The notes beneath the pieces were generated by a model. The model was not told the origin of the DNA, searched no databases, and was given only the letters and a program-made list of their open reading frames with translations. 64,000 nt of DNA from Acidimicrobiaceae bacterium. GTDB taxonomy: Bacteria > Actinomycetota > Acidimicrobiia > Acidimicrobiales > RAAP-2. The translations under genes were made by a program, and so were the position numbers. Position 1 is the stretch's first letter, and each line of letters starts with the position of its first letter. Below are positions 1 through 64,000 of the stretch, one piece after another. The stretch lies in the NCBI GenBank assembly GCA_027451285.1, contig DAIDJP010000041.1, forward strand, positions 36,870 through 100,869. The letters run 5' to 3'.

Positions 1-148
1 CGCGAAAGAGAGATCGTCGAGCGCATTGATCATCGAAACTAGTAGGCGCCTCGGAGGCCGTCAGAGATGGGGAAATGACAGGTTTTGCCCAATTTATGCT
101 CGACTTTACATAACGAACATTATCGGCCCAAGTGATGCTCAGGGTTGA

Positions 149-154
149 TATACT
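149..154 (+). promoter_or_regulatory. Leaderless -10 box TATACT (N6-ATG 161)
   Basis: TATACT-GTCCAT-ATG. Confidence 0.7.
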
Positions 155-160
155 GTCCAT

Positions 161-553
161 ATGCGTCGGTTACTGGTGGCCGCCCTCTTCGTGGCGTCAA
201 GCGTGGGTCTCTACGCCCTGCCAGCGACGGCTGACACTTCTGGCAAGGTGACCTTGTCGTACGACTTCAGTGCGAACAACGCACCGCCGTCGGCCAGCGG
301 CCCGAACTTCATCATCGAAGTCGACGTCTTGCCTGAGCACACGCCGGGCGTCGTGCGCGTCGTAGCCGTGGCACCGGACAACTCGGGTGTGAATAACATC
401 GTGTGCCGCTTCCAAGCGGTCGATCAGAGCCAGGTCAGTTGCAGCTTCAACTTCACGGCGGCGGGCACGTGGAAGATTCACGCCCAGTACGCCACCGACA
501 CGAATTCTGACGTCTCGGCTTGGGCCGTGACGAATATCCGCGTCGGCTACTAG
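161..553 (+). CDS. Small secreted protein, predicted beta-rich/Ig-like, unknown function
   Basis: ORF with N-terminal signal peptide (MRRLLVAALFVASSVGLYALPATA); TATACT box 6 nt before ATG. Confidence 0.75.
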   Translation: MRRLLVAALFVASSVGLYALPATADTSGKVTLSYDFSANNAPPSASGPNFIIEVDVLPEHTPGVVRVVAVAPDNSGVNNIVCRFQAVDQSQVSCSFNFTAAGTWKIHAQYATDTNSDVSAWAVTNIRVGY

Positions 554-558
554 CGAGC

Positions 559-726
559 GTGGCGCGGTTCCGCGTCTTCTGGGGAGATCCCTTCCACGGG
601 CTTGACCACGTCATCGTCGACGCCCATGACCTCGATGAGGCACTGGTGACGGCGCACGAACGGCGTCCAGAACTGTCACGACCCCGGGTGGGCTTTCTCA
701 TTGAGGCGACCGAACCCCTGGCGTAG
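559..726 (+). CDS. 55-aa hypothetical protein (GTG start)
   Basis: In-frame GTG just after the preceding stop; VARFRVFWGDPFHGLDHVIVDAHDLDEAL... looks protein-like. Confidence 0.45.
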   Translation: MARFRVFWGDPFHGLDHVIVDAHDLDEALVTAHERRPELSRPRVGFLIEATEPLA

Positions 727-729
727 GCT
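724..729 (+). promoter_or_regulatory. Leaderless -10 box TAGGCT (N6-ATG 736)
   Basis: TAGGCT-GCGGCC-ATG. Confidence 0.55.
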
Positions 730-735
730 GCGGCC

Positions 736-1521
736 ATGAACTCACTCTTTGACGTGACGGGCAAGGTCGTCCTGGTGACCGGGGGCAGCCGAGGAATCGG
801 CGAGATGATCGCCCGTGGTTTCGTCGACGCGGGGGCGAAGGTCTACATTTCGTCACGAAAGGCCGAGGCCTGCCAGGAGCTCGCGGACGAGCTCTCCGCG
901 ATCGGAACTTGTATCGCGCTGCCGGCCAACCTGTCGACCGAGGAGGGCTGTCGGGTCCTCGCCGATCAGATCGCCGAACGAGAGCCCTACCTCGACGTGC
1001 TCGTCAATAATGCCGGCGCGACCTGGGGCGCACCGATGGCCGACTATGACGAAGCAGCCTTCGAGCGCGTCTTCGCACTCAATGTGAAGGGTGTCTTCCA
1101 CCTGACCAAGTTCTTGCGTACCCGTCTCGAGGCGCACGCCAGCGCGGACGCTCCGGCGCGTGTGATCAACATCGGCTCGATCGATGGACTCCACGTGCCG
1201 TCTATGGAGACCTACGCCTATTCTGCGTCCAAGGCCGCCGTTCACCAGTTGACCCGACACCTGGCCAAAGCGCTCGCTCCCCTGGTGACGGTCAACGCCA
1301 TCGCCCCGGGACCGTTCGAGTCGAAGATGATGCACGCCACGTTGGAGGCCTTTGGCGACGAGATCGCGGCGTCGGCGCCGATGAAGCGCATCGGACGACT
1401 CGCGGACATGGCCGGGGCGGCTATCTTCCTCGCCTCGCCAGGTGCGAGCTACATCACGGGGGCGATCCTGCCCGTCGACGGCGGCATCGCCACCCTCGGC
1501 GTGTCCACATATACCGTTTGA
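736..1521 (+). CDS. SDR family oxidoreductase
   Basis: TGGSRGIG cofactor motif, NNAG, YSASK active site. Confidence 0.95.
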   Translation: MNSLFDVTGKVVLVTGGSRGIGEMIARGFVDAGAKVYISSRKAEACQELADELSAIGTCIALPANLSTEEGCRVLADQIAEREPYLDVLVNNAGATWGAPMADYDEAAFERVFALNVKGVFHLTKFLRTRLEAHASADAPARVINIGSIDGLHVPSMETYAYSASKAAVHQLTRHLAKALAPLVTVNAIAPGPFESKMMHATLEAFGDEIAASAPMKRIGRLADMAGAAIFLASPGASYITGAILPVDGGIATLGVSTYTV

Positions 1522-1536
1522 TCTGGATTTAGACTT

Positions 1537-1560
1537 GAGCGCGCAAAGAGGTTCGCGCTC
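1537..1560. terminator. Putative bidirectional terminator hairpin
   Basis: GAGCGCG...CGCGCTC 7-bp stem followed by TTGTTG, between convergent genes. Confidence 0.5.
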
Positions 1561-1568
1561 TTGTTGAC

Positions 1569-2486
1569 TCAGGTCAGACGGCTCGCAAGCCACTCCCCAA
1601 TGTCGCGCGCGGCGAGATCGGCCATGGCCGTCGGATGAGACGTGAACCCGTGCATCGCCTCGGGGTACACGCGTAGATCCACGTCGTTACCCGCCGCGGA
1701 CAAGCGGGCCGCCATAGCGAGGTTGTCCTCGAGGAGGATGTCGCGCGTGCCGACCATCAGTAGGACCGGGGGCAGATCGTGGAGATCGCCGAAGAGAGGT
1801 GACACGTCGGGATGGCTGCGATCCTCGACGTGACCGGCATAGGCCTGGATGAACCACTCATCGCCATACAACCGTCCGCCCGGCGTGGATCCGCTGAGGT
1901 CGTAGGCGCCAAAGAGCAAGACGGCGCCGAGACACCCGTCGAGGAGATCGCGATCGCGCAGCCTGATCAGCGTGGTGACGGCAAGCGTGGCTCCAGATGA
2001 CGCGCCAGTGATGACGAACCGATCCGTGCCGAACAGTTCTCTCCCCTCCCCCATCAGCCAGAGGGCGGCGGTCTCGCAGTCCTCGGGCGCCGCGGGCCAG
2101 GGATTCTCGGGCGCTAGGCGGTAGTCCACGCTGAGGACACTCACGCCGAGGGGGTCGGCTAGCGCGGCGTTGCGTTCGTCGTTGCGCGCCGCGGAGTCCA
2201 AGAAGAATCCGCCCCCATGGATGTCGAGGCTGAGGGCGCGCGACTCACCAGTATTCGGGCGCGTGACCCGCACCGCCACGTCGCGCGAACCGGCGTGGGC
2301 GACGTGAGTCGTCGCGCGCGACTCCGCGGGTTCCGGCGGCAGCGACGCGCGGGCGAGGACGAGTTCGCTGTAGTTGGTGGGGCCCACCTGACCGCCAGCC
2401 GACTGCCTCGCCATGTAGTACTCGTAGCTCTCGTGCGCGTGGGTCAGGGCGCTCGCGCTCACGAAGTTCTGCAGAGACAGATTCAC
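1569..2486 (-). CDS. Alpha/beta hydrolase (esterase/lipase, HSL-like)
   Basis: HGGGF oxyanion motif, GASSGA nucleophile elbow; AAGGAGG about 6 nt upstream of the GTG start at 2486. Confidence 0.9.
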   Translation of the reverse strand: MNLSLQNFVSASALTHAHESYEYYMARQSAGGQVGPTNYSELVLARASLPPEPAESRATTHVAHAGSRDVAVRVTRPNTGESRALSLDIHGGGFFLDSAARNDERNAALADPLGVSVLSVDYRLAPENPWPAAPEDCETAALWLMGEGRELFGTDRFVITGASSGATLAVTTLIRLRDRDLLDGCLGAVLLFGAYDLSGSTPGGRLYGDEWFIQAYAGHVEDRSHPDVSPLFGDLHDLPPVLLMVGTRDILLEDNLAMAARLSAAGNDVDLRVYPEAMHGFTSHPTAMADLAARDIGEWLASRLT

Positions 2487-2674
2487 CGTCACCCTCCTTA
2501 TCCGCGCGTAGCGCCGGTCTCCGCCTCGCCAGCGTACGGTACCGTCTCTTCGCGACTCTGCAACGTGCGTACGTTGCGGTGATGTGCTGAATGGGCGATT
2601 CACTCGGACCAAGATCCGCCCACATTTCTGCCTCAGCGGACGTACGATGGGCGAGGCACTGACCTGGAGGGGGC

Positions 2675-3631
2675 ATGCGAAACTGGTCTCTTACTCGACC
2701 GAATGTCTTTCAAACGATTACCACTCTCATAACCGCAAGCGTTTTGGCAGCGGGCGTGGTGTCGCCGGCCTGGGCGGCCCGCCCGGGCGGCGGAGGAGGC
2801 GGTGGCGGCTCGTCGAGTCCGCCGTCGGGCAATGACGTCTCCTATCCCCAGTGCGGCAGTACCCTTCCCTCGTCACCGTCCTTCGCGATTGTCGGAGTGA
2901 ACGGCGGGCTCGCGAACGACCTCAATTCGTGCTTTGGTCCGTCGCCCGCGTACCCGTCGTACACCCAGAGTGAGCTGTACTGGGCAACGGCGTCGGCGAC
3001 GGGAGTTACCACGCAACCCAAGGTGGGGCTCTACGTCAACACCGCCGATCCGGGCAACGAGTACAACGGCACGCCGATCGGCGATTGGCCCACCACGTCA
3101 CTGGGGTCTGATCCGGCCGGAAGCTGCACCTCGACGACGATCGTGACGTCGTCTGGCCAATCTGCGACGGTCGGTGAAGACTCGCCGGCGTGCGCGTGGC
3201 AGTACGGATACAACATGGCGAGCCAGGACATGACGTGGCTCGTCGATGCCGCAGGCGCGATCAACCACCAAGAATCAACGACAGCGATTTCATCAAATAC
3301 CTCTCAGTACTCGTGGTGGTTGGACGTCGAGACGGCCAATTCGTGGCAGAGCGGAGTCAACGGTCAGGCGATGAACGCGGCTGACCTGCAGGGGATGTAC
3401 GACGCACTGACCAGCGTAACGCCCACGACCAAAGTGGGGATCTACTCGACGTCGTCGCAGTGGTCGTCAATCGTCGCAAACGACTTCCCACTGGCGTTGC
3501 CCGACTGGATTCCCGGAGCTCGCACAGAGTCCGGCGCCGTGTCGAACTGCTCTCTCTCGCCATTTTCCGGCGGACCGGTCGCGATCACGCAGTGGACGAG
3601 CCACTCGCTCGATAGCGATTACGCCTGTTAG
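2675..3631 (+). CDS. Secreted glycoside hydrolase family 25-like / DUF1906-like protein
   Basis: Signal peptide, Gly-rich linker, WWLDVET, VGIYSTSSQW and ITQW motifs; SD GGAGGGGG before ATG. Confidence 0.7.
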   Translation: MRNWSLTRPNVFQTITTLITASVLAAGVVSPAWAARPGGGGGGGGSSSPPSGNDVSYPQCGSTLPSSPSFAIVGVNGGLANDLNSCFGPSPAYPSYTQSELYWATASATGVTTQPKVGLYVNTADPGNEYNGTPIGDWPTTSLGSDPAGSCTSTTIVTSSGQSATVGEDSPACAWQYGYNMASQDMTWLVDAAGAINHQESTTAISSNTSQYSWWLDVETANSWQSGVNGQAMNAADLQGMYDALTSVTPTTKVGIYSTSSQWSSIVANDFPLALPDWIPGARTESGAVSNCSLSPFSGGPVAITQWTSHSLDSDYAC

Positions 3632-3644
3632 AAGCGCGACCCCG

Positions 3645-5051
3645 CTAGTGGGGCTGAGTGCCGAGCGTCACATCCAAGGTGAGGTGCTTGGTGCCGCGCA
3701 CGATCTTTACCTTGATCTGGTCACCGGGGTGCAGGGAGGAGAGCACGCTGGTCACGTCCTGAGCGCTGTTGATCGTCGTGTTGTTGATGCCGACGATGAC
3801 ATCACCCTGCTTGATGCCGGCCGCGGCGGCCCCGGTGTTGGGAATCACGCTCATCACGACCGCACCACTCGAGACCGTGAAGCCGTACTGGAGCTGAAGG
3901 GTCGGGTTCATCGACATGATCTCCACGCCGATGAAGGCACCGTGGTTGACGACGCTCTCGCCGGCGAGCAGCGACTTAAACAGTGACTTGATCGTCGCCA
4001 CCGGGATGGCGAATCCGATGTTCTGAGCGCTCGTGCCGTCGGGCAGCGTGCCGGCGACCGCGGTGTTCATCCCGATCACGTCACCGTGCGCGTCGAGGAG
4101 TGGACCTCCCGAGTTGCCGGGGTTGATCGCCGCGTCGGTCTGAATCATGTTGCTCAGTGTCTCCGTGGACGAGCCCGAGCCGGCCGTGACGGTGCGTCCC
4201 AGGGCCGAGACGATGCCCTGGGTAACCGTCGGCGTTCCCGCGGCCAGTCCGAGAGCGTTGCCGATGGCCACCACCGCGTCACCGACGACCAGCGAGTTCG
4301 AGTTGCCGAAGGTCACCGCGGGTAGACCGGACGCACCGTTGATGCGGATCAGCGCGACGTCATTCATGGGATTGGTGCCCACCAGTGTGGCCGGCAAGCT
4401 CTTCGTCGAGCCCGAACGCGTGACGGTGATGGTCCCGCCGTTCACGGCGGCGGCGATGACGTGGTTGTTCGTTACCACGAGGCCGTTGGAGGAGACGATC
4501 ATGCCGGTCCCTTGGTCCTCACTGCCCTGGCCCTTCACGTCGATGGAGACCACCGACGGCAGCACCCGATCCACCAGATTGGGAATCGTGAGCCCGCTGG
4601 GCAGCACCGCTCCGGTCGCCGGGATGTTGGTCGAATTGATCGTCACGCCGCCGGTTGAGGACGAGGGAGCTGCGAAATGGCCCGCGAGTCCGCCAACCAA
4701 CGCCGCGACGAGGAGAAGTGAAATACGAGTTGACCAGGGAGTGCGTATCGTGCGTCCCTGAGACGCCAAGGCCATCGCGTTGAGTTCCGCCTCGGGCGCC
4801 GGGGCCGCACCACTCCCCTCGCCCGCGAGCGACGTCGCCTCGGAGCTGTCATCGGCGACGTCGGAATCGTGCACGACGGGGGGCGTCTCGGCCGGTGACG
4901 CGGCCGTCACGGGTGCGTCGTACGTCGCGTCGGGTGTGGTCGGAACCGGTGTGTCGATCGCCGCGTTGGGCGCAGAGTTCGCGTCAAGTTCGTGCGGCGA
5001 GTCGTCGGCGGGGGGCGTCGGAAAGTCACTCACAAACGTCATGTTAGGCAC
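3645..5051 (-). CDS. HtrA/DegP-like membrane-anchored serine protease with PDZ domain
   Basis: TM segment, NNHV, NDVALI, GNSGGPLL triad motifs, C-terminal PDZ. Confidence 0.93.
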   Translation of the reverse strand: MPNMTFVSDFPTPPADDSPHELDANSAPNAAIDTPVPTTPDATYDAPVTAASPAETPPVVHDSDVADDSSEATSLAGEGSGAAPAPEAELNAMALASQGRTIRTPWSTRISLLLVAALVGGLAGHFAAPSSSTGGVTINSTNIPATGAVLPSGLTIPNLVDRVLPSVVSIDVKGQGSEDQGTGMIVSSNGLVVTNNHVIAAAVNGGTITVTRSGSTKSLPATLVGTNPMNDVALIRINGASGLPAVTFGNSNSLVVGDAVVAIGNALGLAAGTPTVTQGIVSALGRTVTAGSGSSTETLSNMIQTDAAINPGNSGGPLLDAHGDVIGMNTAVAGTLPDGTSAQNIGFAIPVATIKSLFKSLLAGESVVNHGAFIGVEIMSMNPTLQLQYGFTVSSGAVVMSVIPNTGAAAAGIKQGDVIVGINNTTINSAQDVTSVLSSLHPGDQIKVKIVRGTKHLTLDVTLGTQPH

Positions 5052-5120
5052 CGCGACCTAAAATTGGCTTAAAAGAACATGAAATATTTGCCTCGTGGGG
5101 AACGACTAGATTGGGAACCT

Positions 5121-6455
5121 ATGTCTCGTCGCATTGAGATCGAAATCACCAGTCTGAAGGGCGACGTCGCCACGTGGCGCGCGGCCGGCGCCAAGTTGCC
5201 CAAGGGCGTTCTGGATGCCAGCCTCGTGCCCGGCGGCGCGGTAGTCGGCAACGTCTATCGCGCGGACGTCGAGCAGTTCATGGAAGGCATGGAAGTGCTC
5301 TCGGTGATGCCGCCCAAGTCCGCGTCGCCGCTGGACCCTCGTAACGAGCGAATCGAATTGATCCCGGTGGCCAAGTCGGGCCCCGACGTCATCGTCACCT
5401 ACGCGCCCAAGGGCCGCGGCCCGCGTCGCGAGGGAACTCGCGACGGGGCGCGCGACGGGGCGCGCACGGGTGGCCGTGACGCGCGACGAACCGGCCCGCG
5501 GGCCGACGGCGACTCCCGCGAGCGCCCGCGTCGTGACACACCGCGCCCCGACGGCGCAGAGCGCCCCGCACGTCCCGAGCGCAGCGAACGATCTGAGCGA
5601 CCGGCACGCGGTGCCGCGCCGCGCGGCGAGCGCCCCGTACGCGGTGGCGCCCGACCGCCGCGCCGGGAGCGTCCGAGCGGACCCATCGCTCCCCCGGTGA
5701 CGACGACGCACCGCAACGCCCTCCTGGCCACGCTCTCGCCCGAACAGTTGCCGGTCGCCGAGCAGCTGCTGCGCGGTGGGATGCCCGCCGTGCGCACCGC
5801 CGTGGCCGAGCAGAACAAGAACGCCACAGCTCAGGGACGACCCACCGTCGACCCTGTCACGATCGAGCGCATCGCCGAGGACCTCTTGGGCCGTACCAAC
5901 CTGGCGATGTGGAAAGACCGCGCGGCCGGCGCCATCGGCGCGGGCAAGGAGTTGCGCCTGCGTGACCTTCGCGCCGTCGTCACCTCCGCCAAGACCGTCT
6001 CGCTCGACGAGGAGTCGCGCGCCCAGCTCAAGGAGTTGCAGGCGGCCCTGACCACTCGTCTCGAAGCGCTGCGCACTCAGTGGAACGAGCGCTTGGAAGC
6101 CGCGGTCTCCTCCAACAACGTCGAAGAGGCCCTGCGACTAGTCGCTCGTCCCCCGGACATGTCGACCCGCGTGGGAGCCGAGATGGCCGTGCGTGTCGTG
6201 GGCATCGTCTCCGACGCTCTCACCGCCGAGCAAACGCCCGAGCGCTGGATGGAGATCGTGACTCTGGCGGTCGACACGTCGATTCGCCGTAACGTGAAGC
6301 CCCACGGCATTCCGGACAATGAGCAGTGTCACGCCCTGGCGGTCAAGAGCGCCGGAGCCATCCCTGAGCTGGCCAAGCTACTGGGCATGAAGGTCCCGCC
6401 GCCGCCACCGCCCACTCGCCCCGTCCGTCGTCCGGCTAGTCGCCCCGCATCGTAA
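5121..6455 (+). CDS. Uncharacterised protein with N-terminal domain, Arg/Gly-rich disordered linker and helical C-terminal domain
   Basis: Long ORF; ATG at 5121 (MSRRIEIEITSLKGD...); linker REGTRDGARDGARTGGRDARR...RPARGAAPRGERPVRGG. Confidence 0.85.
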   Translation: MSRRIEIEITSLKGDVATWRAAGAKLPKGVLDASLVPGGAVVGNVYRADVEQFMEGMEVLSVMPPKSASPLDPRNERIELIPVAKSGPDVIVTYAPKGRGPRREGTRDGARDGARTGGRDARRTGPRADGDSRERPRRDTPRPDGAERPARPERSERSERPARGAAPRGERPVRGGARPPRRERPSGPIAPPVTTTHRNALLATLSPEQLPVAEQLLRGGMPAVRTAVAEQNKNATAQGRPTVDPVTIERIAEDLLGRTNLAMWKDRAAGAIGAGKELRLRDLRAVVTSAKTVSLDEESRAQLKELQAALTTRLEALRTQWNERLEAAVSSNNVEEALRLVARPPDMSTRVGAEMAVRVVGIVSDALTAEQTPERWMEIVTLAVDTSIRRNVKPHGIPDNEQCHALAVKSAGAIPELAKLLGMKVPPPPPPTRPVRRPASRPAS

Positions 6456-6825
6456 GCAGCCGGGCCCGCCAGCCCACTGACTCATAGAGGGACTTACTCG
6501 CCCGATCCCCCGGCAGCGCCCACGCGTCCAGCGGAGCGACCGCCTTCACGAGCTCGGCCAAGGTGGATCGTGCGACGCCTTGGCGGCGGTGCCCAGAGTC
6601 CACGAAGAGGATCTTGACGATCCCACTCTCGACGACCGCGAGCGAGACCGGCTGCCCGTCGCGTCCGAGCCACACGCATCCCCTCTCGACGACCCCGGCG
6701 AGGTCGCCGAGGTCGTCGAAGATCGCCGAGGCCCCTCGCACGCCGTGCGAGGCCTCGAAGAGTTCATCCCAGAGTGTCTGAACCTCGTGCGTGACGTGCG
6801 CGACGTGTTCGAGGCGCAGCGCCAT
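6436..6825 (-). CDS. GNAT family N-acetyltransferase
   Basis: ILFVDSGHRRQGVARSTLAELV acetyl-CoA binding-like motif; YESVGW. Confidence 0.75.
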   Translation of the reverse strand: MALRLEHVAHVTHEVQTLWDELFEASHGVRGASAIFDDLGDLAGVVERGCVWLGRDGQPVSLAVVESGIVKILFVDSGHRRQGVARSTLAELVKAVAPLDAWALPGDRASKSLYESVGWRARLLTMRGD

Positions 6826-6832
6826 CGATGTC

Positions 6833-7279
6833 TCAGACGCAGTCGCGACAGAGCATCTTCGCCTCGTCGGCGAGCTGGCTCGTCTTCTTGAGCAAGCGGC
6901 ACGAGGCGCAGCGGAACTCGTCGTCCTGCTTGGGCAGGATCGCCTCGACGAGTTCGGCCGTTGGGTCGACCTCGCCGACCAGGTCGTCGTCGTCCTCGGG
7001 CGTGGTGGTGCGGCGAATGGTCTCGGCGAGCACCTCGTCAAGAGCCAATTCCACATCGGCGTCGTCGGCGATGTCCTCGTCGTCGACGACGACCGCCTCG
7101 ACCGGGACCTCGTCCTCATCGAGTTCGACGTCCGCGTCGTCCTCGTCCTCGTCAGCGACGAGATCCTCGACGTCGACACCTTCGGCGTCGTCGATCTCGG
7201 CCCCGACGATCTCCTCGTCGAAGCCCTCGGCTAGTTCTTCTTCATCAAATACTTCGTCTGCGTCGCTGTTGCTAGCCAT
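6833..7279 (-). CDS. Acidic DUF4193-like protein with C-terminal Cys motifs
   Basis: Highly acidic N-terminus and C-terminal CASCRLLKK...CRDC; SD AGAAGGG before ATG at 7279. Confidence 0.75.
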   Translation of the reverse strand: MASNSDADEVFDEEELAEGFDEEIVGAEIDDAEGVDVEDLVADEDEDDADVELDEDEVPVEAVVVDDEDIADDADVELALDEVLAETIRRTTTPEDDDDLVGEVDPTAELVEAILPKQDDEFRCASCRLLKKTSQLADEAKMLCRDCV

Positions 7280-7370
7280 AACTACCCTTCTATCTGGCGC
7301 TGGCAGTGTAGAACCTTTTCGGTGGTTCATGTGCCATTTCCGGTAAGGAATGGCTAAACCTGAGTGGTAC

Positions 7371-8975
7371 TCAACTTTCGAGACGACGCCGCTCGGCGCG
7401 CCGCTCGGCCTCTAGGCGCTCGAGGTCGGTGTCGGCGTGGTCCACGAAGCCCATGGCCCCGGCCAGGGCGCGGTGCCCGGCCACCTGGGCGATCAACTCG
7501 TGCATGCGGTGCGCGACGCGCCGGTAGTTGGGGTGCCCTTGGGGGCTCGAGCGCAGCTCGATGAGGTGCATGGCCTCACGGGCGTTCATCTGGATCACGT
7601 AGCGGATGCGAAAGGCCAGGGCCACGGCGTACTGGGCGCCCTGGGGGAACTCCGCGACGAGGTCGTGGTAGAGGTCGGCCGAGCGCGACAGGGACTCCTC
7701 GTAGGGTGCCCTCAGCCCGGCCTCAGCGACGATCTCGGGCACGTCGTAGCCCAGATCCACGGTCAGCGGCTGCCAGTCCACCGTCAGGAGCCGGTGGCGC
7801 TGCAGGTCCCGGAACGCCCCGTAGTCGGTCACGAGCTCAAAGCGGTAGTCGGTGCGCTCGAAGGCGCGTCCGGGCCGGTGACGGCGATTCGTTCGCTCGC
7901 CGACGTAGGCGTTGAGCAGGTCCTGGCGCGCTCGGCCGTCGAGCCCGGCGACCACCAGACGCGCCTGTTCGTCCGACAGCGTCGAGGCCTCGAAGACGAT
8001 CGCCTCGAGGACGCGCGTCTCGCCCTCGGGGTCATAGCCCACGAGTCGCACGACGTCGCCCTCGTCGCGCGGCTGCGGGGTGGGCCACGACTCGAGGAGT
8101 TCGGCGGTCGCGCGTTTCGCGTCGGCCAGATACGCCGTCCACGCTCCCCCGCGCTCGGCGACGTTGAGGCGCTTGAGAAATGACGGGATCACCTTGGCCA
8201 GTTCCTCGTACATCAGCTCCGCGTAGTCGCGAACCTCCTCGAGGGGGTGGGCGCGCATTCGCAACAGCAACGCTTCGTAGGCCTGGCCCGACGCGTAGAT
8301 CCCCAGGTTCGACAGGGCGCTGGCCGGAAGCAGCCCGCGCACCGCGTCCAGGGCCTTGGCTCGGATGGCCTGACGATAGACGAAGTCGGTGTCCTCGGGG
8401 GTCTTGGGAAATCGTCGGGTCAGCCATTCGGTGAGCGTGCGCAGAAGTTGGCCGTAGGTGTCGAACATGCGGTCCATCTCGCCGACGTAGCGCGCGCCGT
8501 AGCGCGACTCCAGGAGCTGGGCGTCGCGATAGAAGCGGTAATGACCGTTGGAGAGTCGCTTGTCGTAGCCCAGATAGCGGGTCGACTGCTCGAGGTAGCT
8601 CGCCAGGCGTCCGCGCTCGAGCACCTTGGTCAAGACGTTGCTCGCCTGCTCACACGCCAGGTGCACCCCGCCGAGCTGGGCGACCGAGTCGTCACCGTAC
8701 TCGTAGAAGATGCGCTGGTAGAGCTCGTCAGCGCGGTCCAACCCCGTGGTCGCGTCGATCGACGCATCTCCGCTGAGATCGAGGTCGCCGGCGAATTCGT
8801 CGAGGAAGAGTCGCCGCAGGCTCTTCGAGGAGCGCGAGTAGCGAGCGAAGAGCGCTCCCTTGACGACCTCGGGCAGGTTCACCAGCGCGAACACCGGTCC
8901 GTCGAGGTTCGTGAAGTACCGCCGCAGGACCGACTGCTCGGCGTCGGTGAACTCTTCGGCGACGTAGGGGTGCAT
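7371..8975 (-). CDS. Tandem ThyX-like protein (FAD-dependent thymidylate synthase family)
   Basis: Two ThyX-like halves: ERGRLASYLEQSTRY and QRHRLLTVDWQPL; MNAREAMHLIELR in the C-terminal half. Confidence 0.85.
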   Translation of the reverse strand: MHPYVAEEFTDAEQSVLRRYFTNLDGPVFALVNLPEVVKGALFARYSRSSKSLRRLFLDEFAGDLDLSGDASIDATTGLDRADELYQRIFYEYGDDSVAQLGGVHLACEQASNVLTKVLERGRLASYLEQSTRYLGYDKRLSNGHYRFYRDAQLLESRYGARYVGEMDRMFDTYGQLLRTLTEWLTRRFPKTPEDTDFVYRQAIRAKALDAVRGLLPASALSNLGIYASGQAYEALLLRMRAHPLEEVRDYAELMYEELAKVIPSFLKRLNVAERGGAWTAYLADAKRATAELLESWPTPQPRDEGDVVRLVGYDPEGETRVLEAIVFEASTLSDEQARLVVAGLDGRARQDLLNAYVGERTNRRHRPGRAFERTDYRFELVTDYGAFRDLQRHRLLTVDWQPLTVDLGYDVPEIVAEAGLRAPYEESLSRSADLYHDLVAEFPQGAQYAVALAFRIRYVIQMNAREAMHLIELRSSPQGHPNYRRVAHRMHELIAQVAGHRALAGAMGFVDHADTDLERLEAERRAERRRLES

Positions 8976-8999
8976 GGGTAATCGAGACTAGAGCGCCCG

Positions 9000-11123
9000 T
9001 CAGCCGAGCTGGTGGACGCTGAAACTGCCCGCGACGACGCTGCGCATGATCGCGTCACGGGCCTCGCGGGCCACCTCGACGACGCCGTAGCGCGGAGAAA
9101 GTCGCGTCACCTGCTCGCAGAGATCGGCTACCTGCTTGGCGTTTCGCACGAAATCCCCTGGTGAGGTCTGGCCCAATTCGAGGTCGGCCAGATCCAGCAC
9201 CGTGCCCAGTGACGCCCCGCGGGCCCAGGCGGCGATGACCGTCGCGAAACGGCCGTCAGGCTCGCGGGTGTGGGGCACCGAGAACTCGTCCTCGAGGTTG
9301 GAGAGCGTCGCGGCCTCCACGGTGATCTCCCCCAGGCGCTCGGCGATCACGTCGCGACGCTGGGGACCCAGACGGTCGTTGATCGCCCGGCGGCGCTTCA
9401 CGGGCACCTGGCGGCCCGCGTGAATGGGTTTGGCGGAGCGCTTGGACTCAAAGACGAAGGCCGAGAGGACGCCGGCCAATTCGGCCGGCTCGAGCTCTTC
9501 GAGCACGCCCGCGCTGATGGATTCGACGATCAGCAGGTCGCTCTCGTGATAGAGCGAGCGCAACAGCTGTCCGCGCTCGCTTAAGTGCCAGCCGTCGGCG
9601 TACCCGAGGCGTTCGAGCACCCGGTGGCGCGCGAGGAGCTGCTCGACGAGGGAGCGTCCGGCCCGCGGGCGGTGGTCGCTCTCGAACTGGGCGAAGGAGC
9701 TTTGGACGACGCTCAGCGCGGTGTCGTAGTCGAAGTGGTTCACCAGGTTGGCGGTGAGGTTGTAGGTCGGGCGGAACGACGAGTGCAGGTCCGAGGGCGC
9801 GGCCAACGCCACGCGGGCCACGTCGTGGAGGGCCACCTCGGGGGCGAAGCAGACCACCGCGTGGCCCTCGTCGTCGAGGCCGCGCCGTCCGGCACGCCCG
9901 GTCATCTGCGCGTACTCGCCGCTCGTGAGGAACTTCTTGCCCGCGTCGGAGTACTTGGTGAAGCGCTCGAGCGCGACCGAGCGCGCCGGCATGTTCACGC
10001 CGAGGGCCAGGGTCTCGGTTGCGAAGACCACCGCGAGCAGGTTGTGCTCGAAGCACTGCTCCACGATCTCGCGAAAGGCCGGCACCATGCCGGCGTGGTG
10101 GGCCGCCAGACCTCGGACCAGGCTGTCGAGGAAGTCCGGGAAGTCCAGAGCGGCGAGGTCCTCGTCGGAGAAGTCCGCGAGACGCTCCTCGGCGATGCGC
10201 GTGATGATGCGCTTCTCCTCGCTCGAGGTGAAGTTGAGCCCGTCGCGCCGGCACTGGTGCACGGCGTCGTCGCAGGCCGCGCGCGAGAAGATGAAGACGA
10301 TCGCCGGCAACAGGTCCTCGTGCTCGAGGGCGCGCAGCAGCTCCGAGCGCCGAGGGGCCCGAAACGGCGCGGGCGGCGAGGAGGAGCGAGAGTTCTTCCA
10401 CTGCGGCCCGCGGCGGAACTTGCGCGTCGCCTTCATCAGGTTGTCGATGCGCCGGGCCTCGTCCGAGGGCCGGTCGCCGTCGAGCAGGTCGACGATCTCG
10501 GTGTCGGTCTGACCTCGACGCACCACGGCCACGTGATTGTGCAGGGTGATGGGGCGTTCGCGCTCGATTACCACGGCCGTCTCACCGCGCACGGACTCGA
10601 ACCACTCCCCCAGGAAGTCCGCGTTGCCCACCGTTGCCGACAAGGCGACGAACTGCACGCTCTCACCCGTGAGGATCAGCACCTCCTCCCAGACGCCGCC
10701 GCGAAACGGGTCCTGAAGGTAGTGGACCTCGTCGAGGACGACGAGACCGAGTTGGGTGAGATGAGCGGCCTCGGCGAGGAGCATGTTGCGCAAGACCTCG
10801 GTGGTCATCACGACGATCTCGGCGTCGCGGTTGATCGAGGTGTCGCCCGTCAGCAGTCCGACCCTGGCGCCGCCGTAGAGGCGCGAGAGCTCCCCGTACT
10901 TCTGATTCGAGAGGGCTTTCAGGGGCGTCGTGTAGAACGCGCGACGCCCCTGGGCGATGGTCCGGCCAATCGCGTAATTGGCCACGAGTGTCTTGCCCGA
11001 TCCCGTCGGGGCGCTCACGAGGACGTTGACGCCTCGATCGACGGCGTCGAGTGCCTCGATCTGGAAGTCGTCGAGCCCGAACCCCAGGGTGTGGGTGAAC
11101 TCGTGGCGGTAGGTCGTGGTCAC
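9000..11123 (-). CDS. helY: DEAD/DEAH-box Ski2/Mtr4-like helicase HelY
   Basis: SAPTGSGKT, DEVHYL, SAT, QMTGRAGRRG helicase motifs. Confidence 0.93.
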   Translation of the reverse strand: MTTTYRHEFTHTLGFGLDDFQIEALDAVDRGVNVLVSAPTGSGKTLVANYAIGRTIAQGRRAFYTTPLKALSNQKYGELSRLYGGARVGLLTGDTSINRDAEIVVMTTEVLRNMLLAEAAHLTQLGLVVLDEVHYLQDPFRGGVWEEVLILTGESVQFVALSATVGNADFLGEWFESVRGETAVVIERERPITLHNHVAVVRRGQTDTEIVDLLDGDRPSDEARRIDNLMKATRKFRRGPQWKNSRSSSPPAPFRAPRRSELLRALEHEDLLPAIVFIFSRAACDDAVHQCRRDGLNFTSSEEKRIITRIAEERLADFSDEDLAALDFPDFLDSLVRGLAAHHAGMVPAFREIVEQCFEHNLLAVVFATETLALGVNMPARSVALERFTKYSDAGKKFLTSGEYAQMTGRAGRRGLDDEGHAVVCFAPEVALHDVARVALAAPSDLHSSFRPTYNLTANLVNHFDYDTALSVVQSSFAQFESDHRPRAGRSLVEQLLARHRVLERLGYADGWHLSERGQLLRSLYHESDLLIVESISAGVLEELEPAELAGVLSAFVFESKRSAKPIHAGRQVPVKRRRAINDRLGPQRRDVIAERLGEITVEAATLSNLEDEFSVPHTREPDGRFATVIAAWARGASLGTVLDLADLELGQTSPGDFVRNAKQVADLCEQVTRLSPRYGVVEVAREARDAIMRSVVAGSFSVHQLG

Positions 11124-11848
11124 TTCTTGAACAACTTGCCGACGCCGATCGCGAGGAAATAGAAGATGGTGAGCGGAGTGGCGAGCGCGAGCATCGACAG
11201 GGGATCGCCGCTCGGCGTGAAGACCGCCGAGGCGACCGTGATCGCGATCAACGCGTAGCGCCAGGAGTGCAGGAGTTGGCGCGGCGAGACGATGCCCGCC
11301 AGCTCGAGGGCGACGAGCACCACGGGGAACTCGAAGGTGACGCCGAAGATGAACATCATCATCAGGAACAGGCCGAGGTACTGATTCGGGTTGTAGTCCG
11401 CGACGAGGCTGTGGCCGCCGATCGACTGCAAGAAGGCGATGGCGTGGCCGAAGCTGAAGTAGGCCACCGCGACGCCACCGGAAAAGAAGAGGATGGACGC
11501 GCCCACGAAGGGCACCGCGTAGCGCCGCTCCTTGGCCTTCAATCCCGGCGTGATGAAGCGCCAGACGTGCCAGAAGACGAAGGGCGAGGCGAAGAGCAAT
11601 CCACCGAAGAAGGCGATCTTGACGCGAAGGGTCAGTCCGTCGAGCGGGTTGGTGACCAGGAACGTGCAGTGGCGCGGCAGCGCCCGGCAGTACGGATCCT
11701 GGAGGAAGCGCAGGATCTCGGGATAGACCATGAAGGACACCACGCCGGCGACCAGCACGGCGACGGCGCTCTGGAGGAATCGACGCCTCGCCTCGGCCAG
11801 GTGCTCGGCCAGCGTCATGCCGGTGGCGGCCTTGCGGAAGTTGGACAC
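11120..11848 (-). CDS. tatC: Twin-arginine translocase subunit TatC
   Basis: MTLAEHLAEARRRFLQS and multi-pass topology typical of TatC. Confidence 0.97.
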   Translation of the reverse strand: MSNFRKAATGMTLAEHLAEARRRFLQSAVAVLVAGVVSFMVYPEILRFLQDPYCRALPRHCTFLVTNPLDGLTLRVKIAFFGGLLFASPFVFWHVWRFITPGLKAKERRYAVPFVGASILFFSGGVAVAYFSFGHAIAFLQSIGGHSLVADYNPNQYLGLFLMMMFIFGVTFEFPVVLVALELAGIVSPRQLLHSWRYALIAITVASAVFTPSGDPLSMLALATPLTIFYFLAIGVGKLFKK

Positions 11849-11854
11849 GAGCGC

Positions 11855-12250
11855 CTAGTTGAGAGACGGATCGGGCGACGGCGGCAGGTCGCGCGGAGGC
11901 GGGGGCACGTGGTGCGTGGAATTGAACAGCGGTCCCTTCCAGGACTCGTCGGGCGCCACCTCGTCCTCAGTGGGCGGGGGCGCGTCGGACGCGCTGCTGC
12001 GCAGATCGGCGCGGTCGGCCAGCTCGTTGAGGAGGTTGACCGGGCTGCGCGCCAGGCGCGCGAGGTCTCCCGCACTGGGTAGGTCCGGGATCACCTCGCG
12101 GACCTCGGATTCGACGCGCTCTTGGATCCGCTTGAGCGCCCGCCAGCTGGCCCCGAGCTTGTGGGCCACCTCGGGCAGCTTGTCCGGGCCCAGGAGGATC
12201 ATCACGACGGCGACGATCACCAGGATCTTGATCGGACTCAGAGAGAACAC
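11855..12250 (-). CDS. Twin-arginine translocase TatA/TatB family subunit
   Basis: N-terminal TM then LLGPDKLPEVAHKLG; GTG start 6 nt after TACAAT. Confidence 0.92.
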   Translation of the reverse strand: MFSLSPIKILVIVAVVMILLGPDKLPEVAHKLGASWRALKRIQERVESEVREVIPDLPSAGDLARLARSPVNLLNELADRADLRSSASDAPPPTEDEVAPDESWKGPLFNSTHHVPPPPRDLPPSPDPSLN

Positions 12251-12256
12251 GGGTCC

Positions 12257-12262
12257 ATTGTA
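12257..12262 (-). promoter_or_regulatory. Leaderless -10 box TACAAT (N6-GTG 12250, tatA/B)
   Basis: TACAAT-GGACCC-GTG. Confidence 0.7.
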
Positions 12263-12284
12263 GGGGTGAGGTACCCCGAGGTCC

Positions 12285-12890
12285 CTAAATGAATCCGAAG
12301 CGGTTGAGCGGCCAGATACGCAGGAAAACCTTGCCGATGAGGTCTTTGCGCGGCACCGTCCCCCACATCCGGCTGTCGCAGGAATCCGGGTGGTTGTCGC
12401 CCATCATGAAGTACGAGTTGGCCGGCACGGTCACGTTGCCGATCGCCTGGCCGAGGGGCTCGTAGTGGGTCCAGGTCTCGTCGAGCGGTGAGCCGTTCAC
12501 GTAGATGGTGTTGCCCTTGGAGGTCAGGTGGTCTCCGGGCAGACCGATGACCCGCTTGACGAGGTCGGTGACCGGATCACCGCAGTGCTCGGCCGGTGGC
12601 GCTTTGAAGACAATGATGTCGCCCCGGTGGATCGTCCCGAACTCGACGCTCAGCTTCGAGACGATGATGCGGTCGCCGATCTGCAGCGTCGGCTCCATCG
12701 AGCCCGAGGGAATGAAGAACGTCTGGATGACGAAGGTGCGCATGAGAAACGACACGCCCAGCGCGACCAGGACAATGATGACCCATTCGACGAGAAGGTG
12801 TTTCTTGCGCCGCGCCCGCGGCGCGGGGGCTGCTACCTCGTCGGGCTCCTCCGGGGACGCGTCGGTGGAGGGCTCAACGGTATCGGACAC
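12285..12890 (-). CDS. lepB: Signal peptidase I
   Basis: FFIPSGSMEPTLQIGD (Ser), VKRVIGLPGD (Lys), GDNHPDSCDSR box. Confidence 0.97.
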   Translation of the reverse strand: MSDTVEPSTDASPEEPDEVAAPAPRARRKKHLLVEWVIIVLVALGVSFLMRTFVIQTFFIPSGSMEPTLQIGDRIIVSKLSVEFGTIHRGDIIVFKAPPAEHCGDPVTDLVKRVIGLPGDHLTSKGNTIYVNGSPLDETWTHYEPLGQAIGNVTVPANSYFMMGDNHPDSCDSRMWGTVPRKDLIGKVFLRIWPLNRFGFI

Positions 12891-12896
12891 GCATCA

Positions 12897-12902
12897 AGGC
12901 TA
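12897..12902 (-). promoter_or_regulatory. Leaderless -10 box TAGCCT (N6-GTG 12890, lepB)
   Basis: TAGCCT-TGATGC-GTG; TAG is also the pafA stop. Confidence 0.5.
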
Positions 12903-14288
12903 GTCGCGCCGCTCGTGGCGATCCCGTCGCTCCAGAGAGTCCAGTAGGCGCTGGAATCGCTCATCGTGATTCTTGAAGGGATCCTTCAAGAGCACGGTGC
13001 GCTGCATCTCGTCATTGAGCTTCAAGTGCACCCAGTCCACGGTGTAGTCCCGGCGCCACTCCTTGGCGGCCCGGATGAAGGATCCGCGCAGATGGGCGCG
13101 CGTGGTCGTGGGTGCGGTGACTGCGGCCTCGGCGACCTGTTCGTCCGTGACCATGCGTCGGAAGTGTCCCCGGGCCTGACGTCGGTAGTAGAGGCCGCGC
13201 GAGAGGTTGGTGTCGTGGTAGAGCAAGTCGATCAGGGCGATGCGCGCGTCCGAGAGCTCGACGCCCAGGCGCTCGCGCTCGCGCTCGATGATCTGCAGCT
13301 TCGCGATCCAGTCCACCCGATCGGCGAGTCCCATCGGGTCCGACCGGTACTGCTCGATCACCTCGCGCCACATGCGAACGGCCTCGACCTGGTCGGGTGG
13401 CAGGCTCCGACGCTGGGCGAAGAGCTCGGCGCGCTCGCAGAGATCCTCTTGGATCTCCAGGGCGGTCATGTCGCGCCCGCTCACCAGCTTGATCGGCTCC
13501 TTGCTCCAGAGGTCGTAGGAGATGTCGCGCAGGGCGTTGATCGGTGAGGCGATGTTGAAGTCGCGCAGGACCGTCGTTCGATCCTCGATCATGGCGAGCA
13601 CCACGGACGCGGTGCCCACCTTGAGGAACGTAGCGAACTCGTTCATGTTCGAGTCGCCGACGATGACGTGCAGGCGCCGGTACTTCTCGGGATCGGCGTG
13701 GGGCTCGTCGCGAGTGTTGATGATGGGCCGGCTGCGCGTGGTGGCCGACGAGATCGACTCCCAGATGTGCTCCGCGCGCTGGCTCATGGAGTAGGTAGTG
13801 CCCCGAGCGTTGGTGACGACCTTGCCCGCCCCGGAAAAGATCTGCCGGCTGATCAGGAAGGGAATGAAGACCTGCTCGAGTCGCGTGAGGTCCTCGATGC
13901 GATCGATGCAGTAGTTCTCGTGGCATCCGTAGGAGTTGCCGGAGGAGTCCGTGTTGTTCTTGAACAAGAAGATGTCGCCGCGGATCCCTTCCTCGACGAG
14001 CTGCTCTTGGGCGTAGTCAACCAACTCGCGCAGGATCGTCTCGCCGGCCTTGTCCTGAGCGATGAGGTCGCTGAGCGAGTCGCACTCGGCCGTGGCGTAC
14101 TCGGGGTGGCTGCCGACGTCGAGGTAAAGGCGGCTGCCGTTCTCGAGAAAGACGTTGCTCGAACGTCCCCAGGCGACGACCTTGCGAAAGAGGAACCGCG
14201 AGACCTCGTCTGGGCTCAGGCGTCGTTGGCCCCGCAGGGAGAACGTAATGCCGTATTCGGTTTCGACTCCGAAGATCCGGCGCAGCAT
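12900..14288 (-). CDS. pafA: Pup-protein ligase PafA
   Basis: MLRRIFGVETEYGITF, proteasome-locus context. Confidence 0.96.
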   Translation of the reverse strand: MLRRIFGVETEYGITFSLRGQRRLSPDEVSRFLFRKVVAWGRSSNVFLENGSRLYLDVGSHPEYATAECDSLSDLIAQDKAGETILRELVDYAQEQLVEEGIRGDIFLFKNNTDSSGNSYGCHENYCIDRIEDLTRLEQVFIPFLISRQIFSGAGKVVTNARGTTYSMSQRAEHIWESISSATTRSRPIINTRDEPHADPEKYRRLHVIVGDSNMNEFATFLKVGTASVVLAMIEDRTTVLRDFNIASPINALRDISYDLWSKEPIKLVSGRDMTALEIQEDLCERAELFAQRRSLPPDQVEAVRMWREVIEQYRSDPMGLADRVDWIAKLQIIERERERLGVELSDARIALIDLLYHDTNLSRGLYYRRQARGHFRRMVTDEQVAEAAVTAPTTTRAHLRGSFIRAAKEWRRDYTVDWVHLKLNDEMQRTVLLKDPFKNHDERFQRLLDSLERRDRHERRD

Positions 14289-14294
14289 GGGGAC

Positions 14295-14975
14295 CTACGT
14301 CCCGAGAATCTCGCTGATGGCGCCGACGTTGAGGCGAACAAACGTGCGGCGCGCGCCACGATCCTCGAGAACGCCCACTTCGAGCTCGTTGGCCGGAATC
14401 GCCCGTTCGGGTCCACCGAGAGCGCTGACCGCGTGGCGCAACGTCACGTCCAGGCTCGTGGGTTCGCTGAAGAGCGCCGCGTAGCGCGCCTTGACCGCTT
14501 CGGCGTCGCCACCGAGCACCGCGAAGTGCGCTTCGTCGGAAATGGTGCCCTCGTAGGCAATCTGGTAGAGCTTCGTCTGGTGGAACTTGTTGCCCAGCTG
14601 GGCGACCAGAATCTCGACCTCGAGGGGTTTGGGACCCTCGCTGAACATGTCGCCCAGGTGCTGGGCGTAGTAGTTGGCCAGGGCGCGAGCGTCGACGTCG
14701 TCGCGCGAGTAGGTGAATCCGGTCGAGTCCGCCCAGCGGATGCCGGCTTCACGAAGTCGGTCGAACTCGTTGTACTTGCCGACGCCCGCGAAGGCGATCC
14801 GGTCGTAGACCTCGGAGATCTTGTTGAGCGAGGCCGACGTGTTCTCGGCCACCATCACCACGCCCACGTCGTAGACCGAGGCCAGGATGGAGCGGCCGCG
14901 CGCGATCCCCTTTTGAGCGAAGGTCGCGCGGTCCTTGATCAGCTGCTCGGGGGCAACGTAGAAGAAGTTGCTCAT
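14295..14975 (-). CDS. prcA: Proteasome alpha subunit
   Basis: Actinobacterial PrcA-like sequence adjacent to prcB. Confidence 0.96.
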   Translation of the reverse strand: MSNFFYVAPEQLIKDRATFAQKGIARGRSILASVYDVGVVMVAENTSASLNKISEVYDRIAFAGVGKYNEFDRLREAGIRWADSTGFTYSRDDVDARALANYYAQHLGDMFSEGPKPLEVEILVAQLGNKFHQTKLYQIAYEGTISDEAHFAVLGGDAEAVKARYAALFSEPTSLDVTLRHAVSALGGPERAIPANELEVGVLEDRGARRTFVRLNVGAISEILGT

Positions 14976-15775
14976 CGCAGGGTGCCCCCCGGAACGCCTC
15001 CGGTGCTCGTACGGCGCTCGCTGATGGCACGAAAGCGCTCGCCGACCTCGTCGTTGGTGATCTCGCGATAGCCCCCGGAGTCGATCACGACCATCATGGG
15101 AAAGAGCCCGCGCACGAAGTCCGGGCCCCCGGTGCTCGGGTCATTGTCCCCCGCCTCATAGAGGGCCAGAGCCCCCAGTTCGAGTGCGGCCTCCATGTCG
15201 AGGTCGGCGCGAAAGCCTAGGCGCAGCGCGCTCTCGGCGAAGGGAGACCCTGAACCGATCGTGGCGAAGTCGTGACGCTCGTAGGCTCCCCCCGCGCCGT
15301 CGTACTCGAAGATCCGTCCCATTTGGTGGCTGGAGTCCCAGCCGGCCAGCAGGGGAATCACGATCAACGGCGACGTGAGGTTGTTGCGCTGGATGATCGG
15401 CGACAGGTAGTTGGCCTTGCCCTCGAGGCTCAGGGTCGAGTTGGTCATCTTCTCGTAGTGCTCGAAGGAGAGTTGGGCCATGCGGATGAACTCCATGCCG
15501 CGCGCGGCCGTGCCCGAGATCGCGATCGCCGTGAACTGGTCCGCGGCCTCGATCTTTCGCACGTCGCGGCTCGCGATGTAACTGCCGGTCGCCTGACGGT
15601 CACCGACCATCACGACGCCGCCCCCGAAGCGCACGGCGATCACCGTGGTCGCGTGGGCCGAGAGCCCCTCGCCGGCGCCCGCGACGTCTGGCGGAAAGGC
15701 CACGCCGGCGGCCTGGGAGAACTGGTAGAAGGAGGGACCGGGATCCTGGGTCGCGCTAAAGAGCGGAAGGCCCAC
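14972..15775 (-). CDS. prcB: Proteasome beta subunit
   Basis: Propeptide then AHA|TTVIAVRFGGGVVMVGDRQAT catalytic Thr region. Confidence 0.96.
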   Translation of the reverse strand: MGLPLFSATQDPGPSFYQFSQAAGVAFPPDVAGAGEGLSAHATTVIAVRFGGGVVMVGDRQATGSYIASRDVRKIEAADQFTAIAISGTAARGMEFIRMAQLSFEHYEKMTNSTLSLEGKANYLSPIIQRNNLTSPLIVIPLLAGWDSSHQMGRIFEYDGAGGAYERHDFATIGSGSPFAESALRLGFRADLDMEAALELGALALYEAGDNDPSTGGPDFVRGLFPMMVVIDSGGYREITNDEVGERFRAISERRTSTGGVPGGTLR

Positions 15776-15777
15776 GG

Positions 15778-15972
15778 CTACTGACCGCCCTTTTGGACGT
15801 AGTTGCGCACGAACTCCTCGGCGTTCTCCTCGAGGACTTCGTCAATCTCGTCCAGCAGGTCGTCGAGATCGGCCTTCAGCTGCTCACCCTTGGTCGTGTC
15901 GATGCTCACCTCGGGCGCCTCCGCGGCGGTCCGGGTGGTGCGTTGCTTCTGAATTCTTTCCTGCTCAGTCAT
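15778..15972 (-). CDS. pup: Prokaryotic ubiquitin-like protein Pup
   Basis: 64 aa, ends ...FVRNYVQKGGQ. Confidence 0.97.
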   Translation of the reverse strand: MTEQERIQKQRTTRTAAEAPEVSIDTTKGEQLKADLDDLLDEIDEVLEENAEEFVRNYVQKGGQ

Positions 15973-15982
15973 ACAATCCGTT

Positions 15983-17470
15983 CTAGCCGTCGAGCGCTCT
16001 CAGTAGGTCGGCGGCGCTCGTACTCGTTTCTAGCAAGTTCTCAGTCAATTCTGCGGTACCCCGCAGGGGGTCCATCATGGGCACACGCTGGAGCGGTCCG
16101 TCACCCAGATCGAAGACGAGTGAGTCCCAGTTCGCCGCCACGATCTCGTCGGGAAAGCGCTCGACGCACCGGCCGCGAAAGAACGCCCGGGTGCTGCGCG
16201 GGGGGTTGTGGACGGCCTCGCGTACCGGTGTCACCTCGAAGATCTGCCGCAGGCCCACGCGCGCCGAGAGGGACCTCTCGGGCCGCAGGTCGTGGTACTG
16301 CAGGTCGATGGCGCGCAGGCGCGCGTCGGTGGCCGGTAGATCGTGGCGCTCGCGATAGCCCTCCAGGACACGCTGCTTGGCCGCCCAGTCCACCCGGTCG
16401 GCAACACCAGAGGGGTCCGCACGCACGCCGTCGAGCATCTCTCGCCACTGGGTGAGGATCTCCGCCACCTCGGACTCGGAGGCCACCGCGGGCGCGCCCG
16501 TGGCGGCCACGTAGTCCTGGGCCAGGTGCCAGAGGGCGTCCTGGAGGTCCCAGGCGCTGTAGCTGACGCCGTCGTCGGCCTGTTCGACCGCCCGCAGGCT
16601 CGGGTCCAGCGCGAAGTGGCGAACCGCGCGAACCGGATGGCGCGGCGGAGGCGGAAAGACGGCGGCGCCGCGGTCTTCGAGCACGGCGAGCAGCAGCGCC
16701 GTGGAGCCAAGCTTGACGAAAGTGGCGACCTGACTCATGTTCGCGTCGCCGATGATGACGTGGAGCCGGCGAAATCGCTCCGCGTCGGAGTGCGGTTCGT
16801 CGCGGGTGTTGATGATCGGCCGCTTCAGAGTGGTCTCGAGGCCCACGACCTCTTCGAAGAACTCTGCGCGCTGGCTCAGCTGGAACGACGGGGCGTGGCT
16901 CAACGCGTCGTCGGTCTCGGCGCCGACCTTGCCCGCGCCGACCACGACCTGGCGCGAGACGAAGTGCGGCACCATCGCGCGCACGACGTCGGAGAAGTCC
17001 ACCTGACGGCTCACGAGGTAGTTCTCGTGGGTGCCGTAGGAGTTCCCCTTGCCGTCGGAGTTGTTCTTGTACAGGGTGATCGCGTCGGAGGGATCGAGGC
17101 TCGCGTTGGCGGTGCTGAGCGCGCGGCGCAGCACCTCTTCGCCGGCGACGTCATAGAGGGTCGCCTCGAGGGGCGTGCGGCACTCGGGCGAGGAGTACTC
17201 GGGGTGGGCGTGATCGACGTAGAGCCGCGCGCCGTTGGACAGGACGGTGTTGGCCAGGTGCGTCTCGACAATCGGCGCGAACGCGGTCAGCCCGGAAAGT
17301 CCCCGCGCGTCGAGGTCTGGCGTCTCGCCCTCGAAGTCCCAGTTGATACGCGAGGCGCCCTGCTGGGCGTAGGCGTTGACGATGATGCTCGAGGCCAGGA
17401 TCGGATCCTGGTCGGGCCCGCCCGCAACCCCGTACTCGGTCTCGATGCCGAGGACCTTCTCGATCGCCAC
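15983..17470 (-). CDS. dop: Pup deamidase/depupylase Dop
   Basis: MAIEKVLGIETEYGVAG, Dop-type homolog of PafA between pup and arc. Confidence 0.96.
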   Translation of the reverse strand: MAIEKVLGIETEYGVAGGPDQDPILASSIIVNAYAQQGASRINWDFEGETPDLDARGLSGLTAFAPIVETHLANTVLSNGARLYVDHAHPEYSSPECRTPLEATLYDVAGEEVLRRALSTANASLDPSDAITLYKNNSDGKGNSYGTHENYLVSRQVDFSDVVRAMVPHFVSRQVVVGAGKVGAETDDALSHAPSFQLSQRAEFFEEVVGLETTLKRPIINTRDEPHSDAERFRRLHVIIGDANMSQVATFVKLGSTALLLAVLEDRGAAVFPPPPRHPVRAVRHFALDPSLRAVEQADDGVSYSAWDLQDALWHLAQDYVAATGAPAVASESEVAEILTQWREMLDGVRADPSGVADRVDWAAKQRVLEGYRERHDLPATDARLRAIDLQYHDLRPERSLSARVGLRQIFEVTPVREAVHNPPRSTRAFFRGRCVERFPDEIVAANWDSLVFDLGDGPLQRVPMMDPLRGTAELTENLLETSTSAADLLRALDG

Positions 17471-17480
17471 GCCGATGGAC

Positions 17481-19208
17481 CTAGAGGTACTGGCCGGTTC
17501 CGACGTGCTGAATCGAGCGCCCGCCGTTCACGTTGGCCTCTTCGCGATTGACGAGGGTACGGATGAAGACGATGCGTTCGCCCTTCTTGCCCGAGATACG
17601 CGCCCAGTCATCGGGGTTGGTGGTGTTGGGCAGGTCCTCGTTCTCACGGAACTCCTGGCGGATCGACTCAGTGAGGTCCTCGACCCGTAGTCCCCGGCCG
17701 TTGCCAGCGATCTCGCGCTTGACGGCGAGCTTCTTCGCGCGTCGCACGACGTTCTCGATCATCGCGCCCGAGGCGAAGTCCTTGAAGTACAGCACTTCCT
17801 TGTCGCCGCCCTGATAGGTCACCTCGAGGAAGCGGTTCTCGTCGTCGATGCGATACATCCCGGCCACGGTCTGTTCGATCATCACCGAGACCGCCTTGTC
17901 GCGGTCTCCCCCACCGAGCTCGCGAACCTGGTGCTCGTCGATGGGCAGGTCGCGGTGCAGGTAGCGCTGGAAGATCGAACTCGCCGCCTCGGCGTCGGGC
18001 CGTTCGATCTTGATCTTGACGTCGAGGCGCCCCGGGCGCAGGATCGCCGGGTCGATGAGGTCCTCACGGTTCGTCGCGCCGATCACGATCACGTCGCGCA
18101 GGGACTCGACGCCGTCGATCTCGGCCAGGAGCTGGGGCACGATGGTCGACTCCATGTCCGAGCTGATGCCCGTACCGCGGGTGCGAAACAGCGAGTCCAT
18201 CTCGTCGAAGAACACGATGACCGGCACGCCCTCTTCGGCCTTCTCGCGTGCGCGTTGGAAGACCAGACGGATCTGGCGCTCCGTCTCGCCGACGTACTTG
18301 TTCAGCAACTCGGGACCCTTGATGTTCAAGAAGTAGGAGCGGACATTGCGATTGCCCGTCATCTCGGCGACCTTCTGGGACAGGGAGTTCGCCACCGCCT
18401 TCGCGATCAGAGTCTTGCCACATCCCGGCGGGCCGTAGAGGAGGATTCCCTTGGGCGCCGGCAGCTCGTAGTCCTGAAAGAGCGCGCGGTGCAGGTAGGG
18501 CAGCTCGACGGCGTCGACGATGGATTCGATCTGAGCGTCGAGGCCGCCCACGTCGGCGTACGTGATGTCGGGCACCTCTTCGAGGACGAGCTCCTCGGCC
18601 TCTTGGCGCACGAGGCGCTCGGTGAGAAGGTTCGAGCGCAGGTCGAGCAGTACCGCGTCGCCGCTGCGTAGGCGCACGTCGGCCAGGGAGTCGGCCATCT
18701 CCACCACGCGCTCTTCGTCGGAGCGCCCGTAGATCAGGACCCGGCGCCCGTCGAGCACCTCCTTGACGGTGACGACCTCACCCTGGCCGTCGGCCTCGCG
18801 CACGGCGATGACCGTGAAGGACTCGTTGAGCACCACCTCGTTGCCGCGCGAGACCTCGCGCGGATCGATGCCCGGGTGCAGAGCGACGCGCATCTTGCGC
18901 CCCGAGGCGAAGACGTCGACCGTGCCGTCGTCGTTGAAGTCGGCGAACGTTCCGTAGACCGCGGGCGGCTGGGTGAGCTTTTCCACCTCGTCGCGCAGGG
19001 CCGCGATCTGGTCGCGCGTCTGCTGGATGGTGATGGTCAGCTTCTCGTTGTTCGAACGGGTCTGGGCCAATTGCCCTCGCGACTCCAAGAGTTGCTCCTC
19101 GAGCATCTCGATGCGCCGCAACGCCGCGGCCAAATCACCCTCGCGTGACGGACGCGCACCCTCAGCGCGTCCCTGGGCGGGGTTCGGAAATGTCTCTGAG
19201 CCGTCCAT
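17481..19208 (-). CDS. arc: Proteasome-associated AAA ATPase ARC/Mpa
   Basis: N-terminal coiled coil, YGPPGCGKT Walker A, C-terminal GQYL. Confidence 0.96.
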
Positions 19209-19214
19209 GGCTTC

Positions 19215-19220
19215 ACCATA
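19215..19220 (-). promoter_or_regulatory. Leaderless -10 box TATGGT (N6-ATG 19208, arc)
   Basis: TATGGT-GAAGCC-ATG. Confidence 0.65.
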
Positions 19221-19304
19221 GGTGAGGCCCGGGGGGTCGGGTCGTCAGGAATGGGGCCGGCGACCGCTAAAGTGGCATCTCGGAACGCGCCACGGAGGAA
19301 GTTC

Positions 19305-19541
19305 ATGAAAGTTTGGATCGACCAGGACCTGTGCACCGGCGATGGCCTGTGTGAGGAAATCTGTCCTGCGGTCTTTACGCTCCTCGACGACGGCCTCGCC
19401 TACGTGAAGGAGGGCGACGTCGTGCGCAACAACCCCGGCGGCGCCCAGGGTGTCGCTGTCGTTCCGGACGGCCTGGAAGACGCCGTGGTCGAGGCCTCCG
19501 AAGAGTGCCCCGGCGAGTGCATCTTCATCGAGCGCGACTAG
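19305..19541 (+). CDS. Ferredoxin
   Basis: MKVWIDQDLCTGDGLCEEICP...CPGEC; SD GGAGGAAG before ATG. Confidence 0.92.
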   Translation: MKVWIDQDLCTGDGLCEEICPAVFTLLDDGLAYVKEGDVVRNNPGGAQGVAVVPDGLEDAVVEASEECPGECIFIERD

Positions 19542-20308
19542 CGCTTCACCAGGCGCCGTGCGCTGGTGAGGAATCCCGTGTGCGCCACCATCCGATGGTC
19601 CGGACGAACCGAACGGCGCTCCACGTGCCAGGTTCGCCGAAGGATCTCGACCGTCTCTTCCAGGCCGAAGGACGCGTCGCGCAGGGTGTCGCGTAGCTGC
19701 TGGACCTGATTGATAGTCGGCAGGTAGGCGAGGAAGATCCCACCGGGACGTATGGCGGTTTCTGCGTGAGCCACGACGTCCCAGGGTTCGGGCATGTCGA
19801 GGATCACGCGATCGAAGTCGCGATGCTCGATCCCTTGCGTGACGTCGCGGATGTGGATGTCGTAGGCGACGTCGGGACCCAACTGGTCGACGACGTTGCG
19901 CCGGGCCTGCTCGGCGAAGTCCTCGCGAATCTCGTACGCGGTGATGAGGGCCCCCGCTCGTAGCAGGGTCATCGAGAGCGCCCCCGAGCCCACCCCGGCT
20001 TCGAGCACGCGCATGCCCGGCGCGATGTCGGCCTGCATGAGGATCGCACCCAAATCCTTGGGGTAGATGACCTGGGCGCCGCGGGGCATCTTTAAAACGA
20101 CGTCGGACAACGTCGGGCGAAGGACCAGGAAGCTGCGCTCGCCCGAACCGCTCACGACCGTTCCCTCGCTCGCACCGATCAGGTCGTCGTGCTGGACGAT
20201 TCCGGCGTGGGTGTGAAACGCTCCCCCCTCGCGCAGGGTGATCAGGTAGCGCCGGTCCTTGGCGTCGATCAGCATGACCCGTTCTCCCGGGCGAAGTTCG
20301 GCGTTCAT
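19538..20308 (-). CDS. trmI: tRNA (adenine-58-N1)-methyltransferase TrmI
   Basis: GSGERSFLVLRPTL...MPRGAQVIYPKDLGAIL, SAM motif VLEAGVGSGALS. Confidence 0.93.
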   Translation of the reverse strand: MNAELRPGERVMLIDAKDRRYLITLREGGAFHTHAGIVQHDDLIGASEGTVVSGSGERSFLVLRPTLSDVVLKMPRGAQVIYPKDLGAILMQADIAPGMRVLEAGVGSGALSMTLLRAGALITAYEIREDFAEQARRNVVDQLGPDVAYDIHIRDVTQGIEHRDFDRVILDMPEPWDVVAHAETAIRPGGIFLAYLPTINQVQQLRDTLRDASFGLEETVEILRRTWHVERRSVRPDHRMVAHTGFLTSARRLVKR

Positions 20309-20457
20309 CGTGCGCGACGACTGAGCTTCTGACCACGATGCTCAAGCACACGCAGCACGCCGATCATCGCCCCGACGGCCAGCCATTTCGACGAGCGCTG
20401 GCTCAGCCCTCGAAGGGCCGCGCTACGCATGGCGATACGGGCGAGACCGAGAATCAA
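20305..20457 (-). CDS. Possible small basic hypothetical protein (TTG start, not in ORF track)
   Basis: Open frame LILGLARIAMRSAALRGLSQRSSKWLAVGAMIGVLRVLEHRGQKLSRRAR; TTGA overlap with upstream stop and ATGA overlap with trmI. Confidence 0.4.
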   Translation of the reverse strand: MILGLARIAMRSAALRGLSQRSSKWLAVGAMIGVLRVLEHRGQKLSRRAR

Positions 20458-20645
20458 CGTCGACGTCGCTTCGCGATTCGTCGCCCGCGCAGCCGCCCCC
20501 AGAAATAGCCCGTCAGCAGGCCTCCGACGCCCACCGAGGCGATCGTCGCGGGCTGCTCGGAGACGTCCTTGATCGGCTCGACCGCCGGCAGGAAGGCCCG
20601 CAGCGAATTCGCCAGCTCGCGTCGAGTGGCCGAATCGTGGCTCAC
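20454..20645 (-). CDS. Small membrane protein with basic tail (DUF3618/YtxH-like)
   Basis: 63 aa; central hydrophobic segment and KRRRR tail; overlaps the flanking ORF. Confidence 0.65.
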   Translation of the reverse strand: MSHDSATRRELANSLRAFLPAVEPIKDVSEQPATIASVGVGGLLTGYFWGRLRGRRIAKRRRR

Positions 20646-20995
20646 GAGGTCTTCTTCAGGCGCCGCTTGGCCTCGCCACTGACGATGCGCCAGGCCGTCA
20701 GGGCGATCACGATCGCCGCGACGGCCGCGACGATCAGGTACGGCAGCCAGGAGAGCGAACCGTCGAGGACGGGGAACTCGCCCTGGAGGAAGCGCAGCGC
20801 GCCCACCAGCAGCAACAGGGCGCCAAAACCCACGAAGACCGAGCCGATGGCGCCGAAGAGCGCGTAGCGGCCAAGGTCCTTGAGGGGTTGGATCGTCTCT
20901 TCCTTCACGTAGCGCAGGAGCAGGCCGCGAATCTCGTCGAAGTCACGTTGGAGCGAGGCGCCCTTCAAGACCTTGCGCCAGGACGGAAGTTTCAC
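20642..20995 (-). CDS. Putative actinobacterial Holin-X / phage-holin-family membrane protein
   Basis: Two hydrophobic helices, basic tail; leaderless GTG start. Confidence 0.75.
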   Translation of the reverse strand: MKLPSWRKVLKGASLQRDFDEIRGLLLRYVKEETIQPLKDLGRYALFGAIGSVFVGFGALLLLVGALRFLQGEFPVLDGSLSWLPYLIVAAVAAIVIALTAWRIVSGEAKRRLKKTS

Positions 20996-21001
20996 GGCCT
21001 C

Positions 21002-21007
21002 AGCCTA
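21002..21007 (-). promoter_or_regulatory. Leaderless -10 box TAGGCT (N6-GTG 20995)
   Basis: TAGGCT-GAGGCC-GTG. Confidence 0.55.
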
Positions 21008-21403
21008 CTCACTGCGCTCTTTGACCAGGTAGCTCGAACTCGCCGTGGCCACGAGGTTGTGGGTGTCATCGGTGATGCGCGCGGCGACGAAGACGACGCT
21101 GCGGCCCTCCTTGGTGCTGGTGGCCGTGCAGGTCAGCCGGGTGCCAACCAGGACCGGACGGAGAAACGAAATTTTCATCTCGGTGTTGGCAACGTAGACC
21201 TTGCGCGTTCCCACGCTCGATACGGCGCAGGCGCCCATCGCCGAGTCGGCGAAGGCCCCGAGGAAGCCACCCTGGACGAGCCCGGCCGGATTGGCGAATC
21301 GCTCGTCGGCGACCATGGACCAGACGCTCGTGCCCGGCGTGGTCTTGTCCAGACACGTCAGCCCGAGGGTGAGATCGCAGTTCGGCGGCACCTGGAGTGG
21401 CAC
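21005..21403 (-). CDS. PaaI-family hotdog thioesterase
   Basis: NPAGLVQGGFLGAFADSAMG hotdog signature. Confidence 0.9.
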   Translation of the reverse strand: MPLQVPPNCDLTLGLTCLDKTTPGTSVWSMVADERFANPAGLVQGGFLGAFADSAMGACAVSSVGTRKVYVANTEMKISFLRPVLVGTRLTCTATSTKEGRSVVFVAARITDDTHNLVATASSSYLVKERSE

Positions 21404-21409
21404 GACCTG

Positions 21410-21415
21410 AGGCTA
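21410..21415 (-). promoter_or_regulatory. Leaderless -10 box TAGCCT (N6-GTG 21403)
   Basis: TAGCCT-CAGGTC-GTG. Confidence 0.6.
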
Positions 21416-21461
21416 GCCCTGGTTCGGTCGGGCGACGCGGCGAATTGTTACTGTTCTAGCC

Positions 21462-23453
21462 ATGATCGACGATCTCTATCCCGGTGCCAACGAACTCGAG
21501 GGCCGGGCGATCCGTCAGATCGTGGCTCTGGCCATGGACGCTCCCGCCGCGGCCAAGTCAGGTCACAGCGGCACGGCCATGGCGCTCGCCCCCCTCGGTG
21601 TGACGCTCTTTAACCGCGTGATGCGCCACGACCCGACCGCGCCCGAATGGCCCGATAGGGATCGATTCATTCTCAGCTGCGGACACGCGTCGATCCTGCA
21701 GTACGGGCTCGCCAACGCCTTCGGCTACGACCTGAGCGTCGAGGACCTGCGCAACTTTCGCCAGCCCCACTCACGCACACCCGGCCACCCCGAGCGCGGG
21801 CACGCGCCGACAGTGGAGGTGACGACGGGCCCCCTCGGCCAGGGTGTGGCCAACGGTGTCGGCATGGCGATCGCCGAACGCGTCTTGCGCGAGGACTACG
21901 GCGAGACGCTGGTGAGCCACCGCACCTGGGTGCTGGCCGGTGACGGCTGCATCGAGGAGGGCATCAGCCACGAGGCGGCGTCGCTCGCGGGCTCCCTCGG
22001 ACTCGACCGGCTCACCGTCTTCTACGACGACAACCACATCACGATCGACGGTCCTACCGAGCTGGCGCTGCACGACGACACCGCGATGCGCTTTCGCGCC
22101 TACGGCTGGCACGTGATCGAGCTCGGCGAGGCCGCCAACGAGCCCGACACGCTCGAGGCCGCGGCCCACGAGGCCATGGCCGAGACTGAGCGGCCCACGC
22201 TCGTCATCTTGCGCTCGCACATCGGCTTTCCCGCGGTCGACATGATGGATCGGCGCGAAGCCCACGGCTCGCCCTTCTCAGCGGAGTCGATTTCGGCCGC
22301 GAAGGCCCTCCTCGGCGTCGTCGACGAGCCGTTCCACGTGGACCCGACGATTCGCGAGGGCCTGCTCGAGGGCTTGGGGTCACGTCGCGAGACGCGCATC
22401 GCCTGGTACGAGCGCCTCGCCGCATCAGGTGAGAGCGGACGGCGCCTGCGCGAGCAGCTCGACTCCAACGGCGCCGCCCACTTCAGCGAACATCCCGTCC
22501 CCTTCGAGGGTGCGACCATGGTGGCCACGCGCAAGGCCCTCCAGCGCGCCATGGACACCTACTTCCCCCAGACCCACGCGATGACGGCGGGGTCGGCCGA
22601 TCTCACCGACAACACCGGCGTCATCTTGAAGGGAACCCCGGCGCAAGGCGTGACCCATCCCGGAGGCCGTCAGATCCACTACGGCGTGCGCGAGTTCGCC
22701 ATGGGCGCCATCCTCGTCGGCCAGGCCCACCACGGGGGCATCCGCCCAGTGGGCTCGACGTTCTTCGTCTTCAGCGACTACATGCGCCCGGCGATTCGCC
22801 TGGCCGCCCTCAGCCACGCCAGCGCGCTGTTCGTCTTCACCCACGACTCGGTGGGCGTAGGCGAGGACGGTCCCACACACCAGCCGATCGAGCACCTGAT
22901 GAGCCTGCGGGCGATGCCCCACCTGCACGTGGTGCGCCCGAGCGACGCGAACGAGACGCTCGACCTCGTGGGCCGCTACCTCTCCAAGGCCCATCCCCCG
23001 GCGACGGCGCTCGTCCTCTCACGCCAGGACGTCGCGGTCTTTGGCGGCGCCGACGCGGCGGCGTCGGCCGAAGGAGCCCATCGCGGCGGCTACGTCGTGC
23101 GCGAGGATCCCGGAGCGCGCTACACCCTGGTCGGCACGGGCTCGGAGGTATCCCAGTGCCTGGCCGCGAACGAGGAACTCGCCCGGCGCGGCGTCGCGAC
23201 ACGCGTCGTGGCCCTGCCGTGCTGGGAGTGCTTCGAAGAACAGAGCGACGCGTACCGCGCGTCGGTGCTGCGCCGTGACGTCCCCTCGGTGGCCCTCGAG
23301 GCGGGCGCGACGCTCGGCTGGTTCCGCTACGTCGACCACGCGATCGGCATCGACACCTTCGGACTCTCCGGACCCGCTCCGTACCTATTCGAGCACTTCG
23401 GGCTCAACGCCGACGCCCTGGTGGCCCACGTCATGGAGGAGCTACACCAATGA
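21462..23453 (+). CDS. tkt: Transketolase
   Basis: KSGHSGTAMALAPLG, GPLGQGVANGVGMA, GDGCIEEGISHEA. Confidence 0.96.
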   Translation: MIDDLYPGANELEGRAIRQIVALAMDAPAAAKSGHSGTAMALAPLGVTLFNRVMRHDPTAPEWPDRDRFILSCGHASILQYGLANAFGYDLSVEDLRNFRQPHSRTPGHPERGHAPTVEVTTGPLGQGVANGVGMAIAERVLREDYGETLVSHRTWVLAGDGCIEEGISHEAASLAGSLGLDRLTVFYDDNHITIDGPTELALHDDTAMRFRAYGWHVIELGEAANEPDTLEAAAHEAMAETERPTLVILRSHIGFPAVDMMDRREAHGSPFSAESISAAKALLGVVDEPFHVDPTIREGLLEGLGSRRETRIAWYERLAASGESGRRLREQLDSNGAAHFSEHPVPFEGATMVATRKALQRAMDTYFPQTHAMTAGSADLTDNTGVILKGTPAQGVTHPGGRQIHYGVREFAMGAILVGQAHHGGIRPVGSTFFVFSDYMRPAIRLAALSHASALFVFTHDSVGVGEDGPTHQPIEHLMSLRAMPHLHVVRPSDANETLDLVGRYLSKAHPPATALVLSRQDVAVFGGADAAASAEGAHRGGYVVREDPGARYTLVGTGSEVSQCLAANEELARRGVATRVVALPCWECFEEQSDAYRASVLRRDVPSVALEAGATLGWFRYVDHAIGIDTFGLSGPAPYLFEHFGLNADALVAHVMEELHQ

Positions 23454-24562
23454 CCAGACTGAACGACCTCTACGAGGTCTACGGCCAGAGCGCGTGGATC
23501 GACAACATCCGCCGCGACTGGCTCCAGGACGGCACGCTCGCGCGACTCGTCGAGCAGGGCGTGCGCGGCGTCACCTCGAACCCGTCGATCTTCGCCAAGG
23601 CCCTGGCCACGTCGACGGCCTACGACGAGGCCATCCGCCGGGCCGGAGCGCTCGAACCCGAGGCGCTCTTCGAGACACTCGCCGTGGGCGACGTGCGCGA
23701 CGCCTGTGACGTGCTGGCCGGCGTGCACCAGGCGGCCCAGGCCGAACTGGCGTCCGGTCGGCGCCGCCACGGCGATGGATTCGTCTCACTCGAGGTCTCC
23801 CCGCGACTGGCGCGCGACACCGAGGCGACGATCGCCTCGGCCCTGCGGCTGTGGAACGAGGTGGACCGGCCGAATCTCATGATCAAGATCCCCGCCACGG
23901 TCGAGGGACTGCCCGCGATCAGCGAAGTTCTCTCGCACGGCGTGAACGTCAATATCACGCTGATCTTCTCGGTCGACCGCTACGCCGACGTGATCGGGGC
24001 GTGGGCGAAAGGTCTGCGCGGCGCCATCGCGGCGGGACACGACATCTCGCACCTGGCGAGCGTGGCCTCCTTCTTCGTCTCACGCGTCGACGTCGCCGTG
24101 GACAAGTTGTTGCCCGAGGGTGACCCACGCCGTGGCACGGCGGCCAACGCGCAGGCGGCCCAGGCCTACGACACGTATCAGAGACTCTTTGACACGCCCG
24201 AGATCCTCGAGTTGCTCGGACGAGGCGCCCAGGTCCAGCGCCCGCTGTGGGCGTCGACGTCAACGAAGAATCCCCTCTACGACGACCTGCTCTACGTGAA
24301 CGCCCTCGTGGCCCCGGAGACCGTGAACACGATGCCGGACGCAACGCTCGAGGCGGCGTTGGACCACGGGAGATTCTCGGCGTCGCTCTTGCTCGACACG
24401 ACGATTCGCCGCGCGGAGGCATCGCGACTCGACGCCCTGGAACCGGAGGTGTCGATGTCCGAGGTCACCGCCCAACTCGAGCGTGAGGGCGTCACCGCCT
24501 TCGTGACCTCCTACGAAGAGGTTCTCGCGACCGTCGCGGCCGCTCAGTCGCGACTCGCCTAG
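23450..24562 (+). CDS. tal: Transaldolase
   Basis: GVTSNPSIF, VDRPNLMIKIPAT, RPLWASTSTKNP. Confidence 0.96.
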   Translation: MTRLNDLYEVYGQSAWIDNIRRDWLQDGTLARLVEQGVRGVTSNPSIFAKALATSTAYDEAIRRAGALEPEALFETLAVGDVRDACDVLAGVHQAAQAELASGRRRHGDGFVSLEVSPRLARDTEATIASALRLWNEVDRPNLMIKIPATVEGLPAISEVLSHGVNVNITLIFSVDRYADVIGAWAKGLRGAIAAGHDISHLASVASFFVSRVDVAVDKLLPEGDPRRGTAANAQAAQAYDTYQRLFDTPEILELLGRGAQVQRPLWASTSTKNPLYDDLLYVNALVAPETVNTMPDATLEAALDHGRFSASLLLDTTIRRAEASRLDALEPEVSMSEVTAQLEREGVTAFVTSYEEVLATVAAAQSRLA

Positions 24563-24596
24563 TTCTCCACCGTAACGTCGCGGCGTCAGCGGCACC

Positions 24597-24622
24597 GGAT
24601 GAGACGAGGCGGCGTCTCATCC
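24597..24622. terminator. Perfect 10-bp inverted repeat, terminator-like
   Basis: GGATGAGACG-AGGCGG-CGTCTCATCC between tal and fbiC; no U-tract. Confidence 0.45.
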
Positions 24623-24664
24623 TCAACAACCGTGCGAACTCGATTCACGCCTCCAATCACGTCC

Positions 24665-24670
24665 TAGGAT
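24665..24670 (+). promoter_or_regulatory. Leaderless -10 box TAGGAT (N6-ATG 24677, fbiC)
   Basis: TAGGAT-GACGCC-ATG. Confidence 0.65.
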
Positions 24671-24676
24671 GACGCC

Positions 24677-26938
24677 ATGACGATGCTGGGTTCGCCCCTC
24701 TCCGCGTCGGACCTGCTGCGCACGCCCCTCGAGGAACTGGCCCGCGAGGCAGTCGCGAAGGCGCGTGCGACGTACGGCTCGGTCGTGACCTATTCACCCA
24801 AGGTGTTCATCCCCCTCACCAAGCTCTGTCGTGACCGCTGCGGATACTGCACGTTCGCCCAGGCACCCGCCCACGTCGAGAGCCCCTATCTCGCCTTGGA
24901 CGAGGTGATGACCATCGCCGAGGCCGGTCAGCGGGCCGGCTGCAGCGAAGCGCTCTTCACCCTCGGCGAGCGGCCCGAACTGCGCTACGACGAGGCCGCG
25001 CGGTGGCTGGCCGCGCGCGGCTACCGCTCGACGGTCGACTACGTGGCGAACGCCGCGCAGATGGTCCTCGAGTCGACCGGACTTCTCCCGCACGCCAACG
25101 CGGGCGCGCTCTACGCACACGAGCTCGCCCAGCTACGAACGGTCAGCGCCTCCCAGGGCATGATGCTCGAGACCCTGGCCGACGTCGCCGCGCACCGTCT
25201 CGCGCCCGACAAGGCGCCCGAGAGGCGCCTGGCCACCCTGCACGCCGCGGGAGAGCTGCAGATCCCCTTCACCACCGGCCTGCTCGTGGGCATCGGCGAG
25301 ACGCGCGAGGACCGCCTCGCGACCCTGGCGGCGATCGCGGAGGCGCACGAGCGCTTCGGCCACGTCCAAGAGGTCATCGTCCAGAACTTCCTGCCCAAGG
25401 CGCGCACCGCCATGGCCCAGCACCCGGCGCCCTCGGACGAGGAGTACCACTGGACGATCGCCGCGGCGAGAGTGATGCTGCCCGCCTCGATTCACCTCCA
25501 GGCCCCGCCGAATCTCAGCGATGACCCCACGGCGTTGCTCGACTTTGGTATCGACGACTTCGGCGGGATCTCGCCGGTCACGATCGACCACGTCAACCCC
25601 GAACGGGCCTGGCCGGCCGTGGCGACGCTCTCCGAACAGTGCGCGTCGCGCGGACTACACCTGGTGCCGCGCCTGACCATCTACCCCGAATTCGCGAGCC
25701 AGGGTGAGCGCTTCGTCGACGAGCGCGTTCGCCCGGCGATGCTCTCCAGCGCCGACTCGCAGTTCTTGGCGCGCTCCGACGACTGGAGCCCGGGCCTCGA
25801 CTCGCCTCCCCCGCCGCCGCCCACTGCCCGTGTCACGACCAGTGGCGTGCGAGCGATCCTCCAGCATTACGAGCCGGGATACGCCTTCGACCACCGCGAA
25901 TTGGTCACCCTCTTTGGCGCACGAGGCGGCGACTACCACGCCATCCGAGAGCTCGCCGACGACGTGCGCCGCGAGCGCGTCGGTGACGACGTCAGTTTCG
26001 TCGTCAACCGCAACATCAACTACACCAACGTCTGCACGTTCAAGTGCCGCTTCTGCGCCTTCTCCAAGGGACCGCTGTCGCTCAACCTGCGCGGCGACCC
26101 GTACCTGCTGAGCCTCGACGAGATCGCCGAACGGGTGCGCGAAGCCGAGCAGCGTGGCGCGACCGAGGTCTGTCTCCAGGGCGGCATCCATCCGAACTTC
26201 GACGGCGATTACTACGTCGACGTCCTGGCCGCGGTGCGCGCGGGTTCGCCCACGATCCACATCCACGCCTTCAGTGCCCTCGAGGTCTTCGAGGGTGCCC
26301 GTCGCTCGGAGATGGACCTCGAGAGCTATCTCACGCGCCTGCGCGACGCCGGGCTCAAGACCCTGCCGGGAACCGCGGCGGAGATCCTCGACGACCCCGT
26401 GCGCGCCATTCTGTGCCCCGACAAGATCTCCACGGACCAGTGGCTCGCCGTGCACCGCGCTGCACATCACGTGGGTCTGCGCTCGAACATCACGATCATG
26501 TTCGGCGCCATCGAGACGCCCGACAGTTGGGCGCGTCACCTGCTGGTGACGCGCGCCCTGCAGGAGGAGACCGGAGGCTTCACCGAGTTCGTTCCCCTGC
26601 CCTTCGTGCACATGGCGACGCCGCTGTTCCTGCGCGGACGGGCCCGGCGCGGTCCGACCTATCGCGAGACGGTCCTGATGCACGCGGTCGCGCGTCTGCA
26701 CTACGCGACGCTGATCGACAACATCCAGGTCAGCTGGGTCAAGATGGGCGTCGAGGGCGCGCGCGACATCCTGCGCGCCGGGGCCAACGACGTCGGCGGC
26801 ACCTTGATGGACGAGAACATCTCGCGCGCGGCCGGTGCCGCCCACGGCCAGGAGATGGACGTCGCGACTCTAGAGGCGCTGGTCGAGCCGCTCGGACGTC
26901 CCCTGCGCCAGCGCGGCACGCTCTACCAGACGCTCTAG
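24677..26938 (+). CDS. fbiC: FO synthase FbiC (CofG/CofH fusion), coenzyme F420 biosynthesis
   Basis: Two radical-SAM CxxxCxxC motifs (CRDRCGYC and CTFKCRFC) in one ORF. Confidence 0.96.
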   Translation: MTMLGSPLSASDLLRTPLEELAREAVAKARATYGSVVTYSPKVFIPLTKLCRDRCGYCTFAQAPAHVESPYLALDEVMTIAEAGQRAGCSEALFTLGERPELRYDEAARWLAARGYRSTVDYVANAAQMVLESTGLLPHANAGALYAHELAQLRTVSASQGMMLETLADVAAHRLAPDKAPERRLATLHAAGELQIPFTTGLLVGIGETREDRLATLAAIAEAHERFGHVQEVIVQNFLPKARTAMAQHPAPSDEEYHWTIAAARVMLPASIHLQAPPNLSDDPTALLDFGIDDFGGISPVTIDHVNPERAWPAVATLSEQCASRGLHLVPRLTIYPEFASQGERFVDERVRPAMLSSADSQFLARSDDWSPGLDSPPPPPPTARVTTSGVRAILQHYEPGYAFDHRELVTLFGARGGDYHAIRELADDVRRERVGDDVSFVVNRNINYTNVCTFKCRFCAFSKGPLSLNLRGDPYLLSLDEIAERVREAEQRGATEVCLQGGIHPNFDGDYYVDVLAAVRAGSPTIHIHAFSALEVFEGARRSEMDLESYLTRLRDAGLKTLPGTAAEILDDPVRAILCPDKISTDQWLAVHRAAHHVGLRSNITIMFGAIETPDSWARHLLVTRALQEETGGFTEFVPLPFVHMATPLFLRGRARRGPTYRETVLMHAVARLHYATLIDNIQVSWVKMGVEGARDILRAGANDVGGTLMDENISRAAGAAHGQEMDVATLEALVEPLGRPLRQRGTLYQTL

Positions 26939-27901
26939 ATGCACGACTTCGCGGACTCCTTCGTTGACGCCCTCATGGCCCGATACCCCCAAGACGCGGT
27001 GCGCACCCGCGAGTTGCGCGCTCTCACCGAGTCGATCGTCGAACTGGCGGCGGCGCGGGCCTCGAGTGACGACCTGGGCATCGCGGTCAACGCGTTGACC
27101 GAGCTCGTCGCGGCGAGCACGATCTTCTCACCGTGGCACGAGCGACCCAAGCTGACCGTCTTCGGTTCGGCGCGCGTGGGCGAGAACGACCCCCACTACG
27201 CCATGGCCGAGCGCCTCAGCGCCGCGATGGCCGAACGGGGGTGGATCACGGTCTCGGGCGCCGGACCCGGCATCATGGAGGCCGCCGCTCGCGGCGCCGG
27301 GCGAGAGCTCACGATCGGGGTGAACGTCGACCTGCCCTTCGAACAGAGCGCCAATCCCTTCGTCGACGCCGAGACGCGCCTGGTGGAGATGAAGTACTTC
27401 TTCACGCGCAAGGTGGCCCTGACCAAGGAGTCCCTCGCCTTCGTCTTCTTCCCGGGCGGGCTGGGCACCCTCGACGAGGCCTACGAGCTCTTGACCCTCC
27501 TGCACACGGGCAAGACGCGGCCGTCGCCGATCATTCTCATGGACACCCCCGAGGGCACCTACTGGGACCAGTGGCTCCACTTCATGGAGGGTTCGGTGAT
27601 GAGCGCGGGCTACCTCGACGCCGACAGCGGGTGCCTCTGGGAGATCTGCCACTCGATCGACGCGGCCGTGGCGGCCATTGAGCGCTACTACAGCAACTTC
27701 GTGCGCTTCAGCCTCGCCGATGGTCGCGCGACCATCGAACTACGCCGGGCCCCGAACGAGGCCCTCCTCGAAGCGCTCACCGAGCTCGAGGCGGACTTCG
27801 CGCCCTACTCGCTCAAAGCGAACACCGTGTCCTTCGCCTTCGACGGGCGCAGCTACGTCGCCCTTCGCCGGGTTATCGACGAGCTCAACCGGGCGCTTTA
27901 A
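26939..27901 (+). CDS. LOG family protein with C-terminal extension
   Basis: PGGLGTLDE and SGAGPGIMEAAARGA; ATG follows the fbiC stop with no gap. Confidence 0.85.
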   Translation: MHDFADSFVDALMARYPQDAVRTRELRALTESIVELAAARASSDDLGIAVNALTELVAASTIFSPWHERPKLTVFGSARVGENDPHYAMAERLSAAMAERGWITVSGAGPGIMEAAARGAGRELTIGVNVDLPFEQSANPFVDAETRLVEMKYFFTRKVALTKESLAFVFFPGGLGTLDEAYELLTLLHTGKTRPSPIILMDTPEGTYWDQWLHFMEGSVMSAGYLDADSGCLWEICHSIDAAVAAIERYYSNFVRFSLADGRATIELRRAPNEALLEALTELEADFAPYSLKANTVSFAFDGRSYVALRRVIDELNRAL

Positions 27902-28092
27902 TCGATCTCGACGCCGCGCAGCAGCGCCTCGGCCTTCTGCAACGAGCGACGAACCTTGGCCAGACGCTTCTCGAGCTCCTTAGCGTTGACGTCGTCGGCT
28001 CGTAACTGGGCGCGCACGGTGTCAAAGATCGCGTCGGTCACCTCCTTCTCGAGGTGGGCGATCTGGTCAGCGAGGCCGTCGAGGTCGGCCAT
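27898..28092 (-). CDS. 64-aa coiled-coil hypothetical protein
   Basis: MADLDGLADQIAHLEKEVTDAIF...; ATGA overlap with the AMP-ligase stop. Confidence 0.6.
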   Translation of the reverse strand: MADLDGLADQIAHLEKEVTDAIFDTVRAQLRADDVNAKELEKRLAKVRRSLQKAEALLRGVEID

Positions 28093-29708
28093 CAGTCGAG
28101 GGTGATCACGTCGAGCGCCCCGTCGGCGTAGAGCGCGCGCAGGACCTTCTTGTCGAACTTTCCGACGCTCGTCTTGGGGATGGCGTCGATGAAGCACCAG
28201 TGCTCGGGCAGCCACCACTTGGCGACGCGCGGCGCCAGGAACTCGCGCAGCTCCTCGGCCGTGGCGCTTGCGCCGGGGCGCAACACCACGCAACACAGGG
28301 GCCGCTCGTCCCACTTGGGGTCGGGTATGGCGACCACCGCGGCCTCGAACACGGCCGGGTGGGCCATCACGTTGCTCTCGAGATCCACCGAGCTGATCCA
28401 CTCGCCCCCGGACTTGATCACGTCCTTGGAACGGTCGCTGATCACCATGAAGCCCTCGGCGTCGAGGGTGCCGATGTCGCCGGTCTTGAGCCAACCGTCA
28501 TGGAAGCGATCCGGCGCGTCGACGCCGTAGTACGACGCAGTGATCCACGGGCCGCGGATCTCGAACTCGCCGATGGTCTTGCCGTCGCGGGGCATCACCT
28601 CGCCCGCGTCGCTCACGACGCGCAGCTCCACACCCGCCACCACTCGCCCGGCCTTGACCTCGTAGTCGATCTCCTGGTCGCGGGGAGTACCCGCGGGTGG
28701 GATCGCGACTGCGGCCAAGGGACTGGTCTCGGTCATGCCCCAGCCCTGGATCACACGCAGGCCGTAGCGGTCGCGGAATCCCTCGATCAGGTGGCGCGGC
28801 ACCGCCGCCCCGCCCGCCAGGATCGCGCGCAGACTCGAGAAGTCGGCCGCCGGATCGTTCTCCGCGGTGTGCAAGACGTCGTTCCAGATCGTCGGTACGC
28901 CCAGTGAGATCGTGGGGCGCAGTTCGCGGATCATGGTGATGATGGGAGCGCCCTGGAGGAACATCTGGGGCATGATCAGCTCGGTCCCGGCGAAGAAAGC
29001 GGTGTAGATGACGCCCCAGGCGTTGACGTGGAACATCGGTACGATGAGCAGACAGCGATCGGCCTCGCACAGGCCGATCGAATTGGCCGTCATCGAGGCC
29101 AGCGAGTGCAGCCACAGAGAGCGGTGTGAGTAGACGACCCCCTTGGGGTTGCCCGTGGTGCCCGAGGTGTAGCACATGATCGCGGCATCGCGTTCGTTGA
29201 GTTCGGGCCACTCGAATCCGGGCTGGTGCGACGCGATGAGGGTCTCGTAGTCGAGGGTCTTACCCAGGGCGCCGGTCTCGTCGGGGCCGGAGACAATGAT
29301 GTGTCGCACCTGAGGGATCTGGTCGCGGATCTTGGCGAAGACCGGAATCAGGGTGTGATCGATGATGATCACCGAGTCACCGCCGTCGTTGATCACGAAG
29401 GCCAGCTGTTCGGGGAAGAGACGGATGTTGAGCGTGTGCAGCACCGCGCCCATCGCCGGGACCGCGAGATAGGCCTCCATGTGGCTCTGGTTGTTCCACA
29501 TGAACGTGCCGACTCGGTCCCCCGGGGCGACGCCGAGTTCGGCGAGGGCGGCGGCCAGGCGCTCGGCGCGTTTGGCGATCTCGTAGAACGTGGCCTCCTG
29601 CACCCCGCCGGGGGTGACGGTGAAGACCTTCTTGTTGGCGTAGAGCCACTCGCCGTGGTTAATGATCCGCTTGATCGTCAGCGGTGCGTCTTGCATCGTG
29701 CTCTGCAT
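28092..29708 (-). CDS. Long-chain fatty acid--CoA ligase (AMP-binding)
   Basis: CYTSGTTGNPKGVVYSH, GWGMTE; SD GAGGGGGATTG before ATG. Confidence 0.93.
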   Translation of the reverse strand: MQSTMQDAPLTIKRIINHGEWLYANKKVFTVTPGGVQEATFYEIAKRAERLAAALAELGVAPGDRVGTFMWNNQSHMEAYLAVPAMGAVLHTLNIRLFPEQLAFVINDGGDSVIIIDHTLIPVFAKIRDQIPQVRHIIVSGPDETGALGKTLDYETLIASHQPGFEWPELNERDAAIMCYTSGTTGNPKGVVYSHRSLWLHSLASMTANSIGLCEADRCLLIVPMFHVNAWGVIYTAFFAGTELIMPQMFLQGAPIITMIRELRPTISLGVPTIWNDVLHTAENDPAADFSSLRAILAGGAAVPRHLIEGFRDRYGLRVIQGWGMTETSPLAAVAIPPAGTPRDQEIDYEVKAGRVVAGVELRVVSDAGEVMPRDGKTIGEFEIRGPWITASYYGVDAPDRFHDGWLKTGDIGTLDAEGFMVISDRSKDVIKSGGEWISSVDLESNVMAHPAVFEAAVVAIPDPKWDERPLCCVVLRPGASATAEELREFLAPRVAKWWLPEHWCFIDAIPKTSVGKFDKKVLRALYADGALDVITLD

Positions 29709-29759
29709 CAATCCCCCTCGTGCCGACACCACGATGCTACAAAGTCCCCGCTACTCCAC

Positions 29760-31170
29760 TCACCACGAGGCGGCGTTGGGGCTGACCGGCGCCGGGAGGC
29801 TCGTCACGCCCTGAAGGGTGGCGTCGACCGCCGCGGCCGCGCTGCGCCCCTCGGCGATGGCCCAGACGATCAGACTCTGGCCGCGCACCGCGTCACCGCA
29901 GGCGAAGACCGGCGTGCCGGGAATCGGCAGTCGCCACGAGGAGTCCACCGCCAGCGTCGAGCGGGGTCCGATGGCGTCTTCACCCAGGGCCAGGCCCGTC
30001 GTTTCGGGTCCGGTGAAGCCCGCCGCGATCAGCACGAGCGTCGTGGGCACCTCGTGGGTCTGACCCGTGACGTGGTCGCGAACCGTGATGGCCTCCAGGG
30101 TGGCGTCGCCGCGAAACGCCAAGGTCTCGGTCGCGAACCAGCGTTCGCCGCCCTCCTCGTGGGCCGAGGTGGTCTTGAAGAGTCGCGCCATCGTCGGCCA
30201 GGGCTGATCAGCGGGACGGGTGTCCGGGGGGCGGTCCATGATCTCGATCTGGGTGACCGAACGCGCCCCTTGGCGATGCGCCGTGCCCAGGCAGTCGGCT
30301 CCGGTATCGCCTCCGCCCAGGATGACGACGTCGCGGTCGCGCGCGTCGATGGCGGGTGTCGTCTGGTCGCGGACCGCGCGATTCGCCGCCTCCAGGTACG
30401 TCATCGCTGGATAGACGCCCTCGAGGTCGGCGCCGGGAGCGGCGATGAGCCGCGGGATGGTCGAGCCCACCGCCAGCACGATCGCATCGAAGCGGTCCTG
30501 CAGAACGGCCAACGTCGTAGCCCCCTCGCCGATGGGTGCGTTCACGTGAAAGGTCACCCCCGCGGCCTCGAGCACGGCCAGGCGACGGTCGAGGACCGAC
30601 TTCTCCATCTTGAACTCGGGGATGCCGTAGCGCAGCAGGCCGCCGATGGCGTCGGCACGCTCGAAGACCTCGACCGCGTGGCCGACGCTCGCCAGCTGGG
30701 CGGCCGCGGCGAGGCCCGACGGACCCGATCCCACGACCGCGACGCGCCGTTGCGTGGGCGCGACGTCCTGGACCTCGCGCGCGAGCCCCGAGGCGAAGGC
30801 GTGCTCGATGATCTCGTACTCGATGCGCTCGATCGTGACCGGCTGATCGGCGATGCCCAGCACGCAGGCCGACTCGCACGGCGCCGGGCAGAGCCGACCC
30901 GTGAACTCCGGGAAGTTGTTGGTCGTGAGCAGCTGGCGCGCCGCCTGGTCCCAGTGCGAGAGGTAGACGAGGTCGTTAAAGGCCGGGATGCGATTGCCCA
31001 GCGGGCAGCCCTGCATGCAGAAGGGGATCCCGCAGTCCATGCAACGCGATGCCTGGGCCGAGACCGCCTCGTCGTCTTGGGGCTCGTAGACCTCGCGCCA
31101 GTCACGCAGGCGCACCGGCACCGGCCGGTACGAGGGTCCGCGCCGGGGCGTCTCGAGAAAACCGGTCGGC

Positions 31171-31178
<8 letters not shown>
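29760..31178 (-). CDS. gltD: Glutamate synthase small subunit
   Basis: CMDCGIPFC, GSGPSGLAAA, GGGDTGADC; GTG start overlaps the gltB stop. Confidence 0.94.
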
Positions 31179-35598
<4,420 letters not shown>

Positions 35599-35665
35599 CG
35601 CGTTACCTCGGGGCAACGCTGACCCGCGCACATCATACCGAAATTTGGCTCCGCGCCAGTCGGCG

Positions 35666-35671
35666 TACTGT
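35666..35671 (+). promoter_or_regulatory. Leaderless -10 box TACTGT (N6-ATG 35678, thiO)
   Basis: TACTGT-GGGGAT-ATG. Confidence 0.65.
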
Positions 35672-35677
35672 GGGGAT

Positions 35678-36745
35678 ATGTCAACACGTCGCATCGTCGT
35701 CGTCGGCGGCGGCATCATCGGACTGACCAGCGCCTACCGCATGGCGCGCGCCGGACACCAGGTCACCGTGTGCGACCCGGCCCTGGGGCGCGGCGCCACG
35801 TGGGCGGCCGCCGGCATGATCGCGCCATCGGCCGAGATCGCTCCCGGCGAAGAGAGTAACTACCGTCTCCAGCGACGCGCACTCGGCGCGTGGCGCGAGC
35901 TCGGCGACGACCTCGAAGAGCTCCTCGGCGAGAAGATCGGCATCTACCAGCGCGGCACGCTGCTCGCGGGATTCGACGCCAGCGACCGGCGACTGGTTGA
36001 GCAGTTCGCCCAGATCGCGTGCGAGTTCGACGCCCCGATGCGACGGGTGACGCGCGCCGAGTCCCCGGAGGTCTTCCACGGGCTGACCCCGCGCATCAAC
36101 GACGGACTCATCATGGACGACGACGCCTGGCTCGATCCCGACCAGGCAGTGGACCTCCTGCGCCGGGGGCTCGACGCGCTGGGGGCCACGATCATCGACG
36201 AACGCGTCGAGCGCGTTGGGGCCGACGACGCCGGCGTGATCGTCGAGACGCTTAAGCAGACGATCCACGCCCACACCGGTCTTCTCGCCACCGGCTCAAC
36301 GGCGCTGCCCGAGGGGGCCGAAACGAGCGGCGAGCACGTGATTCGCCCGATCCGAGGCATCACGGTGCGGGTCACGGGTCTGGACCGCAGCGATCAGCCC
36401 ATGATCCGCGCCTTCGTGCGAGGACGCGCCTTCTACATGGTAAGTCGTCCCCAGGGCTACTGCGTGCTCGGCGCGACCGCCGAGGAGCGCAGCGAGCTCG
36501 TCGTCGAAGTCGGCGAGCTCCAGCGGCTCCTGCGCGACGCGCTCGACGTGGTGCCCTCCCTGGAGACCGCGGCCATCGCCGAGATGCGCTACGGCCTGCG
36601 ACCGGCTAGCGCCGACCTGTTGCCGTTCTTCGAGGAGATCCAGCCGCGTGGCTGGGCCTGGCTGTCGGGGCACTACCGCCACGGGGTGACCCTCGCGCCC
36701 CTGGCGGCGTTGGACGCCGCCGACTTCGTCGCCGCTCGGGTGTGA
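35678..36745 (+). CDS. thiO: Glycine oxidase ThiO
   Basis: VVVGGGIIGLTSAYRMA FAD motif, GATWAAAGMIAP, followed by thiS. Confidence 0.9.
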   Translation: MSTRRIVVVGGGIIGLTSAYRMARAGHQVTVCDPALGRGATWAAAGMIAPSAEIAPGEESNYRLQRRALGAWRELGDDLEELLGEKIGIYQRGTLLAGFDASDRRLVEQFAQIACEFDAPMRRVTRAESPEVFHGLTPRINDGLIMDDDAWLDPDQAVDLLRRGLDALGATIIDERVERVGADDAGVIVETLKQTIHAHTGLLATGSTALPEGAETSGEHVIRPIRGITVRVTGLDRSDQPMIRAFVRGRAFYMVSRPQGYCVLGATAEERSELVVEVGELQRLLRDALDVVPSLETAAIAEMRYGLRPASADLLPFFEEIQPRGWAWLSGHYRHGVTLAPLAALDAADFVAARV

Positions 36746-36936
36746 TGCGCGTCAATGGCGTGTCGCGCACCGGTGGTCCCGTGAGCGTGCGCGGCCTGCT
36801 CGACGAATTGAACCTCGACGGTCGCGGCGTCGCCGTCGCGCGCAACGGCGAAATCGTGCCCCGCTCGACATGGGAGAGCGAGTTGCTACGCGAGGACGAC
36901 GTCATCGAGATTGTGACGGCGGCCGCGGGCGGCTAA
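36745..36936 (+). CDS. thiS: Sulfur carrier protein ThiS
   Basis: Small ubiquitin-fold-like ORF ending in GG, overlaps the thiO stop. Confidence 0.9.
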   Translation: MRVNGVSRTGGPVSVRGLLDELNLDGRGVAVARNGEIVPRSTWESELLREDDVIEIVTAAAGG

Positions 36937-36975
36937 AGCCGGGCCCGACGGCCACCGGCTAAACTTTCTCTCTCA

Positions 36976-37054
36976 CGGGCTGTGGCTTAGTTTGGTCTAG
37001 AGCGCTCGGCTGGGGGCCGAGAGATCGGGAGTTCGAATCTCCCCAGCCCGACCA
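36976..37054 (+). tRNA. tRNA-Pro (anticodon GGG), CCA encoded
   Basis: Acceptor CGGGCTG/CAGCCCG, anticodon arm CTCGG-CTGGGGG-CCGAG, T-arm GGGAG-TTCGAAT-CTCCC, ACCA end. Confidence 0.95.
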
Positions 37055-37090
37055 CACGGTGACGCCCCGGCATCGCCGGGCGCACGTGTG
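37053..37090 (+). terminator. GC-rich hairpin immediately after tRNA-Pro
   Basis: CACACG/CGTGTG outer and CCCGGC-ATC-GCCGGG inner stems; no U-tract. Confidence 0.4.
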
Positions 37091-37121
37091 ATTCCCCCCC
37101 CCCGAGACGTGAGAGAGTGCC

Positions 37122-38192
37122 GTGATCAACCTGTTCAGCCCCCTTGAACTTCGCGGCGTCAGCGTCGCCAACCGGTCGTGGGTCTCGCCCATGTGCCAGT
37201 ACTCGGCCCACGAGGGCGTGGTCGGTGACTGGCACCTCGTGCATCTGGGATCCTTCGCGACCGGTGGCGCTGGCCTGGTCTTCGCCGAGGCGACCGCCGT
37301 CTCGCCCGAAGGGCGCATCTCGGTGAACTGCCCGGGTCTGTGGAACGACGCCCAGGTCGACGCCTGGAGCCGGGTGACGGACTTCGCCCACTCCCTCGGC
37401 ACGCCGACCGGCATCCAGCTCGCCCACGCCGGTCGCAAGGGCTCGACGCACGCACCCTGGTCCGACCACCAGTTCGCCACGCTCGACGAGGGTGGCTGGC
37501 AGACGGTGGCCCCCAGTGCGGTGGCCTTCGAGGGATACCCGTCGCCGCGGGCCCTCGGGACCGCCGAACTCGACGCGCTGGTCGAGGACTTCGCCGCCGC
37601 GGCCCGTCGCGCCCTCGGGGCGGGATTTGACGTGCTCGAGATCCACGCGGCCCACGGATATCTCCTGCACGAATTCCTCTCTCCCCTGTCGAACACGCGC
37701 ACCGACGAGTACGGCGGCAGCTTCGAGAACCGCTCACGACTCCTGGTGCGCGTGGTCGACGCGGTGCGCTCGTCGGTGCCCGACGCGACTCCCCTGTTCG
37801 TGCGCCTCTCGGCGACCGACTGGACCGAGGGGGGCTGGAGTGACGACGAGACCGTCGACCTCTCGGGCGTGCTCGCGAGTCACGGCGTCGATCTGATCGA
37901 CGTGTCTTCGGGCGGCAACGTCGCGCACGCGCGGATCCCGCTCGCGCCGGGCTATCAGGTCGGCTTCGCCGAGCGCGTCCGCCGTGAGGCCAATGTCGCA
38001 GCTAGCGCGGTGGGGCTCATCACCGACCCCCACCAGGCCGATGAGATCATCCGCACGGGTCGGGCCGACGCGGTGATGCTGGCCCGCGCCCACCTGCGCA
38101 ACCCCCGCTGGACTTTCGCCGCCGCCGAGGCCCTGGGCCACGTGATCGCCTGGCCCCACCAGTTCGACCGGGCTCGCACGCTCCACGCCTAG
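37122..38192 (+). CDS. Old yellow enzyme / NADH:flavin oxidoreductase (YqjM-like)
   Basis: SPMCQYSA, HAAHGYLLHEFLSPLSNTRTDEYGGSFENR. Confidence 0.95.
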   Translation: MINLFSPLELRGVSVANRSWVSPMCQYSAHEGVVGDWHLVHLGSFATGGAGLVFAEATAVSPEGRISVNCPGLWNDAQVDAWSRVTDFAHSLGTPTGIQLAHAGRKGSTHAPWSDHQFATLDEGGWQTVAPSAVAFEGYPSPRALGTAELDALVEDFAAAARRALGAGFDVLEIHAAHGYLLHEFLSPLSNTRTDEYGGSFENRSRLLVRVVDAVRSSVPDATPLFVRLSATDWTEGGWSDDETVDLSGVLASHGVDLIDVSSGGNVAHARIPLAPGYQVGFAERVRREANVAASAVGLITDPHQADEIIRTGRADAVMLARAHLRNPRWTFAAAEALGHVIAWPHQFDRARTLHA

Positions 38193-38237
38193 CCGCACCG
38201 GCCTGAAACCCGGGTGAACGCGGGTCGCGACGGTAGA

Positions 38238-38328
38238 CTGGGCAAAACAGGCCAGGAGGGAAACCTGGCGTTCGCCCGTGAGGCGAAAAACGATGTGCCC
38301 AGAGAGGGTGATTCCGACCGCGGGTTGG
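38238..38328 (+). other. Candidate structured 5' leader RNA (three-way junction plus 3' hairpin)
   Basis: P1 CTGGGCA/TGCCCAG encloses P2 GCCAGG/CCTGGC and P3 TTCGCC/GGCGAA; P4 CCGACC/GGTTGG ends 7 nt before the downstream ATG. Confidence 0.45.
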
Positions 38329-38335
38329 ACACAGT

Positions 38336-39748
38336 ATGGAGAAGAAGGATTCCTTCGTCCTACGACACCTGGCCGACGTTCAGCCCGAACTGTGGTGGCT
38401 GGACTCGGACCCACTGGAACCCGCACCCCACTCCGCTCTCGTTGGAGAAGTCGGGGCCGACCTGTGCGTGGTCGGAGCCGGCTACACGGGTCTGTGGACG
38501 GCGCTGCTCGCCAAGGAGAGAGAGCCGGGGCGCCAGGTCATCGTCGTCGAGCAGTACGAGACGGGAGCGGGCGCGTCGGGACGCAACGGCGGATTCTGTT
38601 CGTCGTCGCTGACTCACGGCTTCTACAACGGACTGCGGCGATTCCCCCACGACATGGCGGTCATCGAGCGCCTGGGGCGCGAGAACCTCGGCGAGATCGA
38701 AGAAACGGTCATGAGATACGGCATCGAGTGCGACTGGGAACGCACCGGTGAGCTTCGCGTCGCCCTGGCCCAGTGGCAACTCGACCAGATGGTCGAGGAG
38801 GCCAAGCTGCGCAACGAGATGGGCGACCACGTGGAGGTCCTCTCGCGCGAAGAGGTCCAGCGCCGCGTGCACTCGCCCACCTACGTCGGCGGCCTCTACG
38901 ACCACGACGGGACCGCCCTCGTGGACCCTGCCCGTCTGGTGTGGGGTCTCGAGCGGGCCTGCCTCGCCCTCGGGGTGACTATCTACGAGAACTCCAAGGT
39001 CGAGTGGCTCGAGGACGTCGACGACGCCGTTCGCGTACACACCCCCTACGGCGCCGTCACCGCCCAGCGCGTCGCCCTGGCGACCAACGTGTTCCCCTCG
39101 CTGATCCGTCAGGCGCGCAAGTACGTCGTGCCGGTTTATGACTACGTGCTCGTCACCGAGCCACTCACCGACGCCCAGCGCGAGTCGATCGGCTGGGAGG
39201 GCCGCGAGGGCGTCGCCGACGCCGGCAATCAGTTCCACTACTACCGCCTCACCCAGGACGGGTCGATCCTCTGGGGAGGCTACGACGCGATCTACAACTT
39301 CCGCGGCAAGGTGCGTCGTGAGTACGAGTTCAACGCCGAGACCTACGCCACGCTGGCCCAGCACTTCCTCGCGACCTTCCCCCAGCTGGCCGGGATCAAG
39401 TTCACCCACGCCTGGGGCGGGGCCATCGACACCTGCACACGCTTCTCGCCGTTCTGGGGCCAGTCCCACCAAGGCAAGGTCGCCTACGTCATGGGCTTCA
39501 CCGGTCTGGGCGTGGCGAGCACCCGTTTCGGCGCGGCCACCATGCTCGACTTGCTCGACGGGCTCGACACGGAGCGCACGCGCCTCACCATGGTGAGGCG
39601 TCGCCCGGTGCCCTTCCCGCCCGAGCCCTTCAAGTGGATCTTCATCCGCATCACCCAGGCGGCGATCAAGCGCGCCGACGCCCGTCAGGGGCGCCGCAAC
39701 CTGTGGCTCAGGCTGCTCGACGCCCTCGGCCTGGGATTCGACTCCTAG
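38336..39748 (+). CDS. FAD-dependent oxidoreductase (DadA/PuuB-like)
   Basis: CVVGAGYTGLWTALLA, GASGRNGGFCSS, VMGFTGLGV. Confidence 0.92.
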   Translation: MEKKDSFVLRHLADVQPELWWLDSDPLEPAPHSALVGEVGADLCVVGAGYTGLWTALLAKEREPGRQVIVVEQYETGAGASGRNGGFCSSSLTHGFYNGLRRFPHDMAVIERLGRENLGEIEETVMRYGIECDWERTGELRVALAQWQLDQMVEEAKLRNEMGDHVEVLSREEVQRRVHSPTYVGGLYDHDGTALVDPARLVWGLERACLALGVTIYENSKVEWLEDVDDAVRVHTPYGAVTAQRVALATNVFPSLIRQARKYVVPVYDYVLVTEPLTDAQRESIGWEGREGVADAGNQFHYYRLTQDGSILWGGYDAIYNFRGKVRREYEFNAETYATLAQHFLATFPQLAGIKFTHAWGGAIDTCTRFSPFWGQSHQGKVAYVMGFTGLGVASTRFGAATMLDLLDGLDTERTRLTMVRRRPVPFPPEPFKWIFIRITQAAIKRADARQGRRNLWLRLLDALGLGFDS

Positions 39749-39763
39749 GCCGAGGGCTCTCGA

Positions 39764-41731
<1,968 letters not shown>

Positions 41732-41833
41732 AACACTCCCCCAGTTTCGACAACTCGCGAACTATGCGGTGCGCCAAAGGCGTCACCTTCTTACCTACCA
41801 CGTCGGCGAGGCGCGCGTCACACGGGCCGAGAA

Positions 41834-41874
41834 CGCCAACGACGCCCGAGCCGGATGGCTGGGCGTCGTTGGCG
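41834..41874. repeat. Perfect 14-bp inverted repeat with extended apical stem, upstream of acs
   Basis: CGCCAACGACGCCC-g-AGCC-ggat-GGCT-GGGCGTCGTTGGCG. Confidence 0.85.
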
Positions 41875-41978
41875 GTTGGGTCCGGTGGCAAGCCACCAGT
41901 GGCTCGTACCTTAGTCCGCACCGCCGACGCCGCGTGGGACACTTCGACCCACCCGAAAAAACTTCACTTCGTACTACA

Positions 41979-42021
41979 TCACACGGCGGCGCTGGGATCG
42001 GGCCGCAGCGCCGCCGTGTGA
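41979..42021. terminator. Perfect 16-bp inverted repeat downstream of the acetate transporter gene
   Basis: TCACACGGCGGCGCTG ... CAGCGCCGCCGTGTGA, 11-nt loop. Confidence 0.7.
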
Positions 42022-42040
42022 GGTGATGCAATTCGTGGGA

Positions 42041-42619
42041 CTAGCTGCTGCGCGGGCCCACCGGGAACACTGTGCGTCCCCACGTCTCGTTGACCACGCC
42101 GGCCATCGAGGTGTACCAGGCGAGGATGGCCGTCAGGATGCCCAGCCAGCCACCGATCTTCACGAGGTTCGCGTGACCGGCGTTCCAGTTGCCCAAGGTA
42201 AGGAAGACGAACGTGATCAACAGCACCACGAAGACCGAGAAAATCGCCGTGTTCGTCTTGGCCGCGGCGATCGTCATGTACAGCGTGAAGATCGTCCAAG
42301 CCAGCAACCACAGACCAACCGCTCCACCTGCCGCGGGCAGGTTGAACTTGATGATCGCGTAGAAGCTCAGCCAGAACGCTCCGTACGACGTGAAGGCCAG
42401 TGCGCCGAACGTGTTCTTGCGGACGAACTCCCACATTCCGGCGGCGAACTGCGCGATACCGCCGTAGAACAGTGCGAGCGCGACGGCACCAGTCAAGCCG
42501 GCGGCTGTCTTACCATCAAACTTAAACAGTCCTGCATTCCAGCAACTAAGCAGGAACGTCGTCATTGCAAAACCCGCCAGACCCAGGGGTCCCGGATCGG
42601 CAACTTTGTGTTCAGACAT
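42041..42619 (-). CDS. Acetate uptake transporter (GPR1/FUN34/YaaH family, SatP-like)
   Basis: DPGPLGLAGFAMTTFLLSCWNAG signature, multi-pass TM. Confidence 0.93.
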   Translation of the reverse strand: MSEHKVADPGPLGLAGFAMTTFLLSCWNAGLFKFDGKTAAGLTGAVALALFYGGIAQFAAGMWEFVRKNTFGALAFTSYGAFWLSFYAIIKFNLPAAGGAVGLWLLAWTIFTLYMTIAAAKTNTAIFSVFVVLLITFVFLTLGNWNAGHANLVKIGGWLGILTAILAWYTSMAGVVNETWGRTVFPVGPRSS

Positions 42620-42795
42620 TTAATTCCCCCAAAATTGAATGCACCACAAACCATCGGAGTTGATGGCTCGTATCTGATTTAACACCCTTGACACATTGCG
42701 CGACGGGATTCCCCGCCCAATTTTGAGGATCGAGCAGGGCCAATAGTCCCAAATCAGTTGAGTCGCCTCACAACGTCACGACAGTGTCGGCGCGC

Positions 42796-43563
42796 TTAGT
42801 CGAGTGCGCGTCGGAAACTGTTGACCAGAGCTTCAGTATCCGCCGGAGACGCCCCATCCAAAATGGTGCGCACCAACGCCGAACCCACGATCACTCCGTC
42901 GGCCACCTGGGCGGCCTCGCGGGCCTGCTCGGGTGTGGTGATGCCGATGCCCACAAAGGTGGGTAAATCCGTCGCCTCTCGAACGGCCGCGACGACCCGC
43001 GGCGCGGCGCCCAGATCGGACGCACGGCCGGTCACGGCCATGCGGGCCGAGGCATACACGAATCCCTCGCTCATGGTGGCGATGCGCGTCACGCGCTCAC
43101 TCGGCGTCGAGGGCGCGACGAGAAAGACGGTCGCCACGTCCACACTGTGGCAGGCGTCACGCCAGGGCTCGGCCTCCTCGGGGGAAAGGTCGGGAACGAT
43201 TGCGCCGTCGATGCCGCTGTCGGCGAGTCGCCGGGCGGACGCCGCGAGGCCGTAGTGGTGAAAGACGTTGTAGTAGCTCATCGCTATGAGCGGCACGCCG
43301 AGAGCCAGACCGGCCACCTCGGCGCAGAGCGAATCGAGCGTCGTGCCGTTGGCGAGAGAACGCAGGCCCGCCTCTTGGATCACGATGCCGTCCATCATGG
43401 GATCCGAAAAGGGCACGCCAATCTCCACGGCGTTGGCGCCGCCGGCGATCGCGGCCTCCACGTGGCGCACCCAGTCCGTCGTCACGCCCGCCATGAAGTA
43501 CGGGACCAGGGCTTTTACCCCCGTCTCGCGCAGAGCCCGCAAGTGGCGTTCGAGGCTCTTCAC
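42796..43563 (-). CDS. trpA: Tryptophan synthase alpha subunit
   Basis: EIGVPFSDPMMDG signature; overlaps trpB. Confidence 0.96.
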   Translation of the reverse strand: MKSLERHLRALRETGVKALVPYFMAGVTTDWVRHVEAAIAGGANAVEIGVPFSDPMMDGIVIQEAGLRSLANGTTLDSLCAEVAGLALGVPLIAMSYYNVFHHYGLAASARRLADSGIDGAIVPDLSPEEAEPWRDACHSVDVATVFLVAPSTPSERVTRIATMSEGFVYASARMAVTGRASDLGAAPRVVAAVREATDLPTFVGIGITTPEQAREAAQVADGVIVGSALVRTILDGASPADTEALVNSFRRALD

Positions 43564-44744
43564 GAGCCGCTCCGCAGGATCGAGAGGACCTGGGCCACGT
43601 CTTTGTCCCCGCGTCCGGACATGTTGAGCAGCACCGTCGAGCCCAACGGGATCTCACGGCCCGCCTCGCGGATCAGCCAGGCCACCGCGTGCGCCGACTC
43701 GAGGGCGGGGATGATCCCCTCGAGTTCGCTCAGGGTGCGCAGCGCGTCGATGATCACCTCGTCGCCGACCTCGACGTAGCGGGCTCGCCCGCTCGCGGCC
43801 AGATGGGCGTGCTCGGGACCGATGCCCGGGTAGTCCAGTCCCGCCGAGATCGAGTGGGCCTCTTCGATCTGGCCGAACTCGTCTTGCATGATGAGAGAGC
43901 GCATGCCGTGCAGGACCCCCGGCGAACCGTGCCCCACAGCGGCGCCGCCGGCGGCCTCGACGCCGATGAGCTGGGCGCTCGAGTTCGCGAAGCCAGCGAA
44001 CACGCCCGCCGCGTTGGAACCCCCGCCGACACAGGCCACCACGTAGTCCGGTGTGCCGACGCGGACGTCGCGCAGCTGTCGGGCCGCCTCGTGGCCGATG
44101 ATGCTCTGCATCTCGCGCACCATCCACGGGAAGGGGTGCGGACCCATCACCGAGCCAAGGCAGTAGTGCGTGTCCTCGACACAGGTCACCCATTCGCGCA
44201 TCGCCTCATTGACCGCGTCCTTCAGCGTCCGACTGCCCGAGGTCACCGGCACCACCGTGGCCCCCAGCAGCTCCATGCGAAAGACGTTGAGCTCCTGGCG
44301 CTTGGTATCGACCTCACCCATGAAGATGGTGCACGCCAGGCCCAAGCGCGCCGCGGCGGTGGCGGTGGCGACACCGTGCTGGCCGGCCCCGGTCTCGGCG
44401 ATCACGCGCGACTTGCCCATCCGCACGGTGAGAAGCGTCTGGCCCACGACGTTGTTGATCTTGTGCGACCCGGTGTGTGCCAGGTCCTCGCGCTTGGCGT
44501 ACACCGAGATTCCCAGGCGTTCCGACAGCCGCGCGAGCGGCGTGATCGGCGTGGGCCGCCCGGCGAAGTCCGCCAGCACGCTCCGGTACTCGGCGAGGAA
44601 CTCGCGGTCCGACCAGGCGTCGAGGAAGGCGTCCTCGAGCTCGAGGCAGGCGGGCATCAGTGCCTCGGGTACGAAGCGCCCACCGAACTCGCCGAATCGC
44701 CCGAACTCGTCGGGCGTCGACATGTAGACGGTGTCCTCAGCCAT
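43560..44744 (-). CDS. trpB: Tryptophan synthase beta subunit
   Basis: GGRFVPEALM, LAHTGSHKINN, ETGAGQHGVATA. Confidence 0.97.
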   Translation of the reverse strand: MAEDTVYMSTPDEFGRFGEFGGRFVPEALMPACLELEDAFLDAWSDREFLAEYRSVLADFAGRPTPITPLARLSERLGISVYAKREDLAHTGSHKINNVVGQTLLTVRMGKSRVIAETGAGQHGVATATAAARLGLACTIFMGEVDTKRQELNVFRMELLGATVVPVTSGSRTLKDAVNEAMREWVTCVEDTHYCLGSVMGPHPFPWMVREMQSIIGHEAARQLRDVRVGTPDYVVACVGGGSNAAGVFAGFANSSAQLIGVEAAGGAAVGHGSPGVLHGMRSLIMQDEFGQIEEAHSISAGLDYPGIGPEHAHLAASGRARYVEVGDEVIIDALRTLSELEGIIPALESAHAVAWLIREAGREIPLGSTVLLNMSGRGDKDVAQVLSILRSGS

Positions 44745-45378
44745 GGTGCTCCTCTCGACTCTCAAAGTACTGGAGGGCGTTGCGAACAAAGGATTCGACT
44801 TTCTCGCGGTCCTTTGCCCCAGGCGAGGACTCCGACCCGCTCGCCACGTCACAGCCCCACGCACCCACCTTGGCCAGCACGTCGGCCACGGTGTCGGCCC
44901 GCAGTCCACCGGCCACGATGACGGGCCGGTTCCAGCGGCGACTCGCGACCGCGTCCCAGTCGTGGGCCACGCCCGAGCCCGGACGGGGCCCGTCGATCAG
45001 GTACGCGTCACCGACGCCGCTCGCCGCGTCGAGCTCGTCCACCGACAGCGCCTCGATGAGAGCGAGACCCCGCTCGCGCGCCAGGGATGCGACCCCCTCG
45101 TCCAGTCCGCCGTGAATCTGCAGCGCGTCGAACTCGACCACGTCGAGCGCGCGCGCTACGTCGTCGTAAGCGACGCGGCGAAAGACACCCACGCGAACGA
45201 GCCGGTCGCTCACGGTGGCACTGATCGTGCCGGCCACCTCGAGGCTGACCCGTCGCGGTGAGTCGGCGAGGATCACGCCCAGAGCGTCGGCCCCCGCGTC
45301 GGCCACGAGCTCGGCGTCAGAGACCGTCGTGACCGCGCAGACCTTGATGAAGTGGCGCAAGCCCAGGACCTCAGCCAC
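44737..45378 (-). CDS. trpF: Phosphoribosylanthranilate isomerase
   Basis: IKVCAVTT...ADALGVI, LQIHG, IDGPRPGSG; GTG overlaps the trpC stop. Confidence 0.9.
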   Translation of the reverse strand: MAEVLGLRHFIKVCAVTTVSDAELVADAGADALGVILADSPRRVSLEVAGTISATVSDRLVRVGVFRRVAYDDVARALDVVEFDALQIHGGLDEGVASLARERGLALIEALSVDELDAASGVGDAYLIDGPRPGSGVAHDWDAVASRRWNRPVIVAGGLRADTVADVLAKVGAWGCDVASGSESSPGAKDREKVESFVRNALQYFESREEHHG

Positions 45379-46165
45379 GCGCGCGTCGTTCCACGGAGGA
45401 GAAGTCGCGCACCAGACCTTCGGGCGAACTCGCGCGCACGAAACTCTCGCCGACCAGCACGGCGTCGACGCCCGACTCGGCGGCCCTCGCGACGTCCTCG
45501 AGGCTGACGAGCCCGGATTCGGCCACGGCGAGGACTGAACCGGGTAGCGCCGACAAGACCGTCGCCGCGCGACGCGGGTCGACGTCGAACGTGCGCAGGT
45601 CGCGCTGGTTGACGCCGACGATGCGCGCCCCCGCCGCCAATGCTCGCTCGGCCTCGTCGGCGTCGTGGACTTCAACCAGGGCGTCGACGTGACAGGCCGC
45701 GGCCACCGTCACGAACTCCTCGAGTTCGGCGTCGCTGAGGGCGGCCACGATGAGAAGCACCGCGGCCGCACCCATCTGGGCCGCGTCGAGCACGTCATTG
45801 GCGCTGACGGTGAAGTCCTTTCGCAGCAACGGCACCGACACCGCCTGACGCACCGCTCGCAGGTCGTCGACCGAGCCCGAGAAGAAGTCCTCATCGGTCA
45901 GGACTGAGATCGCGGCCGCTCCGCCGTTGGCGTAGGCGCGCGCCGTCGCCTCGACGTCGAGGTCCTCGTTGAGCCATCCCTTGGACGGTGATCGCCGTTT
46001 GATCTCGGCGATCACCGCGACGTGTGTCGAATCAGCCCGAAGAGCGTCGTGGAAGGAGGGACCCTCATAGACCACCTCGCCGAGGCGGCCTTGCCAGGAT
46101 CGGTGATCCAGGGCCGCGCGGGCCCGGTGCGCGTCGACGATGGTGTCGAGATACGTCGCGGTCAT
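45371..46165 (-). CDS. trpC: Indole-3-glycerol phosphate synthase
   Basis: IAEIKRRSPSKG, LLRKDF, VGVNQRDLRTF; ATG at 46165 is 6 nt after TACGAT. Confidence 0.96.
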   Translation of the reverse strand: MTATYLDTIVDAHRARAALDHRSWQGRLGEVVYEGPSFHDALRADSTHVAVIAEIKRRSPSKGWLNEDLDVEATARAYANGGAAAISVLTDEDFFSGSVDDLRAVRQAVSVPLLRKDFTVSANDVLDAAQMGAAAVLLIVAALSDAELEEFVTVAAACHVDALVEVHDADEAERALAAGARIVGVNQRDLRTFDVDPRRAATVLSALPGSVLAVAESGLVSLEDVARAAESGVDAVLVGESFVRASSPEGLVRDFSSVERRARG

Positions 46166-46171
46166 CACGAA

Positions 46172-46177
46172 ATCGTA
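46172..46177 (-). promoter_or_regulatory. Leaderless -10 box TACGAT (N6-ATG 46165, trpC)
   Basis: TACGAT-TTCGTG-ATG. Confidence 0.65.
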
Positions 46178-46206
46178 CTGTCGCGGTCGCGACGCTCAGT
46201 CACGAC

Positions 46207-46212
46207 TAACTT
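46207..46212 (+). promoter_or_regulatory. Leaderless -10 box TAACTT (N6-ATG 46219, trpD leader ORF)
   Basis: TAACTT-GTCGCT-ATG. Confidence 0.6.
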
Positions 46213-46218
46213 GTCGCT

Positions 46219-46251
46219 ATGTTGAACGCCGTCTCGAGCGCTGGCGCATGA
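46219..46251 (+). CDS. Candidate leader peptide MLNAVSSAGA coupled to trpD
   Basis: ATG 6 nt after TAACTT; TGA (46249-46251) overlaps the trpD ATG (46248-46250). Confidence 0.55.
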   Translation: MLNAVSSAGA

Positions 46252-47267
46252 GCGACTCCTTCGCCCTGGACGTCCTCCAGCCCCTCGTGCGCGGCACCGA
46301 CCTCGAGCGCGTCGAGGCGCGCGACGCCTTGGCGGCCATCCTCGCCGGGCGCGTCGAACCCGTCCTGATCTCGAGCTTTCTCACGGCCCTGACCGCCAAG
46401 GGAGAGACCGCCGCGGAAATGACCGGCTTCATCGACGCGATGATCGCGGCCGCTTCCACCTTCACCGTGACCGATGAGGCGATCGACATCGTGGGCACGG
46501 GCGGCGACCAGCTGCACACGGTGAACATCTCCACGATGGCCGCTTTCGCCGTCGCCGGTTGCGGGGTGCCCGTCGCCAAGCACGGCAATCGCGCCGCGTC
46601 CTCCTCGGTGGGATCGGCCGACGTTCTTGAGGCTCTGGGCGTGCGCCTCGACGCCCCGGCCGAGGTCGTTCGCGCCTGCGTCGACACGGCGGGAATCGGC
46701 TTCATGTACGCGCCCACCTTCCACCCCGCGCTGGGCAATCTGGTGCCCATTCGCCGCGCCCTCAAGTTCCGCACGATCTTCAACGTCCTGGGCCCCCTCG
46801 CCAATCCGGCACTGGTGCGACGAGCGCTCATCGGCGTTGCCCAGGCCCACCTGCTCGACTCGATGGCCGAGGTGCTGCACGCGCGCGGGGCGCTCTACTG
46901 CGTCCTCGTGCACGCCGATGACGGACTGGACGAGCTCTCCCTGGGAACCCCCTCGAGCCTGCACGAGATCCGTCCCGAGGGCGTCTCCGTGCGCGACATC
47001 GACGCCGGCGGCGAGCTGGGTCTGCACCACAGCGCCGCGAGCATCCGCGGGGGCGACACCACCGACAACGTCGCCGTCGTGCGGGCCTTCCTCGAGGCCC
47101 AGCCGGGTCCCGTCTTTGACGTGGCGTGTGCGAACGCCGCACTCGCGCTGATGGTCGCCGGTCGGGCGACCTCGTTGCGCGACGGCTTCGACCTGGCCGC
47201 GGCCAGCGTACGAGACGGCCGGGCCGCGCGGGCACTCTCACTCTTGGTGGAGATCTCCAACGCCTAA
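46248..47267 (+). CDS. trpD: Anthranilate phosphoribosyltransferase
   Basis: GTGGDQLHTVNIST, KHGNRAASSSVGSADVLE. Confidence 0.96.
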   Translation: MSDSFALDVLQPLVRGTDLERVEARDALAAILAGRVEPVLISSFLTALTAKGETAAEMTGFIDAMIAAASTFTVTDEAIDIVGTGGDQLHTVNISTMAAFAVAGCGVPVAKHGNRAASSSVGSADVLEALGVRLDAPAEVVRACVDTAGIGFMYAPTFHPALGNLVPIRRALKFRTIFNVLGPLANPALVRRALIGVAQAHLLDSMAEVLHARGALYCVLVHADDGLDELSLGTPSSLHEIRPEGVSVRDIDAGGELGLHHSAASIRGGDTTDNVAVVRAFLEAQPGPVFDVACANAALALMVAGRATSLRDGFDLAAASVRDGRAARALSLLVEISNA

Positions 47268-47277
47268 CCTCGGTCGC

Positions 47278-48018
47278 GTGGACGACGGCACCAACGCGCC
47301 CCGCACGGGATCTCCTGTGGTTCGTGTGGAACACCTGCGCGTCGTGCGCGCACATCGCGAGGTTCTGTCCGACGTCTCCTTCACGGTGGAGCGCGGAGAG
47401 CTCGTGGGCCTCCTCGGCCCGAGCGGCAGCGGCAAGAGCACCCTGATGCGCTCACTGTTGGGCGTGCAGATCATCGCTTCGGGCACGGTCGAGGTACTCG
47501 GCGTGCCAGCGGGTGAGACCGCGCTGCGCACCCGCGTCGGCTACGTCACCCAGGCCCCCTCGGTGTACACGGATCTCAGCGTGCGCGAGAACCTCGCCTA
47601 CTTCGCCGACGTCCTCGGGGCCCCGCGCACTGACGTGGATCGTGTGATCAACGACGTCAATCTCGGGCACCACACCCGCTCCCTGGTGCGCGGGCTGTCC
47701 GGTGGCGAGATCGCGCGGGTGTCGCTCGCGGCGGCCCTGCTGGGAAACCCGCAAGTCCTGGTGCTGGACGAGCCAACGGTTGGACTCGATCCCCTGCTGC
47801 GCCGCGACCTGTGGAACATCTTCCAGAGTCTCGCGAGCAGCGGGGTGACCCTCATCGTCTCGAGCCACGTGATGGACGAGGCCCAGCGCTGTCAGCGCCT
47901 CTTGCTGATGCGTGAGGGCCATCTCATCTTTGACGCGTCACCTCGTGAGCTGCTCGTTCGCACCAACACCACGGACTACGACGCGGCGATGGTGTCTCTG
48001 GTCGAGGCGACGCCGTGA
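47278..48018 (+). CDS. ABC transporter ATP-binding protein
   Basis: GPSGSGKST Walker A, LSGGE signature, LDEPTVGLD Walker B; GTG start. Confidence 0.95.
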   Translation: MDDGTNAPRTGSPVVRVEHLRVVRAHREVLSDVSFTVERGELVGLLGPSGSGKSTLMRSLLGVQIIASGTVEVLGVPAGETALRTRVGYVTQAPSVYTDLSVRENLAYFADVLGAPRTDVDRVINDVNLGHHTRSLVRGLSGGEIARVSLAAALLGNPQVLVLDEPTVGLDPLLRRDLWNIFQSLASSGVTLIVSSHVMDEAQRCQRLLLMREGHLIFDASPRELLVRTNTTDYDAAMVSLVEATP

Positions 48019-48752
48019 GCTGGCGACGGGTTCTCGCGACGTCGCGGCGCGTCCTCCAGCAGCTGGGCCACGATCCACGCACCATCGGACTGCTGCTGGT
48101 GGTGCCGTCGGTCCTCATGGGCCTGCTGGCCTGGATCCTCCAGCACCGTCGCGAGACCTTCGACGCCATCGGACCGCCCCTGCTCGGAATCTTCCCGCTG
48201 GTCGTGATGTTCCTCGTCACCTCGGTCGCCACATTGCGCGAGCGCACGAGCGGCACCCTCGAACGCCTCCTCACGCTGCCGCTGAGCAAGGCTGAGTTCG
48301 TCCTCGGCTACGCGCTGTCCTTCGGCCTGGCGAGCGTCGTGCAGGCCGCGCTCGTCTCCGGTCTGTCGTTTTGGGTCTTCGGACTGCACGTGGCGGGTTC
48401 GGCGTGGCTGATCTCGCTGATCGCGGTGGAGGACGCTCTCTTGGGCACGGCCATGGGCCTCGCGCTCAGCTCGTTAGCGGCCACCGAGTTCCAGGCGGTG
48501 CAGTTCATGCCCGCCTTCATCTTGCCCCAGACGCTGCTCTGCGGACTCTTCGTGCCACGCGAGCAGCTGCCCACGGCGCTGCACTGGCTCTCGGACGTGC
48601 TGCCGATGTCCTACGCCGTCGATGCCACGCGCCACCTCAGTGACCCCGTGTCCTCGGGTGGACGATGGATCATCGATGCGGCGGTCATCCTCGCCTTCGT
48701 CGTCGTCGCTCTGGCGAGCGGAGCGGCCACGCTGCGGCGTCGGACCCGCTGA
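48015..48752 (+). CDS. ABC-2 type transporter permease
   Basis: Multi-pass TM protein coupled to the upstream ATPase. Confidence 0.9.
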   Translation: MSWRRVLATSRRVLQQLGHDPRTIGLLLVVPSVLMGLLAWILQHRRETFDAIGPPLLGIFPLVVMFLVTSVATLRERTSGTLERLLTLPLSKAEFVLGYALSFGLASVVQAALVSGLSFWVFGLHVAGSAWLISLIAVEDALLGTAMGLALSSLAATEFQAVQFMPAFILPQTLLCGLFVPREQLPTALHWLSDVLPMSYAVDATRHLSDPVSSGGRWIIDAAVILAFVVVALASGAATLRRRTR

Positions 48753-48763
48753 CGAACCGAGCG

Positions 48764-49282
48764 TTACGTGAGAACGCGCAGCTGGGTCTTGTAGCGCCGA
48801 CCGTTCTCCACGTAGAGCGCTGCTCCCTCGGCGATGGCCGCCTGGTCGCTCGCGCCTTCCTTGATCGTCGCGGGCACTCCCACCGCCAGGGCGCCCTCGG
48901 GCACCAGGGTGCGGTTGCGCACGACCGCGCCGGCCGCCACCGTGGCGCCCGTGTGCACTTCGGCGTGGTGCAAGACGACCGAGGAGCTGCCCACGAGTGC
49001 GCCGTCGTGGATGACGCAGCCCTCGAGGTGGGCGTTGTGGCCGACCACGCAGTCGCTGCCCACCACCGTTGGGAACTCTTCGACCGCGTGCACGATCGTG
49101 CCGTCCTGGATCGACGTGCGCTCGCCCACGATGATCGTGCCGTAGTCGCCGCGCAGCACCGCGCCCGGCCAGATCGACGAGAGCGCCCCGATGCGCACGT
49201 CACCAATCACCACGGCGTCGGGGTGGACGAAGGCGTCGGGGTGCACGGTGGGAACCCGCTCACCAAGGGCGTAGATCGGCAT
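48764..49282 (-). CDS. Gamma carbonic anhydrase-like hexapeptide-repeat protein
   Basis: Left-handed beta-helix hexapeptide repeats, VGHNAHLEGC. Confidence 0.9.
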   Translation of the reverse strand: MPIYALGERVPTVHPDAFVHPDAVVIGDVRIGALSSIWPGAVLRGDYGTIIVGERTSIQDGTIVHAVEEFPTVVGSDCVVGHNAHLEGCVIHDGALVGSSSVVLHHAEVHTGATVAAGAVVRNRTLVPEGALAVGVPATIKEGASDQAAIAEGAALYVENGRRYKTQLRVLT

Positions 49283-49291
49283 GGTCTCCTC

Positions 49292-49474
49292 CTAGTGGGT
49301 CAGCCACGAAATTAACTGGTAGAGGCGCCAGATCAGGTAGATGATCGTCACCACGATGAAAAACCGCCACCGCCAGGGCATGGGCTCGCGCGCCGGCTCG
49401 GTGACGCTCTGACCACACACGTCGCACGTGTCGCCCTCGACGGGCCGGTCACAGTTCTCACACCACGAGGCCAC
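49292..49474 (-). CDS. Tail-anchored zinc-ribbon mini-protein
   Basis: CENCDRPVEGDTCDVCG plus C-terminal TM; overlaps der. Confidence 0.75.
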   Translation of the reverse strand: MASWCENCDRPVEGDTCDVCGQSVTEPAREPMPWRWRFFIVVTIIYLIWRLYQLISWLTH

Positions 49475-50772
49475 TAGTCGATCCTGACTCGCACCTTCAG
49501 TGGCGTCGAACCCAGTTCGAAGCGCTCGCGCAGACTGCGCTCCACGTAGCGCAGGTAGGTTGCCGGAAGCCGTCCCGAGACGAAGAGCGTGAAGGTCGGT
49601 GGTTCGCTCGCTCCCTGGACGGCGTAGCGGATCTTGCCGGTAGGAGCGGGCTGCTTGATCTGCAGGTCACGGATCGCGCGGTTGAGAACGCCGGTTGGCA
49701 CGCGAGTCGCGTAGTCCGCGGCGGCCTCGCCGAGGGCCGGCAGCAGCTTGTGCACGCCGCGCCCGGAAATCGCCGTGGTCTTGATGACCGGGGCGCTGCC
49801 GAGGAACGCGAGACGGTCGCCGAGCTTGGCGAGGACCTGGGGGCGCTCCTCGGTGGGGATCAATTCCCACTTGTTGAGAACCACGATCGCCGGACACCCC
49901 GCGCCGGCGATGCGCTCGGCGAGGCGCTGGTCCTGGCCGGTCACGCCGATGGTCGCGTCAATGACCAGCACCGCGATGTCCGCACGGTCGAGCGCCTCGA
50001 GGCTGCGCAGGACCGCGTAGGTCTCCAGACCCGCCTCGGTCTTGGCGCGCCGGCGCATGCCCGCGGTGTCGATGAAGCGGATCAGCCCCTGATCGGTCTG
50101 GACGACGGTGTCGATGGCGTCGCGCGTGGTGCCCGGCATATCGTGGACGACCGAACGCTCCTCGCCGATCAGCTGGTTGAAGAGGGTGGACTTGCCCACG
50201 TTGGGCCGGCCCACGATCGCCACGCGCAAGGCGCCGTCGTCGGGCTCCTCCACGGGGGTCTCGTCGGCCTGGTCGGCCAGGATCAGGCGGTCCACGATGG
50301 CGTCGAGCAGGTCGCCCGCGCCGCGCCCGTGCAGGGCGCTGATCGTGAACGGCTCACCCACGCCCAGCTGGAGGAACTCCCAGCTCTGGGCGTCGTGGTT
50401 CGCGTCGTCGACCTTGTTGGCGACGAGCAGGATCGGCCGGCCGCTGCGCAGAGCCCAGCGCGCCGCCTGAAGGTCTTCGTCGACGACGCCGGTCGTGACG
50501 TCGACGACCAGGATCACGAGATCCGCCGCCGCGAGCGCGGTCTCGGCCTGCTGGGAGACCTTGGACTGGAGGTCATCGCCGCTGGTCGTCCAGCCTCCCG
50601 TGTCGACCACGTCGAAGGTGACCCCGCGCCACTCGACTTCGACGCTCTTGCGGTCACGCGTGACGCCGCGATGCTCTTCGACGACCGCGACGCGCCGTCC
50701 CGCCAGGCGGTTGACCAGCGAGCTCTTGCCGACGTTGGGCCGGCCCACGATGACGACCTGCTTGTGCTTCAT
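49474..50772 (-). CDS. der: Ribosome biogenesis GTPase Der (EngA)
   Basis: Two GTPase domains: GRPNVGKSSLVNR and GRPNVGKSTLFNQ. Confidence 0.97.
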   Translation of the reverse strand: MKHKQVVIVGRPNVGKSSLVNRLAGRRVAVVEEHRGVTRDRKSVEVEWRGVTFDVVDTGGWTTSGDDLQSKVSQQAETALAAADLVILVVDVTTGVVDEDLQAARWALRSGRPILLVANKVDDANHDAQSWEFLQLGVGEPFTISALHGRGAGDLLDAIVDRLILADQADETPVEEPDDGALRVAIVGRPNVGKSTLFNQLIGEERSVVHDMPGTTRDAIDTVVQTDQGLIRFIDTAGMRRRAKTEAGLETYAVLRSLEALDRADIAVLVIDATIGVTGQDQRLAERIAGAGCPAIVVLNKWELIPTEERPQVLAKLGDRLAFLGSAPVIKTTAISGRGVHKLLPALGEAAADYATRVPTGVLNRAIRDLQIKQPAPTGKIRYAVQGASEPPTFTLFVSGRLPATYLRYVERSLRERFELGSTPLKVRVRID

Positions 50773-52142
50773 CGCCCCGCCATGACCGGAGACGAGATCT
50801 CCTCGAGCACGCGACGAAGGTCGAGTCCCGTGGTCGGCACCGTGCGCACGCGCCGGGGCAGGTCCTCGAGGGTCAGTCCGTCGAGGAAGCGCCCCTCGTT
50901 CACGCACACGTCGGGGATCAGAACGGTGGTGTCGGGGGTCATCTCACCCAGGGCCCTCGTCAGGTCCGCACCGGTCAGGAGACCGGCCACCTTGATGTTG
51001 CCGCCGAAGTACTGGTTGGTCACGGCGCGTACCTCGACGTGGGCGTAGCCCACCGCATCGAGCAGCTCGCGCAGGATCGGTGCGGCGTACTCACCGGTGA
51101 GGATCGTCACCGACTCGCCACCACCACCGACTGAGGATCCGCGAACCGCGCGATAGCCCCACGCCGGTGCGCCGTCGACGCTCTGGAAGAATCCCGTGCC
51201 CAGCGTGTCCATGACGACCTCGTCGAGGAAGCTCTGGCGAAACGCCGCCACCAGGCCGATGCCGTTCTCGGCCTGGTCCAGGGAGTCGAAGTAGGAGGGC
51301 TCGCGCGGGTCGATCCCGGCGACGAGGTAGAACTCGTCACTCGCGTTGATCGAGACGGCAAGGCCCATCTCGCGCACCAGGTCGTGGTAGCGCTCGGCGA
51401 GGCCCACCACGACGGCCGCCTCGTCGCGGGTGTGCGGACGCATCGACTCTTCGAGGGAGAAATCGCTCACCCCGACCGGCACCAGCGCCAGCGAGGCCAG
51501 CCCGGGGTACGTCGTCACGACGTCGTCGAGGGTGCGCTCGAGCTCGGCACCGTCATTGACGCCCGGACACAGCACGACCTGGCCGTGGACCTCAATGCCC
51601 GCGTTGAGCAGTTCGCGTAGCCAGCGCAGGCTCGTCGCCCCGCGCGGATTGCGCAGCATCTCGGCGCGCAGCCCGGGATTGGTGGTGTGGATCGACACGT
51701 ACAGCGGCGAGAGGCGCTCCTCGATCACGCGCTCGAGGTCGAACTCGGTGAAGCGCGTCAGGGTCGTGTAGTTGCCGTAGAGGAAGGAGAGGCGAAAGTC
51801 GTCGTCCTTCACGTAGAGCGAGCGACGAAGGCCCTTGGGCAGCTGGTAGATGAAGCAGAACGTGCAGTGGTTGTCGCACGTGCGGATCCGGTCAAAGACC
51901 GCCGAGTCGATCGACAGGCCCAACGGGGCTCCGGCGTCCTTTTCGATGACGACCTTGCGGGCCAGGCCGCTCCCCTCGCGCTTGACGACCAGGACGACGC
52001 GCTCGCCGTCGACCAGCTGCTGGTATTCGATGATGTCGGTCGGCTCGCGGCCGTTGATGCTGACGAGCTCGTCACCGACGGCCAGATCCACGCTCGCGGC
52101 GGGCGAGTCAAGGGAAATCGAGGAAATGCGGGCGCCCGACAC
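50769..52142 (-). CDS. DUF512 radical-SAM-like protein with N-terminal PDZ
   Basis: RTCDNHCTFCFIYQLPKGLR (CxxxCxxC), PDZ-like N-terminus; ATGA overlap with der. Confidence 0.92.
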   Translation of the reverse strand: MSGARISSISLDSPAASVDLAVGDELVSINGREPTDIIEYQQLVDGERVVLVVKREGSGLARKVVIEKDAGAPLGLSIDSAVFDRIRTCDNHCTFCFIYQLPKGLRRSLYVKDDDFRLSFLYGNYTTLTRFTEFDLERVIEERLSPLYVSIHTTNPGLRAEMLRNPRGATSLRWLRELLNAGIEVHGQVVLCPGVNDGAELERTLDDVVTTYPGLASLALVPVGVSDFSLEESMRPHTRDEAAVVVGLAERYHDLVREMGLAVSINASDEFYLVAGIDPREPSYFDSLDQAENGIGLVAAFRQSFLDEVVMDTLGTGFFQSVDGAPAWGYRAVRGSSVGGGGESVTILTGEYAAPILRELLDAVGYAHVEVRAVTNQYFGGNIKVAGLLTGADLTRALGEMTPDTTVLIPDVCVNEGRFLDGLTLEDLPRRVRTVPTTGLDLRRVLEEISSPVMAGR

Positions 52143-52148
52143 CCCGCC

Positions 52149-52154
52149 AGCCTA
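52149..52154 (-). promoter_or_regulatory. Leaderless -10 box TAGGCT (N6-GTG 52142, DUF512)
   Basis: TAGGCT-GGCGGG-GTG. Confidence 0.65.
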
Positions 52155-52176
52155 ATGGCGCGCGACGTCTCCTCAC

Positions 52177-52182
52177 TAGGCT
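52177..52182 (+). promoter_or_regulatory. Leaderless -10 box TAGGCT (N6-GTG 52189, ispH)
   Basis: TAGGCT-GGCTTC-GTG. Confidence 0.65.
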
Positions 52183-52188
52183 GGCTTC

Positions 52189-53226
52189 GTGAGTGTGGAC
52201 AAGGTTGTTCTGGCCGCCCCGCGAGGGTTCTGCGCCGGCGTCGAGAAGGCCATCAAGGCCCTGGACTGGATGACGCGGATCTTCGAGCCCCCGGTGTACT
52301 GCTACCACGAGATCGTCCACAACCAGTTCGTCGTCAATCACTTCACCTCCCTCGGGGTCGTCTTCGTCAACGACGTGGCCGACGTGCCGCGCGGGGCGCC
52401 GGTCATGCTCTCGGCCCACGGCTCGCCCCCCCAGGTCATCGAGGCCGCGCGCCGCGGCGGGGGCACCGTCATCGACGCCGTGTGCCCCCTGGTGACCAAG
52501 GTCCACCACGAGCTCAAGGTGCGCGCGCGAAAGGGCTACACCGTCCTCTACGTCGGCCACGAGGGCCACGAGGAGGCCGTGGGCACCATGGCGGTCGCCC
52601 CGGACTCGGTGCACCTCATCGAGACCATCGCCGACATCGACCGCCTGGCCGGACTCGAGGGACCCGTCGCGCTGCTGAGTCAGACCACGCTGAGCCTGGA
52701 CGAGTGGCAGGACCTGCGCGACCACGCCCAGGAGGTCTTCCCCGACATCTGGATGCCCAATCGCAGCGACCTGTGCTTTGCCACCACCAATCGCCAGGCG
52801 GCCCTGCGCGCGATCGCCGCCGAGGCCGACGCCGTCATCGTCATCGGCTCGGCCAACTCTTCGAACACGGTGGCCCTGGCCACCGTGGCCCGCGCCAGCG
52901 GGGCGTCGCGGGTCTATCGGGTCAACGGCGTGCGTGACCTGCCCGACGACCTCGAGGGCGTCGTGGCCGTGACCGCCGGAGCCTCCGCGCCCGAATCACT
53001 GGTCAACGAGGTCCTCGACGCTCTCAATCCCCGCGAGGGCGTGAGCGTGCGCACGGCCACCGTCGAGGACGAGTACTTCCCGCCCCCGCCCGAGCTTCGC
53101 GAGACCTTGCGCACCCTCGCGGCCCTGCTCGACGTGTGCCTGGGCGCGCCGACGCGCTCGAGCTTCGACGCCGCGGCCGACCGGGAGTTCACCGCGGCCC
53201 AGGTTCTCTCGACCACCAGCCGTTAA
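52189..53226 (+). CDS. ispH: 4-hydroxy-3-methylbut-2-enyl diphosphate reductase
   Basis: LAAPRGFCAGVEKAI, TEQTTLS-like LLSQTTLS; GTG start. Confidence 0.96.
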   Translation: MSVDKVVLAAPRGFCAGVEKAIKALDWMTRIFEPPVYCYHEIVHNQFVVNHFTSLGVVFVNDVADVPRGAPVMLSAHGSPPQVIEAARRGGGTVIDAVCPLVTKVHHELKVRARKGYTVLYVGHEGHEEAVGTMAVAPDSVHLIETIADIDRLAGLEGPVALLSQTTLSLDEWQDLRDHAQEVFPDIWMPNRSDLCFATTNRQAALRAIAAEADAVIVIGSANSSNTVALATVARASGASRVYRVNGVRDLPDDLEGVVAVTAGASAPESLVNEVLDALNPREGVSVRTATVEDEYFPPPPELRETLRTLAALLDVCLGAPTRSSFDAAADREFTAAQVLSTTSR

Positions 53227-53249
53227 TCCTGACGGGAGGGCTTCGCCGG

Positions 53250-53255
53250 TATACT
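53250..53255 (+). promoter_or_regulatory. Leaderless -10 box TATACT (N6-GTG 53262, HD protein)
   Basis: TATACT-CTGCCT-GTG. Confidence 0.65.
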
Positions 53256-53261
53256 CTGCCT

Positions 53262-53807
53262 GTGAATTCCTTCCCGAGCATGGACGTCTCCACGCGTGAG
53301 CAGTGGATGGTCATCGCCGAGGAGACGATCTCCGCTCAGGCGCGCGTGGCGCGCCAGCTCCTGGACATGGTCCGGGGCCTCTCGAACGTCACCGACGGAT
53401 TCAGCGTCGATCAGATGGTCCACGCCCTGCAGACCGCGACGCGGGCCGAACGCGACGGGGCCGATGAGCAGGTGGTGGTCGCCTCGCTGCTCCACGACGT
53501 CGGCAAGCTGATCTCGGTGCCCAACCACCCGCGTATCGCCGCGGAGATCCTTCGCCCTTACGTGCGCGACGAGGTCTACGCGATGATCGCCTACCACCAG
53601 GACTTCCAGGGCCGCTACTACTACGAGTACCTGGGAATGGACCCCAACCTGCGCGAACGTCACCGCGATCAGCCCTGGTACGAACTGGCCGAGCGCTTCG
53701 CCGACGCCTGGGACCAGACGTCCTTCGACCCCGACTACGACCACGAACCCCTCGAGCACTTCGAGCCGATGGTTCATCGCGTCTTCGCCCAAGCCCACTC
53801 ACTCTAA
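53262..53807 (+). CDS. HD-domain protein, PhnZ/MIOX-like (candidate diiron oxygenase)
   Basis: MVHALQTATRAERDGADEQVVVASLLHDVGK, HP, YHQDFQG, DQTSFDPDY; GTG 6 nt after TATACT. Confidence 0.75.
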   Translation: MNSFPSMDVSTREQWMVIAEETISAQARVARQLLDMVRGLSNVTDGFSVDQMVHALQTATRAERDGADEQVVVASLLHDVGKLISVPNHPRIAAEILRPYVRDEVYAMIAYHQDFQGRYYYEYLGMDPNLRERHRDQPWYELAERFADAWDQTSFDPDYDHEPLEHFEPMVHRVFAQAHSL

Positions 53808-53814
53808 GGACACC

Positions 53815-54615
53815 ATGGCCAGCCACGACCTCGAGAAGCGCCGCCTCAGCAAATTGCGCCACTACGCCATCGAGCAGGCCATGGCCCAGCTCGAGGCCGA
53901 GCGCCCGGGCTATCAGCCCCTGGCAATCGTCGCCTCCATCTGCGCCTACGAAGAGGAGGGCAACATCGGCGCCGTCTTAGAGGCGATGCCCGAGACCATC
54001 AACGGTGAGCCCTACACCATCCTCGTCGTGGTCGACGGCGGTGAGGACAAGACCGCCGAGATCGCGCGTAGTTTCCCCCAGGCGGTCGTGATCGAGTTCC
54101 CGGTCAACCTGGGCCACGGCGTGGCGTTGCAGGTGACCTACCGCTACTGCATCGATCACAACGTGAAGTACGTCGTGACCCTCGACGCCGACGGCCAGAA
54201 CGACCCCGCCGAGATCCCCGACGTGCTGGCGCCCCTCCTGAGCGACCAGGCCGACTTCGTGGTCGCCAGCCGACGTCTGGGCCAGGATCGCACGTCCGAC
54301 CGCTTCCGCAAGCTCGGGGTGCTGACCTTCTCCTTCATCATGAACCTCATGACCGGCGCGCACCTCACCGACACCTCAACTGGCTATCGCGCGCTGCGCG
54401 TGACGATGCTCGCCGACGTCATCGACCGTCTGACCCAGGAGCAGTACCAGACCGCCGAACTGCTCATCACCTGTCTCAAGCGCGGCTGGCGGGCCGCCGA
54501 GGTGCCCACCGTGTGGCACCCGCGCCAGTCCGGCACGACCAAGAAGGGCGCCAACTGGCTCTTCGGCTTTCGCTACGCCCGGGTGGTCTTTGGCACCTGG
54601 TGGCGCGAGCGCTAG
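53815..54615 (+). CDS. Glycosyltransferase family 2 (dolichol-phosphate mannosyltransferase-like)
   Basis: LVVVDGGEDKTAEIA, VTLDADGQNDP. Confidence 0.9.
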   Translation: MASHDLEKRRLSKLRHYAIEQAMAQLEAERPGYQPLAIVASICAYEEEGNIGAVLEAMPETINGEPYTILVVVDGGEDKTAEIARSFPQAVVIEFPVNLGHGVALQVTYRYCIDHNVKYVVTLDADGQNDPAEIPDVLAPLLSDQADFVVASRRLGQDRTSDRFRKLGVLTFSFIMNLMTGAHLTDTSTGYRALRVTMLADVIDRLTQEQYQTAELLITCLKRGWRAAEVPTVWHPRQSGTTKKGANWLFGFRYARVVFGTWWRER

Positions 54616-55283
54616 CCCAACTCGTCGAGGGCCTGTTGGTAGACCCGCTCGAGTTCGGAGCGTAGCTCCTCGCTCTTGGCCGTGATCGCGCGGCGCGAGA
54701 CCCGCTCCTGACCCTCGCCGGAAGGAGGAGCGATCGGGGCGCCGATCACAATACGGATCCGCGCCGGGCGGGGCAGCCACTTGCCCGCCGGCATCGCCCT
54801 CTCCGAACCGCCGACCCCGACGGGCACCACCGTGGCGCCGGTGCGCGAGGCTACGAACATCGCGCCATCACGCAACTCGGCGACCGCGCGGCCCTCCTTG
54901 CGAGTTCCTTCGGGAAAGAGCACCAGAGCGTGACCGCGGCGTAGCACCTCTTCGGCCAGGGCCATGCTTTCGCGGTCCGCGCTGCCGCGCTTGACCGGAA
55001 AGGCGCCCAAGTGCAGCAGCAGGATGCGCAGGGGCGCGAACTTGAAGATGCCGTCCTTGGCCATGAAGAAGACCTTGCGCGGCGAGATGAAGAGGGTAAA
55101 GGCGAAGTCGACGTTGGAGCGATGTATCGGGGCGATCAGGACCGGACCGGAAAGGGGGATGTTCTCCTTGCCAGTGACGCGCGGGCGATAGAGAACGAAG
55201 GAGAGGAACGTCAGCAGCCCCGCCACCAGGCGATAGACCACGGTCTTGTTCTCGTTTATCTCGAGCGTCGCGCTGTCAGACAT
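54612..55283 (-). CDS. plsC: 1-acyl-sn-glycerol-3-phosphate acyltransferase
   Basis: HRSNVDF (HX4D) and FPEGTRKEG motifs. Confidence 0.93.
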   Translation of the reverse strand: MSDSATLEINENKTVVYRLVAGLLTFLSFVLYRPRVTGKENIPLSGPVLIAPIHRSNVDFAFTLFISPRKVFFMAKDGIFKFAPLRILLLHLGAFPVKRGSADRESMALAEEVLRRGHALVLFPEGTRKEGRAVAELRDGAMFVASRTGATVVPVGVGGSERAMPAGKWLPRPARIRIVIGAPIAPPSGEGQERVSRRAITAKSEELRSELERVYQQALDELG

Positions 55284-55885
55284 CGGATGATCTCTCCCAC
55301 CACGTCCTCGACGGTTCGATCCGTCGTGTCTATCACTGTCGCGTCGTGCGCCTGACGCAGGGGCGACGCGCTGCGACTCGAGTCCACCAGGTCGCGTCGG
55401 GCCACCGAACCCGCGTCCTCGTCGTCGCGGCGCCGGCTGCGCTCCTCGAGCGAGGCGGTCAAGTAGATCTTGAGCGTCGCGTCGGGAAAGACGACCGTCG
55501 TGATGTCGCGCCCCTCGACGACGGTGCCGACGGGCTGGGCGTCCGCCCACTCGCGCTGGCGACGCACCATCGCGCGACGCACCTCGGGATTGGCCGCCAC
55601 CACGGACACGGCGTGGTTGGTGGCCTCGCTGCGAATCTCGTCCTCAACGTCGCGACCGTTGACCGTGACGCGCGGCAACGTGGTGAGCGAGACCGAATTG
55701 GCGAGCTCGGCCAGCGCCCCGGCGTCGTGTACGTCGAGTCCGCGCCTCAGTGCCTCGACAGTGACCGCGCGGTACATGGCGCCGGTGTCGAGGAACGACC
55801 ATCCGAGGGCACCGGCCAGGGCGCGCGCCACGGTGGACTTGCCCGAGCCCGCGGGTCCGTCGATCGCGATGACCGCCTCGCTCAT
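55256..55885 (-). CDS. cmk: Cytidylate kinase
   Basis: AIDGPAGSGKSTVARALA, LDTGAMYRAVT. Confidence 0.96.
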   Translation of the reverse strand: MSEAVIAIDGPAGSGKSTVARALAGALGWSFLDTGAMYRAVTVEALRRGLDVHDAGALAELANSVSLTTLPRVTVNGRDVEDEIRSEATNHAVSVVAANPEVRRAMVRRQREWADAQPVGTVVEGRDITTVVFPDATLKIYLTASLEERSRRRDDEDAGSVARRDLVDSSRSASPLRQAHDATVIDTTDRTVEDVVGEIIRCLTARRSR

Positions 55886-57150
55886 TGCAGGGATGCTAGA
55901 TCGTCGAAGAACGCCGGGTAGCTCGACGACACGCTGTCCGCGCCGCCGATCACTCCCCCGCGCCCGGCGCTGGCGGCGATTGCGGCAGCCATGACCATGC
56001 GGTGATCGAGCTCGACGTCGAGGGCGAACGAATCGAACGCCGCGGCCGCTCCAAGGCCGCGAACGAAGAAGTCCTCGCCCTCGCTCCAGGTCTCACAGCC
56101 CAGCGCCGCCGCCAGGGCCATCGAGCCCGCGAAGCGGTCGGACTCCTTCACGCGCAGTTCGCCGACGCCGCGAAAGGCGCTGACCCCCGTGGCACCGGCC
56201 GCGGCCACGGTGAGGGCCGGCACCTCGTCAACCGAAGGGATCTCCGCGGCCAGAATCTCGGTCGCGTCCAGTGAGGAGCTCGCCACGTGCAACGAGCCGT
56301 CGTGCCAGGTGATGTCGGCCCCCATGCGCTCCAAGACCCCTACAAAGCCCACCCGCTCGGGAGCCGTGTCAATCGGCTCGATCTCAATGACCGCGTCGTG
56401 ATGGATCGCACCGAGAACTGCGAAGAACGCCGCCTGGGACGGGTCGCCCGGCACGCGCCAGTGCCGGGCCTTAGGACGACCCGGTGCGAGGACCACCTCG
56501 CGACCCGTCGCGGTCTCGACACTCGTGAGAGAGATCCCACACTCGCGCATCATGTCTTCGGTCGTCGAACGCGTGCGTGGGTCCTCGCGAACGCTCGTCG
56601 CCCCGTCGCCCACCAGGCCGGCGAAGAGGATCGCGGACTTTACCTGGGCGCTGGCGATGGGCACGTCGTAGGAGATGGCCCGCAACGGTCGGGTCCCGAG
56701 CACCGTGAGCGGTGCGGTCACCGCCTCACCACGCCCGTTCACCTGCGCCCCCATGAGCCGCAACGGCCGCGCGACGCGGTCCATCGGACGGCGCGAGAGC
56801 GACGCGTCCCCGACCAGGCGGTGTTCGCCGGGGATCCCGGCGACGATGCCCGCGAGAAGTCGCATGGTGGTGCCAGAATTGGCGCACTGGAGTTCCTCGG
56901 AGGTAGCCGCCAGCCCGCGGCGCGGACCCTCGACGACGACGATGCCGTCGTGCGCATCGACGCTCGCGCCCAGTTGCGCCATGATCCGGGCCGTCGCGGC
57001 CACGTCCTCGCCGTGCGAGAGACCGTCGATCTGCGAGGTCCCGCGCGCCAGGGCGCTCAGCATCAACGCCCGGTGCGAGCCACTCTTGTCGCCCGGAACG
57101 CGCACCGCCCCGCGCAGACGAGGCACCGCCGGAACGTCACGCGTTGTCAC
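55882..57150 (-). CDS. aroA: 3-phosphoshikimate 1-carboxyvinyltransferase (EPSP synthase)
   Basis: PGDKSGSHRALMLSALA, NSGTTMRLLAG. Confidence 0.96.
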   Translation of the reverse strand: MTTRDVPAVPRLRGAVRVPGDKSGSHRALMLSALARGTSQIDGLSHGEDVAATARIMAQLGASVDAHDGIVVVEGPRRGLAATSEELQCANSGTTMRLLAGIVAGIPGEHRLVGDASLSRRPMDRVARPLRLMGAQVNGRGEAVTAPLTVLGTRPLRAISYDVPIASAQVKSAILFAGLVGDGATSVREDPRTRSTTEDMMRECGISLTSVETATGREVVLAPGRPKARHWRVPGDPSQAAFFAVLGAIHHDAVIEIEPIDTAPERVGFVGVLERMGADITWHDGSLHVASSSLDATEILAAEIPSVDEVPALTVAAAGATGVSAFRGVGELRVKESDRFAGSMALAAALGCETWSEGEDFFVRGLGAAAAFDSFALDVELDHRMVMAAAIAASAGRGGVIGGADSVSSSYPAFFDDLASLQ

Positions 57151-58220
57151 GTCTCCTCCGCGACAATGAAGCCCTGGCGCGTCAGCTCCTCGATCAGACG
57201 ATGCGCCTGCGCGGCGTCGACGGCCAGCAACAGCGTGCCGCTGACCCCTTCGATGCCGTGTGCGATCTCGATGTCGTAGATGTTCACGAGCAATTCAGAG
57301 GCGGCGCGCGTCACTCGCGCCAGCTCACCGGGCTGGTCCGACACGCCCACGCGCAGGTAGGTGAGGTTCTCGGCGTTGAGGGCACGTCCCGGCAGCATGC
57401 GCCGCGCGTGTGACGCGTCGCGCAGGGTCTCGGCGATCGCCGGGCGCTCACTCGTAGAAATGGCGTCGCGCAGTCGGCGCAGGCGCTGATCGAGCGAGTC
57501 GAGCGTTGCCACAACCGCCTCGCGGTTCTCGATCAGCACGTCGGGCCAGATCGACGGGTCGCCCGCGGCGATGCGCGTCATGTCGCGAAATCCTCCGGCG
57601 GCGAGCTGGAGCAAGACGGCGTCCTGCTCGGCCGCCTCGGCCGCCTCGTTCATCAACGCCCCCGCCAACAGGTGGGGAACGTGGCTCGCCAGGGCCACCA
57701 GCCGGTCATGGTCGCCCGGCGCGATCGCCACGACGTTCGCGTCGAGTTCGCGCAAGATGCCGTGCAGGCGCGTGTAGGTCGATGGTCGGGTGTGATCCGT
57801 TGGGGTCAGCACCCAGGTGCAGCCGCGGAACATGTCGGCGCGCGCGGCGCGCCAGCCGCGCTGTTCCGAACCGGCCATCGGGTGCCCGCCCAGGAACCGG
57901 GGATCCTCGAGACCGGCGACGATCGCGCCCTTGACGCCGGCGACATCGGTGACGATCAGCTCCGGCGAGGCTGCGCTCGCGAGAACCTCGCGCGCCGCTT
58001 CCACGACCGCTCCGGCCGGCGTGGCGATCACCACCAGGTCCGTGGCGTCCGCGAGTCCACCCTCATCGAGAAGTCCCGCGCTACGCGCCTCGTCCGCGGT
58101 CTTCTCATCCCGGTCCTCACCCGTCACCCGCCAGCCACGGGCCCGCAGGGCGAGCGCGATCGAGCCTCCGATCAGGCCGACTCCGATGACGTGGGCGTGG
58201 CGGCTATTCGGGGAGGTCAT
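57147..58220 (-). CDS. tyrA: Prephenate dehydrogenase with ACT domain
   Basis: GVGLIGGSIALALRARG, HPMAGSE, C-terminal ACT-like region. Confidence 0.94.
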   Translation of the reverse strand: MTSPNSRHAHVIGVGLIGGSIALALRARGWRVTGEDRDEKTADEARSAGLLDEGGLADATDLVVIATPAGAVVEAAREVLASAASPELIVTDVAGVKGAIVAGLEDPRFLGGHPMAGSEQRGWRAARADMFRGCTWVLTPTDHTRPSTYTRLHGILRELDANVVAIAPGDHDRLVALASHVPHLLAGALMNEAAEAAEQDAVLLQLAAGGFRDMTRIAAGDPSIWPDVLIENREAVVATLDSLDQRLRRLRDAISTSERPAIAETLRDASHARRMLPGRALNAENLTYLRVGVSDQPGELARVTRAASELLVNIYDIEIAHGIEGVSGTLLLAVDAAQAHRLIEELTRQGFIVAEET

Positions 58221-58575
58221 CGCGCAGGCTCTGCGCGTTGCGCAGGTACACGTGGTGCATCCGCGCGCGCTCGCGCGTGGTCGTGACGTGCATCAGCACC
58301 CGAATGCAGCGGCGCATGGATCCCGGCACGTCGATCTCGCTCGCGCACAGCAGCGGAATGTCGCCGAAGCCGATCGATCGCGCCGCCGTGGCGGGAAACG
58401 CCGAGGTGAGATCGGGACTCGTCGTGAAGATCACGCTCACCACGTCGTCGTGACTCAGTTCGTTGCGCGCCATCAGCTGGGGCATCAGCTCAATGACCGC
58501 CTCGGCGATCGCCTCGGGGGTGTCCTCGTCGCAGGTCGTGGCACCCCGCAGTCCTCGCAATGCCGGCAATGTCAT
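58204..58575 (-). CDS. aroH: Chorismate mutase, AroH type
   Basis: LRGLRGATTCDEDTPEAI, DVVSVIFTTSPDL. Confidence 0.94.
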   Translation of the reverse strand: MTLPALRGLRGATTCDEDTPEAIAEAVIELMPQLMARNELSHDDVVSVIFTTSPDLTSAFPATAARSIGFGDIPLLCASEIDVPGSMRRCIRVLMHVTTTRERARMHHVYLRNAQSLRDDLPE

Positions 58576-59324
58576 GCAGGCATCGTAGAGGCGATGTCGT
58601 CACTCAGGCCAACCACGTCCATCAGACGGCGTACTTCAGCCAGGGAGAGTTGCCGTGAGGCCCCCGGCGAGAGCGTGGCGTCCTGGATCGGACCGATTCG
58701 CGTGCGTACCAGGCGGGTCACCTCGTGGCCGACGGCCGCGCACATTCGTCGCACCTGTCGATTGCGGCCCTCGTGGATCACGATGCGCAGCAATCCCTCA
58801 CTCACGCGACTCACCTGGGCCGGGCTCGTGGGTCCGTCGTCGAGGTCGACGCCCTCGCGCAGGCGTCGGATCGCCGCCGGTGAGGGATCACCCTCGACGC
58901 GCACGAGGTACTCCTTGGTCACGCCCGCGCTCGGGTGCGTCAAGAGGTGAGCGAGACGACCGTCGTTGGTCAGGATGATCAACCCCTCGGTGTTCATGTC
59001 GAGGCGTCCCACCGGAAAGATACGCACCGGCGAGGTGACGAGATCGAGCACCGTGGGCCGGCCCTGCGGGTCGAAGGCCGTCGTGACGACCCCGACGGGC
59101 TTGTTCAGGAGGAAGTAGACCGCCGCCGGCGCCGTCGGCGCCATCTTGCCGTCGACGCTGATGAGTTGGCGGGCGGGGTCCACCCGATTGCCGAGCTCGG
59201 CCACGCGGCCGTCGATGGTGACGCGCCCCTCGCGGATCAGGTCCTCGCAGGCCCGCCGCGACCCGTACCCGGCGCGGGCGAGCGTCTTTTGAAGTCGCTC
59301 GCCCTCGTGCTCGACGTCGTTCAA
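58572..59324 (-). CDS. rluB: Pseudouridine synthase RsuA/RluB family
   Basis: S4 domain, GRLDMNTEGLIILTNDG, EGRNRQVRRM. Confidence 0.94.
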   Translation of the reverse strand: MNDVEHEGERLQKTLARAGYGSRRACEDLIREGRVTIDGRVAELGNRVDPARQLISVDGKMAPTAPAAVYFLLNKPVGVVTTAFDPQGRPTVLDLVTSPVRIFPVGRLDMNTEGLIILTNDGRLAHLLTHPSAGVTKEYLVRVEGDPSPAAIRRLREGVDLDDGPTSPAQVSRVSEGLLRIVIHEGRNRQVRRMCAAVGHEVTRLVRTRIGPIQDATLSPGASRQLSLAEVRRLMDVVGLSDDIASTMPA

Positions 59325-59908
59325 CTAGACCCCTCGACCGCGGCGGCGTCGGCCAGCTCGGCCGCGAGTTCGCGCGCGACGTCGACGGCCGGCATGAACT
59401 CCTCGATCGCTGGGAGCTCTGCCAGCGAGGCCAGCCCCAATCGGTCGAGGAACAGTTCGGTAGTCCCGTAGAGGACGGGCTGGCCGGGTCCGGCGGCGCG
59501 ACCCTGCTCTTCGATGTAGCCGCGCTGCTCGAGCAAGCGCGTCACGCCGTCGACGTTCACCCCGCGCAGCGCGGAGATCTGGGTGCGGCTGATGGGCTGG
59601 CGGTAGGCGATGATAGCGAGAGTCTCCAACGCCGCCGAGGACAGGCGGTGCGACACGTCGCGGTTGGCGAATCGGGTCACCCACGCCGCCACGTCCGGTG
59701 AGGACTGCATCACCCAGCCACTGGCGAGCTCGGTGTAGACGAAACCGCGCCGCTCCGCGACCGCGAGTTCGCGAAGCTCTTCTAAGACGAGGCGCACGTC
59801 GGCGGCGTCGACCTCGGCGACGTCGGCCAGCTCCTCGACGCTGATGGGCTCGATCGCCACCGTGAGCATCGCCTCGAGCTTCTGGGCCAGGGAGAGTTCA
59901 TCCCTCAT
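59321..59908 (-). CDS. scpB: SMC-Scp complex subunit ScpB
   Basis: ALETLAIIAYRQPISRTQISALRGVN, LYGTTELFLDRLGL. Confidence 0.96.
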   Translation of the reverse strand: MRDELSLAQKLEAMLTVAIEPISVEELADVAEVDAADVRLVLEELRELAVAERRGFVYTELASGWVMQSSPDVAAWVTRFANRDVSHRLSSAALETLAIIAYRQPISRTQISALRGVNVDGVTRLLEQRGYIEEQGRAAGPGQPVLYGTTELFLDRLGLASLAELPAIEEFMPAVDVARELAAELADAAAVEGSS

Positions 59909-60674
59909 AGCTGTCGATACCTTCCTCGTTGAGTGCGTCGGCGTCGCCGATCCATTCGATCGCGACGTCGCCGAAGGTGGAGCCCTGGCCCAGGTTCACG
60001 TGGCCGAGCTTGCAGAGTTCGAGCAGCGCCAGAAAGTGGACGATCACCTCGATGCGCGTCGCCAGCGACGCCGTGAGGTCGCGAAACGAGATGCGCCCAG
60101 CGAGTGGGAGCCGCTCGGCGAGCACCAGCACGGTCTCGGCCACGGTGACCTGGTCGACGGTGACGTGGTACAGACGGACCGTCGGAATCGGGCGTTCCTC
60201 GACGCCGCGCAGGTACGCGCCGGCCAAGCGGGCCGGCGTGACGCCGGCGAGCAGGTCGGGCGGCGTCACGACGAATCCGTCGTCGATGCCGCGTAGGCGC
60301 GGAAACGACCGACCGGCGCGCTCCAGGAGCGACACGAAGGCGTCCGCCAGTCCCGCGTACGTGCGCAGCTCCAGCAGGCGCGCGAGCAGGACGTCGCGCT
60401 CCTCCCAGCCGATGAACTCCTCATCGGGTTCGCTCGCGTCGCGACCGGGCAGAAGGGTCCGACTCTTCATCTCGAGCAGGATCGAGGCGATGAGGACGAA
60501 CTCGGAGAGCTCGTCTATCTCGATCGTGCGCGAGGCGTCGCGCAACCTGGCGATGAACTCATCGACGATCGGGGCCAGAGCCACGTCGACGACGTCCATC
60601 TCGTGACGGCTGATGAGCTCGAGGAGCAGTTCCATCGGGCCGCTGAAGGACGGCGTCGTCACGACGTAGGTCAC
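59898..60674 (-). CDS. scpA: Segregation and condensation protein ScpA
   Basis: FSGPMELLLELI, LIASILLEMKSRTLLP; GTG start. Confidence 0.95.
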   Translation of the reverse strand: MTYVVTTPSFSGPMELLLELISRHEMDVVDVALAPIVDEFIARLRDASRTIEIDELSEFVLIASILLEMKSRTLLPGRDASEPDEEFIGWEERDVLLARLLELRTYAGLADAFVSLLERAGRSFPRLRGIDDGFVVTPPDLLAGVTPARLAGAYLRGVEERPIPTVRLYHVTVDQVTVAETVLVLAERLPLAGRISFRDLTASLATRIEVIVHFLALLELCKLGHVNLGQGSTFGDVAIEWIGDADALNEEGIDSYEG

Positions 60675-60680
60675 GGCGCC

Positions 60681-60686
60681 ATGCTA
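60681..60686 (-). promoter_or_regulatory. Leaderless -10 box TAGCAT (N6-GTG 60674, scpA)
   Basis: TAGCAT-GGCGCC-GTG. Confidence 0.65.
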
Positions 60687-60711
60687 CCGGAAGGCCTGGT
60701 CGGCGCTCATC

Positions 60712-60717
60712 TACGAT
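60712..60717 (+). promoter_or_regulatory. Leaderless -10 box TACGAT (N6-ATG 60724, trpS)
   Basis: TACGAT-GGACCA-ATG. Confidence 0.65.
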
Positions 60718-60723
60718 GGACCA

Positions 60724-61692
60724 ATGCGAGTCTTCTCCGGGATCCAACCCACCGGTGCGATGCACCTCGGCAACTATCTGGGCGCGATCAAGCAGTGGGT
60801 GGCGATGCAGACAGCTGGCTCCATCTACTGCGTCGTGGATCTGCACGCCCTCACTCTCGACACCGAGCCCGCGCTGCGCCGCGAGCAGACCCTGGACGCC
60901 TTCGCGAGCCTGCTCGCGGCGGGCCTCGACCCCGCGATCGGACCGGTCTTCCTCCAGAGCCGAGTCCCCTACCACGCGCAGATGAACTGGCTGCTCGAGT
61001 GCGTGGCCAGCTTCGGCGAGCTCGGACGCATGACCCAGTTCAAGGAGAAGGCCGAGCGCCAAGTGGGTCACCGCGTGGGCCTCTTCACCTACCCCGTGCT
61101 GATGGCCAGTGACATCCTGCTCTACGAGACCAACCAGGTGCCCGTCGGCGACGACCAACGCCAGCACATCGAGCTGGCGCGCGAGATCGCCATCCGCTTC
61201 AACAACCGCTACGGCGACACGTTCGTGGTGCCCGAGGCCGTGCTTCCCGCGGTCGGAGCACGCGTCATGGACCTCCAGGACCCCACCCGCAAGATGTCCA
61301 AGTCCATTTCGAGCCCACTGGGGACCATCTACATGTTCGACGAGCCCGCCGACGTGGAGAAGAAGATCATGAAGGCCGTCACCGACACCGACGGGGAGGT
61401 TCGCTACGACCCCGACGCCAAGCCGGGCCTGTCGAACCTGCTGGAGATCTTCTCCGCGTTGAGTGGCGAATCACCCGCGGACATCGCCGCGCGCTACGAG
61501 CGCTACGGGGACCTCAAGCGCGACCTCGCGGAATCGCTGAGCGCCGAGCTCGCTCCCCTCGCGCGGCGCTACCGAGAACTTCGCTCCGAGGAGGGCGAGA
61601 TCGAACGCGTCATCGACGAGGGAGCGGCCACGGCCGCGGCCATCGCCGCGCCGGTCTATCACCGCGCGGCGCACGCCATGGGCCTTCTCTAG
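60724..61692 (+). CDS. trpS: Tryptophanyl-tRNA synthetase
   Basis: SGIQPTGAMHLGNYLGA, KMSKS. Confidence 0.97.
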   Translation: MRVFSGIQPTGAMHLGNYLGAIKQWVAMQTAGSIYCVVDLHALTLDTEPALRREQTLDAFASLLAAGLDPAIGPVFLQSRVPYHAQMNWLLECVASFGELGRMTQFKEKAERQVGHRVGLFTYPVLMASDILLYETNQVPVGDDQRQHIELAREIAIRFNNRYGDTFVVPEAVLPAVGARVMDLQDPTRKMSKSISSPLGTIYMFDEPADVEKKIMKAVTDTDGEVRYDPDAKPGLSNLLEIFSALSGESPADIAARYERYGDLKRDLAESLSAELAPLARRYRELRSEEGEIERVIDEGAATAAAIAAPVYHRAAHAMGLL

Positions 61693-62309
61693 AAGAGACG
61701 GCCGAGCCACCAGCTCTGCAGGCGCGTGAACAAGTCGGCCCCCACGTGGAAAGTCAGCGAGTCGGCGATGATCAGCACCATCACCAACGGCAGGGCCATC
61801 GCGCGAAAGCGGTAGTAGCCGGCGAGGTGTCGCTGGGGCAACAGCCGCTCGATGATCGCCGAGCCATCCAGCGGCGGAATGGGCACCAGGTTAAAGACCC
61901 CGAGCGTGAGGTTCACGAGCCCGAGGTACATCCCGAAGGTCAGCAGCGTCGCCGACTGGATCGAGTGCAGGGCGATCTCGCAGAGCACGAAGCCCACCGC
62001 GCTCAGCGCGAAGTTGACCAGCGGTCCCACGAGCGCGACGTAGAGCGACTGACGACGCGGATTGCGCAGCCTCGCGAAGTTGACCGGCACCGGCTTGGCG
62101 TAGCCAAAGCCCGGCAATCCCGAGAAGATCAAGAGCATCGGCAGCAGGATCGAGCCGAAGGGGTCGATGTGGCGGATCGGGTTCAGCGTCAGGCGGTGCT
62201 GCTCCTTGGCCGTGGGGTCGCCGAAGAGGTAGGCCACGTAGCCGTGGCTCACCTCGTGCAGGACGACCGAGGGGATGAGTGCGGCCAGTAGGTAGACGTA
62301 GGTACTCAT
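61689..62309 (-). CDS. Site-2 protease family protein
   Basis: HEVSH zinc motif, NLVPIPPLDG. Confidence 0.95.
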   Translation of the reverse strand: MSTYVYLLAALIPSVVLHEVSHGYVAYLFGDPTAKEQHRLTLNPIRHIDPFGSILLPMLLIFSGLPGFGYAKPVPVNFARLRNPRRQSLYVALVGPLVNFALSAVGFVLCEIALHSIQSATLLTFGMYLGLVNLTLGVFNLVPIPPLDGSAIIERLLPQRHLAGYYRFRAMALPLVMVLIIADSLTFHVGADLFTRLQSWWLGRLF

Positions 62310-62313
62310 AACC

Positions 62314-63213
62314 TCACTCGTGGGCGCGCGGATGCGCGTTTTCGTACTCTCGTTGCAACGACGCCACCGACACCGCGGTGTAGAGCTGGGTGGTGGCGAT
62401 CGACGCGTGACCCAGCAACTCTTGGACCACTCTAATGTCGGCCCCGTGGGCCAGCATGTGCGTGGCGCAACTGTGGCGAAAGACGTGCGCACTGATGCGC
62501 GAGCGTTCGATGCCGGCGACCAGCGCGTGGCGCTCGACCACCAGTCCCACGCCCTGGCGCGAGAGTGGACCACCGCGGGCGTTCAGAAAGAGCCGGGTGG
62601 TGGCGTGCGGGCGCAATTCCGAGCGGCCCCCGGGGGCGAGGTAGTCGCGCAGGGCTGCCTCCAGCACCGAGCCCATCGGCACCAGACGCTGCTTGGAGCC
62701 TTTGCCCGTGACCCGGATCAGCTTTTCGTCGAAGTCGAGGTCGCTCAGGGTCACGCCGGTGGCCTCCGAGACGCGCACGCCGGTGCCGTAGAGCAGCTCT
62801 AGCAGCGCCCGGTCACGCTTGTCGATCGCCGTCTCGCGCGCCAGACCGTCGAGCAGGTGGGCGATCTCCTCCTCGGAGAGGGGCTTGGGCAGTCGTCGGC
62901 CCCGGCGGGCGCTACGCACCCGCGACGTCGGATCACGCTCGAGGTGGCCCTCTTCGACAAGGAAGGCGAACCACCCGCGTAGCGACGACGTCGCGCGGGC
63001 CGACGAACTGGCCGCGCGCGTCGCGCGAAGTCGGCCGAGGTAGCGCTCGACGTCGTCTTCGGTGACCTCGGACAAGAGCAGGGACTCGTCGCCCAACCAC
63101 GCGAGGAACGCCTCGCCGTCTCCGCGATAGGCCGCCAGAGTGGCGTTGGCACGGCCCTTCTCGACGCTCATCCAGTGGACGTACTCGCCCAGCAGGCGCT
63201 CGTCGTCAGTCAA
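62314..63213 (-). CDS. xerD: Tyrosine recombinase XerD
   Basis: HVFRHSCATHML, LLGHASIATTQLYT; TTG start overlaps the NUDIX stop. Confidence 0.9.
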   Translation of the reverse strand: MTDDERLLGEYVHWMSVEKGRANATLAAYRGDGEAFLAWLGDESLLLSEVTEDDVERYLGRLRATRAASSSARATSSLRGWFAFLVEEGHLERDPTSRVRSARRGRRLPKPLSEEEIAHLLDGLARETAIDKRDRALLELLYGTGVRVSEATGVTLSDLDFDEKLIRVTGKGSKQRLVPMGSVLEAALRDYLAPGGRSELRPHATTRLFLNARGGPLSRQGVGLVVERHALVAGIERSRISAHVFRHSCATHMLAHGADIRVVQELLGHASIATTQLYTAVSVASLQREYENAHPRAHE

Positions 63214-63748
63214 AGAATGTTCCGTAGACGCGATTGAGCGCCGCCGCCATCGTGGCGTCGATCGCCGGCTCACCCGCGAGCACCTCGCGCAGCTTCTCGG
63301 GGCTGAGCCACTCGATCGTCGCCGCGCTCTCCTCGGGCCCCTCGGGCTGACGGTCGAGCTGGCGCAGGTCGCGGGCCTCGTAGATCAACATGAGTTGGTC
63401 CGTCCAGCCGGGTGAGACCATGAGACGCGCGAGCAGTCGCCAGGTCCCCGCCTCGCAGCCCATCTCCTCACGCAGCTCGCGCTGGGCGGTGGCCAGGGGA
63501 TCCTCGCCGGCCACGTCGCAGGTGCCGGCCGGAATCTCGAGTGTGGTGCGATCCACCGTCGCCCGGTACTGGCGCAGCACGCCGATCTCACCGGCGTCGT
63601 TGAGCGCGAGGATCGCCACCGCCCCGCGATGGTGCGCCACGTCGCGGTCGAAGGAAAGTTCACCGTGGGCGACACTCACGCGCTCGACGTCAAAGACGTA
63701 GGAGTGCAGCAGCGGGACCCTCGACGTGACGCGAAATCCGTCGCTCAC
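63206..63748 (-). CDS. NUDIX hydrolase (ADP-ribose pyrophosphatase-like)
   Basis: [15 protein letters not shown] Nudix box, EIPAGT. Confidence 0.94.
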
Positions 63749-64000
63749 AGCGACAGATCGACCGAGGCGGGGTTCAAGATGTGCGGCTCGCGACCCTCGG
63801 CGCGCGCCAGCGCCGCGGTGATCAGGCCGAGGAACAGGGGGTGCGGTCGGTCCGGACGCGACTTGAACTCCGGGTGGGCCTGGGTGCCGACGAAGTAGGA
63901 GTGCGAGGGCACCTCGACGAACTCGACCAGGCGACCGTCGGGTGACGTGCCCGAACAGCGCATGCCGGCCTCTTCGAACTGGCTGCGATAGCGCGAGTTG
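63745..64000 (-). CDS. pyrG: CTP synthase, C-terminal fragment (5' end beyond window)
   Basis: [26 protein letters not shown]...[20 protein letters not shown]; reading frame open to the window edge. Confidence 0.94.

Follow-up and report, generated by a model that had tools for sequence, protein, structure and literature searches.

A predicted leaderless mini-cistron overlapping the trpD start codon in Acidimicrobiaceae

The divergent trp locus

The window is the whole stretch of DNA analysed here, 64,000 nucleotides on contig C41 of a 2.03 Mb MAG (G000). It contains trpD, which encodes anthranilate phosphoribosyltransferase, on the forward strand at 46248–47267, and the divergent trpC on the reverse strand at 45371–46165. 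The trpD product matches the NCBIfam equivalog model TIGR01245 with 342.5 bits, the cut-off being 199. This match, together with the alignment of homologues from residues 1–4, makes 46248 a plausible trpD start; the nearest further in-frame ATG upstream is at 46140, within trpC. The trpC gene scores above the cut-off of NF001377 and is predicted, from its promoter spacing, to be leaderless from the ATG at 46165, with TACGAT (46172–46177, reverse strand) as its -10 box.

The first-pass annotation had described a short open reading frame between the trpD promoter and the gene itself, and all of its elements are confirmed by reading the sequence. The trpD -10 box, TAACTT (46207–46212, forward strand), conforms to TANNNT and is separated by the six nucleotides GTCGCT (46213–46218) from an ATG at 46219. 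This ATG opens a ten-codon mini-ORF on the forward strand (46219–46251; MLNAVSSAGA), which reads ATG TTG AAC GCC GTC TCG AGC GCT GGC GCA TGA. Its TGA (46249–46251) overlaps the trpD start codon in an ATGA tetramer at 46248–46251. The mini-ORF is predicted to be leaderless, the A of its ATG being the predicted transcription start site (TSS).

Leaderless start signals

The assignment of a leaderless start had relied on a general spacing rule, and this rule holds in the source genome. Among 389 genes predicted by a codon-usage caller in about 386 kb (GC 68%), 49 have a TANNNT exactly 6 nt 5’ of the start, while other spacings account for 0–5 genes nearly everywhere, apart from spacing 7 (13 genes) and spacing 9 (7 genes). 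TANNNT-N6-RTG predominates among start signals in the sampled parts of the genome. The trpC gene follows the same spacing and serves as an internal positive control; the arrangement recurs at trpC in 69 of the 79 loci that make up classes M, F and S in congeners (defined below). With regard to trpD, 46 mini-ORF loci have a readable promoter; the distance from the -10 box to the RTG is 6 nt in 44 of them and 7 nt in two, the promoter of one further locus (L031) being masked. The T, A and T of the box are invariant in 44 congener rows. The RTG at 46219 thus has exactly the promoter spacing of a predicted leaderless start, conserved in congeners.

The trpD -10 box is extended at its 5’ side by CACGAC (46201–46206, forward strand), in columns -18 to -13 that are conserved in 44 congeners. 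A CACRAC-like stretch lies just 5’ of TANNNT at both divergent trp promoters throughout the genus (in the window at 46201–46206 and 46178–46183). Hardly any other leaderless promoter in the source genome has such an extension, and CRCRAS-TANNNT-N6-RTG occurs only three times in it. This conservation and rarity suggest that the stretch may be a trp-specific operator.

Conservation of the mini-ORF across the genus

The genus yielded 89 distinct trpD loci, from Acidimicrobiaceae and Acidimicrobiales MAGs of which many are labelled palsa, bog or fen. Sorted by start type, 47 carry a mini-ORF opened by the promoter-linked RTG (class M), and in 19 this RTG shares the trpD frame and serves as its start codon (F). 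The promoter sits immediately at trpD in 4 (D). Another 13 have no RTG at +1 but a Shine-Dalgarno (SD) leader (S), and in the remaining 6 trpD comes straight after another gene (O); classes S and O were assigned by eye. A 48th mini-ORF locus by the mechanical rule, L152, was rejected and reassigned by eye to the SD class, as its GTG-to-TAA ORF lies far upstream and it has the SD leader of its clade.

Loss of the frame or of the overlap in relatives had been named as an outcome that would count against the first-pass annotation. The opposite was found, since in all 47 class M loci the stop of the mini-ORF falls between 6 nt before and 5 nt after the trpD start. The arrangement is NTGA in 30 of them, TRATG in 11 and an 8-nt overlap in 3, and the stop precedes the start by a gap of 1 nt in 2 and of 3 nt in 1; the mini-ORFs measure 7–11 codons. 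In each of the 11 TRATG loci, codon 2 of trpD does not begin with A, which makes ATGA impossible, and TRATG supplies the stop instead. Whichever of the three relative frames the mini-ORF uses, its stop stays close to the start, and it does so with unrelated peptides; L014, which has an in-frame TAA and then ACA GTG, is no exception. The mini-ORF frame contains no stops except the terminator of L014 itself, and the other two frames contain 7 and 9. Furthermore, the promoter and the start codon are conserved in congeners, while the spacer sequence is not. Across the loci compared, the start, the openness of the frame and the position of the stop are kept while the peptide changes.

Shine-Dalgarno strength and exchange of start types

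A search for 16S rRNA in the source MAG found none. Pairing was computed with an assumed canonical anti-SD, which may not be the genome’s own. Under this assumption, the best duplex at the trpD of the window reaches -3.4 kcal/mol, while the median for random positions is -3.1; this agrees with the earlier view that trpD has no strong SD. On the same assumption, median pairing is -3.3 kcal/mol in the M loci, -3.1 at random positions and -9.4 in the S loci. The M loci are thus at background, whereas the 13 loci that lack an RTG at +1 have a strong SD; pairing below -7 kcal/mol is found in 13/13 S loci and in 5/47 M loci (P about 1e-6). Since five mini-ORF loci do possess an SD-like stretch, coupling is possibly not the sole route everywhere.

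Mapped onto a TrpD tree, the five start types require 8 changes; shuffling raises the mean to 37. Mini-ORF and in-frame starts have switched repeatedly, for instance among L053 (M), L054 (F), L003 and L004 (both M) in the subclade to which the window belongs, the tree being midpoint-rooted and no direction of change being claimed. In six outlying members of the genus (L035, L036, L115, L120, L162 and L166), trpD lies directly behind a gene ending in ...DLWWD*, whose stop codon adjoins or overlaps the trpD start (TAG-ATG, TAATG or TAGTG). This adjacency suggests that a near stop–start spacing at trpD may be the older state.

Proposed mechanism and alternative readings

We infer the TSS, the translation of the mini-ORF and termination–reinitiation from the sequence. 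The reading that we favour, and hold to be very probable, is that a leaderless mini-cistron loads ribosomes at the 5’ end of the mRNA and hands them to trpD by termination–reinitiation. The trpD mRNA would begin at the A of the ATG at 46219, and a ribosome would take this 5’-terminal AUG without an SD site, read the ten codons and stop at the UGA inside AUGA. The terminated ribosome would then reinitiate at the overlapping AUG to make TrpD. The peptide would be immaterial, the mini-cistron taking the place of an SD. Ribosome delivery to trpD is most likely the only function of the mini-ORF, because it is kept in dozens of related bacteria of soil and acid water though its peptide changes completely.

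The best-placed alternative, which nevertheless appears unlikely, is that the translated mini-ORF is chiefly a brake on trpD or a decoy; trpD would rely on a weak initiation of its own, and the ribosome translating the mini-ORF would mediate the regulation. Upstream AUGs compete for ribosomes and translated uORFs can repress, as does the metE uORF that lowers MetE in M. tuberculosis (PMC11260477). However, a decoy would not need a stop near the trpD start, yet all 47 loci have one, and the clades without the mini-ORF carry a strong SD, as expected if the mini-ORF were an activator.

A considerably less probable reading is that the ATG at +1 is an untranslated by-product of the promoter and the overlap a matter of chance. 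For one genome this has some force, as the odds of an overlap are about 1 in 4: when the spacer is randomised, 25–27% of such upstream ATGs stop at the trpD start. A single overlap would therefore be weak evidence, and its significance comes from conservation across the genus. With randomised spacers, 25% of the outcomes are coupled and 28% in-frame open, while 12% stop early and 35% stop late. Early and late stops, expected at 47%, are absent among the loci apart from the mechanical flag on L152, which belongs to an SD clade. The null probability of a stop at the trpD start is 0.25 overall and about 0.35 given an out-of-frame ATG, so that 10 independent lineages would all show it with a probability of about 3e-5; the lineages are related rather than independent, and such simple probabilities overstate the significance. 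The spacers form 14–28 clusters, depending on the identity threshold. Untranslated frames would neither hold the position of the stop in 47/47 loci with diverged spacers nor be in frame with trpD in 19 others.

The location 5’ of a tryptophan biosynthesis gene is reminiscent of trpL, and one could imagine an attenuator or a functional leader peptide that responds to tryptophan or to some other signal; the peptide and the leader make it most improbable. The mini-ORF of the window has no Trp codon, hence no tandem Trp codons of the trpL type, and there are 3 Trp among the 393 residues of all mini-ORFs. The peptide is not conserved: identity between 27 spacer clusters averages 10%, and 12 near pairs show 14 codon changes that are synonymous and 36 that are not. 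Moreover, the leader measures 29 nt and has no unusual structure (folding z 0.16), and no terminator or antiterminator was found in it. The mini-ORF, by its codons and leader, is not a Trp attenuator, which upholds the first-pass view that it is not a classical one.

Equally remote is stop suppression with frameshifting to give a mini-ORF–TrpD fusion as the main product, for, despite a minor uORF–PPE2 fusion reported at an AUGA overlap (PMC11260477) and in-frame fusions in 19 relatives, the relatives use all three relative frames with no common slippery sequence apparent.

Other candidate genes in the source genome and its relatives

Gene-coupled leaderless mini-ORFs were also counted genome-wide, ORFs in frame with called genes being excluded. 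At spacing 6 they make up 4/12, against 13/268 (P 0.003), and inspection exposed at least one of the four as false. The enrichment is modest and partly due to false positives. Several candidates were rejected. The NUDIX gene (L184:11184) has a conserved TANNNT-N7-GTG in frame 9 nt upstream, and argC (L173:9978, spacing 5) is a plain leaderless gene, its relatives having TAAAAT-N6-ATG at argC. The candidates at L172:880 and L173:5595, whose downstream genes are putative hemW and argH by protein sequence, resemble the 3’ ends of upstream genes and were lost once in-frame ORFs were excluded. The L177 candidate recurs in the near-identical G021 alone.

Besides trpD, a leaderless mini-ORF joined to its gene by ATGA is conserved at a response-regulator-like gene (L176:3789–4552, reverse strand). 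This mini-ORF has 20, 19 and 16 codons in G000, G158 and G160, respectively; the latter two retain TAGTAT-N6-GTG and ATGA, and their ORFs differ in sequence. The trpD gene is by far the best-supported coupled case.

Two further promoter features were observed. Genus-wide, the argC boxes TTGCATTTTT and TGCATAAAAT (L188–L217) are ArgR-box-like and overlap the leaderless promoter TAAAAT-N5 to N7-RTG. At the NUDIX gene (L248–L267), TANNNT is conserved in two places, about 90 and about 22 nt 5’ of the aligned start, with an RTG 6–7 nt further on in most.

Implications

Leaderless short ORFs in bacteria might serve through their peptide, through regulation or by a mere hand-over of ribosomes. What is new at trpD is a natural experiment (NATURAL REPLACEMENTS) in which mini-ORF, in-frame start and SD replace one another. 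That close relatives exchange these modules while the peptide is free to vary favours ribosome delivery. Additionally, the case shows where gene callers place a bare, SD-less start.

A broader reading is offered tentatively, and we lean slightly against it: the 5’ end of trpD would shift among equivalent modules (leaderless mini-cistron whose stop overlaps the start, in-frame leaderless extension at the N-terminus, SD leader and direct leaderless start), and the mini-cistron would be a general, peptide-free substitute for the SD in leaderless-rich bacteria, at other genes too.

Comparison with known systems

A literature search combining ‘leaderless’ and ‘Acidimicrobi’ returned nothing that treats an architecture of the trpD type, judging by titles and abstracts. 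Ribosome delivery by short uORFs is named as a proposed function in a 2025 review (PMC12548453). In bicistronic designs, as proposed for the trpD mini-ORF, a short leader ORF ‘delivers’ ribosomes to the next gene (PMC12548453); those leaders are engineered, whereas the trpD mini-ORF is natural and predicted to be leaderless.

With regard to coupling by overlap, Huber et al. (2019) found that, of 14 overlapping gene pairs in Haloferax volcanii and E. coli, 13 are strictly coupled (PMC6728339), where ATGA or TGATG overlaps are expected to couple translation. The stop and start codons at trpD likewise overlap or adjoin. Those pairs are full-length genes, the second of which usually has an SD in front, whereas the upstream cistron at trpD has ten codons and an SD is lacking. 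Kipkorir et al. (2024) described uPPE2/PPE2 of M. tuberculosis, in which an out-of-frame AUGA uORF acts mainly through termination–reinitiation (PMC11260477). The frame relation, the AUGA overlap and the lack of an SD at the downstream gene are shared with trpD; uPPE2 is itself SD-led and controlled by a B12 riboswitch, whereas the trpD mini-ORF is predicted to be leaderless, with no riboswitch apparent.

The closest precedent is that of Shell et al. (2015), who reported leaderless, RTGA-coupled small ORFs in mycobacteria whose linkage is kept while the peptide is not (PMC4633059). As there, the trpD mini-ORF begins with an RTG at the (here predicted) 5’ end of the mRNA, is short, shares an RTGA tetramer with the next gene and has a linkage that outlasts the peptide. 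Its ten codons fall within the 5–50 aa of that class, its overlap is ATGA, and its architecture is conserved in 47 loci at about 10% peptide identity between clusters. It differs in the class (Acidimicrobiia), in the gene, in resting on 47 loci rather than a two-species example and in having a predicted TSS and translation; the stop may also be TRATG, overlap by 8 nt or end 1–3 nt short of the start. The leaderless coupled architecture is already known from mycobacteria, and the trpD case adds a new instance.
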